A stretch of 64,000 nucleotides of DNA. Source: Desulfovibrio sp. A2. Its GTDB lineage: Bacteria; Desulfobacterota; Desulfovibrionia; Desulfovibrionales; Desulfovibrionaceae. Position numbers and translations under genes: made by a program. The notes below the pieces were generated by a model. That model was not told where the DNA came from and made no database searches. It worked only from the letters and a program-made list of their open reading frames with translations. The stretch lies in NCBI RefSeq assembly GCF_000226255.1, contig NZ_AGFG01000064.1, forward strand, positions 84,169 to 148,168, given 5' to 3'. Positions within the stretch are counted from its first letter, which is position 1; the number at the start of each line of letters is the position of its first letter. Positions 1 to 64,000 of the stretch are shown here, one piece after another.

Positions 1-1015
1 CGCGGGCCTTGCTGTCAAGTTCGCAGTGGGCGGCGCAGGCCCGGCGGGCGGCATGCTTCAGTTCCACCAGCGCCTCGTCCGGCAGGGTCAGCGCCTTGCG
101 CAGCATGTCCGCGAATTCGGCGGGGCCGGCTGCGTAGGGCAGCAGCCAGGGCTCCAGTTCCGGGGTGTATACCTCGCGCACCCCGCCCACGTCGCGCGCC
201 ACGGGCAGCAGCCCCTGGGCCAGCGCCTCCTGCAGGGTGTTGGGCAGCCCCTCGCTGAGCGAGGCCAGCAGGAACACGTCGGCCCGCTCCAGCAGTTCCG
301 GCACCCTGATGGTAAAACCGTGCCAGCGGATGCTGTCCGCTATGCCCAGGGTGGCGGCAAGATCCTTCAGGTACGCCTCGTGCGAGCCTGTGCCCGCCAC
401 GTCCAGTTCAAAGGGCAGGTTCAGGCTGGCCAGGGCGCGCAACAGGGTTTCATGTCCCTTGTCCGGGTTCAGCTGCTGCGTGGCCACCAACCGGCGAGGC
501 GTGGCCACGGATATCGGTCCGGTGGCCACCCGCTTGGCCGTCAGCACCACGTGCGCGTCCTGCGCCCGCAGGTAGGGCAGGCTGGCCAGAAAGCCGTCGG
601 CTATGTACTGGCACGAACAGAGGAATTGGGGTGCGATCCAGGCGTGCAGCAGGCGGGTCTTCAGGCGGTGGGGAATGTCGCCGGGCAGGCCGATCTGCTG
701 CACCACGGGGATGCCCAGCAGACGGGCAGCCACCCCGGCGGTGGCAAGGTCCTTGCCGATGTTGATGATCACCACGTCGGTGCGGTGTTCGATGAACCGG
801 CGGCGGAACCAGGCCACGGAGGCGGGGTTCAGGTCGAACCCGAAATTGGCGGTTTCGCCGTGGCCCACGCGCTGTCGCGCCTGGTCCACGAACGCCTGCT
901 GGCGACCGTAGATGCGCACGTCGTGCCCATAGGCGGAAAGCCGTTCGGCGAAGTCCAGTACCCAGGTCTTCACCCCGCCCCATTTGCGGGTGCTGTTGAC
1001 GAAAGCGATGTTCAT
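1..1015 (-). CDS. Glycosyltransferase family 1/4, C-terminus cut by window edge
   Basis: Probable GT-B glycosyltransferase that adds a sugar to a lipopolysaccharide or exopolysaccharide precursor at the cytoplasmic membrane. The protein begins MNIAFVNSTRKWGGVKTW, the usual N-terminal strand plus glycine loop of GT4 enzymes. Near residue 270 it has SEGLPNTLQEALAQG, the E-x7-E nucleotide-sugar motif, followed by GGVREV. About 338 residues are visible and the frame is open to base 1, so the C-terminal end lies outside the window. The start overlaps the stop of the upstream O-antigen ligase-like gene in an ATGA, so the two are translationally coupled. Sugar donor and acceptor cannot be read from the sequence. 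Confidence 0.85.
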   Translation of the reverse strand, partial: MNIAFVNSTRKWGGVKTWVLDFAERLSAYGHDVRIYGRQQAFVDQARQRVGHGETANFGFDLNPASVAWFRRRFIEHRTDVVIINIGKDLATAGVAARLLGIPVVQQIGLPGDIPHRLKTRLLHAWIAPQFLCSCQYIADGFLASLPYLRAQDAHVVLTAKRVATGPISVATPRRLVATQQLNPDKGHETLLRALASLNLPFELDVAGTGSHEAYLKDLAATLGIADSIRWHGFTIRVPELLERADVFLLASLSEGLPNTLQEALAQGLLPVARDVGGVREVYTPELEPWLLPYAAGPAEFADMLRKALTLPDEALVELKHAARRACAAHCELDSKAR

Positions 1016-2325
1016 GCAGCTTCTTGCGTGCCACGGGCGGACAGCCCGGTTTGCGTATTGAGGGTGTTGCCGGCGTTGAGCACGGCCCCGATCATCACGC
1101 CCAGGTGTCCCATGGACACGGCCATCCACCAGGAGCGCAGGTAGTCGTGCGCGAAGAGCGCCTCGACGAGGTAGCACAGCCAGCCCGCCAGAAAGAAGGC
1201 GGCCAGCGTCCACATGTCGTGGGGCGCGCCGGAATGGGGCGCGTTGCGGTAAATCCGCCGCAGGCCCCAGGCCAGCATGCCGAACAGGAAGGTCATGGCG
1301 ATGACGAACCCGATGGCGCCGGTGTCCACCAGAAACTGGATGTACACCGAGTGCGGGTGCTGGATGCGCGGGGAGTTGACGACGGGGTGCAGCCCCAGTT
1401 CCTTGAATGCCGGGCCGAACATGCCCATGCCGGAACCGAACAGCGGGCGTTCCTGAATGACCTGCCACGCCATGCGCCACAATTCGATGCGCCCGTCGCG
1501 CATGGCCGTTTCCAGGGTGATGCGTTTCGGCCCGAAGAGCACGGCCAGAACGCCGAGGCCCACGGGCGCCAGCAGGTACACGAGCCTTGGCCGCGTGAAC
1601 AGCCACCACAGCAGGAACAGCGCGGCGGCCACGCCAAGGTAGCCGCTTCTGGCCTGCGCGAAAATCCACAGGTAGATGCCCGGCGCCAGCGTCAGCACGG
1701 TCATCGCGGCCCTGCGCCACGGGGATTTTTCCTGGGGTTGCATGGCCCACAGGCCGAAGGCGGGCACCAGGACGAGCGCCATGTAGTCGCCTACGCGATA
1801 CGTGGACATGGAGCCGGTAAGGCGCTTGGCCATGATGGCCGTGTGGTTGATGAGGTCAAAGCCGGTGATGTGCTGGTAGATGCCGTCCAGCCCTTCGTAG
1901 AAGCTCACCACCACGAAGGCCCAGACCAGGCGGCGCATGTCGCGCATGTCGCGTGCGCATTCCATGGCGATGAAGGGCAGGGCGAAGCCCTTCCAGACGT
2001 TGGGCAGCACGTAGACAAGGCTCTGGCGCGGGTCCAGCGACAGGGCCGTCTTCACGCAGATGAGTCCGTAGAAGACCACGAACAGCCATTTGAGCGGAAA
2101 GCGCCGCAGGGTGGACTGCTTGTAGCCCCAGTAATGGTAGGGCAGCAGGGCAGCCAGGCAGAGGATGGGGCCCGTCTCGCGGAAGGCTTGCCCCAGCGGA
2201 AACGTGGCGATAGACAGCCAGAACAGCCAGAACAGCGCGGTGCGCGCCCATTCCGCCCGCTGGAGGTCTGAAGCGGCGCGGAACGTATGGATGGCCGTGG
2301 CGATGCGGTGGCGGATGTCAGTCAT
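1012..2325 (-). CDS. O-antigen ligase/polymerase-like membrane protein (WaaL/Wzy family)
   Basis: 437-residue polytopic membrane protein with about ten hydrophobic segments. A large loop near residues 255-325 contains ARSGYLG and an R-rich stretch ending in FGSGMGMFGP, followed by HPHSVYIQFLVDTGAIGF. This pattern is typical of the Wzy_C/O-antigen ligase family, which joins polymerised O-antigen to lipid A-core or polymerises repeat units at the periplasmic face. It sits between two glycosyltransferases on the same strand, consistent with an envelope glycan cluster. Its stop overlaps the start of the next gene. WaaL ligase and Wzy polymerase cannot be separated by eye. Confidence 0.85.
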   Translation of the reverse strand: MTDIRHRIATAIHTFRAASDLQRAEWARTALFWLFWLSIATFPLGQAFRETGPILCLAALLPYHYWGYKQSTLRRFPLKWLFVVFYGLICVKTALSLDPRQSLVYVLPNVWKGFALPFIAMECARDMRDMRRLVWAFVVVSFYEGLDGIYQHITGFDLINHTAIMAKRLTGSMSTYRVGDYMALVLVPAFGLWAMQPQEKSPWRRAAMTVLTLAPGIYLWIFAQARSGYLGVAAALFLLWWLFTRPRLVYLLAPVGLGVLAVLFGPKRITLETAMRDGRIELWRMAWQVIQERPLFGSGMGMFGPAFKELGLHPVVNSPRIQHPHSVYIQFLVDTGAIGFVIAMTFLFGMLAWGLRRIYRNAPHSGAPHDMWTLAAFFLAGWLCYLVEALFAHDYLRSWWMAVSMGHLGVMIGAVLNAGNTLNTQTGLSARGTQEAA

Positions 2326-2410
2326 ATGAAGAAGGTTATATCCTGCCGCGCATGCTGCGGGAAGGGGCTTGTATGCATGGGGCCGCGCGTGGGGACCCGC
2401 ATGGTGAGCG

Positions 2411-3523
2411 TCATCGGGAGGGGCGGGGAATACGCCCCGCCAGCAGGTCGGCGTAGATGGAGTGCAGGGTCACGGCGTAGCGGTCCATGGTGTGCGGGGC
2501 GGACAGTCGTCGCGCGGCCTCGGAAAGGCGGCTGCGCAATGCCTCGTCGCGCAGGATGGCCAGCAGCTTGTCCGCGATGTCCGCCGGTTCCGTTTCGCAG
2601 ACCAGTGATGCCTCGCCCGCCAGTTCCAGCATGGGCACGTGGCGCGAGACGACGCACGGCAATCCGCAGTACATGGCCTCCAACTGGGCGATGAGGAACC
2701 CCTCGAACCGCGAGGGCATGGCGAACACGTCGGCCGCCTTGTAGAAGGCCGCCACGTCGGGGCGAAAGCCCGTCAGCGCCACGTGGTCGCGCAGGCCCAG
2801 TTCGTCGCGCAGGGCTTCCAGCCGGGGGCGTTCCACCCCTTCGCCCACCAGGGCCAGCGAGGCGGGCACGCCCGCGTCGCGCACCAGGCGGATGGCCCGG
2901 ATGAGCAGGTCGAAATTCTTCTGCTGCACGTAACGCCCCACGGCGATCACCACGGGGCCGGTCAGGCCGAAGGCGGCGCGCAGGTCCAGCGGGGGCACGT
3001 CGAAGCGGCCCGCGTCGATGGCGTTGTACAGCACCCGCACCGGGCGGCCCGCCATGTTGTGGTCGGTGGCGACCACTTCCGCCACGGCCTGGGACACGGC
3101 GAGGTACAGCGTGGTGGCGTAGGACAGCAGCTTGTCGGAAAGTCTGCGATGCAGCCGCTTCTCGTGCTTGGTGTTGCGCAGGTGGGTGATGACCGGAATG
3201 CCCAGGCCCAGCGAGGCTATGCGCCCCAGATGGTTGGCGCTGAAGTGCACGGTGTGGATGATGTCCGGTGCGAATTCGCGCAGCATGGCCCGCAGACGCA
3301 GCGAGGTGTCCAGCCGGTGCGAGGCTATGGAGCGGATGCCCGAGCCCACGCAGCGCACGTCGATGCCCGCGGCCATGTAGTCGGGCAGCATCTGGCCCGT
3401 GCCGGACAGGTTGAAGACGCGCGGCGTGACGAGGCCGTTGGCCCGGTAGGCCAGGGCCAGGTCGAACAGCCACTTTTCGATGCCGCCAAAGGGCAGCCCG
3501 CCGACGAGATAGGCGATCTTCAT
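2411..3523 (-). CDS. Glycosyltransferase family 4
   Basis: 370-residue GT-B glycosyltransferase. The N-terminus MKIAYLVGGLPFGGIEKW holds the acceptor-side glycine loop. The C-terminal half has VIAVGRYVQQKNFDLLIRA and the E-x7-E motif in FEGFLIAQLEAMYCGLPCVV near residues 295-315. The likely job is transfer of a sugar during envelope polysaccharide assembly. It is the first gene of a three-gene minus-strand cluster with the O-antigen ligase-like gene 85 bases downstream. The start lies directly against a perfect 13-bp tandem repeat that carries its weak ribosome-binding site. Confidence 0.88.
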   Translation of the reverse strand: MKIAYLVGGLPFGGIEKWLFDLALAYRANGLVTPRVFNLSGTGQMLPDYMAAGIDVRCVGSGIRSIASHRLDTSLRLRAMLREFAPDIIHTVHFSANHLGRIASLGLGIPVITHLRNTKHEKRLHRRLSDKLLSYATTLYLAVSQAVAEVVATDHNMAGRPVRVLYNAIDAGRFDVPPLDLRAAFGLTGPVVIAVGRYVQQKNFDLLIRAIRLVRDAGVPASLALVGEGVERPRLEALRDELGLRDHVALTGFRPDVAAFYKAADVFAMPSRFEGFLIAQLEAMYCGLPCVVSRHVPMLELAGEASLVCETEPADIADKLLAILRDEALRSRLSEAARRLSAPHTMDRYAVTLHSIYADLLAGRIPRPSR

Positions 3524-3549
3524 CTGATGGTTCCGGCTGATGGTTCCGG
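3524..3549. repeat. Perfect tandem duplication of 13 bp
   Basis: CTGATGGTTCCGG occurs twice with no gap, directly upstream of the minus-strand glycosyltransferase start at 3523. On the coding strand it places two copies of GGAACC in the leader, so copy number could change the ribosome-binding region. The repeat is plain in the sequence; any effect on expression is inference. Confidence 0.8.
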
Positions 3550-3769
3550 GTGCGTGCGCGCGGGGCCCGGCCGGGCAGCGGCATCACCGGCCCGTCGCGC
3601 GGCCACGGCGGCGAGACCGGGGCGCGAATGCTGAACGGTCCTACCCGCAGCCCGGCGCGTGGTCAAGGGTTGCTGACATGGGGAGCGGATGCGCCGGGGC
3701 GCGCCCCCACGCAATTGGCCGCAGCTGGCCTCGCTCCGCCCGCATGGGGGCGGGCCCGCACTCCATCAG

Positions 3770-3798
3770 TTGATAAAGCTTAAGGTTGCGGGTACAAG
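3770..3798 (+). promoter_or_regulatory. Possible sigma-70 promoter for the sigma-54 activator gene
   Basis: TTGATA at 3770-3775 and TACAAG at 3793-3798 are 17 bases apart and end seven bases before the start codon at 3805. That is very close to the start, so a near-leaderless transcript would result. Weak evidence from two hexamers only. Confidence 0.25.
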
Positions 3799-3804
3799 GT
3801 TCTA

Positions 3805-5319
3805 ATGTCCGCCCGGCGCATACTATTCCTCGCTCCGGCCACCGCCGTGACCCGAATCTTCCCCAAGCTGCGCGATGCGGGATTCGAGGTCGGCATCGCC
3901 GAGAACCTCAAGGGTGCCTCCGCCTTCATCCGCAAGTCCGGCCCGGCCGTCATCTTTTCACGGCCCAGCCTGCCCGGATACAAGGTGGACGATCTGCTTG
4001 CCGTGGGCGCGGACGACCCCGCCTTTCCCCCCGTCATCGTGTTCACCGAAAAGGGCTCGGCCGAAGAAGCCGAGCACTGCCTGTCGCTGGGCGCGCGCGA
4101 CTACTGGCTGGAACCCCTGCTGTTCGAGAAGGTGGTGGCCGCGCTGCCCGCGCCGCGCCGCGCCCCCGCCCCGGCGGCCCCCTCGTCCACCCTGGGCGGC
4201 CGCACGCCGGAGCCGCGCCCCGGCGTGCCGCGCATCGTGGGCGACCACCCCGCCGTGCGCCGCGTGCTGGCCCTGGCCCGGCAGGTGGCCCCCTCGCGCG
4301 CCACGGTGCTCATTTCCGGCGAATCGGGCACCGGCAAGGAAATGTTCGCGCGGTTCCTGCACGGCTGGAGCGACCGGGCCGACGGCCCCTTCGTGGCCGT
4401 GAACTGCGCCGCCCTGCCGGAACACCTGCTGGAAAGCGAACTGTTCGGCCACGAGAAGGGCTCCTTCACCGGGGCCATCGCCCGCAAGCTGGGCAAGTTC
4501 GAGCTGGCCAGCGGCGGCACCATCCTGCTGGACGAAATTTCCGAGATGGACCTTGGCCTGCAGGCCAAGCTGCTGCGCGTGCTGCAGGAAGGCGAGATCG
4601 ACCGCGTGGGCGGCACGGAGACGGTGAAGGTGGACGTGCGCGTGCTGGCCACCACCAACCGCGACCTGGACGACTGGGCGAAGCAGGGCAAGTTCCGGCA
4701 GGACCTGTTCTTCCGCCTCAACGTCATCCCCCTGCGTCTGCCCGCCCTGCGCGAACGCGGCGGCGACGTGCTGGTGCTGGCCCGCCACTTCGCGGCCACC
4801 TACGTGCGCGAGTACGGCCTTGCTCCCGCCGAGTTCGCCCCCGATGCCGAGGAATGGCTGCAACGCTACGACTGGCCCGGCAACGTGCGCGAGTTGCAGA
4901 ACCTGATGGAACGCGCCGTGCTGCTGGCCGGGGGACGGCCCATCACCACCCGGCATTTTCTGCTCGACCCGGACACCTGGCCGTTGTTCGACGAGGGTGA
5001 TTTGCCCCTTGGCTCAACCGGTGCCGACGGTGTCGGCCCGGCGGGCGATGGCGGGGACGCCGCGTTCGCCGGGGCCGAGGGCATGGACGCTGGCGCGGGG
5101 TTCGCGGGCGGGTCCACGCCCGGCAGCGCCCACGAAGGCGGCGGCTCTTTCCCCGGCGGGGTCATTCCGCTGCACGAGATGGAACGGATCATGATCCTGA
5201 AGGGGCTGGAGGTCACCTCCGGCAACCGCACCCAGGCGGCGGAGCTGCTGGGCATCTCGGTGCGCACCCTGCGCAACAAGCTCAACGAATACCGCGGAAT
5301 GGGCATAGAAGTTGCCTGA
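3805..5319 (+). CDS. Sigma-54-dependent transcriptional activator with degenerate receiver
   Basis: 504-residue NtrC-family activator. Residues 1-120 resemble a response-regulator receiver, but the strand that normally carries the phosphoacceptor Asp reads [10 protein letters not shown], so the Asp is missing and the domain is probably not phosphorylated. A proline/alanine linker follows. The AAA+ domain has Walker A GESGTGKE (about 171), the sigma-54 loop as GSFTGA (about 218; GAFTGA is usual) and Walker B ILLDEIS (about 240). A Gly/Ala-rich linker of about 60 residues leads to a Fis-type helix-turn-helix ([20 protein letters not shown]). Layout is like FlrC/NtrC activators of flagellar or nitrogen genes. 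The target genes are not evident nearby. Confidence 0.92.
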
Positions 5320-5597
5320 CGCCCCTTGCGGGCCGCGGTGATGTGCACTACACCGGACGAACCGCCCGGAACCCCCCAGCGGGTTCGCGGGCGGTCGCGG
5401 CATGTGGCGTCCGTTTCGGAAACCGCCCGTGCCCGCATTTTCCCGATATTTCGCGGGGCACGGCTTCCTTCGCAGGGGGGGCGTCCCGCATCTCGCGGCC
5501 TACATGTCCCAAGGTCCTTCGGTCCGCCGGACGAACAGCATACGGGCGGCGCGGGCGCGCACGCCATACCGGCAACGCCGAACTCACGAGGGGTATC

Positions 5598-7523
5598 ATG
5601 TCCTTGAACCTGACGCAGAAGATCATCGCGGCGCATCTGGTCAGCGGCGAGCTTGCTCCCGGGGCCGAGATCGGCCTGCGCATCGACCAGACCCTTACCC
5701 AGGACGCCACCGGCACCATGGCCTACCTGCAATTCGAGGCCATGGGCGTTGACCGCGTGCGCACCGACCTTTCGGTGAGCTACGTGGACCACAACACCCT
5801 GCAGATGGGCTTCCGCAACCCGGACGACCACCGCTTTCTGCGCACCGTGGCGGCGAAGCACGGCGTCATCTTTTCGCCCCCCGGCACCGGCATCTGTCAC
5901 CAGCTGCATCTGGAGAATTTCGCGCTGCCCGGCGCCACCCTGGTGGGGTCGGACAGCCACACCCCCACGGCGGGCGGCATCGGCAGCCTGGCCATGGGCG
6001 CGGGCGGCCTGTCCGTGGCGCTGGCCATGGCGGGCGAGCCGTACTTCATCTCCATGCCCCGCGTGGTCAAGGTGCGCCTGGAAGGCCGCCTGACCGGCTG
6101 GGCTTCCGCCAAGGACGTCATCCTGCACCTGCTGGGCCTGCTCACGGTCAAGGGCGGGGTGGGCAAGGTGTTCGAGTTCGCCGGGCCGGGCGTGGCCACC
6201 CTGAGCGTGCCCGAGCGCGCGGTGATCACCAACATGGGCGCTGAACTGGGGGCCACGGCTTCCATCTTCCCCAGCGACGGGCGCACCCGCGCCTTCCTGG
6301 CCTCCATGGACCGCGAGGCCGACTGGAAGGAACTCTGCGCGGACGCCGACGCCGCCTACGACGACGAGATCGTCATCGACCTTTCCGCGCTGGTGCCGCT
6401 GGTGGCCCAGCCGCACATGCCCGACCGGGTGGTGCCCGTGGCCCAGCTTGCGGGCCTTGCGGTGGACCAGGTGGCCATCGGCTCGTGCACCAACTCGTCC
6501 TACGCCGACATGCGCATGGTGGCCGAGGTGCTGCGCGGCAAGCTGGTGCACGCGGGCACCGACACCATGGTTTCCCCAGGCTCCAAGCAGGTGCTGAAGA
6601 TGCTGGCCGCCGAGGGCCTGGTGGAGCCGCTGCTGGACGCGGGCGTACGTATCCTTGAATGTTCGTGCGGCCCGTGCATCGGCATGGGCGGCTCGCCCGT
6701 GTCAGGCGGGGTCAGCGTGCGCACCTTCAACCGCAACTTCGAGGGCCGCAGCGGCACCAAGGACGCCAAGGTGTACCTGGTTTCGCCGCTTACCGCCGCC
6801 ATGGCAGCGCTGCACGGGCAGTTCACCGACCCGGCCACCTGGGGCACGCCCCCGGCCCAGCCGGATCTGCCGGCAAAGGCCCCCTCCATCCGGCACCTGT
6901 TCGCCTTCCCGCCCGAGGACGGCAGCGGCGTGGAAGTGCTGCGCGGCCCCAACATCGTGGCCCTGGAGCAGTTCACCGCCATGGACGACACGGTGAAGGC
7001 GCAGGTGGTCATCAAGCTGGGCGACGACATCACCACCGACCACATCATGCCCGCCGGGGCGGAAATCACCTCGCTGCGCTCCAACGTGCCCGCCATCGCG
7101 CAGCACGTGTTCGGCCGGGTGGACGCGGATTTCGTGGCCCGCGCCAAGGCGGCGGGCACCGGGGTCATCGTGGCCGGGGACAACTACGGGCAGGGTTCCA
7201 GCCGCGAGCACGCGGCCCTGGCCCCCCGCCACCTGGGCATCCGCGCGGTCATCGTGCGGTCGCTGGCGCGCATCCACCGCGCCAACCTGGTCAACTTCGG
7301 CATCCTGCCGCTGATCCTGTGCGACCGGGCCGACTACGACAGGCTGGCCGTTGGCGGCGCGGTGACCATCCCCGCCGCGGCCATCACCGCCGGGGGCGAG
7401 GTGGACGTGCAGGTGGAGGGCGTGGGCGCCATCCGCGTCCGGAACGATTTGACGCAGAAGGAATTGGATATTATCCGGGCAGGCGGATTGCTGAATCACG
7501 TCCGCCTTTCCAGAAAACAGTAG
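5598..7523 (+). CDS. acn: Aconitate hydratase, short Aquifex-type
   Basis: 641-residue [4Fe-4S] aconitase interconverting citrate and isocitrate in the cytoplasm. The cluster ligands are visible as GSCTNSS (Cys about 297) and CSCGPCIGMGG (Cys about 357 and 360). GSDSHTPTAGG and the swivel-domain loop GSSREHAAL are also present. It is about 250 residues shorter than AcnA/AcnB and fits the putative aconitase subfamily of Aquifex and Desulfovibrio. The start was chosen at the ATG after the ribosome-binding site GAGGGG; the frame is open further upstream but that part has no aconitase features. In sulfate reducers the enzyme serves an incomplete citric acid cycle for glutamate synthesis. Confidence 0.95.
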   Translation: MSLNLTQKIIAAHLVSGELAPGAEIGLRIDQTLTQDATGTMAYLQFEAMGVDRVRTDLSVSYVDHNTLQMGFRNPDDHRFLRTVAAKHGVIFSPPGTGICHQLHLENFALPGATLVGSDSHTPTAGGIGSLAMGAGGLSVALAMAGEPYFISMPRVVKVRLEGRLTGWASAKDVILHLLGLLTVKGGVGKVFEFAGPGVATLSVPERAVITNMGAELGATASIFPSDGRTRAFLASMDREADWKELCADADAAYDDEIVIDLSALVPLVAQPHMPDRVVPVAQLAGLAVDQVAIGSCTNSSYADMRMVAEVLRGKLVHAGTDTMVSPGSKQVLKMLAAEGLVEPLLDAGVRILECSCGPCIGMGGSPVSGGVSVRTFNRNFEGRSGTKDAKVYLVSPLTAAMAALHGQFTDPATWGTPPAQPDLPAKAPSIRHLFAFPPEDGSGVEVLRGPNIVALEQFTAMDDTVKAQVVIKLGDDITTDHIMPAGAEITSLRSNVPAIAQHVFGRVDADFVARAKAAGTGVIVAGDNYGQGSSREHAALAPRHLGIRAVIVRSLARIHRANLVNFGILPLILCDRADYDRLAVGGAVTIPAAAITAGGEVDVQVEGVGAIRVRNDLTQKELDIIRAGGLLNHVRLSRKQ

Positions 7524-7643
7524 GGTGTCCTTGCCGGGACTTCGCAAGAAGCCTCCGGCACCCCCGGCCCCCCGACGCCAACGGCGGCTCCGCCGCCGCA
7601 CGCACCGGGGGGCATTGGCGCACACCTCAATGGAGTTTGCTCA

Positions 7644-9533
7644 ATGCTTGAATTGATCCGTGCCCACGCGCAGTCGTGGGGCGTGAAGATTGCCTTCGGC
7701 ATCATCATCCTCGTGTTCGTCTTCTGGGGCGTGGGCTCCATGAACAACAGTTCGTCGGGGGCCCTCGCCACGGTGAACAAGAAGCCCATCACGCTGCAGG
7801 AATTCGGGCGCGAGTACGAGCGCCAGGTGGAGGCCCTGCGTGGCCGCTACCCCGGCATCACCGCCGAGGACATGAAGCAGATGGGCCTCAAGCGCCAGGT
7901 GCTGCAGGCCATGATCACCGAACGCCTGCTGTCCGACGAGGCCGCGCGCATCGGGCTTTCGGTGTCTCCGGCCGAACTGCGCCGCTCCATCGAGTCCATC
8001 TCGGCCTTCCGCAACGGCGACGGCAAGTTCGACGCCGAAACGTACCGCGCGGTGCTCAAGGGCCAGCAGACCACGCCCGGCCGCTTCGAGGACGGCATCC
8101 GCCGCGACATGCTGCTGCAGAAGCTGCGCGACCGGGTGACCTCGTCCGCCTCGGTCACCGACGACGAGGCCCGAGCCCTGTTCGACTACGGCCGCGAGCG
8201 CCGCTCCATCGAATACGTGCTGTTCCCCCTTGAAGATTACGTGCTCAAGGTGACCCCCACCGACGAGCAGATCGCCGAACGCTACAACGAAAACCTGGAT
8301 GCCTGGCGCAACCCGCAGCGCATCAGCCTGGACGCGGTCACCCTGACCCCGGCCAGCCTTGCCGCCTCCGTGGACATTCCCGAATCGGCAGTGGCCGCCT
8401 TCTACGCGGACAACGCGGAAACCTACTTCGTGACGCCCGAGCGCGTGCGCGCCCGACACATCCTGTTCATGGCCCAGGAAGGCGTGACCAAGGAGCAGGA
8501 CGACGCCGCCCGCGCCAAGGCCGTTGACGTCATCGCCCAGCTGAAGAAGGGCAAGGATTTCGCAGTGCTGGCCAAGCTGTCCGACGACAAGGGCAGCGGC
8601 GCGCAGGGCGGTGAGCTTGGCTGGTTCACTCGCGGGCAGATGGTGCCCCCCTTCGAGGAAGCCGTGTTCGCCCTGAAGCCGGGCGAGATCAGCGAACCCG
8701 TGCGCACCGCCTTTGGCTGGCATGTCATCAAGCTGGAAGCGCGCGAGGCGCAGCGCACCCGCATCCTGGACGAGGTGCGCGGCGAAATCCGCCAGCGTCT
8801 TGGCGAGGAAAAGGCCGCCGAAAAGATGCACGAGGCTTTGGATACCGCCCTGGAAATGGCGGGCGCGGGCAAGTCCATCGAGGACATCGCCAAGGCGCTG
8901 AAGCTGGAGCGCAAGGCCACCGGCCTGTTCTCGCGCGCCGACGCGGCCGCCGTGGTGGGCCTGAAGGGGCAGTCCCTGGGCACCGCGTTCTCCACACCGG
9001 CGGGCACGGTCATCGACACCCCGCTGGAAATCGAGGGCGGCTACCTGATCGCCGCCGTGCAGGAGTCGCAGCCGGAAAGCGTGACCCCGCTTGAAAAGGT
9101 GAAGGAAGAAGTGGCCGCCCAGGTGCGTCGCGTGGAAGGCGCCAAACTGGCCGCCAAGACCGCGCAGGAAGCCGGGGCCAAGCTGGCCGACGGCGTGCCC
9201 GCCGACCTCGCCGCCAGGGTGAAGACCGCCGAGCCCTTCGGCCGCAATGGCGTCATCGCGCCCTTCGGCCAGAGCCGCGCCCTGGTGGACGCGGCCTTCG
9301 CCGCCACCCCCGGCGCATGGCAGGCCGCGCCGGTGGATACCTCGGCGGGTGCGGTGCTGTTCCGGGTGAAGGACGTGCAGCGTCCCACCGACGCCGAATG
9401 GACCGCCGCCGCCGAAACGGTGCGCGTCACCGTGCTGTCCGCCAAGCGCGAGGAACTCTTCCGCGTGTTCGTGGGCGAACTGTCTTCGGCGGCCAAGATC
9501 GAACTGCGCAACACCAAGATCATCGAAGATTAG
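7644..9533 (+). CDS. ppiD: Membrane-anchored peptidyl-prolyl isomerase/foldase (SurA/PpiD type)
   Basis: 629 residues. One N-terminal membrane helix (about 14-33) anchors a periplasmic chaperone. A SurA-N-like region follows (ITLQEFGREYERQVEALR), then a parvulin domain at about 268-368 beginning RARHILFMAQ, with GGELGWFTRGQMVPPFE and FGWHVIKL. A long C-terminal region completes the PpiD layout. It should assist folding of exported and outer-membrane proteins at the inner membrane. An intrinsic terminator follows 25 bases after the stop, so it ends a transcription unit. Confidence 0.92.
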   Translation: MLELIRAHAQSWGVKIAFGIIILVFVFWGVGSMNNSSSGALATVNKKPITLQEFGREYERQVEALRGRYPGITAEDMKQMGLKRQVLQAMITERLLSDEAARIGLSVSPAELRRSIESISAFRNGDGKFDAETYRAVLKGQQTTPGRFEDGIRRDMLLQKLRDRVTSSASVTDDEARALFDYGRERRSIEYVLFPLEDYVLKVTPTDEQIAERYNENLDAWRNPQRISLDAVTLTPASLAASVDIPESAVAAFYADNAETYFVTPERVRARHILFMAQEGVTKEQDDAARAKAVDVIAQLKKGKDFAVLAKLSDDKGSGAQGGELGWFTRGQMVPPFEEAVFALKPGEISEPVRTAFGWHVIKLEAREAQRTRILDEVRGEIRQRLGEEKAAEKMHEALDTALEMAGAGKSIEDIAKALKLERKATGLFSRADAAAVVGLKGQSLGTAFSTPAGTVIDTPLEIEGGYLIAAVQESQPESVTPLEKVKEEVAAQVRRVEGAKLAAKTAQEAGAKLADGVPADLAARVKTAEPFGRNGVIAPFGQSRALVDAAFAATPGAWQAAPVDTSAGAVLFRVKDVQRPTDAEWTAAAETVRVTVLSAKREELFRVFVGELSSAAKIELRNTKIIED

Positions 9534-9558
9534 CCGTAGTACATCATTGAAAAGATGC

Positions 9559-9593
9559 AAGGCCGCCCCTCCCCCGTGGAAGGGCGGCCTTTT
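9559..9593. terminator. Bidirectional intrinsic terminator
   Basis: Arms AAGGCCGCCC and GGGCGGCCTTT flank a 13-base loop, with A-rich and T-rich ends. It lies between the convergent ppiD-like gene and the PAS-like gene and can serve both. Confidence 0.8.
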
Positions 9594-9635
9594 CGCTTGA
9601 AGCAGTGGCGGGGGCGGGTCGTGGCGGTTCCGCCG

Positions 9636-10031
9636 TCAGCAGGAACAGCCGGGGCGCAGCAACTCTTCGCGCACGCATTGGGTGATGTCGTTGGCGTAGT
9701 GCAGGAACAGTCCGCTCACCCCGGCCAGGGGCGTCCAGTAGCCGTCCACGAAGCGCTGCCCCTGCTCGGTGAAGGTCAGGCTGCGGACGCAGGCGTTGTC
9801 GCGCAGGGCGGTGTTGGCCTTGCACGCGGCGCAGGGCCTGTCCGGGCCGCACAGGGTGAAGCATTTCCGGCCCGGCTCGATGCCCACGGCCCGTGCCGCC
9901 GGGTTTGCGGCCACGATGGTGCGGTTGGGCTTGGTGAGCATGACGGGCGAGGGATGCATGTCCCACATCATGTGGAACGCTTCGAGAATGTTCGGGGCGA
10001 TGTCTTCGAAGTGCTTTTCGGTGTTGTCCAT
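9636..10031 (-). CDS. Small PAS-like protein with cysteine cluster
   Basis: 131-residue cytoplasmic protein. Residues 15-60 resemble a PAS core (AFHMMWDMHPSPVMLTKPNR, then IVAANPAA). A cysteine group follows: CFTLCGPDRPCAACKAN, with C-x4-C-x5-C-x2-C spacing, another Cys in NACVRS, and a final GCSC. This resembles PAS domains in which cysteines bind haem, iron-sulfur or disulfide, so a redox-sensing role is plausible but inferred. There is no output domain, so any signal must pass to a partner. The start is set by the strong GGAGG six bases before the ATG. It is divergent from the AraC-family gene. Confidence 0.7.
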   Translation of the reverse strand: MDNTEKHFEDIAPNILEAFHMMWDMHPSPVMLTKPNRTIVAANPAARAVGIEPGRKCFTLCGPDRPCAACKANTALRDNACVRSLTFTEQGQRFVDGYWTPLAGVSGLFLHYANDITQCVREELLRPGCSC

Positions 10032-10210
10032 GTGTCCTCCGGTAGTTTGGGGCGAAAATCGGGTGGATGGGGCGTTGCGTCGCCGCCCGTGTCGGCGCGG
10101 CCGGTCCGCTGCCCGTGAAGTGGGGTAAGAACCCGGATGGCGGAACGCCGTTCGTGCGCCGTGCGGACTCATTCCCTATTCGGGGCGATACACATTGCCA
10201 CGGAAGGCAT

Positions 10211-10262
10211 GGTATGCAATGCTTCTGTCGTCATGAATGACCAATCGGCCACAATGCATACC
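10211..10262. promoter_or_regulatory. Possible operator: inverted repeat between PAS-like and AraC genes
   Basis: GGTATGCA at 10211-10218 and TGCATACC at 10255-10262 form an 8-bp inverted repeat with 36 bases between arms, just before the AraC-family start. Widely spaced half-sites suit a dimeric AraC-type protein. Assignment is inference. Confidence 0.35.
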
Positions 10263-10276
10263 TGATCGGACAGAAT

Positions 10277-11206
10277 ATGTTCTGGAGCTTTTCCCTTACG
10301 CTTGCCGAATCCACCGCGTGGCACGCCCACGACGTGTTCGAGTTCGTGTTGTGCCGGTCCGGGTCGGGCCTTCTGGTGCTGGATCAGTGCGACGTGGTGC
10401 TGGCCGGGGGGCGCACTGCGCTGATACCGCCCCGCGCGCGGCACCGGTACGTCATCGGACCGCACGAGTCCGTCGGGTTGAAGGTGGTCTGCCTGACCCA
10501 GGGCGACATGGCCACCCAGCTTTCGCCCACGCAGGTGTCCGCCCTCATGGCGGCGGACGCCGCCGGGGCTCCGGTGGTGGACCATGGCGAAGGCGCAGCC
10601 CGGCTGTGGGAACTGGCGGACATGATTCCCGATGGCCTGGGGCGGGAGGAGGGCGACGGGTTGCCCGTGGCGTGGGGCGTCATCGGCCTCTTGCTGGCGT
10701 TTCATGTCCGCGACCGGCAGGCGGGCAACAGCCACGGGGCACGACATCAGGAGGCCATGCGCCGGGTGCTCCACTGGCTGGACGAGCATCTGGCGCAACC
10801 GGTGGACCTGGACGGGCTGGCGGCCCGGTTCGGGCTGTCACGCAGCCTGCTGACGCGCGAATTCCGGCGTCATTCGGGGGCCAGCGTGATCGACTACGTC
10901 AACACCCGCCGCCTGGAAAAGGCCGGAGGAGAACTGGCGGAGTCGGACCGGGGCATCGCGGAGGTGGCGCTGCGCTGCGGGTTTGCTGGCCTGCCCAATT
11001 TTTACCGCAGGTTCAAGGCGCTGTACGGCGTGACACCCGCCGAATTCCGCAGGGTCGTCATTGAGAACGCGGGGAATGCTGCCGGGAACAATGCCGGCGA
11101 TAACTCCGGTGGCGGGGGGCGGCTATCTGGCGGGCAGGCGGCGGCCGTCCGTGGGCAGGCGGCTGACGGCACAGGCGGACAAGCGCCAGGCCGCGCGGGC
11201 GGGTAA
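10277..11206 (+). CDS. AraC-family transcriptional regulator
   Basis: 309 residues. The N-terminal cupin-like effector domain includes WHAHDVFEFVLCRSGSG and LIPPRARHRY. A C-terminal pair of helix-turn-helices spans about 155-260: DLDGLAARFGLSRSLLTREF, then IAEVALRCGFAGLPNFYRRF and the family ending GVTPAEFRR. A Gly/Ala/Gln-rich tail of about 40 residues follows and is probably disordered. The divergent PAS-like gene is the natural candidate target. The ligand is unknown. Confidence 0.9.
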   Translation: MFWSFSLTLAESTAWHAHDVFEFVLCRSGSGLLVLDQCDVVLAGGRTALIPPRARHRYVIGPHESVGLKVVCLTQGDMATQLSPTQVSALMAADAAGAPVVDHGEGAARLWELADMIPDGLGREEGDGLPVAWGVIGLLLAFHVRDRQAGNSHGARHQEAMRRVLHWLDEHLAQPVDLDGLAARFGLSRSLLTREFRRHSGASVIDYVNTRRLEKAGGELAESDRGIAEVALRCGFAGLPNFYRRFKALYGVTPAEFRRVVIENAGNAAGNNAGDNSGGGGRLSGGQAAAVRGQAADGTGGQAPGRAGG

Positions 11207-11323
11207 GCGCTTGACAGCGCGGGCGGGGCAGGGCAAGGGAGGCGTCACCCGCAACGGGAGCCCGACGGCGCGCCGCATGGCTGGCCGCGTCGGCACCGGC
11301 TCCTCAACCAGCAGGAACCCGTC

Positions 11324-11815
11324 GTGCGCACCGCAGACTCCTACCGCAAGGTCTTTCCGGTCACCTGGGAACAGCTTCACCGCGACGCCAAGGCGCTGTC
11401 GTGGCGGCTGCTGGAGAAAGGGCCCTGGACCGGCATCATCGCCATCACCCGCGGTGGCCTCGTGCCCGCCGCCATCATCGCCCGCGAGCTTGGGGTGCAC
11501 CTTATCGACACGGTGTGCATCACCAGCTACAAATGGCAGGATCAGGCCAGCCGCTTGGAACTGCTGAAGGGCGTGGAGGGCGACGGCGACGGCTGGCTGA
11601 TGGTGGACGACCTTGTGGACACCGGCCGCACGGCCAAGGCGGTGCGCGAAATGCTGCCCAAGGCCCACTTCGCCACCGTGTACGCCAAGCCCGAAGGACG
11701 CCCCCTGGTGGACACCTACATAACGGAAGTCAGCCAGGATACGTGGATTCTTTTCCCGTGGGACTCGGAGGTGCAATACGTGCAGCCCCTTGTCAACCAG
11801 CGGGAAGCGGGCTAG
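11324..11815 (+). CDS. gpt: Xanthine-guanine phosphoribosyltransferase
   Basis: 163 residues, close in length and motif order to E. coli Gpt. The PRPP-binding motif is [12 protein letters not shown] (about 90-101). Other matches are [39 protein letters not shown] and [10 protein letters not shown]. It converts xanthine, guanine or hypoxanthine plus PRPP into nucleotides. The start is a GTG; the ATG-free N-terminus matches family length. It lies just before a BMP-type nucleoside transporter operon, which supports a purine uptake and salvage unit, though a terminator separates the two. Confidence 0.93.
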
Positions 11816-11827
11816 AAATCTCTTTTC

Positions 11828-11852
11828 CCGCATTGGCGCGCGTGCGGTTTTT
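11828..11852 (+). terminator. Intrinsic terminator after gpt
   Basis: CCGCA and TGCGG arms enclose a GC-rich loop and are followed by five T residues, 12 bases after the gpt stop. Confidence 0.5.
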
Positions 11853-11953
11853 CCGTCCGTGCAGATCCAGGCCGTAACGCCGCCAGAAGGCGGGCGGGCA
11901 GCCCGTCCGCAGCCGTATACCGTTCCATCCACCCAGCCCCGAGGAGGCTCCCG

Positions 11954-13096
11954 ATGCGCAAATCCGTATCCGCGATGTTGCTGGTTGCCGCCATGCTGCT
12001 CATGGCCGCCCTGACCGGCTGCGGCGAAGACAAGAAGCCTGCGGAGGCCCCCAAGGCCGAGCAGAAGCCCGCTGCCGCCGCTCCTGCCCCTGCCGCCCCC
12101 GCAAAGGAAATGCAGGTCGGTTTCGTCTACGTTTCGCCCGTGGGCGACGTGGGTTGGTCGTGGGCCCATGACCAGGCCCGCAAGGCCATCGAGGACATGG
12201 ACGGCGTGACCACCTCGTTCGTGGAATCGGTGCCCGAAGGGGCAGACGCCGAACGCGTCATCCAGAACATGGCGCGCAAGGGCTACGACATCATCTTCAC
12301 CACCAGCTTCGGGTACATGGATCCCACGCTGAAGGTGGCGGAACAGTTCCCGGGCATCACCTTCATGCACTGCTCGGGCTACAAGACCGCGCCCAACATG
12401 AGCAACTACTTCGGGCGGATGTACCAGGCCCGCTACCTGACCGGCATGGTGGCCGGCGCCATGACCAAGTCGAACATCCTCGGCTACGTGGCGGCCTTCC
12501 CCATTCCCGAGGTGATTCGCGGCATCAACGCCTACACCCTGGGCGTGCGCGCCGTGAACCCCAAGGCCGAGGTGCGCGTGGTGTGGACCAAGACCTGGTA
12601 CGACCCGGCCACGGAAAAGGAAGCCGCCAAGAGCCTGCTGGACGTGGGCGCAGACGTCATCGCCCAGCACCAGGATTCCCCCGGCCCGCAGGAGGCCGCC
12701 CAGGAGCGCGGCGTGTATTCCGTGGGCTACAACTCGAACATGAGCCAGTTCGCCCCCAAGTCGCACCTGACCGCCGCCGTGTGGAACTGGACCCCGTTCT
12801 ACAAGGACGTGGTGGAAAAGGTCCGCAAGGGTGAATGGAAGTCCGGCGCGTACTGGCCGGGCATCGAGACCGGCATCGTGGGCGTGGCCCCCTATGGCGA
12901 CATGGTGCCGCAGGACGTGCGCGCCAAGGTCGACGCGCGCAAGGCCGAGATCGTGGCGGGCACCTACAAGGTGTTCTCCGGTCCCGTGAAGGACCAGAAC
13001 GGCGCCGTGCGCGTGCCCGAAGGCCAGGTGCTTTCCGATCAGGACATGCTGGGCATGACCTGGTTCGTGGAAGGCGTGGTCGGTTCCACCCAGTAG
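11954..13096 (+). CDS. BMP-family lipoprotein, purine nucleoside ABC transporter binding protein
   Basis: 380 residues with a lipoprotein signal; lipobox LTGC gives Cys23. An Ala/Pro/Lys-rich tether follows, then the BMP (PnrA/Med) fold: VGFVYVSPVGDVGWSW, IIFTTSFGYMDPTLKVAEQF, NYFGRMYQARYLTGMVAG and IAQHQDSPGPQEAAQERG. Family members bind purine nucleosides or related ligands outside the membrane and feed a YufOPQ-type ABC transporter. The next three genes encode exactly those components. A strong GAGGAGG precedes the ATG. Confidence 0.93.
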   Translation: MRKSVSAMLLVAAMLLMAALTGCGEDKKPAEAPKAEQKPAAAAPAPAAPAKEMQVGFVYVSPVGDVGWSWAHDQARKAIEDMDGVTTSFVESVPEGADAERVIQNMARKGYDIIFTTSFGYMDPTLKVAEQFPGITFMHCSGYKTAPNMSNYFGRMYQARYLTGMVAGAMTKSNILGYVAAFPIPEVIRGINAYTLGVRAVNPKAEVRVVWTKTWYDPATEKEAAKSLLDVGADVIAQHQDSPGPQEAAQERGVYSVGYNSNMSQFAPKSHLTAAVWNWTPFYKDVVEKVRKGEWKSGAYWPGIETGIVGVAPYGDMVPQDVRAKVDARKAEIVAGTYKVFSGPVKDQNGAVRVPEGQVLSDQDMLGMTWFVEGVVGSTQ

Positions 13097-13123
13097 CCGA
13101 CGCGTACCCGGAGCCCCCTGTCC

Positions 13124-14197
13124 ATGTTCCTTCCCAGAGTCGTGAAACGGCAGGAGCCCCTTCAGTGGGGCTCCTTTTTCATTTTCGCCGCGGCCCTCGT
13201 CGTTTCGCTGGGGGTCAGCTGCGCGTTGCTCGCCGTGCACGGCAAGCCGCCACTGAAGGCGCTGGCGGTCCTATGGTCGGGCGGCTTCGGCGGACCCTTC
13301 GCGCTCGAGGACACGCTGCTCAAATCCATCCCCATCTTTCTCTGTTCGCTGGGGGTGGCCGTGTCGTTCCGCATGCAGGTGTGGAACATCGGGGCCGAAG
13401 GGCAGTTCGCCTTGGGCGCGGTGGGCGCGACCTGGGCGGTGCTGACCTTTCCGGTCCTGCCCCTGTGGGCCATGATGCCGGTGATGTTCCTGTGCGCGGC
13501 CGTCGCGGGCGGGCTGTGGGCGGCCGTGCCCGCCGTGCTGCGCCTGCGCTTCGGCATGAACGAGATCATCTCCACGCTGATGTTCAACTACATCGGCATC
13601 CTGTTCCTGCAGTTCCTGGTCTACGGCGTGTGGAAGGACCCGACCAGCTTCGGCTTTCCCATGACCTCCATCTTTCCCAAGGCCGCCATCATCGGTCCCA
13701 TCTCCCCGGCCACCCTGGGCCGGGTGCACTGGGGACTTGCGGTGTGCGCGGGCGTGGCCGTGCTGCTGGCCGTGTTCCTGAAGCGCACCCGCCTCGGCTT
13801 CGAACTGCTGGCCGGGGGCGAAAACCCCCGCGCCGCGCGCTACGCCCGCATGCCCTACAACCTGCTGGTGCTGCTGGTCATGTCGCTGTGCGGCGCGCTG
13901 GCGGGGTTTGCCGGGTGCATCGAAACCTCGGCCACGGTGAACCGCCTGCAACCCAGCATCATGGTGGGTTACGGCTACACCGCCATCGTGGTGGCCTGGC
14001 TGTCGCGCCTGCGCATCACCTCCATCGCGCTTTTCGCCTTTCTGCTGGCGGGGCTGCGCGTGGGCGTGGAGCATTTGCAGCTTGATCTTCAGGTGCCCGC
14101 CGCCTTCGGGGGCATTCTGGAGGGCATGATCCTGCTTTCGGTGCTGGCCGGGCAGTTCTTCGACCGCTACCGCTTCACGCTGAAGGGGAGGAGCTAG
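13124..14197 (+). CDS. ABC transporter permease (nucleoside type, first subunit)
   Basis: 357-residue integral membrane protein of the BPD_transp_2 family (RbsC/YufP-like) with about nine or ten hydrophobic segments. The family motif is seen in WNIGAEGQFALGAVGATWAV and GMNEIISTLMFNYIGI. Together with the next permease it should form the channel for purine nucleosides delivered by the BMP lipoprotein. Its stop is one base before the start of the second permease gene. Confidence 0.93.
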   Translation: MFLPRVVKRQEPLQWGSFFIFAAALVVSLGVSCALLAVHGKPPLKALAVLWSGGFGGPFALEDTLLKSIPIFLCSLGVAVSFRMQVWNIGAEGQFALGAVGATWAVLTFPVLPLWAMMPVMFLCAAVAGGLWAAVPAVLRLRFGMNEIISTLMFNYIGILFLQFLVYGVWKDPTSFGFPMTSIFPKAAIIGPISPATLGRVHWGLAVCAGVAVLLAVFLKRTRLGFELLAGGENPRAARYARMPYNLLVLLVMSLCGALAGFAGCIETSATVNRLQPSIMVGYGYTAIVVAWLSRLRITSIALFAFLLAGLRVGVEHLQLDLQVPAAFGGILEGMILLSVLAGQFFDRYRFTLKGRS

Positions 14198-14198
14198 C

Positions 14199-15125
14199 AT
14201 GGACATGGACACCGCGCTGCTGCTCTCCATCCTGGCCGCCACGGTGCAGTCGGGCACGCCCATCCTGTACGCCACCCTGGGCGAGATGTTCACCGAACGC
14301 TCCGGTGTGCTGAACCTGGGTGTGGAAGGCATGATGATCGTGGGCGCGTTCACCGCCTTTCTGGCCACCCACCTTACCGGCAACCCGTGGGCGGGCGTGC
14401 TTGCCGCCGGGCTGTGCGGGGGCGGGCTGTCCCTGCTGCACGGGATCGTCTGCCTGATCTTTCAGGGCAACCAGGTGGTGTCGGGCCTTGCGCTGACCAT
14501 CCTGGGCCTGGGCCTGGCGGACTTTCTGGGCACGCCGTACGTGGGCATCACCACCACCGGCTTCCAGGCCTTCGCCGTGCCGGTGCTGGCGGACATCCCC
14601 GTGCTGGGGACCATCTTCTTCCGGCATGACGCGCTGGTCTACCTTTCGTACCTGTTGCCGCCCCTGTTCTGGCTGTTCATGGCCCGCACCCGTCCGGGCC
14701 TGGCCTTGCGCGCGGCGGGGGAACACCCGGCCGCCGCTTCCGCCGCCGGTCTTTCGCCGGTGCGCATCCGCTGGTGCGGCATCTTCACGGGCGGCTTCCT
14801 GGCCGGCATCGGCGGGGCCTACCTTTCGCTGGCCTACACCCATCTGTGGACCAACAACATGACTTCCGGGCGCGGGTGGATTGCCGTGGCGCTGGTCATC
14901 TTCGCCTTCTGGCGGCCGGGCCGCGCCGTGTTCGGCGCGTACCTGTTCGGCGGGGTGATGGCCCTGCAACTGCGCCTGCAGGCCATGGGGGCCAATCTGC
15001 CCTCGTCGCTGATGCTCATGCTGCCCTACGCGCTGACCGTGCTGGTGCTGCTGGCCTCGTCGGCGCGCGGCGGCGGACGCGCCGCGCCCGCCGCGCTGGG
15101 CGTGAACATCGAGCCCGAGGAATGA
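14199..15125 (+). CDS. ABC transporter permease (nucleoside type, second subunit)
   Basis: 308-residue membrane protein, BPD_transp_2 family (YufQ-like), with about eight hydrophobic segments. Family hallmarks are TLGEMFTERSGVLNLGVEGM near the N-terminus and the cytoplasmic loop RPGLALRAAGEHPAAASAAG. It pairs with the preceding permease. It is separated from the ATPase gene by only four bases, so the four genes form one operon. Confidence 0.93.
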   Translation: MDMDTALLLSILAATVQSGTPILYATLGEMFTERSGVLNLGVEGMMIVGAFTAFLATHLTGNPWAGVLAAGLCGGGLSLLHGIVCLIFQGNQVVSGLALTILGLGLADFLGTPYVGITTTGFQAFAVPVLADIPVLGTIFFRHDALVYLSYLLPPLFWLFMARTRPGLALRAAGEHPAAASAAGLSPVRIRWCGIFTGGFLAGIGGAYLSLAYTHLWTNNMTSGRGWIAVALVIFAFWRPGRAVFGAYLFGGVMALQLRLQAMGANLPSSLMLMLPYALTVLVLLASSARGGGRAAPAALGVNIEPEE

Positions 15126-15129
15126 TGCC

Positions 15130-16707
15130 ATGAGCGATACGCCGCACACCCCCACCGCCGTGGCTCCGGAACCCCCCCGGCGCGCCCGCGAGGCCCACGC
15201 CCACCTGCCGCCCGTGGTGCGCCTGGAAGGCATCTGCAAGTCGTTCGGCAAGGTGCGCGCCAACCACGACATCACCCTGGACATCCGGCCCGGCTGCATC
15301 AAGGCTTTGCTGGGCGAGAACGGCGCGGGCAAGTCCACGCTGATGTCCATCCTGGCGGGCAAGCTGCGCCAGGATTCGGGCTCCATCCTGGTGGACGGCG
15401 CGCCCACCCTGTTCGCCTCGCCGCGCGACGCTCTGCGCGCGGGCATCGGCATGGTCTACCAGCACTTCATGCTGGTGGATTCCATGACCGTGGCCGAAAA
15501 CGTGCTGCTGGGCCAGTCGCCCGACATGGTGCTGCGCCCCGCGCGTATGCGCGACGAGGTGGCCGCCCTGGCCGAGCGCTACGGCCTGGTGGTGGACCCG
15601 GCGGCCCGCGTGGGCGGCCTTTCCATGGGCGAGCGGCAGCGGGTGGAAATCCTGAAGCTGCTGTACCGCGACAGCCGCGTGCTGATCCTGGACGAACCCA
15701 CGGCTGTGCTTACCCCGCGTGAGACCGACCAGCTGTTCGAGGCCATGTGGCGCATGGCCGACCAGGGCAAGGCACTGGTGTTCATCAGCCACAAGCTGCA
15801 GGAAGTGCTGACCGTTGCCGACGAGATCGCCATCCTGCGCAGGGGCGAGGTGGTGGACCAGTTCAGCGAGGCCGACGTGCCCAACCAGACCGTGCTGGCC
15901 AACCGCATGGTGGGGCGCGACGTGGTGTTGCAGGTGGACGCCAAGCGGCTGACCCCGGTGGACACCGTGCTGTCCGTCGAGCATCTTTTCGGCCCGGGCC
16001 TGGACGACGTGTCGCTTACCGTGCGGCGCGGCGAGATCGTGGCCATCGCCGGGGTGGCGGGCAACGGGCAGAAGGAGCTTGTGGAAGCCATCTGCGGCCT
16101 GACCCGGCCCGCATCCGGCGAGGTGCGCATTCTTGGCCGCCCGTGGCGCGAATTCTTCGCTGGCCCTCCCGGCAGGCGCGGGCTGGCCTACATCCCGGAA
16201 GACCGCCAGGGCCTTGCCACCTGCCGCCAGTTGGACCTTGTGGACAATTTCCTGCTGACCACGCGCAACCTGTTCGCCAAGGGCATGTTCCTGGACCGCA
16301 CCGAGGCCACCAACGCGGTGAAGCGGGTGGTTTGGGAATACAACGTGCAGCCCGGCGACATCGCCGCGTCCGCGCGGGCCCTTTCCGGCGGCAACCTGCA
16401 GAAGCTGGTCATCGGGCGCGAGTTCTTCCGCAAGCCGGAAGTCATCGTGGCCGAAAACCCCACTCAGGGGCTGGACATTTCCGCCACGGAAGAAGTGTGG
16501 GGCAGACTGCTGGAGGCGCGCTCCTCCGCCGGGGTGCTGCTGGTCACCGGCGACCTGAACGAGGCGCTGGAACTGGCCGACCGCATCGCCGTGATGTACC
16601 GGGGCCGGTTCATGGACGTGTTCGACAAGGACGATACCGCCAAGGTGGAGGCTATCGGCCTGATGATGGCCGGGGTGCGCCCCGGCGAGCCGGAAACGGA
16701 AGCGTAG
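15130..16707 (+). CDS. ABC transporter ATP-binding protein (nucleoside/sugar type, double ATPase)
   Basis: 525 residues with two ABC cassettes, as in RbsA/YufO. The first has Walker A GENGAGKST, signature LSMGERQRVEIL and Walker B LILDEPTAVL. The second has the degenerate loop GVAGNGQKE and signature LSGGNLQKLVIGREF followed by AENPTQGLD, normal for the second half of this family. It powers purine nucleoside uptake with the two permeases and BMP lipoprotein upstream. A 30-residue Pro/Ala-rich N-terminal extension precedes the first cassette. An intrinsic terminator closes the operon. Confidence 0.95.
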   Translation: MSDTPHTPTAVAPEPPRRAREAHAHLPPVVRLEGICKSFGKVRANHDITLDIRPGCIKALLGENGAGKSTLMSILAGKLRQDSGSILVDGAPTLFASPRDALRAGIGMVYQHFMLVDSMTVAENVLLGQSPDMVLRPARMRDEVAALAERYGLVVDPAARVGGLSMGERQRVEILKLLYRDSRVLILDEPTAVLTPRETDQLFEAMWRMADQGKALVFISHKLQEVLTVADEIAILRRGEVVDQFSEADVPNQTVLANRMVGRDVVLQVDAKRLTPVDTVLSVEHLFGPGLDDVSLTVRRGEIVAIAGVAGNGQKELVEAICGLTRPASGEVRILGRPWREFFAGPPGRRGLAYIPEDRQGLATCRQLDLVDNFLLTTRNLFAKGMFLDRTEATNAVKRVVWEYNVQPGDIAASARALSGGNLQKLVIGREFFRKPEVIVAENPTQGLDISATEEVWGRLLEARSSAGVLLVTGDLNEALELADRIAVMYRGRFMDVFDKDDTAKVEAIGLMMAGVRPGEPETEA

Positions 16708-16734
16708 ATCGCGCGTGCGGATATTGCCGATGCA

Positions 16735-16768
16735 ACGGCGGGCCACCCCTTGGGATGGCCCGCCGTTT
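16735..16768. terminator. Intrinsic terminator after the nucleoside transporter operon
   Basis: Perfect 11-bp arms ACGGCGGGCCA and TGGCCCGCCGT around a ten-base loop, followed by TTTCGT. It is convergent between the ABC operon and the FmdB-like gene. Confidence 0.8.
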
Positions 16769-16801
16769 CGTCATGAAAAGAGGACGATGTGCGCCGGGTC
16801 C

Positions 16802-17119
16802 CTAGTTGGCGCAGCCGCACCCCCCGCCACCACCGCTGCCGCAACCGCCCGGCTTGGGGGATGTACCGGCGGCGCAGGCGCAGCCGGTCGTGGGAGTGGC
16901 GGGGCCGTTGGCGCAGCCGCACCCGGTCGAGGCCCCGGCGCCCGAATTGCGTGGGGTGCTGGTGAGCGGGCTGCCCGTGCGCAGCTTGGGCGTGGCGGCG
17001 GACATCAGCCGCGTGCCCTGGCCGCCGCAGGCGGGGCAGGCGCAGGTTTCCGCGTCGCGCGTGCACAGTTCCTCGAACGTGGCGCCGCATCCCTGGCAGG
17101 CGAATTCGTACATGGGCAT
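16802..17119 (-). CDS. FmdB-type zinc ribbon protein with Gly/Cys-rich tail
   Basis: 105 residues. The N-terminus MPMYEFACQGCGATFEELC with a second CPACGG pair is the FmdB/CxxC_CxxC_SSSS regulatory zinc ribbon. After residue 60 the tail becomes Gly/Cys-rich: TGCGCAN, TTGCACAAG and a final GGGCGCAN, three spaced CxC units after a poly-Gly run. This tail looks able to bind metal. FmdB was named for regulation of formamidase; its role in anaerobes is unsettled. The start at MPMYEF matches the family. A longer open frame upstream lacks support. Confidence 0.85.
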   Translation of the reverse strand: MPMYEFACQGCGATFEELCTRDAETCACPACGGQGTRLMSAATPKLRTGSPLTSTPRNSGAGASTGCGCANGPATPTTGCACAAGTSPKPGGCGSGGGGGCGCAN

Positions 17120-17489
17120 GGTGTGTGACCTTTGCGTGTCGGCCGGTTTCAGGCCGGTCTTGGGGTGTGGTTCCGGTTGTAAGCCGCCGCCGAACGCGCT
17201 ATTGATAGAATGCGCAAACACTCCCGCGCGTGGCCGTTCCGGTCCCTGCCCGTGACTTGCCGCTGGGGCGGCCTGGCAGGGCAGGCTGACGGGGCGGGCC
17301 GTGCCGCAGCGGCGGGGGTATCGGTCTTGCAGCGTCCCCTTGGGCGTCCGGACTTCAATAATCATTTCGCGCCGGGACGCAAGCGTTGCGCCGCAGCGCG
17401 CGTGTACATCCCATCCCCCAACCCCCGACCGGCAGCGCGGGCGGCGGCCGCAGGGCCCGCCCCACCCGCCGGCAGCAAAGGAGCACGAC
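17120..17489. other. Divergent intergenic region between FmdB and DJ-1 genes
   Basis: 370 bases. It contains a short hairpin (CCGG around TTTCAGG near 17143-17157) and the only AT-rich patch, around TTGATAGAATG (17201-17211), which is where a promoter is most likely. I see no convincing gene. Confidence 0.4.
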
Positions 17490-18077
17490 ATGGCAGTGAA
17501 GAAGATTCTGTTCCTGGTGGGCGACTTCGTGGAAGACTATGAAGTCATGGTGCCGTTCCAGATGCTGGTGATGGTGGGGCACGACGTGCACACGGTGTGC
17601 CCCGGCAAGAAGGCGGGGCAGCAGGTGCGCACGGCGGTGCACGACTTCGAGGGCGACCAGACCTATTCCGAAAAGCCGGGCCACAACTTCACCCTGAACG
17701 CCGACTTCGACGCGGTGAACCCGGCGGACTACGACGCGCTGGTGATTCCCGGCGGCCGCGCGCCCGAATACATCCGCCTGAATCCGCGCGTCATCGAGAT
17801 CGTGCGCGAGATGGCGGCGGCGAAGAAGCCCATCGCCTCGGTGTGCCATGGCCAGCAAGTGCTGGTGACGGCGGGGGTGGTCAAGGGGCTGACCTGCACC
17901 GCCTACCCCGCCGTGAAGCCGGACATCGAGGGCGCGGGCGGCACGTGGTGCGAGGTGAATGAGACGTTCACCAATGCCTGCGTGGACGGCAACGTGGTCA
18001 CCGCGCCCGCGTGGCCCGCGCATCCCGAGTGGATGCGCAAGTTCTTGGGGGTGCTGGGCTCCCGCATTGAGCCCTAG
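17490..18077 (+). CDS. DJ-1/PfpI family protein
   Basis: 195 residues, single DJ-1/PfpI domain. [20 protein letters not shown] opens the flavodoxin-like fold. The nucleophile elbow is SVCHGQQVL with Cys about 119, and the acid strand is [11 protein letters not shown]. Family members include glyoxalase III, deglycase-like and stress chaperone proteins, so exact activity is open. It differs from classical PfpI proteases by the VCHG-QQ elbow. The ATG follows AAGGAG by six bases. Confidence 0.88.
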
Positions 18078-18467
18078 CTGTGTGATGCGCACCGTTGCCC
18101 TTCCGCATGCGGCAACGCTGTGGACGAAATCCGCCTTTTGCCGCCGGGCGGCGTTGGCTTGTCGTTTTTGATGCTCACGTACCGAAGTACAGCGTTGCTT
18201 TCGCCATCCGTAAGGCTCGTGCGCGCACTCGCCTAACGGCTGCCGATCTGCGCTTAAAAACACCAACCCGCCTTGCCCGGCGGACAAAACTCGTAATTCC
18301 GTACATCGTTTCCGCACCAGCCTCCGCGACGGAAGACCGTCGCGGGGTATAGGGAAGAAAGGCATAAGTGCTCAGGCGTGTATCGTGGAAGATGTTTGTG
18401 TAGCGCGACGTCCGGCTCACCCGCCGGACGTCGCTGCATATGGCGGGTGCTGCCATGGGGAGGGCGG
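18078..18467. other. Intergenic region with two hairpin-forming repeats
   Basis: 390 bases of lower GC than the flanks. It holds a near-palindrome at 18208-18239 centred on GTGCGCGCAC (13 of 16 arm bases pair) and a perfect 12-bp hairpin at 18405-18434. GTAC-cgaa-GTAC near 18178-18190 is a further small inverted repeat. No gene is evident. Confidence 0.5.
18405..18434. repeat. Perfect 12-bp inverted repeat in the leader of the hydrolase gene
   Basis: GCGACGTCCGGC at 18405-18416 and its exact complement at 18423-18434 enclose a six-base loop, 33 bases upstream of the hydrolase start. No T-run follows, so it may be an operator or an mRNA hairpin and not a terminator. Confidence 0.6.
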
Positions 18468-19322
18468 ATGAGCAAGGATGCCGGGAAGGGCATGTGGGAC
18501 GAAGCCGTCGGATTGTTTGCCGACGATGCCGAACTGGCGCGGGCGGGCAGGATGGTGGCGTACGTTGCGCCCGTCAGTTCGGTGGGGGCCGCCCGTCCGG
18601 GCGGCACGCTGGATTGCGAAGGGCGGTTGTTCCTGCCGGGGGGGGGCGGCGCGGCCAGCGGGGAAGGGCCGTGCGGCGGCGTACCCGGCGTGCTCTTGCT
18701 GCACGAATACACCGGGCTTGGCGGCTATCTGTTCCGCAGCGCCGCGCGGCTGGCGGAGGCCGGGTACGCCGTGCTGTGCGCCGACCTGTACGGCACGGCG
18801 TTGCGGCCGACGGATTTCGAGCAGGCCCGCGCCTGTCTGCGCCCGCTGCGCGACGACCGGGCGCTGCTGCTCTTGCGCGCGCGGGCCGGGCTGGATGCGC
18901 TGGCCGGTGTGCCCGGCGTGGATGCCGGGCGTCTGCTGGCCATGGGCTTTTCCCTGGGCGGCGGGGCCGTGCTGGAACTGGTCCGTTCCGGTGCGCCCCT
19001 GTGCGGCGCGGCCAGCATGTACGGCTACCTTTCCTCGTCGCAACAGGCAGTGCCCGGCGCGGCGCATTGCCCGCTGGTTGTGCACCTGGCCGGGCATGAC
19101 CACGTCGTCCCCCTGCGCGAGGTGGAACCCTTCGTGCGCGAGATGGCCGACGCGGGTGTGGACTGCCGGGTGGTGCTGCACGCGGGCGCGGGACACGGCT
19201 TTTGCAACGCGGCGTACGGAACCGGCTTCGACGCCACGGCGTCATGGTACTGCCCGCGCACCGAGGCAAGCGCGTGGGATGACGTGCTGCGCTTTTTCGG
19301 GGAGTGTCTGATGAACGGGTGA
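18468..19322 (+). CDS. Dienelactone hydrolase family alpha/beta hydrolase
   Basis: 284 residues. VLLLHEYTGLGGYLFRSAAR carries the oxyanion strand, GFSLGG (about 160-165) is the nucleophile elbow with Ser in place of the Cys of true dienelactone hydrolases, DHVVPL supplies the acid region, and AGHGFCN the catalytic His. It probably hydrolyses an ester or lactone in the cytoplasm; the substrate is unknown. The start at ATG after GGGAGGG gives a normal family length. It converges on the glycosidase gene with only 17 bases between stops. Confidence 0.87.
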   Translation: MSKDAGKGMWDEAVGLFADDAELARAGRMVAYVAPVSSVGAARPGGTLDCEGRLFLPGGGGAASGEGPCGGVPGVLLLHEYTGLGGYLFRSAARLAEAGYAVLCADLYGTALRPTDFEQARACLRPLRDDRALLLLRARAGLDALAGVPGVDAGRLLAMGFSLGGGAVLELVRSGAPLCGAASMYGYLSSSQQAVPGAAHCPLVVHLAGHDHVVPLREVEPFVREMADAGVDCRVVLHAGAGHGFCNAAYGTGFDATASWYCPRTEASAWDDVLRFFGECLMNG

Positions 19323-19339
19323 AGTCCCAGCCGGACGGG

Positions 19340-20335
19340 CTAGAACTGCGGCGTGGGCCGTTCGCGGTCGTCGGGGAACAGGCCGGGCTGCGGGGGCGTG
19401 GCCTTGCGGCGCGCGCCCAGCACGTTGGGCAGGGGGGCGGCCGCGTTGCCGCCGCTCCAGAAGTCGGCCGGGTGGCGGCCCATCCAGACGTCGGTGCGCA
19501 GGGGCGTGCGCAGGTACAGTCCGGCCTGCGGGCCGCCCTCCACGTACATCACGTCGCGGATGTCGATGGGCAGTGCCAGCAGGATGGTGGCAAAGCGCCA
19601 CGCCGTGATCGGTTCGCGGCAGTGCAGGAACAGGATGGCCCCGCTTGCGTCCTGCCCCACGGCGGCCACGGAGTACAACGGCCCGCCCTGCGGCCACAGG
19701 ATGCGCCGGTTGGCCCCGATGAGCCGGTAGTTCTGCACCACCGAGCGGTACTGCGGCAGCAGCGCCTCCCACGGGTCGGCGGTGCGGTCCAACAGATCAG
19801 CTTGGGGCAGATCAGCCTGGGGCAGATCGGGCGATTGCGGCCCGAACACGAAGAACGCGCCCAGGTTGCCGCCAATGCGGGGGTTGTTCAGGTGTTCGCC
19901 GTTGCGCAGGTAGCCGGTGCTGGTGCGCGCGTCGGGAAGGTACATGCTGGCGTTGATCACCGCGTTCAGGTCGTGGCGGCGGCCCCATTCGGCCAGCGAA
20001 AGGGCTGGTTCGCCTTCTTCCGACGTGGTGTGCAGGCTGAATTCGTAGTAGGCGGGATCGATGCGCACCGCCACGATGCGCTCGGGGCCATCGGGCGCGT
20101 CGGGCGCGGTGAACACCCCCAGTTGCAGCCCGGTGTCCAGTTCGGTCCAGCCGGGCGCGTCATCCGCCCGGGCCAGGTCCACCGGAAACAATACCATGCC
20201 CCATGCCCCCAGCATGGCCAGCACGGCCAGCGTGGACGCCAGCCCACGCAGGGTGCGCGCGCAGACTCCCGGCCGGACGAGGCCGACCAGGGCGGGGCGC
20301 GCGGACGCGGCGGAGGGGAGGGCGGTGACGGTCAT
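19340..20335 (-). CDS. Phosphodiester glycosidase/exopolysaccharide-type secreted protein (NAGPA/DUF2233-like)
   Basis: 331 residues. A positively charged N-terminus and a hydrophobic segment (about 30-50) ending ARADDAP look like a signal peptide or anchor. The mature part has DLNAVINASMYLPDARTSTG, GGNLGAFFVFG, and RDVMYVEGGPQAGLYL, which fit the phosphodiester glycosidase family (formerly DUF2233) that cleaves sugar-phosphodiesters. QADLPQADL reflects a 15-bp tandem repeat in the gene. An envelope glycan role is inferred. The start at MTVTALPS is a choice; the frame is open about 87 codons further but that part looks non-coding. Confidence 0.75.
   Translation of the reverse strand: MTVTALPSAASARPALVGLVRPGVCARTLRGLASTLAVLAMLGAWGMVLFPVDLARADDAPGWTELDTGLQLGVFTAPDAPDGPERIVAVRIDPAYYEFSLHTTSEEGEPALSLAEWGRRHDLNAVINASMYLPDARTSTGYLRNGEHLNNPRIGGNLGAFFVFGPQSPDLPQADLPQADLLDRTADPWEALLPQYRSVVQNYRLIGANRRILWPQGGPLYSVAAVGQDASGAILFLHCREPITAWRFATILLALPIDIRDVMYVEGGPQAGLYLRTPLRTDVWMGRHPADFWSGGNAAAPLPNVLGARRKATPPQPGLFPDDRERPTPQF
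19793..19822. repeat. 15-bp tandem repeat inside the glycosidase gene
   Basis: CAGATCAGCTTGGGG followed by CAGATCAGCCTGGGG, then a partial third copy. It encodes QADLP twice in frame, so copy changes would not break the gene. Confidence 0.75.
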
Positions 20336-20848
20336 GGCGGATACGGGGCGGGTATGGCGGTGCGGTGGCGGCCAGGCCGACGGCAATGGTCCGGCGGGTT
20401 GCGTTGCCGGGCTGGCGCGACGGCTGGCGGACAAGGGCACAGGGGAACAGCGGAACGGGGGAACACGGGCGCGAGGCTGTGGCCTCGCCCGTGCCGGGTG
20501 GGCGCGCACCCCCCGGCGCAGGGAGGCAGTGTAGGGGAAACCCTTGCGCGGCGCAACGGGCAGCGGAGGTCGGGCTTCTGGCGCGGCTGGGAACATTTCA
20601 ATATTGACATATCAAGATAGCTTGATATAGAACGGTTCCACAAGATGGAAGGCGCAGGGCGCGTCACTTGCCGGTCGGCCGATTTCGGCATGCTTTGGCT
20701 CCGCCCCCCGGTCTAGCCAGTCGGGCCAGTCGCCTCGGTCTGGCCCTTCGCGCCGCCAGACCCGGTGGACCGCAGGTCAGCCCGCCGCCATCCGGACCCA
20801 CACGACAGTACACGCAGCACGCCAGCGCATGGCGGCAAAGGACACGCC
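20336..20848. other. Divergent intergenic region upstream of metF
   Basis: 513 bases between the glycosidase start and metF. The functional part seems to be 20604-20631, a clear promoter with an overlapping palindrome. The remaining sequence is GC-rich with no convincing gene or riboswitch. Confidence 0.5.
20604..20631 (+). promoter_or_regulatory. metF promoter with overlapping palindromic operator (SahR-like)
   Basis: A perfect TTGACA box (20604-20609) and TATAGA (20626-20631) are 16 bases apart. Overlapping the spacer is the palindrome ATATCAAG-ATAG-CTTGATAT (20609-20628). Such AT-rich ATCAAG/CTTGAT palindromes are typical of ArsR-family SahR, which controls S-adenosylhomocysteine/methionine genes in Desulfovibrio and other Proteobacteria. 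The regulator assignment is inference from motif and target gene. Binding there would block RNA polymerase. Confidence 0.7.
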
Positions 20849-21724
20849 GTGAAGATCAGAGACCGCATCGCCGCCAGCACCAGCCCCTTCTATTCGCTGG
20901 AGTTCTTTCCCCCCAAGGAGCGGGAGAACTGGCCCGGCTTTTTCACCACCGTGGAACGGCTGAAGGCCCTGAACCCGCTGTTCGCCTCGGTCACTTACGG
21001 GGCGGGCGGCTCCACCCAGGACAACACGCTGGAAATCACCTCGTACCTCAAGAACGTCATGGGGCTTGAGCCCATGGCCCACCTGACCTGCGTGGGCGCC
21101 ACGCGCGAGCGCATCGCCGACTACCTGCGCCGCCTGCGCGAAGTGAACGTGGACAACGTGCTGGCCCTGCGCGGCGACGCCCCGAAGGGGCAGGACTTCG
21201 ACTGGGACACGGCCGAATTCCGCTATGCCGCCGACCTGGTGCGCTTCACCCGCAGCGAGCAGCCCGACATGGGCGTGGGCGTGGCCGGGTACCCGGCGGC
21301 CCACCCCGAATCGCCCAGCTTCGCCAGCGACCTGCGCCACACGGCCGATAAGGTCAACGCCGGGGCGGACTTCATCGTCACCCAGTTGTTCTTCGACGTG
21401 CGCGAGTATTTCGATTTCGTGGAGCGGCTGCGCGGCCTTGGCGTAGACAAGCCGGTGCTGCCGGGCATTCTGCCCATCCAGAGCCTGGAGTCGGTGCGGC
21501 GCATCCTTTCGCTGTGCGGGGCCAACATTCCCGGCAACCTGTACCTGGAACTGGAGGCCGCCAACGAAAAGGGCGGGGCAGAGGCCGTGAAGGAGGCGGG
21601 CATCGCCTTCGCGCAGCGGCAGATTCGTACCTTGCTGGACGGCGGCGCGCCGGGCATCCACCTGTATACGCTGAACCGTGCCGACACCTGCCTGCGCATC
21701 GCCGAAGCGGTGGGCATGAAGTAG
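20849..21724 (+). CDS. metF: 5,10-methylenetetrahydrofolate reductase
   Basis: 291 residues, normal MetF length, single TIM barrel with FAD. SLEFFPPKERENW opens the fold with the catalytic Glu. FASVTYGAGGSTQDNT, AHLTCVGATRERI, LALRGDAPKG, GVAGYPAAHPE and FIVTQLFFD are the family motifs in order. It reduces methylene-THF to methyl-THF for methionine synthesis or, in anaerobes, the methyl branch of C1 metabolism. The start is GTG, preceded by AAAGGA; the residues upstream are not conserved. It is probably under the SahR-like operator. Confidence 0.96.
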   Translation: MKIRDRIAASTSPFYSLEFFPPKERENWPGFFTTVERLKALNPLFASVTYGAGGSTQDNTLEITSYLKNVMGLEPMAHLTCVGATRERIADYLRRLREVNVDNVLALRGDAPKGQDFDWDTAEFRYAADLVRFTRSEQPDMGVGVAGYPAAHPESPSFASDLRHTADKVNAGADFIVTQLFFDVREYFDFVERLRGLGVDKPVLPGILPIQSLESVRRILSLCGANIPGNLYLELEAANEKGGAEAVKEAGIAFAQRQIRTLLDGGAPGIHLYTLNRADTCLRIAEAVGMK

Positions 21725-21743
21725 CTGCCTGATGATGCCGGGC

Positions 21744-21776
21744 AAGCCGCGCGGAGCTTGACTTTCCGTGCGGCTT
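21744..21776 (+). terminator. Hairpin after metF
   Basis: AAGCCGCGCGGA and TCCGTGCGGCTT pair at 11 of 12 positions 20 bases after the metF stop. No T-run follows, so termination may be weak. Confidence 0.45.
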
Positions 21777-21779
21777 CGG

Positions 21780-22028
21780 CAATATGGGAATTGCTGATTG
21801 TTTGATCAGTTTGTTCGCGTCGCAGGGCAACACACGGCGCGGACGCATCTCACCGCATTTTCAGGCGAGGCACGGCGCGGATGGCACCCGCACCGGCCCG
21901 CGCCACGTCGGGAACACAACGGTCATGGTACCGGCTGCGCAAGAGGGCTTGCCAGTTCCCGATTGGCGCGGCGCGCCGCCGCCAGCGGTTCAAGGCCCCC
22001 GGAGCCGCCAGGTCTCCGGGGGCTTTTT
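21780..22028 (+). ncRNA. Candidate small RNA or long leader ending in an intrinsic terminator
   Basis: The 497-base gap between metF and the GT9 gene contains a strong terminator at 21995-22028 (GCCCCCGGAG, nine-base loop, CTCCGGGGGC, five T residues). It lies about 270 bases after metF and 190 before the next gene, so something transcribed ends there. Either an unannotated small RNA or the true 3' end of metF would explain it. I find no match to 6S, SRP RNA, tmRNA or RNase P signatures. The 5' end is a guess. Confidence 0.3.
21995..22028 (+). terminator. Strong intrinsic terminator in metF-GT9 gap
   Basis: Perfect ten-base arms GCCCCCGGAG and CTCCGGGGGC followed by TTTTT. Confidence 0.85.
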
Positions 22029-22221
22029 CCGTGGGCAGTACAGTGGTCCGTGCTGCACGTGGTGGGGGCGTAGCGCTTCGGGGCCGCCCATGGATGGTGC
22101 GGGTGGGCGGCGCATGGTTCTTGTCCGTCCTTTCCGCGACGGGCCGCATTCCCGCGTTTCCCTCCGGTTGACGCACCGTGCGCAAGACGGTAGCACGGCA
22201 CCATTCCAGACCGGAGCACCC

Positions 22222-23331
22222 GTGAACAGCACATCCCCCATCCCTTCGCCCGCGGTTCCCGCCGCCGGTCATTCCGGCCCCCCCATCATCGACCCCGCCA
22301 GCGTGCGGCGCATCCTGGTCTGCCAGTTGCGGCAGATCGGCGACGTGCTGCTGGCCACCCCTTCGCTGGAACTGCTGCACCGCGCCTTTCCCCATGCCGA
22401 GTTGCACGTGCTCACCGAGCGCAAATGCACTCCCATGCTGGAGGGCAACCCCGTCGTGCACAAGGTGTGGGCCATCGACAAGAAGGACCTTGCCTCGCTT
22501 GCCCGCGAGGTGGCCTTTTATTGGAAGGTGGCGCGCACCGGCTTCGACGTGGTGGTGGATTTTCAGCAGCTGCCGCGCTGCCGATGGGTGGTGGCGATGT
22601 CGCGCGCCCGGGTGCGCCTGTCGTACACGCCGGAATGGTACAACCGCTGGCTGTTCACCCACTGGGTGAAGCCGCGCTCGGGCTACGCCGCCATGGCCAA
22701 GGCCAGCGTGCTGGAGCCGCTGGGGGTGCGCTGGAACGGCGAGCGACCCCGGCTGTACCTGTCCGACGCGGAACGCGCCGCCGCGCGCGATCTGCTGGCT
22801 TCGCTGGGCCTTGCGCCGGGGCAGCGGCTGATCACCGTGGACCCCACGCACCGCCGCGTCACCCGGCGTTGGCCCGCCGAACACTACGGCAGGCTGCTTT
22901 CGCTGGCTGCCGCGCGGGATACTTCGCTGCGGTTCATGCCGCTGTTCGGCCCCGGCGAGGAGGAGGACGTGCGCGCTGTGACGGCGGCCTGCGGCTGCCC
23001 GGAAAAGGTGCTGATGCCCGGGCGCATGCTGTCGCTGCGCGAAATGGCCGCCTGCATCGCGGAAGCCATGCTGCACGTGGGCAACTGTTCCGCGCCGTGC
23101 CACATCGCCACGGCGGTGGGCACGCCCACCTTCGTGGTACGTGGGGCCACCAGCAAGGCGTGGTCCTTTCCCGCGCCGGAACATTTCCACATGGCGCTGG
23201 GGCTGGACTGCCAGCCCTGCAACCGCAACGAATGCGCCAATCCGGAGCAGTTGGCCTGCTTGGTGCGCCTGACGCCGGAAACGGTGTGCGACGCCATGCT
23301 GGGCCACCTTGCCGCCGTGGGGCGGGGGTAG
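22222..23331 (+). CDS. Glycosyltransferase family 9 (heptosyltransferase-like)
   Basis: 369 residues. ILVCQLRQIGDVLLATPSLE is the GT9 N-terminal motif, LITVDPTHRRVTRRWPAEHY the start of the ADP-binding half, and EAMLHVGNCSAPCHIATAVG the conserved donor-site loop (usually D/NSGPxH). GT9 enzymes add heptose to the lipopolysaccharide inner core. The C-terminus has CQPCNRNECA with paired cysteines, seen in several GT9 proteins. The start is a GTG after CGGAG; the frame is open far upstream without family features. It stands alone, away from the polysaccharide cluster at the window start. Confidence 0.9.
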   Translation: MNSTSPIPSPAVPAAGHSGPPIIDPASVRRILVCQLRQIGDVLLATPSLELLHRAFPHAELHVLTERKCTPMLEGNPVVHKVWAIDKKDLASLAREVAFYWKVARTGFDVVVDFQQLPRCRWVVAMSRARVRLSYTPEWYNRWLFTHWVKPRSGYAAMAKASVLEPLGVRWNGERPRLYLSDAERAAARDLLASLGLAPGQRLITVDPTHRRVTRRWPAEHYGRLLSLAAARDTSLRFMPLFGPGEEEDVRAVTAACGCPEKVLMPGRMLSLREMAACIAEAMLHVGNCSAPCHIATAVGTPTFVVRGATSKAWSFPAPEHFHMALGLDCQPCNRNECANPEQLACLVRLTPETVCDAMLGHLAAVGRG

Positions 23332-23732
23332 GCTGACGGCAGCCGCGCCACGGGCCGTCTGGCCCCACGGTTGGCGGCTGTTGCTGTTTAGCGCCGGTGG
23401 TGTCGTCCGGGCCGCCCCGGAGATTATAAAAGGGGCCGCGTGTTCGGGCTTTCGCGGCGTGTGGAAAGCGGCTACACTACCATGCGGCCTCCTTCGGGCG
23501 GTTCGGGCAGTGAGGCGGCAGACGGGCCATGCCCGGCCAGTGCCGTCGGGGCTGGTGCGCGGCAGGGGATGCGTCCGTGAATGTGCACGGGCATGCACAA
23601 GCCGCCCCGGATGGGGGCGACGCGTTGCGGAGCGCCGGTGATTTCATGCCGTGTCATGCAGCAGTGGCCGCCATGCACGGAAACATGCGGAGAATACATG
23701 TCTCGGTACTGTCGCTTTTGCGCTCATGCAAC
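23332..23732. other. Intergenic region between GT9 gene and tRNA-Lys
   Basis: About 400 bases. It has one AT-rich patch (AGATTATAAAAGG near 23420-23433) that could be a promoter, and several short inverted repeats. The open frames here overlap the tRNA antisense strand or lack coding character. I see no supported gene. Confidence 0.35.
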
Positions 23733-23768
23733 GCAAAAACCCCGCAGCGGGTTTCCACTGCGGGGTTT
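23733..23768 (-). terminator. Intrinsic terminator of tRNA-Lys
   Basis: On the minus strand AACCCCGCAG, a ten-base loop, and CTGCGGGGTT are followed by TTTGC. It begins ten bases after the tRNA 3' end. Confidence 0.85.
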
Positions 23769-23777
23769 CGTTTGCTC

Positions 23778-23853
<76 letters not shown>

Positions 23854-23873
23854 AGCGCCTCAACGCGAAGGGG

Positions 23874-23902
23874 AAACTAAAGAGAACCCGCTCCGAAGTC
23901 AA
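23874..23902 (-). promoter_or_regulatory. Promoter of tRNA-Lys
   Basis: On the minus strand TTGACT (23902-23897) and TAGTTT (23879-23874) are 17 bases apart, with the tRNA 5' end 20 bases beyond the -10 box. Confidence 0.5.
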
Positions 23903-23939
23903 GCGGATTTTTTCGGGGCTTTGAATTTTTTCCAACATT

Positions 23940-26144
23940 ATGAAAAAATATAATCATACAAGAATGTTAGTGCAGAGGTTTTGTGGGGCGCGGTGGCTTG
24001 CCGCGTTGCTGATCGGGCTGCTATGGGCCACGCTGCCCGGCATGTCCGCCAGGGGCGCCGATTCGGACGGGCCTTCCGCCCCACTGGGAGGCTCTCCGGG
24101 GCTCGGCCCCCGCCCGGAAATCACCACCGAAACCTTCCGCGCGGTGCGCGGCGGCGAGGAAGGCGCGCTGGTTGTCGTATGGCTGGACCTGCCCGTCGGA
24201 TACCACGCCTACGCAAACGATACGGACGGCAGCGGCGGCAAGGGCGGCGTGGGCCTGCCCACCGTGGTCACCGTGCGCGCCGCTTCGTCCCAGTCCTTGG
24301 GCGCGGGGGCTCCGCCGACTCCGGCAGTGGCGGCGGGCGTGCTGTACCCGCCGGGCCGCGAAATCATGGATCCCTTGACGCCCGGCCAACGGGTACGTGT
24401 GTACGAGGGGCGTGCGCCGGTGTTCGTGCGCCTGCCGCAAGAGTATCTGGATAGCGACCTGGTGGCGGCGGTTTCACTGCTGCTCTGCTCAGACCGCAAT
24501 TGCTTGCCGTATCGCGGTGGCGTCGAATTCCGCGTGGAGTCCGACGCGCTGGCCGGGTTGCCCCGCGCCGACGAGCAACCATGGGCGGAGGACCTTCGCG
24601 CTGCCCGGCCCGCCGTGCAGGGGGTATCCGCTAGGCAGGATGGGGGGGCGCAGTCCGTTTCGCCCCGCGCCGGGGAAAAGGGAAGCACCGCCTCCGCCAC
24701 AGCCGCTCCGCCCGCCACGACCGGGTCCGCGCCGGACGCGGCGGCCCCGCAGGAGCAGGGCGACAGGGTGACCATCCCCTTCGGCAAGGGCGGACGCTCG
24801 GTGCCCCTGCCGGGCATGCCCGACGCCCAGGCCGCCGCCAACGCCACCGCTGGGGCGGGCGGCGTGGTGTCTGCTCCGCCCGGGGCCATCCACTGGAATT
24901 TCGCGCCGCGCTACCTGGTGCCGGAACTCGAGGTGTCCGGCCTTGGCAAGGCGCTGCTGCTGGGGCTGCTGGCGGGCCTGCTGCTGAACCTGATGCCCTG
25001 CGTGCTGCCGGTGATCAGCCTGAAGCTGAGCGGCTTCGTGGCCGTGGCGGGGATTGGCGGCGACGACGAGCGCAAGGCGCATTTTCGCGAACACAACCTG
25101 CTGTTCGCGGCCGGGATCATGGCGTGGTTCCTGCTGCTGGCGTTCATCCTGGGCGGGGCTGGCCTGGCCTGGGGCCAGCTGTTCCAGCGGCCCGGCGTGG
25201 TCATGGGGCTGCTGGTGGTGGTCTTTGGCCTGGGGCTCAGCATGTTCGGGCTGTTCACCTTGCCCGTGCTGGACCTGAAGGCCGTGGCGACCCCCGGATC
25301 GGGTCGGTCGCAGCCGTTCTTCACCGGGCTGGTGGCCACGCTGCTGGCCACCCCGTGCAGCGGTCCGCTGCTGGGCGGCGTGCTGGGCTGGGCCTTTCAG
25401 CAGCCGCCGGAGATCATGGCCTTCGTGTTCACCTCGGTGGGGCTCGGCATGGCCCTGCCGTACCTGCTGCTGGCGGCCCGGCCCGGCCTGGTGCGCCATT
25501 TCCCCAGGCCCGGGGCGTGGACAGGCACGCTGGAGCAGCTTGTGGGCTTCTTCCTGATGGGCACCGCGCTGTACCTGCTGACCATCCTGCCGGATGCGTG
25601 GATGATGCCCGCGCTGGTCTCCCTGCTGGCCGTGGCCTTCGCCGCGTGGATGTGGGGGCGTTGGGCCGGGCTGGACGCCTCGCCGCGCCGCCGGACAGCG
25701 GTGCGCTTCGCCGCGTCGGCGCTGGTGGCGGCGACGGTGTGGCTGGCCTTCGCGCCGTCGGCCCCGCCCGCGCGTTGGGAACCCTTCGAGCCTGCAGCGT
25801 TCCGGGCCATGCTGGGGCGCGAGATGCTCATCGTGGACTTTACCGCCGACTGGTGCCCAAACTGCAAGCTGCTGGAGCAGACCACCCTGTCCGACGATGC
25901 GGTGTCCGAATGGGCGCGGCGCTACGGCGCGCGGCTGGTGCGGGTGGACATGACGGCGGAATCGCCAGAGGCCCAGGCCCTGCTGCGCTCGCTGGGCAGC
26001 AGCAGCATTCCCGTGGTGGCGCTGTTCCCCAAGGGGATATTGTCCGCCTCTCCGGTGGTGCTGCGCGACCTGTTCACCACCGGGCAGATGGAGCAGGCCC
26101 TGCTGGAGGCGTTCGGCAAGCCCAAGCAGGAGTGGAAGGATTAA
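23940..26144 (+). CDS. dsbD: Thiol:disulfide interchange protein DsbD
   Basis: 734 residues in the order of DsbD. A signal segment (about 18-36) is followed by a periplasmic DsbD-N-like domain to about 340, interrupted by a 70-residue Ala/Pro-rich stretch. The eight-TM electron conduit carries LMPCVLPVISLKLSG (Cys about 352) and ATPCSGPLLGG (Cys about 470). The C-terminal thioredoxin domain has FTADWCPNCKLLE (about 638). It moves electrons from cytoplasmic thioredoxin to periplasmic thiol proteins, including cytochrome c maturation factors. The first eight codons are AT-rich and lack a clear ribosome-binding site; an ATG at 23964 is an alternative start. Confidence 0.93.
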   Translation: MKKYNHTRMLVQRFCGARWLAALLIGLLWATLPGMSARGADSDGPSAPLGGSPGLGPRPEITTETFRAVRGGEEGALVVVWLDLPVGYHAYANDTDGSGGKGGVGLPTVVTVRAASSQSLGAGAPPTPAVAAGVLYPPGREIMDPLTPGQRVRVYEGRAPVFVRLPQEYLDSDLVAAVSLLLCSDRNCLPYRGGVEFRVESDALAGLPRADEQPWAEDLRAARPAVQGVSARQDGGAQSVSPRAGEKGSTASATAAPPATTGSAPDAAAPQEQGDRVTIPFGKGGRSVPLPGMPDAQAAANATAGAGGVVSAPPGAIHWNFAPRYLVPELEVSGLGKALLLGLLAGLLLNLMPCVLPVISLKLSGFVAVAGIGGDDERKAHFREHNLLFAAGIMAWFLLLAFILGGAGLAWGQLFQRPGVVMGLLVVVFGLGLSMFGLFTLPVLDLKAVATPGSGRSQPFFTGLVATLLATPCSGPLLGGVLGWAFQQPPEIMAFVFTSVGLGMALPYLLLAARPGLVRHFPRPGAWTGTLEQLVGFFLMGTALYLLTILPDAWMMPALVSLLAVAFAAWMWGRWAGLDASPRRRTAVRFAASALVAATVWLAFAPSAPPARWEPFEPAAFRAMLGREMLIVDFTADWCPNCKLLEQTTLSDDAVSEWARRYGARLVRVDMTAESPEAQALLRSLGSSSIPVVALFPKGILSASPVVLRDLFTTGQMEQALLEAFGKPKQEWKD

Positions 26145-26174
26145 GCGGCAGACGGTACGCCGCAAGGATGCGAT

Positions 26175-26207
26175 GCGCCGTCCGGGCAATGCCCGGACGG
26201 CGCTTTT
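26175..26207 (+). terminator. Intrinsic terminator after dsbD
   Basis: Perfect 13-bp arms GCGCCGTCCGGGC and GCCCGGACGGCGC around AAT, followed by TTTT, 30 bases after the stop. Confidence 0.9.
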
Positions 26208-26280
26208 GTCGTCGTGCCACGAGACGCGTGGCGCGGGAGACGTCAGGCTGCGGAGGCCCCGCCAACGTTGGCCAACGGGG

Positions 26281-26799
26281 CTAATCGCGCACGAAGGTGC
26301 GGTACATCAGCGACATGCCCAGCATGTTGGCGGCCGACTGCACGGCGTCCACGATGTCCGATTCGCGCCAGCCCAGTTCCACCAGCGCGTCGATGTCCGC
26401 GCGGGTGACCGCGCCCGGTTCGTTCACGGCCTTGGTCACGAAGGCCAGCACGGCGGCTTCGCTTTCGTCCAGCGGGGTTTCCACGGGCTTGCAGGACAGG
26501 TTGGCGATGTCGCCTTCGCTCATGCCCTGGGCGCGCAGCAGGTCGTGGTTGAACACGGCGCACGGGGCGTAGGCGAACTTTTCCGAGGCCACGTAACGGA
26601 TGGCCGCCAGCAGCGGGGGCGTGAGCCGGTCGTGGTGGCGGAAATAGCGGATCATGTTGGCCTGGCGCTCCATCAGGCCGGGGGTTGCGCTCAAGAGGCG
26701 CATGGGCACGGGAATGTCGATCTGCGCGGGAACCAAGGCGTAGGTGTCGGCCACGATGCCTTCGGCCTTGTCGCGTTCCACGGTGTTCACGAGATACAT
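26281..26799 (-). CDS. AhpD-like/carboxymuconolactone decarboxylase family protein
   Basis: 172 residues, all-helical, resembling AhpD/CMD peroxidase-related proteins: RLLSATPGLMERQANMIRYF, LLAAIRYVASEKF and the long helix ESDIVDAVQSAANMLGM. The usual CxxC-x3-H active site is altered to YAPCAVFNH, with a single cysteine, so classical alkylhydroperoxidase chemistry is doubtful. It is probably controlled by the TetR regulator upstream, since its promoter holds the same operator. A redox or electrophile stress role is inferred. Confidence 0.8.
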   Translation of the reverse strand: MYLVNTVERDKAEGIVADTYALVPAQIDIPVPMRLLSATPGLMERQANMIRYFRHHDRLTPPLLAAIRYVASEKFAYAPCAVFNHDLLRAQGMSEGDIANLSCKPVETPLDESEAAVLAFVTKAVNEPGAVTRADIDALVELGWRESDIVDAVQSAANMLGMSLMYRTFVRD

Positions 26800-26832
26800 G
26801 GGGGTCTCCTTGGTCTGACGGTTGGCTTGTAG

Positions 26833-26847
26833 TAGACCGGTCGCCTA
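26833..26847. promoter_or_regulatory. TetR-type operator upstream of the AhpD-like gene
   Basis: TAGACCGGTCGCCTA, 33 bases upstream of the AhpD-like start. It matches the site in the tetR promoter (27578-27592) at 13 of 15 positions. Confidence 0.7.
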
Positions 26848-26984
26848 GTTAGATGGCCGGATGTTCCCTGTGCTGGATCGAGCGGTTTCACGGGGTGCGG
26901 GAGCGGGAGAGGAAGCTAGGTGCCTGTTGTGGAGGGCGGGCCTGCTCCGGCGGACGCGCCCGTCGTTTTCGCCGCTTTTGGCCG

Positions 26985-27566
26985 TCACGCGGCCAGGATG
27001 CGGGTGAAGAGCATCTTTTCCAGGCGCAGCAGAGGCTGGGCGTTCTTTTCCGCCTTCATGCGCAGGATGGCCCCTTCCCAGGCGTCCATGATGAAGGCGG
27101 CGGCCTCGTAGGGTTCCACGCCGGGCGCAAGCTCGCCGCGCGCGGCGGCCTCGTTCAGTATGTCGCCCATGGCCCTGGACAGGCCGTCGAGCACCCCGCG
27201 CAGCTTTTCGCACATGGTGGGGGAAAGGTCGCACATTTCCTGCGCCAGGTTGCCGAAGGGGCAGCCGCGCTCGTAGTCCCATTCCTCGTAGCGGCGACGG
27301 GCCAGTTCGAAGAAGGTGCGCAACCGGGCCAGCGGCGGCACGGAGGCGTCGCGCAGCACCTGGGCCAGGGCCGGGGTGCGCACCTCGCGGTAGTGGTCGA
27401 TGAGCGCGAGCCCGAACTCTTCCTTGCTGGGAAAATAGAAATAGAACGAGCCCTTGGGAACATCGGCAAGGTCGAGGATTTCCTTGATGCCGGTGTTGTT
27501 GAACCCCTTGCGGTGAACCAGGTCCGCCCCGGCGTCGAGGATGGCACGGCGTGCGTCGCGTTTCAT
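26985..27566 (-). CDS. TetR/AcrR-family transcriptional regulator
   Basis: 193 residues. The N-terminal helix-turn-helix reads ILDAGADLVHRKGFNNTGIK and DVPKGSFYFYFPSKEEFGLA, the classic TetR pattern. The C-terminal ligand domain includes WDYERGCPFGNLAQEM, where CPFGN resembles the AcuR/NemR-like subgroup with a reactive Cys. It is likely a repressor of itself and the downstream AhpD-like gene, because both promoters contain the same operator. The start is the Met before KRDARRAIL. Confidence 0.92.
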   Translation of the reverse strand: MKRDARRAILDAGADLVHRKGFNNTGIKEILDLADVPKGSFYFYFPSKEEFGLALIDHYREVRTPALAQVLRDASVPPLARLRTFFELARRRYEEWDYERGCPFGNLAQEMCDLSPTMCEKLRGVLDGLSRAMGDILNEAAARGELAPGVEPYEAAAFIMDAWEGAILRMKAEKNAQPLLRLEKMLFTRILAA

Positions 27567-27577
27567 ACGGCAACTAA

Positions 27578-27592
27578 TAGACCAGTCGTCTA
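27578..27592. promoter_or_regulatory. TetR-type operator in the tetR promoter
   Basis: TAGACCAGTCGTCTA, a perfect TAGAC-N5-GTCTA palindrome, 12 bases upstream of the regulator start. It is the better half of a pair with 26833-26847 and implies autorepression. Confidence 0.75.
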
Positions 27593-27612
27593 GTATGGTC
27601 AAGCACAAACGG

Positions 27613-27650
27613 CAAAAAGGCCGCCTTCGTCGGTGCGAAAGCGGCCTTTC
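27613..27650 (-). terminator. Intrinsic terminator after the M24 peptidase gene
   Basis: Nine-base arms AAAGGCCGC and GCGGCCTTT, read on the minus strand into TTTTTGCC, between the M24 gene and the tetR promoter. Confidence 0.85.
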
Positions 27651-27694
27651 GTAATCCTGCCAGCCTGTTGTGGCGTGCGGAATCGGGGCGGACG

Positions 27695-28954
27695 CTACAC
27701 GCACACCATGTCGAACGCCGTGCCGGTGAGCGGGCGGCCCCCCTGGGGGGTGACCTCGAAGGTGTTCTCCACCCCCACCATGCCCAGGCCGGGAATTCCC
27801 ATCTTGGGTTCCAGCGCCAGGGTCATGCCTTCCTCCAGCGGTTCGTCGAAGCGGTGCGCGATGACCGGGTATTCGTCGATGGTCAGCCCGATGCCGTGCC
27901 CCAGGAACTGCACCTTGTTGGAGCCCAGCCCCATGAACCCTTCGGAAAGGCCCGCGCGTTCCACCAGTTCCAGAGTGGCGCGCCAGATGTCCGAAGGTAT
28001 CTCGCCGGGGCGCAGCCGTTCGGCCGCGCGGGCCTGCACCTCGATGCACAGGTCGTGGGCGCAGCGCACCGCGTCGGGGATGGAGGCGGCGTTGCCCGCC
28101 CAGTACAACTGGGTCTTGTCGGTGTGGTAGCCTTCGAGGCAGAAGCCGATGTCCAGCGCCAGCGGCGTGCCATGCCGCCACACCGAGCCCGCATACCCCA
28201 TGAACGGGATGGCCGGGTGCTCGCCCTTGAGCCCCAGCGGGCCGTTGAAATGGCTGGGGTAGTTGCCGTTGTCCCCGGCGGCGATGTGCCCCAGAAAGCA
28301 TTCCTCGCCAGGCGCGCCCATGCGCATGAGCCCGCCATGCCCCCGGCTGAAGAACACCTGCCACGCCAGGTGCGAAATCTCGCGCTCGGTCATGCCGGGG
28401 CGCATCATGCCGGGCAGCACGTCATGCAGGCATTCGTGGTGGCGGGCCCCGGCCAGGCGCAGCTTGACCAGTTCCCATTCGGTCTTGCGGGCGCGGGCGC
28501 GGGTAAGTACCGCGTCGCCGGGCACGAAGGCCACGTTCGATAGGCGCTGCTGCATCATGGTGGCCAGCGACCACGGCAGGCCGGACATTTCCGCCGCCAC
28601 CACCGGGGCCAGCGGGCTGCCCGCGTTGGCGCACAGGCCGGGCAGATCGCCGTAGGAGCGGAAGGACACGATGTTGTCCAGCGGGCTTTCCAGCCGGGCG
28701 CGTTCCTCACCCTTGCGCACCAGCAGCACGGGCTGGCCTTCGCGCGGCAGCCACAACACGCCGTTGCCCGCCGTGCCGGTAAGGTAGTAGATGGCCACGC
28801 GCGAAAAGGCCATCAGCCCGCCTGCCTCGGGGGCCAGCGCGGCGAGGATGTCACGCAGGCGGGACTGGCGCAGCCGGGCTTCTTCGGCGGGCAGGCGCTC
28901 GGCGGCGGTGAACGGGCGGGGCGCTGGGGCGTGCGAAGCGTGTGCGTGGGACAT
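27695..28954 (-). CDS. M24-family metallopeptidase (Xaa-Pro aminopeptidase type)
   Basis: 419 residues. The N-terminal creatinase-like domain (about 30-170) precedes a pita-bread domain. Metal ligands are seen in LALDIGFCLEGYHTDKTQLY (two Asp), FLGHGIGLTIDEYP (His), TLALEPKMG (Glu) and MVGVENTFEV (Glu). It should remove N-terminal residues before proline, in the cytoplasm. The start is the Met of MSHAHASH after AAAGGAGT; a longer frame upstream looks non-coding. Confidence 0.93.
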   Translation of the reverse strand: MSHAHASHAPAPRPFTAAERLPAEEARLRQSRLRDILAALAPEAGGLMAFSRVAIYYLTGTAGNGVLWLPREGQPVLLVRKGEERARLESPLDNIVSFRSYGDLPGLCANAGSPLAPVVAAEMSGLPWSLATMMQQRLSNVAFVPGDAVLTRARARKTEWELVKLRLAGARHHECLHDVLPGMMRPGMTEREISHLAWQVFFSRGHGGLMRMGAPGEECFLGHIAAGDNGNYPSHFNGPLGLKGEHPAIPFMGYAGSVWRHGTPLALDIGFCLEGYHTDKTQLYWAGNAASIPDAVRCAHDLCIEVQARAAERLRPGEIPSDIWRATLELVERAGLSEGFMGLGSNKVQFLGHGIGLTIDEYPVIAHRFDEPLEEGMTLALEPKMGIPGLGMVGVENTFEVTPQGGRPLTGTAFDMVCV

Positions 28955-29273
28955 GGGCGCGGCGACTCCTTTGCGGCTGCGGTTCCGGCGATGGGGCACA
29001 GGGTAGGCCAAGGGGCGGCGGGGCGCAACCGTGCCGCAGTCGGACCGCGAACCCGGTCCTGCCGCACCGGCCACGCATGCCCCGCCCCGGCGGATGCAGC
29101 GTCCGGGCGCGGCGATTGCGCTTGGCGGCAAGGCCGGGTAGAGAGGATGTTTCCGGATTGTTGCTCGCGGCCGGAGACGGCAGCGCGACCGCAGAAAGGG
29201 CCAGGGACGCGCGCATCCCCTTGCGGGGCGCGTGTCGCGGGTCCGGCGCATATCATGGTTCCAGGGGTACAGG
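28955..29273. other. Divergent intergenic region
   Basis: 319 GC-rich bases between the M24 peptidase and the CoA-binding protein genes. I see no promoter hexamers I would trust and no gene. Confidence 0.3.
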
Positions 29274-29696
29274 ATGCTGCTCGACGCAACGCTTCGCACC
29301 ATACTGCGCGAATCGCGCACCATCGCCGTCATCGGCGCCAAGGACAAGCCCGGCCAGCCCGTGGACATGGTGGGCCGCTATCTCATCGAGGCCGGGTACG
29401 ACGTGCGCCCGGTGCACCCGGTGCGCCGCACCGTGTGGGGCCTGCAGGCCTATCCCGCCATCGGCGACGTGCCGGTGGACGTGGACATCGTCAACGTGTT
29501 CCGCGCGCCGGAACACTGCCCGGCCCATGCGGCCGAGGTGCTGGCCCTGCCGCACCTGCCGCGCCTGTTCTGGATGCAGTCGGGCATCACCAGCCCCGAG
29601 GCGGGGCGAATGCTGTTCGAGCGCGGCGTAGCCGTGGTGGAGGACCTGTGCCTGATGGTGGAGCATCGGCGGCTGATGGCCGGGGGGCTGCTGTGA
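29274..29696 (+). CDS. CoA-binding domain protein (YccU-like)
   Basis: 140 residues, a single Rossmann CoA-binding domain: TIAVIGAKDKPGQPVDMVGR, YDVRPVHPVRRTVWGLQAYP, DVDIVNVFRAPEHCP and FWMQSGITSPEAGRM. Function of this family is unknown; it binds nucleotide or CoA. The start lies after AGGGG at MLLDATL. Its stop overlaps the GTG start of the YkgJ-like gene, so the two are coupled. Confidence 0.88.
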   Translation: MLLDATLRTILRESRTIAVIGAKDKPGQPVDMVGRYLIEAGYDVRPVHPVRRTVWGLQAYPAIGDVPVDVDIVNVFRAPEHCPAHAAEVLALPHLPRLFWMQSGITSPEAGRMLFERGVAVVEDLCLMVEHRRLMAGGLL

Positions 29697-30193
29697 GCGT
29701 CAACGATTCCGTGCCTTCCGCAACTTCCGCCCCGTGGGACGCGGCCTTCGACTGCCGCATGTGCGGCCAGTGCTGCCAGGGCGAGGGCGGCATCGTGGTC
29801 AGCCCCACCGACCTTTCGCGCATCTGCGCCTTTCTGGGCATGACGCCCGAAGCCTTCGAGGCCGCCTACGGCGAACGCCGCAACGGCAAGCTGAAGGTGC
29901 GCACCGGGCCGGACGGCAACTGCGTGTTCTTTGCCGTGGGGCGCGGCTGCACCGTGCACGAGGGCAAGCCGGACATCTGCCGGGCCTGGCCGTTCTTTCG
30001 CGGCAACCTGGTGGACGCCGACAGCCTGGCCATGGCCAAGGAATACTGTCCCGGCATCCGGGCCGACGTGCGCCATGCGGAATTCGCCGCCGCAGGGCGG
30101 GCCTATCTTGCCGACCGGGGCCTGCTGGCCTGCGACTGCGCATGCGAGGCCAACGCCCTGGTGCTGGAGCCTGCCGCCAAGGCGGCGAAATAG
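29693..30193 (+). CDS. YkgJ-family cysteine cluster protein
   Basis: 166 residues. The cysteine pattern FDCRMCGQCCQGEGG, then CVFF, GCTVHEGKPDICRAWPFF and EYCPG, is the YkgJ (CxxCxxCC) family, thought to bind zinc or an iron-sulfur cluster. A C-terminal CDCACEA adds three more cysteines. The start is GTG overlapping the previous stop (GTGA). Function is not established; the cytoplasmic location is inferred from the lack of a signal. Confidence 0.88.
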   Translation: MSVNDSVPSATSAPWDAAFDCRMCGQCCQGEGGIVVSPTDLSRICAFLGMTPEAFEAAYGERRNGKLKVRTGPDGNCVFFAVGRGCTVHEGKPDICRAWPFFRGNLVDADSLAMAKEYCPGIRADVRHAEFAAAGRAYLADRGLLACDCACEANALVLEPAAKAAK

Positions 30194-30298
30194 GCCGCGC
30201 TGCGTGCGGAATGCCGGGCGGGCGTAAGCTTTTCGCGAAAGCTGCCGAAAGGGTTGCCGGTAAGATTTTTCGTGACGTTATAGGGGCGCGGAGGTCGC

Positions 30299-31183
30299 GT
30301 GACGCTGAGGGAATGCTACCGGATACTGCAGGTCGGCAACGGCGCGTCGCTTGACGAGGTCAAGAAGGCGTACCGCAAGCTGGCGTTCGAGCTGCATCCG
30401 GACCTGAACCCCGGCAGGCCCGAGGCGGCCCGCCGTTTCCAGCGCCTGAACGAGGCCTACGTGCTGCTTTCGCGCACGCTGGACGCGGCCGGTTCTGGCG
30501 GCAACGGCAGCGGCGCGGCCGAGCGCGAATCGGCCGAACGCGAGGCCGCCCGCGCCTACGAGCAGGCCCGCCAGCGCTTTGGCGACATGGGGAGTGGGGG
30601 AACCGGTGGAACCGGAAGCACCGGGGCTTCGGCGTCATCTGCATCGACGGGCGCATCGGCGGGGCCATCGGGACGCGCATCCTCCGCGCGGGCGGCCAGC
30701 GGGGCCGACCGCAACCGGCGCAAGGCCGAGGCCACCTACCAGGCCGGGCAGGACGAGGTGTTGCAGGACATCCTGCGCGACCCCTTCGCCCGGCGGGTGT
30801 TCGAAGACATCTACAGCCAGATCCGCCGCGACGGCGGCGGGCTGGCCGCGCGCCCGCCCAAGAAGCGCAAGCTCAGCCTGGAATGGGGCGGCAAGGCCCT
30901 GACGGTGGACCTCACCCACGGCATCGGCGGGGCGGTGAAGGGCTGGCTGCGCCGCCAGATCGACGACGAGCAGACGGTGTACCTGCCCGCGCTCAGCATC
31001 GTGCCGGGGGCGCGGCTTCGCTTGCAGGTGACCCAGGGCCTGTCGGGCGAAGTGCGCACCGTGGAGGTGACCCTGCCGCAGGACTACGTGGTGGGGCGGC
31101 CCATCCGGCTCAAGGGGCTGGGCAAGCGCATCGGCCCGTGGCAGGGCGACCTGTATCTGCGTATTCTGGCCAAGGTGCTTTAG
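30299..31183 (+). CDS. DnaJ-domain protein (CbpA-like)
   Basis: 294 residues. The J domain (about 1-60) has KKAYRKLAFELHPDLNPGRP with the HPD motif. A Ser/Thr/Gly/Ala-rich linker of about 80 residues follows. A DnaJ C-terminal-like beta domain contains LPALSIVPGARLRL and a long VEVTLPQDYVVGRPIRLKGL. There is no zinc-finger domain, so it is a type B/C co-chaperone, probably working with DnaK. The GTG start follows GGAGG by four bases. Confidence 0.88.
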   Translation: MTLRECYRILQVGNGASLDEVKKAYRKLAFELHPDLNPGRPEAARRFQRLNEAYVLLSRTLDAAGSGGNGSGAAERESAEREAARAYEQARQRFGDMGSGGTGGTGSTGASASSASTGASAGPSGRASSARAASGADRNRRKAEATYQAGQDEVLQDILRDPFARRVFEDIYSQIRRDGGGLAARPPKKRKLSLEWGGKALTVDLTHGIGGAVKGWLRRQIDDEQTVYLPALSIVPGARLRLQVTQGLSGEVRTVEVTLPQDYVVGRPIRLKGLGKRIGPWQGDLYLRILAKVL

Positions 31184-31248
31184 GGCTGCTACGGCAACCC
31201 GCCTTTTTCGCTGCGCATGTTTTCTTCCACGGGCAAGTGCCCGCGCGT

Positions 31249-31282
31249 GAGGCCGGTGGCTCAACCGGCCTCTTCCATTTTC
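31249..31282 (+). terminator. Intrinsic terminator overlapping the 3' end of the EamA gene
   Basis: GAGGCCGGT and ACCGGCCTC arms around a six-base loop, followed by TTCCATTTTC. It serves the DnaJ-like gene and covers the last codons of the convergent gene. Confidence 0.55.
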
Positions 31283-32193
31283 GCCCCGTCTGCTCCATCC
31301 GCGCCAACGGCCGCGCGGGACACGCCCGCGTCGCCCGCCCGCGCACCGTCCAGCACTACGCAGAACACCGCGGTGATGACCAGCCCGGCCCCCAGCCAGC
31401 CCGAGGGCGGGAACAGTTCGTCCCACAGCCAGTAGGCCAGCAGGGCCGCCAGCACCGGCTCGAAGTTGGCCACCACGGCCACCCGGGTGGGGGAAAGGCG
31501 GCGCATGCCCTCGCAGTAGGCCATGTACGCGCCGTAGGTGGTCACCAGCCCCATGCCCAGCACCAGCAGCGCCCACGCCAGCGGCCCCTTGGGCACAAAG
31601 CTGACGAAGGGCAGCAGGGCCAGCGCGCCCACGGGCAGGCAGAACAGGTACAGGGTGACCGGCGAATGGCGGTGCAGAAAATGGCGGCTGAACACGTAGT
31701 GCAGCGAATAGGTGAAGCCCGCCAGCAGGCCGTAGCCGATGCCCGCCGCGCTGGCACCGCCCTGCAGGCCCCCGCCCGACCGGCAGATCAGGAAGGCCCC
31801 GGTCATGGCCAGGCCAAGGGCCGCCAGCTTGGCGCGGGTCAGCGGTTCCGCGAAGCACAGCCGCGAAAGCAGCGCCACCCACGCCGGGGCGGTGTACAGC
31901 AGGATGGAGGCCAACGCCGCCCCGCCTTCGCGCACGGCCAACTGGTACGACCCGAAAAACAGCGCCACGCCCACCAGCCCGAAGGCGGCGAAGGTTGCCG
32001 CGTCGCGCGCCGGGGCGCGCCACAGCCCGTGCCGGGCCGCATGCAGCCCGAAGAACAGCGCGCCAAACGCGGCGCGCCAGAAGGCGATTTCCAGCGGGGT
32101 CACCCCTTCGGCAAGGCAGTAGCGGGCCAGCGGGCCGATGAGCGCCCACAACCCGGCGGCAAGCAGCACAAAGCCGTATCCGGCCAGCGGCAT
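31261..32193 (-). CDS. EamA/DMT-family transporter
   Basis: 310 residues with ten hydrophobic segments arranged as two EamA repeats: YGFVLLAAGLWALIGPLARY and FWRAAFGALFFGLH in the first, LLAGFTYSLHYVFSRHFL and RVAVVANFEPVLAALLAYWL in the second. DMT proteins export metabolites or amino acids; substrate is unknown. The start is set by GGGAGG eight bases upstream. The last 30 residues are polar and disordered. Confidence 0.9.
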   Translation of the reverse strand: MPLAGYGFVLLAAGLWALIGPLARYCLAEGVTPLEIAFWRAAFGALFFGLHAARHGLWRAPARDAATFAAFGLVGVALFFGSYQLAVREGGAALASILLYTAPAWVALLSRLCFAEPLTRAKLAALGLAMTGAFLICRSGGGLQGGASAAGIGYGLLAGFTYSLHYVFSRHFLHRHSPVTLYLFCLPVGALALLPFVSFVPKGPLAWALLVLGMGLVTTYGAYMAYCEGMRRLSPTRVAVVANFEPVLAALLAYWLWDELFPPSGWLGAGLVITAVFCVVLDGARAGDAGVSRAAVGADGADGAKMEEAG

Positions 32194-32552
32194 GGCGTCC
32201 TCCCAATGTGTCGTACCGGTGTTGTGAACGATGGCGGGGGGGAAGGCAAGCCCACAAGGCACGCCCACACGGAACACGCGAATGACTGGGGACGGCACGT
32301 GCAGTGGCGCGTAATGTTTCCTTAACCTCGCGGCAGCTTCACAGTGGCCTCTCGGGATGGTACACAGGGCCGAGACATGCCCGCCGGGTGTCGGCAGCAG
32401 CGCCCGGATGCACAGTCCATGCGGCGCGCCCGTCCCGGCCTGCCCGGCGCGCCCGGCCCGCCCGGCCAGTATGGCCAGACACTCTTTGAACGAACACGCC
32501 CGACCAACGGAGCCCGCGCCGCACGGCCCGCGCCCGCAGGAGGATGCCACGG
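32194..32552. other. Divergent intergenic region
   Basis: 359 bases. The least GC-rich patch, GTAATGTTTCCTTAACC (32312-32328), is the likely promoter area. A repetitive stretch of CCCGGC/GCCCGG units lies at 32431-32470. No gene is seen. Confidence 0.35.
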
Positions 32553-33800
32553 ATGGCCCCTGAAACGCCCGATCAGACCCCAGACCAGACTCCCGACCAC
32601 GAACCCTCCAGTTCCGCCAGTCACGGGAATTCCGACCGCTTCGAGAGCGGCCCCGCCCGGCGGGAAGGCAGCCTGCTGGACATGCCGAAACCGCCCAGGC
32701 GGCAGCGCAGCAAGCTGGTCTGGGTGTTCCTGCTGGCCGTCGTCATTGCGGGCGTGGCCCTGTGGGAACTGCGCGACCTTGTCCTGCGCGACGCCGTGCC
32801 CGATCGGCAGGCCAACATGACCGGCACAGACGCTGCCATCCTCGGTCCCAACGCCACCAACGGAACGCTGCCCTCCATGGTGCCCATGGACGGCGACGCG
32901 GCCGCCACCGCTCAGGCCAACGCCACGGCGGTCGCGCCTGGCCTCAACGCCACCAGCCCGGACGGGGCCTTCGCCCAGGACGACGCGGTGGTGCGTTTCG
33001 CCTTCGTGGAAGACGTGGCCAAGTGGCTGGTGGAAGGCTACTACCCCAAGGGGACGCACATGGAGGCGCGCGCCTCCGGCTGGGTTGCCCCCAGCCTGAA
33101 GTCGGCCAACATGCGCTACGGGGTGAACATGACCGGCCTGTCATGGTCCGGCGACGACCTGAACGCCGGGCGTTCCGGCGTGCTGGATTACGCCTTCACC
33201 CCGGCCATGCTCGAAGCGCTGCAACGCCTGTACGCCGACCGGTTCATGCTGGCCATGGCCACCGAGGCGTCGACCGCCAAAATCACCGACAAGGGCAAGG
33301 AACGCGCGCTGACCACCCCTGAGGTGGCGGAAATGTACAGCCTGTACGCCACCCGCCTGCGCGGCCTTGGCGGGGCCCTGCGCGAGATCGCGGGCATGCC
33401 CGACGCGGTGGTGCGGGTGAATGCGTGGCTTACGGCCCAGCACACCGCGCTGGAGGCCAACGCCAAGTATCAGGATGCCGTGTTCGGCTACGACACCGCG
33501 CGCGAGGGCAATTCCGCGCATCTGGCGGAGCAGGCCCGGCGCATCATGGAAATGACCGGCAAGGCGTACCAGCAGGCCATCATGGCCCGCGAGCGCGCCC
33601 GCGAGACCCTGGCCGAGGCCATCCGCCGCAACCCCGACGCCCGCAGGCTGGACGACGACACCCTGGTCTACGCGGCCGGGTGGGTGTACCGCCGGGCCAA
33701 CGGCAAGCCGGAGAAGATGGACGCCGTGCGCATGGCCGCCACGGTGCTGACGGACATGGCCGCCCGTTTCGACAGGGCTGCCCAGGCCGCGCGACAGTAA
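32553..33800 (+). CDS. Single-pass membrane protein of unknown function
   Basis: 415 residues. A polar N-terminus containing the TPDQTPDQTPDH repeat precedes one membrane helix (about 57-75, LVWVFLLAVVIAGVALW). The remaining 340 residues are predicted outside or in the periplasm: a Thr/Ala-rich stretch with several N-x-T motifs, then a mainly helical domain rich in Ala, Arg and Glu. I recognise no family. The start at 32553 is chosen because AGGAGG ends at 32543, nine bases before; an ATG at 32544 directly abuts it. A terminator follows. Confidence 0.75.
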   Translation: MAPETPDQTPDQTPDHEPSSSASHGNSDRFESGPARREGSLLDMPKPPRRQRSKLVWVFLLAVVIAGVALWELRDLVLRDAVPDRQANMTGTDAAILGPNATNGTLPSMVPMDGDAAATAQANATAVAPGLNATSPDGAFAQDDAVVRFAFVEDVAKWLVEGYYPKGTHMEARASGWVAPSLKSANMRYGVNMTGLSWSGDDLNAGRSGVLDYAFTPAMLEALQRLYADRFMLAMATEASTAKITDKGKERALTTPEVAEMYSLYATRLRGLGGALREIAGMPDAVVRVNAWLTAQHTALEANAKYQDAVFGYDTAREGNSAHLAEQARRIMEMTGKAYQQAIMARERARETLAEAIRRNPDARRLDDDTLVYAAGWVYRRANGKPEKMDAVRMAATVLTDMAARFDRAAQAARQ

Positions 33801-33840
33801 AGACAGTCCCTGGGGTTGAAAGCAGCAGGACGAGATGAAC

Positions 33841-33876
33841 GACGCCGCGAGGGGGCAACCCTTCGCGGCGTTTTCG
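33841..33876 (+). terminator. Intrinsic terminator after the membrane protein gene
   Basis: ACGCCGCGA and TCGCGGCGT arms around a 12-base loop, followed by TTTCGTCG. Confidence 0.7.
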
Positions 33877-34010
33877 TCGTGGGGAATCCGTGGGGAAAGA
33901 CGGAATCGGGGGCGAGGCGTACCGGTGCCCACGGAACGATCCGGCGTGCCCGTTGTCGCTCGTCCCCGCATTGTTCTCGTCCTTCCGAATTGGCAGGGTT
34001 GGCAGAACCG

Positions 34011-34460
34011 TCAGAACTGGCGGTCCAGCAGGAGATGCGAAAAATAGCCCAGCACGGCGGCAAGGTACCACGGCGCGGCGGACTGCCAGGCCCAGCCGTA
34101 CAGCAGCACCGGGGCCAGCAGCAGCGGCAGCGGCACGAGCAGCATGGCCCACCAGGTGTGGGTCCACCCCCGGTGGCCGTCGATGGCGGGCAGCATGGCC
34201 AGCAGCCCCAGCAGGGCGGCCCACTGGTAATGGCGGGTGGCGATGAGCGCCGCGTCGGCCAGCACCAGCAGGCCATAGAACCAGGAGCGCCCGCGCGAGT
34301 GTGTGTCCACGTCCGGGGCCAGGGCAAAGGCGGTGGCCACGGCCAGTTGGGCGGCCTGGGTGGGCAGGCCGGGCGCATGCACGCGCAGGGTCTGCGCGGC
34401 GAACAGTGCTCCGGCGGCCAGCACGGCGCCGCCGATGAGATGGGTGCGGTATCCTGGCAT
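34011..34460 (-). CDS. Membrane-bound metal-dependent hydrolase (YdjM/DUF457-like)
   Basis: 149 residues with about four hydrophobic segments. RTHLIGGAVLAAGAL, LAPDVDTHSRGRSW, DGHRGWTHTWWA and GYFSHLLLDRQ carry the His and Asp residues of the YdjM family, inner-membrane proteins predicted to hydrolyse a lipid-linked substrate. It is at the short end of the family. The start is MPGYRTH; no other function hint is present nearby. Confidence 0.85.
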   Translation of the reverse strand: MPGYRTHLIGGAVLAAGALFAAQTLRVHAPGLPTQAAQLAVATAFALAPDVDTHSRGRSWFYGLLVLADAALIATRHYQWAALLGLLAMLPAIDGHRGWTHTWWAMLLVPLPLLLAPVLLYGWAWQSAAPWYLAAVLGYFSHLLLDRQF

Positions 34461-34748
34461 TGGTGATGTGGGTTGGGGTGGGGGAACGCGGATGGGAACG
34501 TGCGACGCGGGGCGCAGGCCGTGGGTCCACACTGCGCGCCGGGACGACCTTATCCACCCCCCGCCCGGCGGGCAAGCGGGGCGCGCTGGCTAGGCCGGGG
34601 CGGCCCATGCTACATGGGGGTGGCTGCGTGAGGGGTCTGCATGGGCTGCCCGTGCCGCCCGCCCGCGTGCCCCTTCGCCCCGTTCGCCCCTTTCGTCCTG
34701 TCCCGCCGTCCGGCACAGGCCCTGACACCGCCAACCGTGGAATATGCC

Positions 34749-35381
34749 ATGTCCGAAGCATCGCCCGCCGACGCATTCTCCTCCCCCGGCCGACATGCCG
34801 GGGCAACCGCCCGCTCCATCCTGTTCACCGGCGGCTGCCGCAGCGGCAAGAGCGGGCTGGCCCAGCGCTGGGTGGAATCGCTGGGGACGGCGCGGGTGTA
34901 CATCGCCACCGGGGCCGCCCGCGACGCGGAAATGGCCGAGCGGGTGCGGCGGCATCAGGATGCGCGGGGCGCTGGCTGGCGCACGGTGGAAGAACCGCTG
35001 GACGTGTGCGCGGCCCTGCGCGGCTGCATGGGGCCGGGCGCGGGCGAACCCGCCGCGCAACCCCGCCCCCATGGCGTGCTGCTGGACTGCATCACCCTGT
35101 GGCTGACCAACCGCATGCTGGCCGACAATGACGACGCGGCCATCCTGCGCGGAGTGGAAGACTTGGCCGCGCTGCTGCGCACGGTCGCCGTGCCCGTGGC
35201 CGTGGTCACCAACGAGGTAGGCTGGGGCGTGGTGCCGGAAACGCCGCTAGGCCGCCGCTTTCGCGATCTGTCCGGCGAGGCCAACCAACTGCTGGCGTCG
35301 GCCTGCACCGACGTGATCCTGGCCGTCAGCGGGCTGCCGCTGGCCGTGAAGGGCAGGGTGCCCGTCGCCTGCGCGGGGTAG
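34749..35381 (+). CDS. cobU: Adenosylcobinamide kinase/guanylyltransferase
   Basis: 210 residues. Walker A is ILFTGGCRSGKSGLAQRW (about 22-39). VYIATGAARDAEM, HQDARGAGWRTVEEP, LLDCITLWLTNRML and VVTNEVGWGVVPETPLGRRF match CobU in order. It phosphorylates adenosylcobinamide and transfers GMP to give AdoCbi-GDP in late B12 assembly. There is a 25-residue N-terminal extension. I saw no cobalamin riboswitch upstream, and no other cob gene is adjacent. Confidence 0.95.
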   Translation: MSEASPADAFSSPGRHAGATARSILFTGGCRSGKSGLAQRWVESLGTARVYIATGAARDAEMAERVRRHQDARGAGWRTVEEPLDVCAALRGCMGPGAGEPAAQPRPHGVLLDCITLWLTNRMLADNDDAAILRGVEDLAALLRTVAVPVAVVTNEVGWGVVPETPLGRRFRDLSGEANQLLASACTDVILAVSGLPLAVKGRVPVACAG

Positions 35382-35461
35382 GGGCTGGACCCCGGCCCGC
35401 CGCTGGAGTAGAAGCCGCATGTGCCGCCCGTGCGGTTTCAACCCCTGAACAGGAAATCCAC

Positions 35462-36142
35462 ATGCTCAAATATTTCCGCAGTCTGATTTCTCTCTGCCTT
35501 GCATTGGCCGCGGCCCTGCTGCTGGCCGCCCCCGCCCTTGCCGCTGGCGAGGAAACCCCGGAAGCCGCCCTGCGCCAGGTGCAGACCGCCATAGACACCC
35601 ACGACGCCGCCCTGCTGGAAAAGTACGTGGACGTGGGCCGCATCACCCAGCGCGGCGTGGACGCCTTCATGGCCGACCTGGTGTCGCGCCCGCCCAAGGC
35701 CGTTTCCGGCAGCGGCGAAACCCTGCCCCTGCTGGCCATGCTGTCCAGCGCGGTGCAGTCGGGCGCGCAGTCGCAGACCGCCCAGACCGTGAAGATGCTG
35801 GTGGCCGAAGAAACCCGCAAGTTCGTGGTGTGGGGCGTGTCGTCCGGCAACTTTTCCGGCAAGCCGGTGAAGAAGGAACGCAAGGCCACCGACGGCGGCC
35901 TGTTCTCGCCCCTGTTCTCCGACGCCTCCGTGGGCCGCAAGGAACTGCGCAACGTGAAGTCCGTAACCCGCGACGGCGACAAGGCCGCCGCCTCGGTGGT
36001 GCTGTTCGACCACGGCAGCGAACGCTCCTACCCCGTGGACCTGGCCCTGACCAGGCGCGAGGCGGGCAACTGGCAGGTCACCGACGTGACCAACGCCGCC
36101 GCGCTCATTGCCGCCATCCGCAAGGAAGCGGAAAACCGGTAG
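35462..36142 (+). CDS. Secreted DUF2939-like protein
   Basis: 226 residues. A clear signal peptide (about 1-27, ending APALAAG) directs export. The mature part begins with the DUF2939-like motif ALRQVQTAIDTHDAALLEKY followed by VDVGRI, and ends WQVTDVTNAAALIAAIRKEA. Function is unknown. GGAAA precedes the ATG by five bases. The codon use is like its neighbours. Confidence 0.75.
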   Translation: MLKYFRSLISLCLALAAALLLAAPALAAGEETPEAALRQVQTAIDTHDAALLEKYVDVGRITQRGVDAFMADLVSRPPKAVSGSGETLPLLAMLSSAVQSGAQSQTAQTVKMLVAEETRKFVVWGVSSGNFSGKPVKKERKATDGGLFSPLFSDASVGRKELRNVKSVTRDGDKAAASVVLFDHGSERSYPVDLALTRREAGNWQVTDVTNAAALIAAIRKEAENR

Positions 36143-36266
36143 GACTTCGGCCCGCCCCGGCCCGGCTTGCCGGGGGGCGGCGGTCTGCCGGTGCCCCCGC
36201 TGCGGGCAGCCGGAACCACGCAGCCCCTTTCGCCCTCTTCGCTCCTTTCGCTCCTTTCGCAATACC

Positions 36267-36298
36267 GGGCCGCATGCGATGATCGTGTGCGGCCCTTT
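36267..36298 (+). terminator. Intrinsic terminator between DUF2939-like gene and phosphatase
   Basis: GGGCCGCA and TGCGGCCC arms with a 13-base loop, then TTT. Confidence 0.55.
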
Positions 36299-36353
36299 GC
36301 GTTGCAGCGCCGTGCAGGAGTGCTCACTGCACGAGACGCAAGCGCCGCCGGAT

Positions 36354-36371
36354 CGTCACGCACGCGTCACG
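36354..36371 (+). promoter_or_regulatory. Possible PhoB box
   Basis: CGTCACG occurs twice with a four-base gap, giving the 11-base periodicity of PhoB half-sites (consensus CTGTCAT-N4-CTGTCAT). It lies 132 bases before the alkaline phosphatase start. Motif match is partial and the assignment is inference. Confidence 0.35.
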
Positions 36372-36503
36372 GGCATGGGCGACATGGTGGACACTCGCAC
36401 CGCCCGGCATCCGCCGGCCGCGCCCCCACTCCCCGGAGGGGGAATGCGCCCGGCCCGCCCGGCGGTCCCCACCTTGTCCCCCACCATGCAGGAGGTCCGG
36501 CTT

Positions 36504-38123
36504 ATGAACTGTTCCCGTTGGCATCACGCGGCACGGGCGGCCATCGCCCTGTTTGCCATTCTGCTGTGTTGCACCGTGGGCGTCGCCCAGGCCAGGCAGG
36601 CGGCGCAGGCCAAATACGTCATCCTGCTCATTGGCGACGGCATGGGCATGGCCCAGCGCAACGCCGCCGAACTGTACCTGGCCGCGCAGAAGGGCGACGC
36701 CACCCCCGGCATCGTCAAGCTGAACATGAGCCAGCTGCCCGTGCAGGGGGCCACCACCACCTATTCCATCGACTCGCTGATCACCGATTCCGCCGCCGCC
36801 GGGACGGCCATGGCCTGCGGGGTGAAGACCACCAACCGTGGCTTTGGCGTGGACGGCAGGAACGCGCCTGTCACCTCCATCGCGGAAATGGCGCGCGACA
36901 AGGGCATGAAGGTGGGCATCGTCTCCACCGTCTCGCTGGACCACGCCACCCCCGGCGCGTTCTACGCCCACCAGCCCAGCCGCAAGAACTACTACGAGAT
37001 CGGGCTGGAGCTGGCCGCCAGCCGCATGGACTACTTCGCGGGCGGCGGCTTTCTGGACCCGGCGGGCAAGAAGTCGAAGATGGAAGGCGAGAAGCGCAAC
37101 GTGGTGGACGCCATCCGCGCGGGTGGCTTCCGCTACGTCAACGACGTGGCGGAATATCGCGCCCTGAAGCCCGGCAAGGAGCGCGTGGTGTTCGTGAACC
37201 CGCGCCTGCAGGACGAGCAGGCCATGCCCTACGCCATGGATGCTGCGCCTGGCGACGTGAGCCTGGCCGAGATGACCCGCAAGGGGCTGGAGCTGCTGGA
37301 CAACCCCAAGGGCTTCTTCATGATGGTGGAAGGCGGCAAGGTGGACTGGGCCTGCCACGCCAACGACGCCGTCAGCTCCATCACCGACGTGCTGGCCTTC
37401 GACGCCGCCGTGGCGGAAGCCATGCAGTTTCAGCGCAAGCACCCGGCCGACACCCTGGTCATCGTCACCGGCGACCACGAGACCGGCGGCATGTCCATCG
37501 GTTTCGCGGGCACCAAGTACGATTCGTACCACACCCGCCTGAAGCACCAGAAGATTTCGTACGTGGCCTTCGACGAGAAGTTCGCCGCCTTCCGCAAGGC
37601 CAATCCGCAGGCCAGGTTCGAGGACGTGCTGCCCATGGTGCGCGAGAACTTTGGCCTGGCCGTGCTGTCCGAGGCCGAGCGTGCCGCCCTGCCCAAGGAG
37701 GGCGACGCGGCGGGCATGGTGCTGAAGGACTTCGAGGTGGCGGAACTGCGCGCCGCCTTCGACCGCAGCATGAAGGGCGGCGACCGCAAGGACCTTTCGG
37801 AGCAGGACTACCTGCTGTACGGCGAGTACGAGCCGTTCACCGTCACCATTACCCACCTGCTGAACCAGAAGTCGGGCATTTCGTGGACGACCTACTCGCA
37901 CACCGGCGTACCGGTGCTGACGTCCGCCGGTGGGGCGGGCGCGGAGCGCTTTGGCGGGTTCTACGACAACACCGACATCTTCACCCGCATGGCCGAAACC
38001 ATGGGCCTGGAGGGGGCCGTGAAGGCTGGCGGCAAGCCCGCAAGCAAGCCTGCGGACAAGGCGGATGCCCAGCCCGCCAGTCTGCCTGCCGGGCAGCCCG
38101 CGCAGGCCGTGGCCGCCAACTAG
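36504..38123 (+). CDS. Alkaline phosphatase (PhoA superfamily), exported
   Basis: 539 residues. A signal peptide (about 8-30, ending AQARQ) sends it to the periplasm. Metal and nucleophile motifs are complete: ILLIGDGMGMAQ (Asp, zinc/magnesium), TDSAAAGTAMACG (nucleophile Ser about 95), MVEGGKVDWACHANDA, IVTGDHETGGM and SHTGVPV. It releases phosphate from monoesters. The last 30 residues are Ala/Lys/Pro-rich. The start is set by AGGAGGT seven bases upstream; a second in-frame ATG lies before that site. Possible PhoB control is noted upstream. Confidence 0.93.
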   Translation: MNCSRWHHAARAAIALFAILLCCTVGVAQARQAAQAKYVILLIGDGMGMAQRNAAELYLAAQKGDATPGIVKLNMSQLPVQGATTTYSIDSLITDSAAAGTAMACGVKTTNRGFGVDGRNAPVTSIAEMARDKGMKVGIVSTVSLDHATPGAFYAHQPSRKNYYEIGLELAASRMDYFAGGGFLDPAGKKSKMEGEKRNVVDAIRAGGFRYVNDVAEYRALKPGKERVVFVNPRLQDEQAMPYAMDAAPGDVSLAEMTRKGLELLDNPKGFFMMVEGGKVDWACHANDAVSSITDVLAFDAAVAEAMQFQRKHPADTLVIVTGDHETGGMSIGFAGTKYDSYHTRLKHQKISYVAFDEKFAAFRKANPQARFEDVLPMVRENFGLAVLSEAERAALPKEGDAAGMVLKDFEVAELRAAFDRSMKGGDRKDLSEQDYLLYGEYEPFTVTITHLLNQKSGISWTTYSHTGVPVLTSAGGAGAERFGGFYDNTDIFTRMAETMGLEGAVKAGGKPASKPADKADAQPASLPAGQPAQAVAAN

Positions 38124-38177
38124 ACGGAAAGGGACCGAGCGCCCGAACCGGTAACGACCGGCAAGGACGACCACACT

Positions 38178-38228
38178 GCGGGCCGGGCGGCGGGGCAATC
38201 CCGTGGTCCGGCCCGTTTCCGCATGGGC
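38178..38228 (+). terminator. Hairpin after alkaline phosphatase
   Basis: CGGGCCGG and CCGGCCCG arms, about 30 bases apart, followed by TTTCC, 55 bases after the stop. Confidence 0.4.
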
Positions 38229-38308
38229 GGCAGACTGATAGGCGGCCGGGCGCGATGCGCCATCCCAGAGCACTGAAGGGCGCGGTGCACCACCACGCAG
38301 GAGAGCAC

Positions 38309-39637
38309 ATGACCACCGGACTTGAAGGAACGGCGAACGGCACTGCCGGAGCGAGCGAGGCAAGAGGGGCCGAAGCGCCGGGCGCGCCGCACGCGGGACA
38401 GGCTTTGGCAACTGTGGTGGCCCCGGCGGCTAACGTCCCGGCGGGGACAGGTTCGGCGTCTGCCGGATCGCAGTCAGCCGCCCCGCCGCACCTGCACATC
38501 CCCCTGCGCTCCACCCGGCGCGATACCCTGCTGTGCGTGGTGCTGGCCCTGGCCTGCCTGGCCCTGTACCTGCTGCCCACCGGCTTCGAGAACCGCCTGC
38601 CGGACAACGCGGTGCGCTGCCGGGCCACGGTGGAGTCCGTGGACAATGACCGGGTGCATCAGTACGGCATTGTCCGCATGGGCACCCAGTACGTGACCCT
38701 GCGCGCGCTGGACGGCCCCTACGCCGGGCAGACGTGGCAGGCGGGCAACGAGCTGGTGGGCAAGATGGAGCTGGACAAGGTGTTCGCCCCCGGCGACACG
38801 GCCCTGCTGGTGCTTACCCTGCGCGACGGCAAGGTGGCCGACGCCGTGGCCCAGGACCACTACCGTCTGCACACGCAGGCTCTGGCTTTCGGGGTGTTTG
38901 CCCTGCTGTTGGTGGCGTTTGCCGGGCCCACCGGGGTGAAGGCGCTGCTGTCGTTCGTGTTTTCCGCGCTGATGATCTGGAAGGTGCTGGTGCCCGCGCT
39001 GCTGCGCGACGTGGACCCCATCCTGCTGGGGCTGGGCGTGACCACGGCCATCACCGCCGCCACCATCCTGCTGGTGGGCGGCATGAACCGACGCGGGCTG
39101 GCCGCGTGGCTGGGCACCCTGCTGGGCATTGCCGCCACCTGCGGGCTGGCGCTGGCCTTCGCCGGGCCGTTCCAGTTGCACGGCGCGGTGCGCCCCTACG
39201 CGGAAACGGTGCTCTATTCCGGCTACCCGCACCTGCACATGACGCGCATCTTTCTGGCCAGCATCTTCATGGCGTCGTCCGGGGCGCTGATGGACCTTGC
39301 CATGGACGTGGCCGCCAGCATGGCCGAACTGGCGGCCCAGAACCCCGGCATCTCGCGCCGGGCCGCGCTGGCATCCGGCCTGCGGGTGGGTCGGGCCGTG
39401 GTGGGCACCATGACCACCACGCTGCTGCTGGCCTATTCCGGCGGGTACATCGCCACGCTGATGCTGTTCATGGCGCAGGGCATTCCGCTGGAAAACGCCC
39501 TGAACCTGCCCTTTGTGGCGGCGGAGGTCATGAATACCCTGGTGGGCAGCATCGGGCTGGTGACAGTTGCCCCGCTCACCGCGCTGACGGGGACATGGTT
39601 GCTGGTGAGGGGCGGTCTGGCTCACGAAAAGTTATAG
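38309..39637 (+). CDS. YibE/F-like membrane protein
   Basis: 442 residues. A disordered Ala/Gly-rich N-terminus of about 70 residues precedes a first membrane helix (LLCVVLALACLALYLLPTGF). A soluble domain follows, then seven or so helices: FGVFALLLVAFAGPTGVKAL, TTAITAATILLVGGMNRRGL, FLASIFMASSGALMDLAMDV and GTMTTTLLLAYSGGYIATLM. This is the YibE/F family, whose role is unknown, though transport has been proposed. The start follows AGGAG. Its frame is open far upstream through the phosphatase gene in another frame, which is not coding. Confidence 0.88.
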   Translation: MTTGLEGTANGTAGASEARGAEAPGAPHAGQALATVVAPAANVPAGTGSASAGSQSAAPPHLHIPLRSTRRDTLLCVVLALACLALYLLPTGFENRLPDNAVRCRATVESVDNDRVHQYGIVRMGTQYVTLRALDGPYAGQTWQAGNELVGKMELDKVFAPGDTALLVLTLRDGKVADAVAQDHYRLHTQALAFGVFALLLVAFAGPTGVKALLSFVFSALMIWKVLVPALLRDVDPILLGLGVTTAITAATILLVGGMNRRGLAAWLGTLLGIAATCGLALAFAGPFQLHGAVRPYAETVLYSGYPHLHMTRIFLASIFMASSGALMDLAMDVAASMAELAAQNPGISRRAALASGLRVGRAVVGTMTTTLLLAYSGGYIATLMLFMAQGIPLENALNLPFVAAEVMNTLVGSIGLVTVAPLTALTGTWLLVRGGLAHEKL

Positions 39638-39671
39638 CTGTCTTTTGTTTTGAAGATATGTATGGGAAACT

Positions 39672-39989
39672 ATGCGATGGCTGGTTCTGATTTGCGTCAT
39701 ACTTTGGGCCTCTTTGGGCCATCCGCTAACCGACGTTGCCGATCTTGTCTTTGGAGATAACGCGGCACCGTGGGAGCAGGTGGATGGATTTTTTTATCCT
39801 AGTCGTAACAATCTGGTTGTTTCGGTGTCCGTAAAAGGTTTTTCAGGACTGGAAGGATGTAGAGCCTGGGCTCGAAATGAGGCCAGTAGAATAGGTGATG
39901 TTGGTTTCCACGTGTCTGACTATGAGTGCGGTGTTGGATATACAGGAAATTTTGGTTCCGTCAGGGTGTACAGGAAATCGGTTCGTTAG
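39672..39989 (+). CDS. Small secreted protein of low GC, unknown function
   Basis: 105 residues. The signal peptide is MRWLVLICVILWASLGHP. The mature part has two cysteines (LEGCRAW and YECGVGY), probably a disulfide in the envelope. Base composition is far lower in GC than its neighbours and codon use is unlike them, which suggests recent acquisition. It lies downstream of the 3' end of the minus-strand tRNA-Leu, with a perfect palindrome between. No family is recognised. Confidence 0.65.
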   Translation: MRWLVLICVILWASLGHPLTDVADLVFGDNAAPWEQVDGFFYPSRNNLVVSVSVKGFSGLEGCRAWARNEASRIGDVGFHVSDYECGVGYTGNFGSVRVYRKSVR

Positions 39990-40047
39990 GACTTTAATGC
40001 TTAATTGACGTGGATTGTTACATGCGTTTTCTTGAGGGAGAGCGCGC

Positions 40048-40095
40048 AGAAATGAAAGAGGCTTCGGCAAATTTGCCGAAGCCTCTTTCATTTCT
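40048..40095. terminator. 24-bp perfect palindrome, bidirectional terminator at tRNA-Leu
   Basis: Bases 40048-40071 and 40072-40095 are exact reverse complements, with AAATTT at the centre. Read on the minus strand it begins at the last base of the tRNA CCA and ends in TTTCATTTCT; read on the plus strand it ends the same way. It can terminate both the tRNA and the small plus-strand gene. Confidence 0.85.
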
Positions 40096-40181
40096 GGTAC
40101 CGGGAGCGAGACTCGAACTCGCAAGGTGTTGCCACCGGCGGATTTTGAGTCCGCTGCGTCTACCAATTCCACCATCCCGGC
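40095..40181 (-). tRNA. tRNA-Leu (anticodon CAA)
   Basis: 87 nt including CCA, class II with a long variable arm (CGGTGGCAACACCTTG region). Acceptor stem GCCGGGA pairs with the 3' end, anticodon arm is GCGGA-CTCAAAA-TCCGC giving CAA, and the T arm contains AGTTCGAGTCT. It reads UUG leucine codons. Confidence 0.96.
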
Positions 40182-40196
40182 AGGTGTAGGGAAAGG

Positions 40197-40226
40197 GCTA
40201 TGGCACAGCGGGCATGGTCCGGTCAA
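40197..40226 (-). promoter_or_regulatory. Promoter of tRNA-Leu
   Basis: On the minus strand TTGACC (40226-40221) and CATAGC (40202-40197) are 18 bases apart, with the tRNA 5' end 16 bases further. Confidence 0.4.
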
Positions 40227-40360
40227 GGGCCGGGTTGTACTGCGGGCCATGAGGGGGCCAGGTGACGGCTCTCGGAACGGGCCGGATGGCCAATCGCGCA
40301 GGCCGAAATTTCATCCCCCCAGTCCGCTATTTTCCGCCGCCCGCTGCATCCCTACTGTCC

Positions 40361-40996
40361 CTACTTTCCGTCGGCGGGCAGCACCGCCTTGGAAAAGGCG
40401 CTGCCGTTCCAGCGGTACAGCACCCTGTGGTCAAACTTCACCTGCGCAAGCCCGGTGGATGTCCACAGCAGGGCGCGGGCTTCCAGGTCGTCCTCGCCAA
40501 GGCAGAGCATGACCGACGGGCTCATGCCCGCGGGCAGCTTGTACCCGGCGGCGAAGAATTCGGCGATGCCCGGCTCGTCCGGGGCGGCGACGGGGGCCAG
40601 GCGGCCGTCGGCCTTGCGACGCCACAATTCCAGCGCGCAGGCCTCGCCGTTCTGCACGCCCATGGCGGCCAGGGTGTCGCCGTTGTCGGCGCGGAACACC
40701 CGCACGGAAACCCGTGTGTCCAAGAGCGGCAGCGCGCCCACCACGAAGTGTTCCGGGGTGCTTTCGATGACCGCCCAGAAATCGGTTTCCCCTTCGTCGG
40801 CCAGTTGCTGCTTTTCCTCTTCGGTCAGCCCTTCGGCCGTATTCTCGAAGATGGTGGCGGGCAGCATGCGGAACATGTCCAGCGCGGTAACCTGCCCCCC
40901 GGCCGCGTGGGCCGTCGCCGCGCCGGTGGCCGCCGCCAGCGCCAGTGTCGCCGTCAGCGTGACCAGCAGGGCGGCAACGCGCAGAATGCGATGCAT
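40361..40996 (-). CDS. Secreted protein of unknown function
   Basis: 211 residues. A signal peptide (about 1-31) ends ATAHAAG. The mature domain opens VTALDMFRMLPATIFENTAE and contains RVFRADNGDTLAAMGVQNGE, which reads like a small beta-rich periplasmic domain. I recognise no family. The start is set by AGGAG seven bases before the ATG; the residues further upstream lack a signal-like character. Confidence 0.75.
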   Translation of the reverse strand: MHRILRVAALLVTLTATLALAAATGAATAHAAGGQVTALDMFRMLPATIFENTAEGLTEEEKQQLADEGETDFWAVIESTPEHFVVGALPLLDTRVSVRVFRADNGDTLAAMGVQNGEACALELWRRKADGRLAPVAAPDEPGIAEFFAAGYKLPAGMSPSVMLCLGEDDLEARALLWTSTGLAQVKFDHRVLYRWNGSAFSKAVLPADGK

Positions 40997-41307
40997 GGTG
41001 AACTCCTTCCTTCTTTCGCTCGCCGTGGCCGGGCCGCCATGGCGCACTCATGATACGCGGGCCACGGGGCCGTGTCCATTTGCAGGGTGCCCGAACCGTG
41101 GGAAATTTCCGTGAGCGGGGTCACGCTTCGCGGGAATGGGCCGTTGCGGCGAAGCCGAGAACGGCGAGAAGCGCGACGCCCCCTCTCATGAATCACTGTG
41201 GCGGGCGCCCGTGCCGAGTGGGGCGCTCACTGCGATATGGCAGGTAAAGCCGCTTCCAAGTCCCCGTCGTTTCCGGTATCACGGTGCTCCAACAAACGGA
41301 GCATATC
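40997..41307. other. Divergent intergenic region
   Basis: 311 bases between the secreted protein and the DUF554 gene. I see no clear promoter, operator or gene. Confidence 0.3.
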
Positions 41308-41994
41308 GTGAATCTTCCCGTCGGTTCCTTCATCAACATGGCCGCCGTCATCGGCGGCGGCGCGCTGGGCATGCTGCTGGGTGCGCGCCTGCCCGACCGG
41401 GTGCGGGCCATCGTGTTTCAGGGGCTGGGGCTGTGCACCATGGTCATCGGCATGCAGATGGCCTTCAAGACGGCCAACCCGCTGATCATGATCTTCAGCA
41501 TTCTCAGCGGGGCCATCATCGGCGAACTGCTGCGGCTTGAAGACGCCTTCGCCCGCGCGGGCGAGGCCCTGAAGGCAAAGCTGCGCTCGGGCAACCCGCG
41601 CTTCACCGACGGTTTCGTCACCGCCACGCTGCTGTTCTGCATCGGGTCCATGGCCATTCTGGGGCCGTTCGACGAAGGGCTGCGCGGCGACCGCACCATC
41701 GTGCTTACCAAGTCCATTCTCGACTGCTTCGCGGCCATTGCCCTGGCCTCGGCCTACGGGGTGGGGGTGCTGTTTTCCGCGCTGCCGCTGTTCGCCTACC
41801 AGGGCGGGCTGACCATGTTCGCCGGGGTGCTTCAGCCGCTGCTGGGACCGGCGGTGATGAACGAACTGACCGCCACCGGCGGGCTGATGGTCATCGGCAT
41901 CGGCATCAACCTGCTGGAGATCAAGCGCATTCCGCTGGCCAACATGTTGCCCGCGCTGCTCACGGCGGTGCTGCTGGCCTCGTTCTTCGGGTAG
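41308..41994 (+). CDS. DUF554 membrane protein
   Basis: 228 residues with seven hydrophobic segments. PVGSFINMAAVIGGGALGML, MVIGMQMAFKTANPLIMIFS, FTDGFVTATLLFCIGSMAIL and the C-terminal GIGINLLEIKRIPLANMLPA are DUF554 hallmarks. Function is unknown; transport is a guess. The start is a GTG after CGGAG, giving the family N-terminus. Confidence 0.9.
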   Translation: MNLPVGSFINMAAVIGGGALGMLLGARLPDRVRAIVFQGLGLCTMVIGMQMAFKTANPLIMIFSILSGAIIGELLRLEDAFARAGEALKAKLRSGNPRFTDGFVTATLLFCIGSMAILGPFDEGLRGDRTIVLTKSILDCFAAIALASAYGVGVLFSALPLFAYQGGLTMFAGVLQPLLGPAVMNELTATGGLMVIGIGINLLEIKRIPLANMLPALLTAVLLASFFG

Positions 41995-42478
41995 CGCGGC
42001 GGCGGGACGTGGGCGGGCTTGCGCCCGGCCCGGCCAACATGCCCCATCCCCGCGCGGTCTTGTGGCAAGCGCCACGCATTTTTCCGGCGCGTTCGTGCCC
42101 CCGGCATCGCCGGGCGCAGGGCGCGCCGGACGCCGTTTGGCGCGGGCGCGTGACGGCGTGGCGGCCATCCGTCACGGCATGGCGGCCGGACCATCTTGCG
42201 CCGGGTACTTGCCCCGCGCGCCGGATGTCGTATCTTACCCCCTGTTGTGGAATGTCGCGGCCTGTCGCGTAAGGTCGCGTAAGGTTGCGACGATGAACCT
42301 GGAAGCATCGCGCCAGCACACGCTGGCCGTGTCGGTTCGCGCCGCGCCCCGTGCCGCGCGTGACGCAGGCCCTTGCCCGCGCATTTTCCGCCGCGCCCAC
42401 GCCACACCACCCCAACCCGCGCGTACCCGCACGACACTTCGGCGGCCCCGTCCGCCCGCCCCATACGAGACCCACCGC
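41995..42478. other. Intergenic region upstream of uvrA with direct repeats
   Basis: 484 bases. A 14-bp direct repeat (ACGGCGTGGCGGCC at 42153-42166; ACGGCATGGCGGCC at 42174-42187) recurs with a 21-base period, and a 10-bp tandem repeat lies at 42264-42283. The uvrA frame is open through most of it, but without UvrA-like sequence. Confidence 0.45.
42264..42291. repeat. Tandem 10-bp repeat GTCGCGTAAG upstream of uvrA
   Basis: Two exact copies of GTCGCGTAAG at 42264-42273 and 42274-42283, then a partial third (GTTGCGAC). A GTCGCG-related unit also lies at 42254. One helical turn per unit suits a binding site, but no regulator is identified. Confidence 0.6.
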
Positions 42479-45400
42479 ATGAGCAAGCCCTGCATTCACA
42501 TCGAGGGAGCGCGCCAGCACAACCTCAAGAACGTCACTCTCGACATCCCCCGCGACGAACTGGTGGTGGTCTGCGGCCCCTCCGGCTCGGGCAAGTCCAC
42601 CCTGGCCTTCGACATCGTCTACGCAGAGGGCCAGCGCCGCTACGTGGAATCGCTGTCGGCCTACGCCCGCCAGTTCCTGCCCCAGATGGACAAGCCGGAA
42701 GTGGAGAAGATCGAGGGGCTGTCCCCGGCCATCTCGCTGGAACAGCAGACGGCCACGCGCAACCCGCGCTCCACCGTGGGCACCGTGACCGAGGTGTACG
42801 ACTTTCTGCGCGTGTTCTGGGCGCGGCTGGGGCGCATGTACTGCCCGCAGTGCGGCCTGCCCATCGAGGCGCGCGCAGCGGACGAGATCATCGCCGACAT
42901 CCTGGCCCTGGGAGAGGGCACCCGGTGCATCGTGCTGGCCCCGCTGGTGGAGCACCAGAAGGGCACCCATCAGGACCGGTTCAAGAAGCTGAAGGCCGAG
43001 GGCTTCGTGCGCGTGCGGGTGAACGGGGCCATCATGGGCATCGACGAGGTGCCCGCGCTGGACAAGAACCGCAAGCACACCATCGATCTGGTGGTGGACC
43101 GGCTGGTCATCAAGGACGGCATCCGGGGGAGGCTGGCCGATTCGGTGGAACTGGCCCTGCGCTACGGCGACGGACGTCTGGTGGTGCATCTGCCGGCTGA
43201 TGGCGAGGGGAAGGCCGCCGGGCGCGACATCGTGCACTCCACGGAATCGGTGTGCCCGGCCTGCCGCATCAGCCTGCCCGCGCCCAGTCCGCAGTTGTTC
43301 TCGTTCAACAGCCCGCAGGGGGCCTGCCCGCGTTGCCTGGGCCTTGGCAGCGTGGAATATTTCGAGCCCGCGCTGGTTGCGCCCAACCGGGGCCTGTCGC
43401 TGAACACCGGCGCGCTCTTGCCGTGGAAGAACACCAAGCTGTTCGAGCGCCACAGGGACGCCCTGACGGCCCTTGGCAAGCGCTGGGGTTTCACCCTGTC
43501 CACGCCGCTGGCCGCCTATTCGCCCGATGCGCTTGATGCGCTGTTCCACGGCGAGACCGAGGACGGCCGCCCGGCGGGACGCGGCGCGGGCAGCAACCTG
43601 CGCCGCAACTGGCTGGGCGGGTCCGTGGTGGTGAACGGCAACGGAAACGGGGAGAACGGGGGCCACGACCACGGCCCGGCGCTGCCCGTGGTTCCGGCAG
43701 CCGCCAACGGCACCGTTACGGACGACCGCTGGCCCGGCGTGGTGTCCATCCTCGAACAGGGCATGCAGTACGGCGACGCCTGGCGCGAACTGTTGTCGCG
43801 CTACCGCCAGAGCATGGCCTGTCCGGTGTGCTCCGGCGCGCGGCTGCGCCCGGAATCGCTGGCCGTGCGGGTGGACAGCCTGAACATCCACGAATTCTGC
43901 TCCATGTCCGTGGCCCGCGCGCTGGACTGGCTGCGCGAGCGCCGCTTCGAGGGGCGTCACGCGCTGGTGGCCGAACCGCTGATGAAGGAACTGCACCACC
44001 GGCTGGAATTCATGGTCAACGTGGGGCTGGACTACATCGCACTCGGCCGCAACATGGCCACCCTGTCCGGCGGCGAGGCGCAGCGCATCCGCCTGGCCTC
44101 GCAGTTGGGGTCGGGTCTGGTGGGGGTCACCTACGTGCTGGACGAGCCCTCCATCGGCCTGCACCCGCGCGACAACGAGCGGCTCATCAAGACCCTGCGC
44201 AGCCTGCAACGGCGCGGCAACACCGTGCTGGTGGTGGAACACGACGAGGCCACCATCCGCGAGGCGGATACCGTCATCGAGCTTGGCCCCGGCTCCGGGG
44301 CGCTGGGCGGCGAGGTGGTGTTCAACGGACCGGTGGATGCCCTGCTGTCCTCATCGCAAAGCCTTACCGCGCAGTACCTGCGGGGCGACATGTCCATTGC
44401 CCGGCCCTTGGCGCGGCGCGCCCCGCGCGGCTGGATGACCCTGCACGGCGTGACCACCAACAACCTGCAAGGCATCGACTGCCGGGTGCCGCTGGGCGTG
44501 CTGACCTGCGTGACCGGGGTTTCCGGCTCGGGCAAGAGTTCGCTGGTCATGGACACCCTGTACAAGCACCTGGCGCTGGCCCAGGGCATCCGGGTGGACC
44601 AGCCGGGCACCATCGAGGGCATCGAGGGCGCGGAGACCATCGAGCGCATCGTGTCCATCGACCAGACGCCCATCGGCCGCACCCCGCGCTCCAACCCAGC
44701 CACCTACACCAAGATATTCGACGAGATACGCGGCATCTTCGCCATGACGCCCGACGCCCGCAAGCGCGGCTACAAGCCGGGCCGGTTCAGCTTCAACGTG
44801 CGCGGCGGCCGGTGCGAGGCCTGCGGCGGCGACGGGCAGATCCGCGTGGAGATGCACTTCCTGCCCGACGTGTACGTGACCTGCGACGTGTGCAAGGGCC
44901 GCCGCTACAACCACGAGACGCTGGAAGTGCGCTACAAGGGGCTGAACATCGCCGAGGTGCTGGATCTTACCGTGCGCCAGGCGCGCCAGTTCTTCGAGAA
45001 CTACCCGGTGCTGGAACGCCGCCTTGGCGTGCTGGAGGACGTGGGGCTGGAATACCTGCGCCTTGGCCAGCCCGCCACCACGCTGTCCGGCGGCGAGGCC
45101 CAGCGCATCAAGATATCGCGCGAGCTGGGCAAGCGCAGCCTGCCCGGCACCATGTACATCCTGGACGAACCCACTACCGGCCTGCACATGCACGAGGTGG
45201 GCAAGCTGATCACCGTGCTGAACCAGCTGGTGGACCGGGGGGCCACGGTGACGGTGATCGAGCACAACACCGACGTCATCCTGGCCTCGGACCACGTGGT
45301 GGACCTGGGCCCCGGCGGCGGCGAGAACGGCGGGCGCATCGTCTCGGCCGGTACGCCGGAAGAGATCATGGACGACCCCCATTCGGTCACCGGCACCTTT

Positions 45401-45757
45401 CTGGTGCAGGAACACGCCACCCGCCATCCCGGCGTGCCCATGCCCCGCGTGCCCGTGGCCGCCGCGCCCGCGCCCATCCAGATTCCCGGCGTGGACATGC
45501 GCGAGGGGGATACGGGCGGCATGGCGGATGCGGGGGACGCGGACGTCGACAGTACCGATTCGGACACCCCGGATGACGCGGTCAACGCGGGTGCCACGGC
45601 GGCCTCCGCCAAGCCGGGGCGAAAGCCCAAGGCCGGTGCGGCAGACAAGCCCGGCAAGCCGGGCAAGACGGGCGACGCGGCCTCGGTCGCCAGCGCCGCC
45701 GCCTCTGCGGACGCGCCGCGCAAGCGCGGCAGACCCCGCAAGAACCCCCAGGCATGA
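42479..45757 (+). CDS. uvrA: Excinuclease ABC subunit A with C-terminal AT-hook-like tail
   Basis: 1092 residues, about 150 longer than typical UvrA. It opens [20 protein letters not shown]. Walker A motifs are GPSGSGKST (about 33) and GVSGSGKSS (about 680); signatures include [18 protein letters not shown] and [18 protein letters not shown]. Zinc modules are CPACRI..CPRCLG (about 259-286) and CEACGG..CDVCKG (about 779-806). It recognises DNA damage with UvrB. The extra C-terminus (from about 985) is Ala/Asp/Gly-rich, then Lys/Pro-rich (KPGRKPKAG), ending in [11 protein letters not shown], an AT-hook core. An Asn/Gly-rich insert lies near 385. The start matches the family N-terminus. Confidence 0.96.
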
Positions 45758-46091
45758 CCGGCGCGCCCGGTGCGTGAGGGAGGGGGCAGCCGTCCGTTCC
45801 CCATGGCAGTCCGGCCATTCCCGAGAAGCACGCCGTCCCCGTGCGCATGCGCACGAGGGGCGGCGCGCGCGTTGTCGCCCGTCATGGCCGCGTGGTCACA
45901 CGGATTGTTCCACGCCGCTCTGTGCGGCGCGGGCCGGGCGCGTGTGAAGAAATGTCAGGCCGTGCACCGTGCCCCCGCACGGCGTGGTAAGCGTATACTC
46001 CGCGCCGCCGACCTTTCCGTTGCCGCATTCAGCGCATGGGTGTAGTATCCCCAGCGAATTGACCGTACGTTTTCCCCCACAGGAGATGCAC
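45758..46091. other. Intergenic region between uvrA and the NYN gene
   Basis: 334 bases, GC-rich. The AAGCGTATACTCC stretch (45989-46001) resembles a -10 region. No gene or terminator is convincing. Confidence 0.3.
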
Positions 46092-47348
46092 ATGGGCCGA
46101 TTTACCGGCTTCGATGAAGTATATGCCGCGCTGTATGTGGATTTCGACAACATATATTCACGCCTGCGGGAACAGGACGAAGATGTCGCCCGGGCCTTTG
46201 CCACCAACCCCCAGCGCTGGGTGAAGTGGATCGAAGGGCATGCCCTGCGCATGCTGTACGGAGACGGCGTGCGCCGCCGCATCCTCAAGCGCATCTGCTA
46301 CATGAATCCGCAGTGTTTTCACGAGTTCCGTCCGTTTTTCATCCGTGCCGCCTTCCAGGTGGTGGATTGCCCGCCGCTGACCAACCAGGGCAAGACCAGC
46401 GCCGACATCCACCTGGTCATGGACTGCATGGACGCGCTGAATCACTCCACCCGCTTCGATGAGTTCATCATCCTTTCCGGCGATGCGGACTTCACGCCGC
46501 TGCTCATCCGCTTGCAGGAACACGCCCGCCGCCCGCTGGTGCTTTCCGTGGGCTACACCTCGCCCGCGTACACCGCCGCCGCCTCGTGGCGCATCCGCGA
46601 AGACTGGTTCGTGCAGCAGGCCCTGGAAGAGGAACGCCCGATGGAGGCCGCGCCCGCGCCCGCCCCGTTCGTCCCGCGCGGCAACGGCGAACGGCTGGCC
46701 CGCGTGGCCGAGGTGGTGCGCCGCATCGTGGCCGATGCCCCGGCCCCCGTGGGCTTCGCCTCGCTGGCCCAGATGCTGCAGCGAGAGGTGGACCCCGGCG
46801 CGGACTGGTTCGGCTACGGCCGCCTGCGCGACCTGCTGGATGCGCTGGACCTGAAGGGGCTGGAATTCTCGCCCGTGCCGCCCGGCTTCGTGTACGATCC
46901 GGAACGCCACGAGCAGCCCGAAGAACGCGACGCCCACGACGACTTTCGCTCGCGCTACCCCGACCTGTACGACTTCGCCCTGAAGGTGCACCGCCTGACC
47001 GACATGCCCCTGCTGCGGCCCGACCATTTCCGGCAGCTGCTGGGCATCATCGTGGAAGAGGTCAACGCCAACGGGTTCTTCATGACCACCACCTCGCGCA
47101 ACGTGCGCGACCGGTGCGTGGAGGCGGGCCTGCCCATCGCGAGGGGCCACGTGAACTTCGTGCTGGTGGGCATCGCGCGCGGGGGGTACCCCCTCAACGA
47201 GCAGGACGGCGTGAACCTGCGCGAGGTGGGCAAGGCTTTTCTGCGCAATGCCTACGACCTGTGCCGCATGTCGCAGATCGACCTGACCAAGGCGGAACAG
47301 CAGATGCTGATGGTGTGGATTCTGCCGAAGGAGTCGATGGGCGATTAG
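46092..47348 (+). CDS. NYN-domain protein with LOTUS/OST-HTH domains
   Basis: 418 residues. The NYN (PIN-like nuclease) domain spans about 1-180: AALYVDFDNIYSRL has the first acidic pair and FIILSGDADFTPLLIRL the second, with SADIHLVMDCMD between. A LOTUS/OST-HTH domain at about 195-270 (RVAEVVRRIVADAPAPVGFA to GFVYDPE) is followed by a second helical unit of similar character. The layout is like LabA/limkain-b1 proteins, which bind or cut RNA. The target is unknown. The start is chosen six bases after AGGAG; an ATG at 46086 directly abuts it. Confidence 0.88.
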   Translation: MGRFTGFDEVYAALYVDFDNIYSRLREQDEDVARAFATNPQRWVKWIEGHALRMLYGDGVRRRILKRICYMNPQCFHEFRPFFIRAAFQVVDCPPLTNQGKTSADIHLVMDCMDALNHSTRFDEFIILSGDADFTPLLIRLQEHARRPLVLSVGYTSPAYTAAASWRIREDWFVQQALEEERPMEAAPAPAPFVPRGNGERLARVAEVVRRIVADAPAPVGFASLAQMLQREVDPGADWFGYGRLRDLLDALDLKGLEFSPVPPGFVYDPERHEQPEERDAHDDFRSRYPDLYDFALKVHRLTDMPLLRPDHFRQLLGIIVEEVNANGFFMTTTSRNVRDRCVEAGLPIARGHVNFVLVGIARGGYPLNEQDGVNLREVGKAFLRNAYDLCRMSQIDLTKAEQQMLMVWILPKESMGD

Positions 47349-47356
47349 GGGGGCAA

Positions 47357-47495
47357 CCATTGTCACTGCGGTCCTTTTGTCCCCTGCCTGCGTCAGAAGA
47401 GTTTTTTATTCCAGTCAAGTACACGAAGAGTACGTTCCTTCCATAAAGAACTCTTCTTCCTTGGCAGGGAACAAAAAACCTCGCAGTGACAACGG
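47357..47495. repeat. Long imperfect inverted repeat, MITE-like or structured RNA
   Basis: The ends CCATTGTCACTGCG (47357-47370) and CGCAGTGACAACGG (47482-47495) are inverted copies with one mismatch. Pairing continues inward through TTTTGT-CCCTGCC and AGAAGAGTT-TTTAT stretches, almost to the GTAC-acgaaga-GTAC centre. The whole could fold as one arm. It starts nine bases after the NYN gene stop. Lower GC than flanks. No open frame of note inside. Confidence 0.75.
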
Positions 47496-47552
47496 CTGCC
47501 GAAAGACAGATGGCCTTCCCATCTGAAGGCGCGTCGCAACGAAATGAAAAAG

Positions 47553-47584
47553 GAACCGGCTTCCCGCGAGGGGAGCCGGTTTTC
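47553..47584 (+). terminator. Intrinsic terminator
   Basis: AACCGGCT and AGCCGGTT arms around a 12-base loop, followed by TTCT, between the inverted repeat and the ModA-like gene. Confidence 0.7.
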
Positions 47585-47749
47585 TATTGGCACAACGGCG
47601 CGGCACGGGGTGTAGGCGAGGGTGGCCAAGATGTGTCGCTATCCGATTTGTCTATGGTATTGCACTAAATCCATTGGCAATTTGTCTTTGTGGGCATTCC
47701 TCGCGGCGTATAGGGTGGGCGCCACTATCCATTACACGCGGAGGTGTTC

Positions 47750-48610
47750 ATGCGTCAGTTGCAGGATGAGGGGCGGCGGGGATTTCTGCGCGCCTCGCTG
47801 ACCGGGGTGGCGGGGCTGGCCGCCGCCTCCTTGCCGGGTACGGCACAGGCCGCGCCGTTTCCCGGCGGCAGGCTGCAGGTGTGGTCGTGCGGGGGGCTGG
47901 CGGAAGCCATGCAGCCCGCCCATGCGGAGTATGAACGGCGCAGCGGCGCGGCGGTGGTGTACACCGGGGCGTTTGCGGCGGCGCTGGGCAAGTCGCTGCT
48001 GGCCAGCGGCTCGACAGAGGTCTTTGCCGGGCGGGTGCTGGACCTTGCCAAAAAGCTGCGCGCGGCGGGCCGGATGACCTATTTCAAGCCGTTGTGCTTC
48101 ACCAGCTATGTCGTGGTCACGCCCACGGGCAATCCGGGCAACGTGCGTTCCGTGGAAGACATGGCCCGCAAGGGCGTGCGGGTGGCCATGGCCCCGGAAG
48201 CCTCCCCCCCCGGCGGCGCGGCCGTCACCGGGCTGCTCAAGAAAGCGGGGTGCCTGGATGCCGTGATGGCCAACGTGGCCGAACCGGGCACCTGCGTGCA
48301 ACGCTCGGTGGAGGCGGTTGCCGCAGGCAAGGCCGACGCCATGATCGTGGAGTTGCGCGTGACGCGTCTGCCCCAGTTCGCGGGCAAGCTGGACATCGTG
48401 GAAATTCCCGCCGGGTTGTTCCCGCCGCCGCCGCTCACCTTCACCGTGGGCGTCATGCAGGAGGCGCGCGACCGCGCCCTGGCCGACGATTACGTGGCGT
48501 GGATCACCTCTGCCGAAGGGCAGGCCCATTTCGAGCGGGCGGGGTTCATCCCCGCCATTTCACCGCGCGGGCAGGAACTGGTGGAAAAGCTGGGGGTGAA
48601 GGATGTCTGA
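47750..48610 (+). CDS. Tat-exported ModA-like oxyanion-binding protein
   Basis: 286 residues. The N-terminus GRRGFLRASLTGVAGLAAAS is a twin-arginine signal ending AQAAPFPGG. The mature protein resembles molybdate/tungstate binding proteins: LQVWSCGGLAEAMQPAHAEY, VYTGAFAAALGKSLLASGST, TSYVVVTPTGNPGNVRSVED and ITSAEGQAHFERAGFIP. No permease or ATPase gene follows, so it may act as a sensor, carrier or cofactor-binding protein instead of a transporter part. The start follows GGAGG by five bases. It overlaps the next gene by eight bases, starting a three-gene coupled operon. Confidence 0.85.
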   Translation: MRQLQDEGRRGFLRASLTGVAGLAAASLPGTAQAAPFPGGRLQVWSCGGLAEAMQPAHAEYERRSGAAVVYTGAFAAALGKSLLASGSTEVFAGRVLDLAKKLRAAGRMTYFKPLCFTSYVVVTPTGNPGNVRSVEDMARKGVRVAMAPEASPPGGAAVTGLLKKAGCLDAVMANVAEPGTCVQRSVEAVAAGKADAMIVELRVTRLPQFAGKLDIVEIPAGLFPPPPLTFTVGVMQEARDRALADDYVAWITSAEGQAHFERAGFIPAISPRGQELVEKLGVKDV

Positions 48611-49448
48611 TGCGGGCGTGAACGCCGTGAATCCGGCGGGCGGCACGGCGAACCTGACGGAACTGAAGCCCCGCGCCGTGCGTCAGGACGCGCGCGCCCG
48701 CGCGGTGCGGCTGTGGAACCGGGCCGCGCAGGCCGTCATGCTGGCGGTGATCGGCCAGTGGTCGTTCTACGGCATCTTTCGCTGCCCGTTCGTGGTGCCG
48801 TACATCAGTTGCCAGAACTGTCCGGTGGTGGCCTGCCACGGGCGGCTGTTCACCATGTTCTGGGGCGTGTGGGCCGGGTGGCTGGCGCTGGCGGCGCTGT
48901 TCGGCCGCGCCTTCTGCGGCTGGGCCTGCCCCGGCGGCACGGTGAACCGCCTGCTGGGCCTGTTTTCGTCGTCGGGCATGTTCGCGCCGTTGCGCCTGAA
49001 GCCGGGCGGCCTTGCCGCGCGCCTGCTGCCCCTGGGCAAGTACGGCGGGCTGGCGCTGGCCCTGTGGGCCTACTTCGTGCTGGGGCAGCCGCGCGTCAAC
49101 GTGCCCATCCGCACCGGCGAGTTCTTTGGTGCGGTGGCCCTGACTTTCGAGCACGCCATGCCGCTGTGGCTGGTGCGCACGTGGGCGGTGCTGGGCATCC
49201 TGGCGCTGGGCGTGGCGGTGTCCGCCGCGTGGTGCCGCTTTGCCTGTCCGGCGGGCGGGGTGCTGGAGGTCGTGCGCCGCTTCGCGCCGTTCTCGGTGTA
49301 CAAGACCGACGCCTGCAACGGCTGCGACAGGTGCCGCAAGGTTTGCTACATGGCCACGCGGCCCGAGGAAACCAACTGTACCAACTGCGGGGACTGCCTT
49401 GGCTCGTGCCCGCAGGACTGCATCGGCATGGGGCGGAAGCCGCGATGA
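48603..49448 (+). CDS. NapH/CcoG-like membrane iron-sulfur protein
   Basis: 281 residues with about five membrane helices. Membrane-side cysteine motifs are SCQNCPVVACHG, FCGWACPGG and WCRFACPAGG. The C-terminus carries two [4Fe-4S] ferredoxin clusters: CNGCDRCRKVC and CTNCGDCLGSCPQDC. NapH-type proteins pass electrons between quinol and periplasmic or cytoplasmic partners. The stop overlaps the next gene by four bases (ATGA), so it is coupled to the ModA-like and NifB-like proteins and may supply electrons to one of them. Confidence 0.9.
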   Translation: MSDAGVNAVNPAGGTANLTELKPRAVRQDARARAVRLWNRAAQAVMLAVIGQWSFYGIFRCPFVVPYISCQNCPVVACHGRLFTMFWGVWAGWLALAALFGRAFCGWACPGGTVNRLLGLFSSSGMFAPLRLKPGGLAARLLPLGKYGGLALALWAYFVLGQPRVNVPIRTGEFFGAVALTFEHAMPLWLVRTWAVLGILALGVAVSAAWCRFACPAGGVLEVVRRFAPFSVYKTDACNGCDRCRKVCYMATRPEETNCTNCGDCLGSCPQDCIGMGRKPR

Positions 49449-50365
49449 GCGCGGATAGTTCGCGCCATCCGTGCTTTACCGTCGGGGCGCACGGTACGCA
49501 CGCCCGCATCCACCTGCCGGTGGCGGCGGCCTGCAACATCCGTTGCGGCTACTGCGACCGGCGGCACGACTGCGTCAACGAATCGCGCCCCGGCGTGACC
49601 AGCCGCGTGCTCTCCCCGGCGGAGGCCGCGCAATTGGTGAACCGCGCCGTGCAGGCGTTGCCGCACCTCTCGGTGGTGGGCATTGCCGGGCCGGGAGACC
49701 CGCTGGCCAGCCCCGGCCCCACGCTGGAAACACTGGCGCTGGTGCGCAAGGCGCATCCGGGCCTGTTGCTGTGCCTGTCCACCAACGGGCTGGTCCTGCC
49801 GGATCATGCGGATGCGCTGGCCGCGCTGGGCGTGGGGCACGTCACCGTGACCCTGAACGCCGTGGACCCGGCGGTGGGCGCGCGCCTGTACGCCCATGTG
49901 GCCGGAGATGACGGCCGCGCGCTGCATGGCGAGGAAGGCGCGGCGCACCTGCTGGCCCGGCAGGAGGAAGGGCTGGCGCGCCTTGTGCGGGCGGGCATTG
50001 CCGTGAAGGTGAACACCGTGGTGGTGCCCGGCGTCAACGACGGCCACGTGGAGGCGGTTGCCGCGCGCGCCGCCGCGCTGGGGGCCTCGCTGATGAACTG
50101 CATCGGACTCATTCCCGTGGCGGGCACCCCGCTGGGGCACCTGCCCGTGCCCACCCCGCAAGCCATGGAAAGGCTGCGCGCGGCGGCGGGCCGCCACCTG
50201 CCGCAGATGCGCCATTGCGCCCGCTGCCGGGCCGACGCCGCCGGGCTGCTGGGCGACGGCGGCACGTTGGGCGGGCTGGGGCTGCTGCCGGTGGAGGCGG
50301 GTGTGCCGGAAGGGCCGATGGGCCTGCTGGGCGCGGGGCGTTGCGGAACGCGGCGCTGCGGCTGA
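49445..50365 (+). CDS. NifB-like radical SAM protein
   Basis: 306 residues. It keeps the NifB hallmarks: HPC at residues 8-10, CNIRCGYC (Cys30, 34, 37) binding the radical SAM cluster, DCVNESRPGVTS, GIAGPGDPLASP, and HCARCRADAAGLLG (Cys258, 261). NifB fuses two [4Fe-4S] clusters into the carbide-centred precursor of nitrogenase cofactors. This protein lacks the NifX-like C-terminal domain, as in the short archaeal-type NifB. No nif gene lies in the window, and the gene is coupled to a membrane ferredoxin and a ModA-like protein. It may be a true NifB displaced from a nif cluster, or make a related cluster for another enzyme. Confidence 0.88.
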   Translation: MSADSSRHPCFTVGAHGTHARIHLPVAAACNIRCGYCDRRHDCVNESRPGVTSRVLSPAEAAQLVNRAVQALPHLSVVGIAGPGDPLASPGPTLETLALVRKAHPGLLLCLSTNGLVLPDHADALAALGVGHVTVTLNAVDPAVGARLYAHVAGDDGRALHGEEGAAHLLARQEEGLARLVRAGIAVKVNTVVVPGVNDGHVEAVAARAAALGASLMNCIGLIPVAGTPLGHLPVPTPQAMERLRAAAGRHLPQMRHCARCRADAAGLLGDGGTLGGLGLLPVEAGVPEGPMGLLGAGRCGTRRCG

Positions 50366-50426
50366 AGGCGCACGCCAGACGCCGTCCCCGGTACCGGTGC
50401 CCTGCACCAAACGGAAGACAACGCGA

Positions 50427-50462
50427 AAAGGACGCCGTTCCCCTTGGGGTGGCGTCCTTTCC
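50427..50462. terminator. Intrinsic terminator after the NifB-like operon
   Basis: Perfect ten-base arms AAAGGACGCC and GGCGTCCTTT around a 14-base loop, 61 bases after the stop. Confidence 0.85.
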
Positions 50463-50549
50463 TGTTTGCGGTCAGCGCGGCGGAGGCTGGTGCGATGGAC
50501 GTGGGCAGCCCGGTGGCCGCGCGATGAAGGCTGGCGCGCGGGCTACGGG

Positions 50550-51236
50550 CTACTTGCCTTCGCCCCAGACCTGCTCCAGCCGTTTGTCGCGGCCGCAACT
50601 GGTCCGGTAGTAGGTATAGCGGAGGGGGTTCTTGCGGTAGTAGTCTTGGTGGTAGTCCTCGGCGGGCCAGAAGGTGGAGGCGTCCACGATCTCGGTGGCC
50701 ACTGGACGGCCCAGGCGCGCCTCCACCGCCTTCTTGCTGGCTTCGGCGGCGCGGCGCTGGTCCGCGCCGGCCACGAAGATGGCCGAGCGGTACTGGTTGC
50801 CCCGGTCGCAGAACTGGCCGCCCGCGTCCAGCGGGTCCACGTTGCGCCAGAAGACGTCCAGCAGGGTTTCATAGCTTACTTTTGCCGGATCGTAGGTCAC
50901 CCGCAGGGCTTCGGCGTGCCCGGTAAGGCCAGAGGACACCTGCTTGTAGGTGGGGGAATCCACCGCGCCGCCGGTGTAGCCGGAGGTGGTCTCCAGCACG
51001 CCGTCCCTCTGGTCGAAGGGCTTTTCCATGCACCAGAAGCAGCCCCCGGCGAACACGGCCGTGGCCGTGGCGGCCTGCGGCGTTGCGGCATCCGTCTGGG
51101 CGGCGCGGGCCGTGGCGGGCAGCAGCGCGGCCGTCAGCAGCAAGGCGAAAAGGGGCAGAAGATACGCCAGGGTGGTCAATGCGGCCACGGCGGGCGCAGC
51201 GGTTTCGATGAGATGGGATGGAAACAGGGTGGACAT
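50550..51236 (-). CDS. msrA: Peptide methionine-S-sulfoxide reductase, exported
   Basis: 228 residues. A hydrophobic N-terminal segment (about 15-45, ending ATARAAQ) suggests export or anchoring, unlike cytoplasmic MsrA. The catalytic site is AVFAGGCFWCMEKPF (about 60-74). SGYTGGAVDSPTYKQVSSGL, EALRVTYDP, WRNVDP and EDYHQDYY follow in family order. It repairs oxidised methionine in envelope proteins; DsbD-type thiol supply would be needed, and dsbD is present in this window. The start at MSTLFPS follows GGGAG. Confidence 0.94.
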   Translation of the reverse strand: MSTLFPSHLIETAAPAVAALTTLAYLLPLFALLLTAALLPATARAAQTDAATPQAATATAVFAGGCFWCMEKPFDQRDGVLETTSGYTGGAVDSPTYKQVSSGLTGHAEALRVTYDPAKVSYETLLDVFWRNVDPLDAGGQFCDRGNQYRSAIFVAGADQRRAAEASKKAVEARLGRPVATEIVDASTFWPAEDYHQDYYRKNPLRYTYYRTSCGRDKRLEQVWGEGK

Positions 51237-51347
51237 GATGCGCACTCCCGTGCCGGTGGCGGCGCGCCGGAAGTGGCGCGCCCGTCCGGGCACCATGACA
51301 GATATAGCACGCCCGCGCCGGGAGTACAGGGGGAGCGCGGCGGGCGA

Positions 51348-52439
51348 CTACCCCCCGGCCCAGATGTCCGCCAGCCGGGCGCGGTGGTGCAGCAGGATGT
51401 CGCAGTAGTCCAGTTCCATCTCCAGCATGTCCCGGTCGCCCCGGCGCAGCCATTCCGACAGCCACCCGAAGCGCGAGCCCAGCACCATCAGCGGCAGGTG
51501 GCGCAGAGTGTCCGCCGGTATCCCGGCGAGGCCGTATGATGCCGCGCCCTCGCGCAGCGTGGCGGTGAACCCGGCGGCAAAGCCGCGCCCCAGGCCGGAA
51601 GGATGCTCGAACCCCACGCAGCCCATGCAGTTGGCGGCGTCGTACAGGATGGGTTGGGCTCCGGCGAATTCCCAGTCGATGACCCCGCGCAACGCGGCCA
51701 GCGGGTTCGTGGACGGCGGAATCTCGTCACCTTCTCCGCAGGGCGTCCAGATCAGGTTCAGGGGGTGGGCGTCGCCGTGGGCCAGCACCACCGGCTGGGC
51801 GGCCAGCACGTCGGGCAGGGATTCCAGCGCGTCGCGCACCGGGTGCAGGCGGCGGGCCGCTTCGGGCATGCGGCGGGCCACGGCCTCGTGCAGTCCGGCG
51901 ATGAACGCGGGCAGCGGCGGCACCGGCGCGGGGGGCAGCCCGGCGGGCAGGTTGTCCCCGGCCCGGTGCAGGGCCAGCAGCAGGGCGGCCACGGCCTGGC
52001 CGCGCCAGCCATGGTCAAGGTAGTCCGGGCGGGGCGGCTCCGCGCCGGGCACGAAGGGCGAAAGCTGCCAGTATCCGGCGTGGGGCGGCATATCCGACGC
52101 CAGCACGTAGCGCAGGATGCCGGGCCGCGCGGAATCCGCGCCGCCTGCGGGGGCCGCAGGCCCGCCGCCCACCGGCCCGTCGTCCGCCGGCAGATACGCG
52201 GGCACCAGGGCGGCCAGGTCCGGGCCGAAAACGGCCGGGTCCGCCAGCCGCGCCAGAAGTTCGCCCATGGCCTCGCGCCGGGGGGCCTGCGCCGGGGCCA
52301 GCCGCTCCAGCATCCACAGCCGCCCGTCGTCGCCCTGCACCGCCGTGCGGGTCAGGCAGCGCTCCGGGCTGCCGGGCAGGGGGAATTCGGCGGCGAGGCG
52401 GCGCGGGGTGACGCCGAAGCGGTACAGCAGATCGAGCAT
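51348..52439 (-). CDS. Aminoglycoside phosphotransferase-family kinase-like protein
   Basis: 363 residues. A kinase-like fold of the APH/choline kinase type is shown by VVLAHGDAHPLNLIW (catalytic loop, about 215) and LRGVIDWEFAGAQPILYD (DFG-equivalent, about 245). The N-terminal lobe is weak. Phosphorylation of a small molecule is expected; the substrate is unknown and antibiotic resistance should not be assumed. The start follows GGAG at MLDLLYRF; the frame is open upstream without support. Confidence 0.82.
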   Translation of the reverse strand: MLDLLYRFGVTPRRLAAEFPLPGSPERCLTRTAVQGDDGRLWMLERLAPAQAPRREAMGELLARLADPAVFGPDLAALVPAYLPADDGPVGGGPAAPAGGADSARPGILRYVLASDMPPHAGYWQLSPFVPGAEPPRPDYLDHGWRGQAVAALLLALHRAGDNLPAGLPPAPVPPLPAFIAGLHEAVARRMPEAARRLHPVRDALESLPDVLAAQPVVLAHGDAHPLNLIWTPCGEGDEIPPSTNPLAALRGVIDWEFAGAQPILYDAANCMGCVGFEHPSGLGRGFAAGFTATLREGAASYGLAGIPADTLRHLPLMVLGSRFGWLSEWLRRGDRDMLEMELDYCDILLHHRARLADIWAGG

Positions 52440-52690
52440 GAAGGCTCCATGGGCGGTTGGGGTGGCGGATGCGGTGTGCAAGGCTTTGGCGACTGCGCAG
52501 GGGGGGCGAGGGCGCAGTCTTTCACGGCGGGCGGCTCCCTGTCCAGATACGCCTGTGGCCGGATGCCGGACCGCCGCTTGCACATTGCCACGGTCGTCGG
52601 GGCAACGTAGTATCACCCCGCGTTGTCGTTCCGCGCCCCACGTTCCGCGTCCGCCAGCCCGGCCCCCGGCCGCTCCGGAGAATTCCCGCC

Positions 52691-54358
52691 GTGACCTTCG
52701 CCGAACTGCCCCTCGACGCCCGCCTGCTGGCCGGGGTGGAAAGCATGGGCTACCACCTGCCCACCCCCGTGCAGCGCCGGGCCATTCCGGCCGCGCTGTC
52801 CGGGCGCGACGTGCTGGCCCTGGCCGCCACGGGCACGGGCAAGACCGCCGCCTACGCGCTGCCCCTGCTGCAACGCCTGCTGGATGGTCCGCGCGGGCAG
52901 TTGCGGGGGCTGGTGGTGGTGCCCACGCGCGAACTGGCCGAGCAGATTCACGACCACATCCGGCGGCTGGGTTCCATGACCCGCCTGCGCTCCGCCACCA
53001 TCTACGGCGGCGTGGGCATCATGCCGCAGGCCCTGCGCCTGCGCACCGGGGTGGAGATCGTGGTGGCCTGCCCCGGCCGCCTGCTGGACCATCTGCGGCG
53101 CGGCAACCTGGATGTATCCGCCCTTGACGTGCTGGTGCTGGACGAAGGCGATTCCCTGTTCGAGCTGGGGTTTCTGGCCGACGTGCGGGAACTGCTGGCC
53201 GCCGTGCCCGCCGCCTGCCAGCGCATGCTGTTTTCCGCCACCTTGCCCGATGCCGTGCGCGGCCTGGCGGGCGATGCCCTGCGCGACCCCGTGCCCGTGA
53301 GCGTGGATGCGCAGGCGCCGGCGGCCACCGTGGACCACGCGCTGTATCCGGTGCCCGCCCACCTCAAGACGCCGCTGCTCAAGGCCATCCTGCGCGCGCG
53401 GCTGCTGCCCGGCGGGGTTGCGGACGCCCTTGACGGCAGCGGCGTGCCCGATGCCCCCGAGATTTCGGGGGGTTCCGAACAGTCAGCTATGCACGATCTG
53501 CCCGACGATTTCGACGAATCCGACACCCTGGAAACGGGCATCGCCCCCGGCGGAGACCATCCGCCTCGCCATTCTCCGCCCCTCCCCTTCGTGGGCGATG
53601 GTCCCCTGGCCGGGGCGGTGCTGGTGTTCGTGCGCACTCGGCACGGGGCGCGCCGCCTGTGGCAGCAACTGGCCTCCACCGGGCTGCGGGTGGGGTGCCT
53701 GCAAGGCAAGCTTTCGCAGCGGCGGCGGCAGGCCACGCTGGAAGGATTCCGCACCGGGCGCTACGCCGTGCTGGTGGCCACCGACGTGGCCGCGCGCGGG
53801 CTGGACATTTCGCGGGTGACCCACGTGGTGAACTACGACGTGCCTGCCACGGCCGATGCCTACATCCACCGCATCGGCCGCACCGGCCGCGCGGCCCGCG
53901 CGGGCACGGCCATGACCCTGGTGGCCCCCGGCGACGAGGCCGGGGTGCGGATCATCGAACGCGCCCTGGGCGGCCCGGTGACCCGCTGCCGCTTCGAGGG
54001 CTTCGACTACGGCGCGGCGGCGCGCAGCCCGGAAGGGGCGCGCCCGGCCTTGCCTCCCCGGCAGGCCCGCCTGCCCGGCGGGCGCAAGCCGCAACTGCAA
54101 CCCACGGAGCCGCAGGAGGCCCCGCGCAAGCCCGGCCGTCCGCGCCCGGCGCGGCATGCCGTGCCACCGGGCGCTTTGGGCGGCGCGCCGCAGCCCCAGG
54201 GCCAGCAGACGGCCAAGCCCGCCCGGCAGCAGGGCGCGCCCGCCACGCCCGGGCATGCCGAGGCGGCCCCACGGGGCAGGTCCGGGCGCGACATGTCCGG
54301 TCGCGATGCTTCGGGGCGCGGCACTTCCGGCGGTTCCGGCCCCGAATCCGCGGGCTGA
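52691..54358 (+). CDS. DEAD-box-type RNA helicase with DEGD motif II
   Basis: 555 residues. Helicase motifs: Q-motif region [16 protein letters not shown], Walker [16 protein letters not shown] (about 46), PTRELAEQ, motif [16 protein letters not shown] (about 150; DEAD in most members), FSATLP (about 183), [12 protein letters not shown] and [10 protein letters not shown] 65-residue Gly/Asp/Pro-rich insert sits at about 240-305 between the two RecA lobes. The C-terminal 110 residues are basic, Pro/Gly/Ala-rich and probably bind RNA. It likely acts in ribosome assembly or RNA turnover. The start is GTG after CGGAG. Confidence 0.92.
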
Positions 54359-54495
54359 CCGGGTGCGCCCGTCGGCTTGAAGCGGAACGCACCCTTTGCT
54401 ACACCCTGTGTCCCCGTGGGACGCATCCGGCACGCCCGCGCCATGCATGGCGCAGCGCCGTGCGCCCAAGGGCACATTTCATTCCGGAGGTACGC

Positions 54496-54984
54496 ATGCC
54501 CTCGTTCGACGTGGTCAACAAGGTAGAGATGCAGGAACTCGACAACGCCGTGAACAACGTGAAGAAGGAAGTGGAAACCCGCTACGACTTCCGCAACACG
54601 GTCACCGAAATCGATCTGCATCGCGGCGACAAGCGCATCCATCTGGTGGCGGGCGACGAAATGAAGATGCGTGCCCTGCAGGACATGCTGCAAGCCCACT
54701 GCATCCGCCGCAAGGTCGATCCCAAGTGCCTTGAGTTCAAGGACATCGAGCCGACATCAAAGGGCCAGGTCAAGCGTGACGTGGTGATCCAGGAAGGCAT
54801 AGCCAAGGACGTCGCGCAGAAGATCGTCAAGAAGATCAAGGACTCGAAACTGAAGGTGCAGGCCGCCATCCAGGACGACCAGGTGCGCGTCACCGGCAAG
54901 AAGATCGACGACCTGCAGGAAGTCATCCAGTTGCTGCGGGCGGAGGAGTTGGGCATTCCCCTTCAGTTCGTCAACATGAAGTAG
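54496..54984 (+). CDS. yajQ: YajQ family nucleotide-binding protein
   Basis: 162 residues, standard YajQ length. [20 protein letters not shown] opens it; [26 protein letters not shown] and the C-terminal [11 protein letters not shown] are the family signature. Two ferredoxin-like domains bind nucleotides; in Xanthomonas a homologue binds cyclic di-GMP. The ATG follows CGGAGG by six bases. Confidence 0.96.
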
Positions 54985-55040
54985 GGCGGTGCTCGGGGGC
55001 GGCCTGCGGCTGTAACGCGACGGCCTTCCCCGCTGGCTGC

Positions 55041-55104
55041 GTTGCGGCACGCCACGGCTTCCTCGACGTAGCGCTGCTACGCCTTCGTCGTCGTGGCACA
55101 CCGC
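55041..55104. repeat. Imperfect long hairpin with GTAGC-GCT-GCTAC core
   Basis: About 20 of 32 arm positions pair, including GCCACG/CGTGGC and CGTAGC/GCTACG. It lies 57 bases after yajQ. Confidence 0.45.
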
Positions 55105-55276
55105 GCCTTGCCTTCGGGGCCGCCGCCGCGTTTCGTCATCGCAGGTCGCCCCCTCGCCCCGCCCGGTGCACGAGCGTAGGTATGGGGCAGCCAGAAGAGA
55201 GGCGGGGAAAGAAGCAGGGACGACCGCATATTCGGAACGTTGCTCTGTGCATTGCGGCCAGCATCAGGAACAAAAG

Positions 55277-55316
55277 CAAACGCCCGAACACATCGCGTGT
55301 CCGGGCGTTTGTTTTT
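55277..55316. terminator. Bidirectional intrinsic terminator
   Basis: CAAACGCCCGAACA and TGTCCGGGCGTTTG arms, one mismatch, with GTTTTT outside on the plus strand and GCTTTTG on the minus strand. It serves yajQ and the convergent hypothetical gene. Confidence 0.9.
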
Positions 55317-55380
55317 GATGTTCGGCTGTCGTCGGGCCGTGCTGCGTCGCCTGTTCGGCCTGTCCGACCTGTACTGTCGC

Positions 55381-55779
55381 CTATCCGGCGCGTCCTTCGC
55401 GCACGGCGGCGGCGAAGGTTTCGAGGTCGTTGGGCTGGCCCGGGGCGTAGTCCTCCGGGTAGAGCAAGGCGGACATGTAGAACACGGAGTCGATGCGCAG
55501 GGCGTTGGATGCGCCGGAGGCGAAGCGGGACAACCGGTCGGCGATGGCTTCGCGCTCGTGCCCCTCGAACTGGGGCAGCAGGTCGCGAGCGCGGTCGGGC
55601 AGCGAGGTCAGCAGTTGCGCCTTGCGGCGCATCAGTTCGCGGTAAGCGTCCTGGTCCTCGTTCTTGTGCAGAGCCTGTTCGGCCTCGCGTTCGATGTCGC
55701 GCACGGCGGCGGCCATTTCGTCGAGCCAGTGTCCAAGGGCTTCGCGTCCCTTGCGGGCGTCGGGTTCGGTGGCGGGCAT
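55381..55779 (-). CDS. Small helical protein of unknown function
   Basis: 132 residues, no signal peptide or membrane segment. The N-terminal two thirds are charged helices (EALGHWLDEMAAAVRDIERE, ELMRRKAQLLTSLPDRARDL) that may form a coiled coil. The C-terminus has SVFYMSALLYPEDYAPGQPN. I recognise no family. A strong AGGAGGAG eight bases before the ATG and normal codon use support it as real. Confidence 0.75.
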   Translation of the reverse strand: MPATEPDARKGREALGHWLDEMAAAVRDIEREAEQALHKNEDQDAYRELMRRKAQLLTSLPDRARDLLPQFEGHEREAIADRLSRFASGASNALRIDSVFYMSALLYPEDYAPGQPNDLETFAAAVREGRAG

Positions 55780-56071
55780 GGGTGGCTCCTCCTGTATTGT
55801 CGTAGTACCCCCGCGTGGCTCCGGGCGCAAGCGTGGCGGCGCGGATGGACGTCGCCGCCGGGGCTGGCAGGGCCATCCGGCATGCGGGGGCCGTAATGCA
55901 CGTGCTGTGCACACGCGATGAACCCGCGAAGAACGGGGGCGGGGCGTGTTCGCCCCGCCCCCGTGGTGTTGATGGCGGTCCTGATGATGACGTTGCCGCC
56001 GTGGGCGGCACTGGGGATGACGTACCCGCTGGCGCGGTGCTGGGAGGGGGCGGTCGCAGTGCCGCGCAGGT

Positions 56072-57988
56072 TCAGCGCCGCAGTTCCAGCAGGCGGGCCG
56101 GGGCGGCCTTGCCTGACGAGAGTTGCACGTCGTGGGCCTCGCGCCGGTAGGACGCGCTCTTGAAGAAGTCGCACTTGGCGCAGTTGCCGATCTTCTTGGC
56201 GAAGGTTTCCTGTATCTTGCCGCCGCAGAAGGTGCCGGTAACCCCCGCGCAGCTGAAGCCGTGGTCGGGCCAGGCGGGACAGACGCCCATCTCCTTTTCC
56301 TTGGGGCCGCCCTTTTCGCGGCCGCATTTCTTGAATTCCCAGCAGGGCACGGCCTTGCCCGCCGCATCGGCGGTTGCGTCGGCGTCGTCATGCGAGATGC
56401 GCGCCACGGTGCGCGAAAGGTCGCTGGAACGCCCGGCCAGGCTGAAGATGTCCTGCGCGGCGTGGTTCATCATTTCCATGGTGCGCCCGGCGATGCCGGT
56501 AATGGCCTCCACCGCGCGGTTGATCTCGGCGGACGTGGCCGACTGTTGCTCGGCGGCGGTGGCGATGGACTGCACCTGGATGCTGGTGTTGTCGGTAAGG
56601 GCAAGGATTTCCGAGAGCGCCGCGCCGGAATCCTGTGCGCGGCGCGCGGCCTCGTTCACGGCGGTACGGGCCCCGTCCATCTCGCGGGCTGCGGCGCGCG
56701 AACTCTGCTGGATGCCGGTAATCACCTCGCTCACCTCTCGGGTGGCGTTCATGGTCTTTTCGGCCAGCTTGCGCACCTCGTCGGCGACGACGGCAAAGCC
56801 GCGCCCGGCGTCCCCGGCGCGGGCCGCCTCGATGGCGGCGTTCAGCGCCAGCAGGTTGGTCTGGTCGGCGATGTCGCTGATGACGTTCATCACCTGCCCG
56901 ATGTTGCCCGCCTGCGCGTCCAGCGCGCCCACGCGCTCGGCAAGCTGGCCGATGACGCGCTCCACACCGTCGATGTGATCCACAAGCTCGTTCACCTGGC
57001 GCGCGCCGTCCATGCTGCGGCGGCGGGTTTCCGCGGCCTGGTCCGCGGCGTGCGCGGCGTTGCGCGCCACCTCGACCACCGTGGCGTTCATCTGTTCCAT
57101 GGCGGTGGCGGTCTCGGCCGTGCGTTCCTGCTGGCTGTTCGCGCCGGCGTTGGCCTCCTGGATAAGGGAGGCCAGATCCTCGGCGGCGCGGCTCACTTCG
57201 TCCGCAGCTGACATGGACGTGGCGGCAAAGCGTTCGATGCGGGACGAGGTGCTGGCCAGCGTACACTGCGCGGCCCGCAGCGCGGTCATGTCGCGCAGCA
57301 GCACGAAGCTGCCGTGAACCCGGCCCGCCGCATCGGCAATGGGCCGGGCGACCAGCGCGAGATGGATCAGGCAGGGCGGCGCGCCCTTGTCCGCGTCTTT
57401 GCTTGGGGCCGTGCCGCAGGCCAGGGAAAGCGCGATTTCGCCGGTGGCGGCGCGGCCCTCGCGGATCTGGCGCAGCAGTTCCGCGCCCTTGGCGTCGGCG
57501 GGGGCGGCGCGCAGCCCCAGTGCTTCGGCCGTGGCGGGCAGGGCGAGCGGGGGCGCGCCCGTATCGAGCAGGGCCAGCAGGGCCGGAGAGGCGCAGGTGA
57601 CCATGCCCTTGGCGTCCAGCAACAGGTAGGGTTCGGCCCCGTCCGTGGCATCCAGCGCTTCCAGCATGGCCTGCCCGGCGGCGGCGCTGCGCAGCGCCTC
57701 GTCGCGCAAGGCCGAGATGGCCGCGGCCGCTTCGCCAAGGGCGTCCGGCGTCCGGGGCTCATCGACCCCCTGCAGGGCCGCATCGTGCAGCAGGCGCGCG
57801 TCGGCGGCTTGCCCGCGTGTGCGGCATGCCAGCATGCCGACTGCGGCAATGCAGGCCACAGCCAGGCTGGCAATGCCGTGCGCTACGGAAAGCGTGCCGG
57901 AAACAAGCGGTACAAGAACGGCTGCCCCGGCCGCGAGAAGGCCGGTGGCTATGGCACAGAGCAAGGTTTGTGAAGAAATATGGCGCAT
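56072..57988 (-). CDS. Methyl-accepting chemotaxis protein with PAS and Two-CW domains
   Basis: 638 residues. Two N-terminal membrane helices (about 5-55) have almost no periplasmic loop, so sensing is likely internal. A PAS-like domain follows (about 110-230, [20 protein letters not shown]). The MCP signalling domain (about 270-520) contains [38 protein letters not shown]. The tail is a Two-CW domain: [27 protein letters not shown] and NCAKCDFFK, seven or more cysteines. Such tails are thought to sense redox or bind metal. The start at MRHISSQ is preferred over a Met 13 residues upstream, but neither has a strong ribosome-binding site. Confidence 0.92.
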
Positions 57989-58308
57989 ATGTACCCCGGG
58001 GATTGTGGCGTGTGCGCCATTTCCCATGGCGCTTGATGCGACGATAGTGCTGCGTCTATCGTTTGCCGTGCGCGCGTGTCAATGTTAGCAGGTACTTACG
58101 AAAAAAGTGATGCTCCTGGGTAACATTCCGGTATCGTGGCATTTTGTGGACTTTTCTCGTCCGACTTGCCCCGACGCGGGTTGCGCGCTAAACTGATTGA
58201 TTGAACGCGACATTTTTTTCTGGATCGCGCTTTTCCGGCACTTTTGCGCGGCCTGCCGCACGTTTATTCAAAAATTTTCGAAAGCAAATATTTTCGCAGG
58301 ATACACGC
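57989..58308. other. Divergent intergenic region between chemoreceptor and uup
   Basis: 320 bases with AT-rich patches. It has the chemoreceptor promoter/operator (58041-58082) and a possible uup promoter, TTGCCC (58166-58171) and TAAACT (58189-58194), 17 bases apart. Confidence 0.4.
58041..58082 (-). promoter_or_regulatory. Chemoreceptor promoter with inverted repeat
   Basis: On the minus strand a perfect TTGACA (58082-58077) is followed after 16 bases by GATAGA. The -10 area overlaps an inverted repeat ACGATAG (58041-58047)/CTATCGT (58056-58062), eight bases apart, a possible operator. Confidence 0.45.
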
Positions 58309-60288
58309 ATGGCTCTGCTCGGCATACAGGACGTCACGCTCAACCTCGGCACCGGCAAACTGCTGGACGGGGCCACCCTGCACGTGGAGCAGGGCGAACG
58401 CATCTGCCTCGTGGGGCGCAACGGGGCGGGCAAGTCGACGCTGTTGCGGCTCATGGCAGGGGACGTGCGCCCCGACGCGGGCGAGATCACCCGTGCGCCG
58501 GGCACGCGCTTTGGCTGCATGCCGCAAGAGGTGCCCACCGAACTTTCCGGCCCGGTGTTCGGCATCGTGGCGGGGGGGCTGGGGGCAGAGGGCGAGGCGC
58601 TGGCCGCGTTCCACGTGCTGGAGGCCGCGCGCGAGGCGGGAAACCCCGTGGACGAGGCCGCCCTGGCGGCGGCGCGGCGCGGCCTGGAATCGGGCGAGGG
58701 GTGGGAGCATTACGGCGACGTGCTGTCCGTGTGCAACCACCTGCGGCTGGATCCGGAGCGCGAGTTCGCCACCCTGTCCGGCGGGCGCAAGCGCCGCGTG
58801 CTGCTGGCCCGCGCGCTGGTGGCCTCGCAGGACCTTTTGCTGGACGAACCCACCAACCATATAGACATCGACACCATCGCCTGGCTGGAAGACTACCTGC
58901 TGCGCCGCGCGCGCACGCTGGTGTTCGTCTCGCACGACCGGGCCTTCGTGCGCCGTCTTGCCACCCGCATCGTGGAGGTGGACCGGGGCAAGCTGCATTC
59001 CTACGCCTGCGGGTACGACCAGTACCAGGAGCAGCGCGAGGCCCGGCTGGAGAACGAGGAACGCCAGTTCGCCCTGTTCGACAAGAAGCTGGCCCAGGAA
59101 GAGGTGTGGGTGCGCCAGGGCATCAAGGCCCGGCGCACGCGCAACATGGGCCGGGTGCGCGCCCTGTACGCCCTGCGCGAGGAACGCGCCCGGCGGCGCG
59201 AACGGCAGGGCGGGGTGGCCATGCTGGCGCAGGAGGCGGAACGCTCCGGCAAGCTGGTTATCGAGGCGCGCAACGTGTGCTTCGCCCACGAGAACGCCAG
59301 ATCGGTGCTGCGCGACTTTTCCGCGCTGATTCAACGCGGCGACCGGGTTGGGCTGATCGGTCCCAACGGCTCGGGCAAGACCACCCTGCTGCGCCTGCTG
59401 CTGGGCCAGCTTACACCCCATTCCGGCGAGGTGCGCCACGGCACCCGGCTGGAGATCGCCTATTTCGACCAGTTGCGTTCGGCCCTGGACGGCGAGAAAT
59501 CGGTCATGGACAACGTGGCCGAGGGCGCGGACACCATAGAGGTCAACGGCAACCGCCGCCACGTGGCCGGGTACCTGCGCGACTTTCTGTTCGAGCCGGA
59601 CAGGCTGCGCCTGCCCGCCAAGGTGTTGTCCGGCGGCGAACGCAACCGCCTGCTGCTGGCCAAGCTGTTCACCCGGCCCTCCAACCTGCTGGTGCTGGAC
59701 GAACCCACCAACGATCTGGACGTGGAAACGCTGGACCTGCTGGAGGAACTGCTGGCCGAATACCAGGGCACCGTGCTGCTGGTGAGCCACGACCGCGCCT
59801 TCCTGGACGACGTGGTGACCAGTACCCTGGCCTTCGACGACGACGGCAACGTGCGCGAGTACGTGGGCGGCTACACCGACTGGCTGCGCCAGCGCCCGAA
59901 GCCCTCGGAGGACGCGGCAAAGGCCGGGGGAGCATCCGGCAAGGCCGATCCGAACCCGTCTGGCCAGTCTGGCCAATCTGGCAGCGGCGGTCCGGGCAAT
60001 GGTCCGGGCAATGGCCAGATACGCAAGCTGACCTTCAAGGAGCAGCGCGAGCTGGCCGGGCTGCGCGAGGAACTGGCGGCCCTGCCCGGCAACCTCGACG
60101 CGCTGGAGCAGGAGCAGGCCACGCTGGAGGCGCGGCTTGCCGAGCCGGACTTCTTCACCGCCGATCCGGAAGGCTTCAGCGCCGCCGCCGCGCGGGTCAC
60201 CGCGCTGGAAGGCGAGCAGACCGCCCTGCTGGAGCGCTGGGAACTGGTGGAGGCCCGCATCGCGGAGCTTGCGCGGTTCCGCGAATAA
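58309..60288 (+). CDS. uup: ABC-F family ATPase Uup
   Basis: 659 residues, two ABC cassettes without membrane segments. First: Walker A GRNGAGKST, signature LSGGRKRRVLLARAL, Walker B LLLDEPTNHIDID. Second: GPNGSGKTT, LSGGERNRLLLAKLF, LVLDEPTNDLDVET. The linker (about 245-330) is charged, as in ABC-F proteins acting on the ribosome. The C-terminus, after a Gly/Ser/Asn-rich stretch, is a coiled coil of the Uup type (KEQRELAGLREELAALPGNL). It probably rescues or tunes stalled ribosomes and affects DNA transposition rates as in E. coli. The start lies after CAGGA. Confidence 0.94.
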   Translation: MALLGIQDVTLNLGTGKLLDGATLHVEQGERICLVGRNGAGKSTLLRLMAGDVRPDAGEITRAPGTRFGCMPQEVPTELSGPVFGIVAGGLGAEGEALAAFHVLEAAREAGNPVDEAALAAARRGLESGEGWEHYGDVLSVCNHLRLDPEREFATLSGGRKRRVLLARALVASQDLLLDEPTNHIDIDTIAWLEDYLLRRARTLVFVSHDRAFVRRLATRIVEVDRGKLHSYACGYDQYQEQREARLENEERQFALFDKKLAQEEVWVRQGIKARRTRNMGRVRALYALREERARRRERQGGVAMLAQEAERSGKLVIEARNVCFAHENARSVLRDFSALIQRGDRVGLIGPNGSGKTTLLRLLLGQLTPHSGEVRHGTRLEIAYFDQLRSALDGEKSVMDNVAEGADTIEVNGNRRHVAGYLRDFLFEPDRLRLPAKVLSGGERNRLLLAKLFTRPSNLLVLDEPTNDLDVETLDLLEELLAEYQGTVLLVSHDRAFLDDVVTSTLAFDDDGNVREYVGGYTDWLRQRPKPSEDAAKAGGASGKADPNPSGQSGQSGSGGPGNGPGNGQIRKLTFKEQRELAGLREELAALPGNLDALEQEQATLEARLAEPDFFTADPEGFSAAAARVTALEGEQTALLERWELVEARIAELARFRE

Positions 60289-60308
60289 CCGGCGCGGCAT
60301 GATATTTC

Positions 60309-60352
60309 GGGGACGCCCGCGCCAGTTCGTCTGGACACGCGGCGTCCCCGTT
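60309..60352 (+). terminator. Hairpin after uup
   Basis: GGGGACGCC and GGCGTCCCC arms with a 23-base loop, followed by GTTCC. Weak T-run. Confidence 0.45.
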
Positions 60353-60464
60353 CCTATGTGCACGGTCCGTCGTGGCGCGCGGCATGCCCGTGCGGCCCGC
60401 TTTTCCACACCCCCGATACATTCGCCCGTCGGCCGGACAGCGCCCGGCCCGAAAGGATATCGCC

Positions 60465-61904
60465 ATGCCCGACAGCATTTCGTCCCATGCCCCCGCGCAC
60501 CAGCCCGTTCCCAATGCCGTGGCCCTGCTGCCGCTGGCGTTGTTCCTGGCGCTGTTCATCGGTGCGGGCCTGGCCCTTGGCGCGGCCGGAACGGAGATGG
60601 CCTTCTACCAGCTCTCCCCGGCGGTGGCCATTCTGCCCGCCATCGCCCTGGCCCTGGCCCTGCGCGAGAAGGACGCGGCCACGGCCGCCCGGCCCGGCGG
60701 CCTGACCCGGCGGGTGAACATCTTCCTGTCCGGCGCGGGCGAGATCAACATCGTCACCATGTGCGTCATCTACCTGCTTGCCGGGGGCTTCGCCTCGGTG
60801 GCCTCGGCCGTCGGCGGGGTGGAGTCCACGGTGAACCTGGGCCTGTCGCTGGTGCCGTCCCGCCTGGTGCTGCCGGGGCTGTTCGTCATCTCGGCCTTCG
60901 TGGCCACGGCTATGGGCACCTCCATGGGCACCATCGCCGCCGTGGGGCCCATCGCGGCGGGCGTGGCCGGGCAGACCGGCATGGATGGGGCGCTGCTCAT
61001 GGGCGCGGTGGTGGGCGGGGCCATGTTCGGCGACAACCTGTCCATGATTTCCGACACCACCATTGCCGCCACGCGCACCCAGGGCTGCGACATGCGCGAC
61101 AAGTTCCGCATGAACTTCGCCATCGCCCTGCCCGCCGCGCTGGCGGCGGTGGCCGTGTTCTGGCTGGCGGGCGACGCGGGTCGCGCCGCCGCCCCCGGCG
61201 GCTACCGCGTGGTCACGGTGCTGCCCTACGTGGCAATCCTGGCCATGGCGCTGTCGGGCATGAACGTGTTCGCCGTGCTGTTCGCGGGCATCGCCATGGC
61301 GGGCGGGGTGGGCATGGCCGTGGTGGACGGGTACACCCCGCTGAAGTTCGCCCAGGACATCTACAAGGGCTTCACCGGCATGCACGAGATTCTCGTGCTG
61401 TCCATGCTCATGGGCGGGCTTGGCGAACTCATCCGCTATCACGGCGGGGTGGCCTGGCTGCTGGCCGCCGTGCGCCGGTTCACCGACAGGCCGGGCAGAC
61501 GGGACGGGGCCGCCACCCGCACCGGGGAGGCGGGCATTTCCGGCCTGGTGGCCGTGGCCGACCTGTGCACCGCCAACAACACCGTGGCCATCATCCTGAC
61601 TGGGGGCATGGCCCGCGAGATCGCCGCCACCTCCGGCGTGGACCCGCGCCGCAGCGCCAGCCTGCTGGACATCTTCTCGTGCGTGGTGCAGGGGCTGGCC
61701 CCGCACGCGGCCCAGGTGCTGCTGGCCGGGTCCATCGCGGGCATCTCGCCCGTGGCGGTGCTGTCGGCCAACTACTACTGCCTGCTGCTGGGCGCGGCCG
61801 GGGTGCTGGCCATCCTCACCGGGGTGCCGCGCGCGCCCCGCACGGCCCAGGCGGCGCAGACGGGCCAGACGGCAGGGCAGACGGAAGGCGCGGGTCAGGC
61901 CTGA
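60465..61904 (+). CDS. NhaC-family Na+/H+ antiporter-like membrane protein
   Basis: 479 residues with about eleven hydrophobic segments. NIFLSGAGEINIVTMCVIYL, SAFVATAMGTSMGTIAAVGP, GAVVGGAMFGDNLSMISDTT and RTQGCDMRDKFRMNF are NhaC-family signatures. It exchanges sodium for protons or a related ion or organic acid pair; substrate cannot be fixed by sequence alone. The start follows AAGGA at MPDSISSH. The C-terminal 30 residues are Gln/Ala/Gly-rich and probably disordered. Confidence 0.88.
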   Translation: MPDSISSHAPAHQPVPNAVALLPLALFLALFIGAGLALGAAGTEMAFYQLSPAVAILPAIALALALREKDAATAARPGGLTRRVNIFLSGAGEINIVTMCVIYLLAGGFASVASAVGGVESTVNLGLSLVPSRLVLPGLFVISAFVATAMGTSMGTIAAVGPIAAGVAGQTGMDGALLMGAVVGGAMFGDNLSMISDTTIAATRTQGCDMRDKFRMNFAIALPAALAAVAVFWLAGDAGRAAAPGGYRVVTVLPYVAILAMALSGMNVFAVLFAGIAMAGGVGMAVVDGYTPLKFAQDIYKGFTGMHEILVLSMLMGGLGELIRYHGGVAWLLAAVRRFTDRPGRRDGAATRTGEAGISGLVAVADLCTANNTVAIILTGGMAREIAATSGVDPRRSASLLDIFSCVVQGLAPHAAQVLLAGSIAGISPVAVLSANYYCLLLGAAGVLAILTGVPRAPRTAQAAQTGQTAGQTEGAGQA

Positions 61905-62290
61905 TCGCGGGGGGGCGGACGGCGTGCGTAACCTTTGGGATTTTCTGAATCCGCAAAGAAAATGCAAAAAAATGCACACCACCCCCTTTTCAAGCGCCAG
62001 CCCCGTCTTATACTCCAACGCGGTTGCGATGCACCGCCCCGCGCAAGCGGGCGCGGGCGCGCAGCCGCATCCGGCGGCCGGGCCGAATAGCAACAGGCCA
62101 GGATATCTGCCGAAAAGCCACGATACATCGGGCGAGACGAATTTCGCCCCCCGCCATGCGGCGGGAGGGCGCGCGCGTGACGCAGTCATGACGCGCGGCG
62201 AGATGACCGCCCTTGTCTTTGGCACTCGCAGACCGTGAGTGCCAAAGGCGGGACAAACAGCGATCACCTAAAGTTGGAGGACTAGTTGTC
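61905..62290. other. Regulatory region of groESL
   Basis: 386 bases, lower GC than average at 61940-62020. It contains a possible sigma-70 promoter (TTTTCA at 61987-61992, TATACT at 62009-62014, 16-base spacer) and the CIRCE element. No gene is seen. Confidence 0.5.
62219..62245. promoter_or_regulatory. CIRCE element (HrcA operator)
   Basis: TTGGCACTC-N9-GAGTGCCAA, a perfect inverted repeat 46 bases upstream of groES. It matches CIRCE (TTAGCACTC-N9-GAGTGCTAA) with one symmetric change to GC. HrcA is expected to repress groESL here until heat or misfolding stress. Confidence 0.93.
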
Positions 62291-62578
62291 ATGAATCTGA
62301 AGCCTTTGAATGACCGCGTTCTGGTGAAGCGCCTCGAATCCGAAGAAAAGACCGCCGGCGGCCTCTTCATCCCCGACACCGCCAAGGAAAAGCCCTCGCG
62401 CGGCGAAGTCGTCGCCGCCGGTCCCGGCAAGGTCGCGGAAGACGGCAAGCTCATCGCCATGGCTGTCAAGAAGGGCGACCTGGTGCTGTTCAGCAAGTAC
62501 GCCGGCACCGAGATCAAGCTTGACGGCGTCGAGCACCTCGTCATGCGCGAAGACGACATTCTCGCCATCATCGAATAA
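62291..62578 (+). CDS. groES: Co-chaperonin GroES
   Basis: 95 residues. [20 protein letters not shown] begins it, with the mobile loop [19 protein letters not shown] and the end [13 protein letters not shown]. It caps GroEL during ATP-driven folding. GGAGG lies ten bases before the ATG, and a CIRCE element lies just upstream. groEL follows after 44 bases. Confidence 0.98.
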
Positions 62579-62622
62579 CGCCCCGCGAACTCACGCACTT
62601 ACTCCCGAGGAGGATGAATACA

Positions 62623-64000
<1,378 letters not shown>

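Follow-up and report, generated by a model that had tools for sequence, protein, structure and literature searches.

What cluster does a NifB-like protein make, and for which partner, when its gene follows genes for a ModA-like and a NapH-like protein, as it does in Desulfovibrio sp. A2? NifB, which builds the core of the nitrogenase cofactor, and the cluster that it makes are usually taken to indicate nitrogen fixation. Sections of PMC12552129 and PMC12176620 describe exceptions, methylthio-alkane reductase (Mar) and the activation of MCR. We analysed a stretch of 64,000 nucleotides that holds the three genes (the window) and followed the genes through other genomes. Our reading, to which we give a probability of about 0.5, is that they form a NifB client system independent of nitrogenase.

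Layout of the operon and its proteins

The three genes all lie on the + strand, and successive genes overlap by 8 and 4 bases, as had been claimed from the sequence.

47686..47749, +, upstream block conserved in the genus (window, L043 and L046 compared; L044 and L045 left out), with GGAGG 5′ of the start codon and a possible promoter, CTTTGT...TATAGG
47750..48610, +, ModA-like protein, 286 aa, with a Tat-type start and a ModA fold (profile matches, AlphaFold2 model, nearest solved folds)
48603..49448, +, NapH-like membrane ferredoxin, 281 aa, about four membrane helices (profile, hydropathy, conserved Cys)
49445..50365, +, short NifB-like radical SAM protein, 306 aa, with no NifX part

No consensus sigma-70 promoter was found upstream of the operon, and an Rfam scan of the window matched only two tRNAs, both distant from it. 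The six genes scanned between 45969 and 52616 include no ABC permease or ATPase, in line with the original prediction, and no other nap genes. That prediction had also noted the lack of a nitrogenase gene in the window; none was seen near the operon, yet a nif cluster lies elsewhere in this genome, with nifD at G000:C25:146231 and a NifB that keeps its NifX part at C25:154313. A canonical ModA is likewise encoded away from the operon.

The first gene had been called a twin-arginine ModA-like protein, which its RRGFLRA start and its match to the Pfam SBP_bac_11 fold bear out. The solved folds nearest to its AlphaFold2 model (pLDDT 89.3) are those of ModA; its TIGR01256 (ModA) score of 47.2 bits is below the curated cut-off of 62.5. 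Conserved positions in this protein are as follows.

47774..47779, +, twin-arginine pair R9-R10, in 55/55 aligned ModA-like members
47888..47890, +, Cys47 in VWSCGGLAE, two residues before the first molybdate-Ser position of ModA; invariant, part of the loci having been collected with a search pattern that contains Cys47 itself
48095..48097, +, Cys116, invariant (55/55); Asp in the true ModA of the genus
48293..48295, +, Cys182, invariant (55/55), just before the ModA Val152 position; Ser in the true ModA of the genus
48350..48352, +, invariant Glu201, at the molybdate-Tyr position of ModA

The Ser, Ser and Tyr that contact molybdate, assigned from the perrhenate contacts of ModA given in a portion of PMC8895017, are Gly49, Ala76 and Glu201 in all 55 aligned members; the true ModA of the host keeps all three side chains, as do the others of the genus. 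We therefore reject molybdate binding by the ModA-like protein. A Mo or W oxyanion sensor or binding protein, as suggested earlier, would fit the ModA fold, but given these replacements, the canonical ModA in the same genome and the lack of a transporter among the adjacent genes scanned, it is extremely unlikely.

The second gene was described beforehand as encoding a membrane protein with two ferredoxin clusters, and both the helices and two 4-Cys motifs are present. Hydropathy and a structural model (pLDDT 73.6) indicate the helices; a structure search with this model gave no convincing solved relative (best E 0.59). The TIGR02163 (NapH) match is weak, at 36.6 bits below a cut-off of 213.05. 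The cysteines of the loop listed here are invariant in 41/41 NapH-like proteins and conserved in at least 98% among 62.

48783..48836, +, Cys-rich loop C61, C70, C73, C78, 3′ of the first membrane helix
49314..49409, +, two 4-Cys ferredoxin motifs, C238-C248 and C259-C269, with invariant Cys

In the third protein all the NifB hallmarks noted at the outset were confirmed (HPC, CNIRCGYC, ESRPGV, GPGDPL and HCARCRADA), as was the absence of a NifX part. It aligns to positions 8-278 of the 441 in the TIGR01290 (NifB) profile and scores 324.7 bits, below the curated cut-off of 343.65, a score lowered because the NifX part is missing.

49466..49474, +, HPC motif; Cys10 corresponds to K1 ligand Cys30 of MaNifB
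49532..49555, +, radical SAM motif C30-C34-C37, in 41/41 operon NifBs
49571..49582, +, C43-V-N-E46; Cys43 corresponds to K1 ligand Cys63 of MaNifB
50216..50227, +, Cys258 and Cys261, K2-cluster ligand positions, in 41/41 operon NifBs

The window NifB thus retains the SAM ligands C30, C34 and C37, the K1 ligands C10, H23, C43 and C110, and K2 ligands C258 and C261, the K2 comparison covering two of three positions, the third Cys proposed for MaNifB being Cys264. Cys43 is retained in 37/41 operon NifBs and changed in the four that have a reversed gene order, three of which also miss Glu46; with no Cys43 equivalent, the product of these NifBs may differ.

Conservation and relation to nitrogenase

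A search of other genomes for the three-gene order, as originally proposed, found it recurring across phyla. The same order is present in 5/8 genomes of the genus, and the 67 loci collected span five phyla, as labelled in database records, where the single-phylum case, Phycisphaerae, may be mis-binned. The NapH-like gene follows the ModA-like gene in 62 of the 63 loci with room for it. NifB adjoins this pair in 40/67 loci, 34 with the order ModA-NapH-NifB, 4 with NifB-ModA-NapH and 2 cut by a contig end. Because the same order is found in five of eight genus genomes and across phyla, the arrangement goes beyond chance.

NifB was present in all 47 operon-bearing genomes tested. In a phylum sample it was found in 16/16 genomes with the ModA-like gene versus 94/379 without (Fisher 6e-10, treating genomes as independent; this and the Fisher values below are too small because the genomes are related). 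Distances among ModA-like proteins correlate with those among NifBs (r 0.73 over 36 loci, with 0/2000 permutations as high), a correlation raised in part by the shared ancestry of the hosts. The three genes are almost certainly a real module, for which we found no title or abstract opening naming the operon in the open-access PMC literature. Given the pairs without an adjoining NifB, NifB could merely be a frequent companion of the other two.

The hosts were also checked for nitrogenase. NifD is encoded by 27/47 operon-bearing hosts, Desulfovibrio sp. A2 included; the other 20, Campylobacter concisus and two Megasphaera among them, gave no NifD match at E 1e-20, many hosts being draft or metagenome-assembled genomes in which an absent NifD may be an assembly gap. 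NifB adjoins the pair in 19/20 genomes without NifD versus 13/27 with it (Fisher 8e-5 without G434, 6e-4 with G434 counted against), a test that left out six of the 17 loci without an adjoining NifB (L076, L083, L084, L091, L114 and L116). In the one exception among the 20, G434, a contig end truncates the locus. Every other tested genome whose pair has no NifB of its own encodes NifD and another NifB, and at four Solidesulfovibrio loci with such a pair nifE, nifN and nifB are 5-10 kb distant. From the 19/20 versus 13/27 adjacency the ModA-like/NapH-like pair seems to need the NifB product, and very probably does.

That product might differ from the usual one and still serve the same client, for example as a fused cluster that lacks the carbide or as a methylated species of sulfur or selenium. 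The sub-threshold TIGR01290 score would fit this, subject to the effect of the missing NifX part, as would the loss of a K1 ligand in four operon NifBs. Against it, the window NifB retains its SAM and K1 ligands and two K2 ligand positions, and the tested genomes with unaccompanied pairs, G434 again apart, all hold NifD and another NifB, as if the same product were used. We consider a different product improbable and an [8Fe-9S-C]-type product likely.

The NifB phylogeny suggested at the start placed the operon NifBs outside the Desulfovibrio-type nif NifB group. In this unrooted tree they do not form a single clean clade (label changes 2), and the root of the Desulfovibrio-type nif group could fall among them. 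Homologues of nif D/K/E/N occur in the examined flanks of only 4/67 loci. These results bear on the possibility that the operon is a nitrogenase accessory, a spare NifB and a molybdate scavenger serving nitrogenase. NifD in 27 of the 47 hosts, this one included, and the four Solidesulfovibrio loci near nifENB would agree with such a role. We reject it as very unlikely on the 20/47 hosts without a NifD match and the separation of operon NifBs from the nif NifB of the genus; the loss of the molybdate residues and the scarcity of nif genes in the flanks also count against it. Of the earlier interpretation, a conserved unit that occurs outside nitrogen fixation is supported, by the 20 hosts without a NifD match, and the Mo/W oxyanion part is not, given the molybdate side chains lost in 55/55. 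The outcomes named in advance as refuting that interpretation did not arise, as shown by these 20 hosts, the recurring gene order and the place of the operon NifBs in the unrooted tree.

Proposed mechanism and selenium-related neighbours

The co-occurrence suggests that these hosts make and use a NifB-type cluster; we infer the identity of the cluster, the ModA-fold protein as its binder, the direction of electron flow and the substrate. In the client system that we propose, the short NifB would build a cluster of the [8Fe-9S-C] type (NifB-co or L-cluster) in the cytoplasm, and the ModA-fold protein would then be loaded with this cluster or a derivative, the putative site being its anion cleft, rebuilt with Cys47, Cys182, Glu201 and perhaps Cys116. 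The chances that the ModA-fold protein carries the cluster seem to us evenly balanced. The folded protein would then be exported by the Tat pathway, and the NapH-like membrane protein would pass electrons between it and the quinone pool or the cytoplasm. The exported protein may work as a small reductase or as a redox carrier; among candidate substrates, compounds of selenium or sulfur are the best lead. Taken at its most specific, as an exported ModA-fold metalloprotein of several phyla that holds [8Fe-9S-C], is linked to the quinone pool by the NapH-like protein and reduces a selenium or sulfur compound, the proposal is tentative and somewhat doubtful.

Genes for YedE and SelD near some of the loci point tentatively to selenium. 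A YedE homologue is in the examined flanks of 10/67 loci, from three phyla, and three YedE homologues scanned (L092, L102 and L120) pass the TIGR04112 cut-off; SelD flanks 4/67 loci, and an SclA-like enzyme is clear in 3 and weak in 2 more. YedE is found in 12/16 phylum-sample genomes with the ModA-like gene versus 166/379 others (Fisher 0.013). SelD is present in 45/47 operon hosts, with no match in hosts G422 and G428; as 348/395 phylum-sample genomes have SelD anyway, we reject its co-occurrence as proof of any link to selenium.

The same neighbours would suit acquisition of a selenium or sulfur oxyanion, in which cysteines of the ModA-fold protein capture selenite or a similar compound, the NapH-like protein reduces it, YedE imports it and SelD uses it, while NifB supplies a cluster or uses the chalcogen. 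Against this, the Desulfovibrio sp. A2 genome has no TIGR04112 match at E 1e-50, SelD is missing from two hosts and common in the background, and acquisition by itself leaves NifB unexplained. We regard it as unlikely, though compatible with the NifB client system.

A conserved NifB module, often in hosts with no nitrogenase found, suggests an unrecognised use of the unusual iron-sulfur-carbon cluster. The ModA-like protein is small and open to experiment, and in it a cluster made by NifB may carry out reactions beyond the cell membrane. Because this module is found across phyla in bacteria without a NifD match, nifB alone is no sign of diazotrophy. If the most specific form of the proposal is true, the ModA-fold protein would add a third protein lineage for [8Fe-9S-C] to the Nif family and the MCR activation proteins; we know of no earlier [8Fe-9S-C] protein outside the cytoplasm.

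Comparison with known systems

The operon NifB shares with NifB (TIGR01290; structures 6y1x, 7bi7, 7jma and 7jmb) the radical SAM core, the SAM and K1 ligands, two K2 ligands and the HPC and HCxxCRADA motifs; it differs in lacking the NifX part, in falling below the equivalog cut-off and in having ModA-like and NapH-like neighbours, in hosts that may or may not encode NifD. Unlike ModA, the operon protein has a twin-arginine start and three invariant Cys, has lost the molybdate side chains and is without ABC partners among the adjacent genes scanned, though a distant partner may exist. Membrane helices, a CGWxCP-type motif and the two 4-Cys ferredoxin motifs are common to the NapH-like protein and NapH/MauN, to which it adds the invariant 4-Cys loop after the first helix, with the low NapH score given above.

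PMC5322559 describes, in part of its text, a selenium gene set of YedE, YedF, LysR_Se and DUF3343; YedE, like SelD, adjoins some operon copies, and the words NapH, radical SAM and ferredoxin are absent from what its main text offers. In sections of PMC12552129, methylthio-alkane reductase has a NifB-type maturase, MarB (a role assumed by its authors), and a client that does not fix nitrogen; that client is a nitrogenase-like enzyme, whereas the client proposed here has a ModA fold. A precedent comes from sections of PMC12176620, where two proteins that do not belong to the Nif family, McrC and Mmp7 of the MCR activation complex, carry potential [8Fe-9S-C] clusters, with Cys and His ligands and one held by two Cys; that complex is archaeal, is built of other proteins and has another task, the activation of MCR.

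The operon and its proteins

The three genes had been proposed to form a single coupled unit. The gene calls in the window bear this out: all are on the + strand, with overlaps of 8 and 4 bases.

47750-48610, + strand, ModA-like gene
48603-49448, + strand, NapH-like gene
49445-50365, + strand, short NifB-like gene

An NYN-domain gene lies upstream, and msrA downstream on the opposite strand. Curated cut-offs exclude the three proteins from the ModA, NapH and full-length NifB families. In profile searches the ModA-like protein scored 47.2 bits against modA (cut-off 62.5), the NapH-like protein 36.6 against napH (213.05) and the NifB-like protein 324.7 against nifB (343.65), the last match being confined to the radical SAM part.

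The predicted model of the ModA-like protein (pLDDT 89.3) has ModA as its best structural match. Anion contacts described for ModA with perrhenate include Ser12, Ser39, Val152 and Tyr170 (PMC8895017). ModA's three contact side chains become Gly49, Ala76 and Glu201 in the ModA-like family (window protein numbering); Cys47 and Cys182 are close in sequence to the replaced positions, and Cys116 is further on. All six residues are invariant in 55 aligned members (14 of 120 listed proteins, 40 of the 67 loci described below, and the window); part of the loci were found with a pattern containing Cys47 and Gly49, so the invariance of those two is partly built in, while that of Ala76, Cys116, Cys182 and Glu201 is not. 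True ModA of the genus has Ser, Ser and Tyr at positions 49, 76 and 201 and Ala, Ser and Asp at 47, 182 and 116, and the host genome's own ModA reads the same at these motifs. Twin arginines are present in 55/55 members; Tat export, as read from the sequence, suggests a cofactor that would be loaded in the cytoplasm. In the NapH-like protein 16 Cys are invariant in 41/41. Four of them lie in a CP..C..CP..C loop that follows the first helix; the others form two CxxxC pairs and two 4-Cys ferredoxin motifs.

Distribution and dependence on NifB

Scanning GTDB genomes with the ModA-like family yielded 67 loci. By the names in the records these are in sulfate reducers, Syntrophobacteraceae, Geobacteraceae, Sporomusa, Anaerospora, Megasphaera, Campylobacter concisus, Acidobacteria and Phycisphaerae; many of these host genomes are metagenome-assembled. 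The same gene order, which the original prediction proposed to seek elsewhere, was found: NapH follows the ModA-like gene in 62 of the 63 loci with room for it (the exception, L128, has a ModA fragment; 4 further loci are cut by contig ends). NifB adjoins this pair downstream in 34 loci and upstream in 4, is cut by a contig end in 2 more, is a remnant in 1, is missing beside the pair in 17 and has no room in 4. The remnant (L090:9930-10118, Sporomusa silvacetica) covers no more than residues 8-70 of the operon NifB; three longer NifBs are elsewhere in that genome. ModA and NifB protein distances correlate over 36 loci (r 0.73; 0/2000 permutations as high), host ancestry contributing, and in both trees Campylobacter concisus groups with Megasphaera, which is what movement of the operon as a single unit would produce.

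NifD was sought in 50 operon-bearing genomes, 16 from a phylum sample and those of 34 of the 67 loci, hand-chosen for spread and flank; dropping G412, G416 and G433 as duplicates with identical hits left 47. The original prediction asked whether hosts lack nifDK: 20/47 have no NifD match at E 1e-20, and 27 have NifD (that of G404 below the curated cut-off). NifB is in 47/47 (E 1e-30). In the phylum sample it is in 110 of 395 genomes, 16/16 with the ModA-like gene versus 94/379 without (Fisher 6e-10). NifB adjoins the pair in 19 of the 20 NifD-less genomes, the ModA gene of the remaining one (G434) beginning at a contig end. The 27 genomes with NifD split into 13 where NifB adjoins the pair, 13 where it does not, and G409, which has a NifB remnant there. 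Adjacency, assigned by hand from gene coordinates, differs with NifD (Fisher 8e-5 omitting G434, 6e-4 counting it against), and since the genomes are not independent we take all Fisher values as indications. The simplest interpretation is that the ModA-NapH pair depends on the product of NifB and carries a NifB of its own in genomes that offer no nif NifB. Four Solidesulfovibrio loci hold the pair with no NifB of its own; there nifE, nifN and nifB are 5-10 kb away.

Two Sporomusa genomes and two drafts, one of Bacillota and one of Geobacteraceae, carry arrays of about 10 NifD-like genes in about 40-85 kb (G408:C1:2.88-2.97 Mb, G409:C105, G418:C130, G421:C50).

Operon NifBs and NifBs of the genus

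MaNifB is reported to bind the SAM cluster through C50, C54 and C57, K1 through C30, C63, C129 and H43, and K2 through C264, C274 and C277 (PMC7145814, PMC6053413). In the window protein all SAM and K1 ligands are retained, as are the K2 Cys matching C274 and C277, and it should work like a NifB despite its sub-cut-off score. The same positions are kept across 41 operon NifBs, save in the four reversed-order loci, where the C63 equivalent is lost, and in L106, whose match lacks the N-terminal end. The 41 operon NifBs were placed in a quickly built, unrooted 83-row tree, with a small nif NifB sample picked by similarity to the query; operon NifBs need 2 label changes in it. Desulfovibrio-type nif NifBs, NifX-bearing proteins and two more small groups form a 31-row set (SH-aLRT 97). 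Five proteobacterial nif NifBs are placed outside it, so operon NifBs need not form one clade, and the direction of descent is not fixed. Tyr replaces the third SAM-motif Cys in P0168, a NifB-like protein assigned by name to Desulfovibrio desulfuricans.

The host genome (99.98% complete) also encodes canonical ModA; its nifD and a NifB that includes the NifX part sit in a nif cluster on a different contig. The closest named relatives of the window NifB-like protein are from Nitratidesulfovibrio. The three genes are in identical order in 5/8 genomes of the genus, the 3 operon-less ones being 86, 93 and 75% complete.

The host nif cluster also holds, between nifDK and nifE-like genes, a pseudo-NifB (G000:C25:149485-150591, L031) with NifB fold and NifX-like tail that has lost the radical SAM motif (CNIRCGYC to SNARSRHG); it is conserved in 7/8 genomes of the genus (also L032, L036-L038, L026 and L033). 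A further NifB, whose tail reads as NifX-like, adjoins an apparent homocitrate-synthase-like gene and an apparent NifA-like regulator (G007:C1:76000-88000, L130); relatives of this NifB are in 4/8 genomes of the genus.

Neighbouring genes and known systems

Within flanks of at most 10 kb, many shorter, a YedE homologue occurs in 10/67 loci (three scanned score 448-505 bits, cut-off 200), SelD in 4 and a clear SclA-like enzyme in 3. YedE is in 12/16 ModA-positive versus 166/379 other genomes of the phylum sample. SelD is in 45/47 hosts against a background of 348/395, and YedE was not found in the window's genome, so the selenium lead rests mainly on neighbourhood. Alginate_exp proteins (Pfam), of outer-membrane porin type, are near the operon at L091:1573-3075, L100:8402-9970, L118:2842-4407 and L102:7170-8663 (- strand), and a MauE-type membrane protein with a rhodanese is near ModA-NapH in L071, L108, L112 and L119.

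The NifB-type maturase MarB is assumed by its authors to serve methylthio-alkane reductase (Mar) (PMC12552129). An exported ModA-fold client would be a new kind of client.
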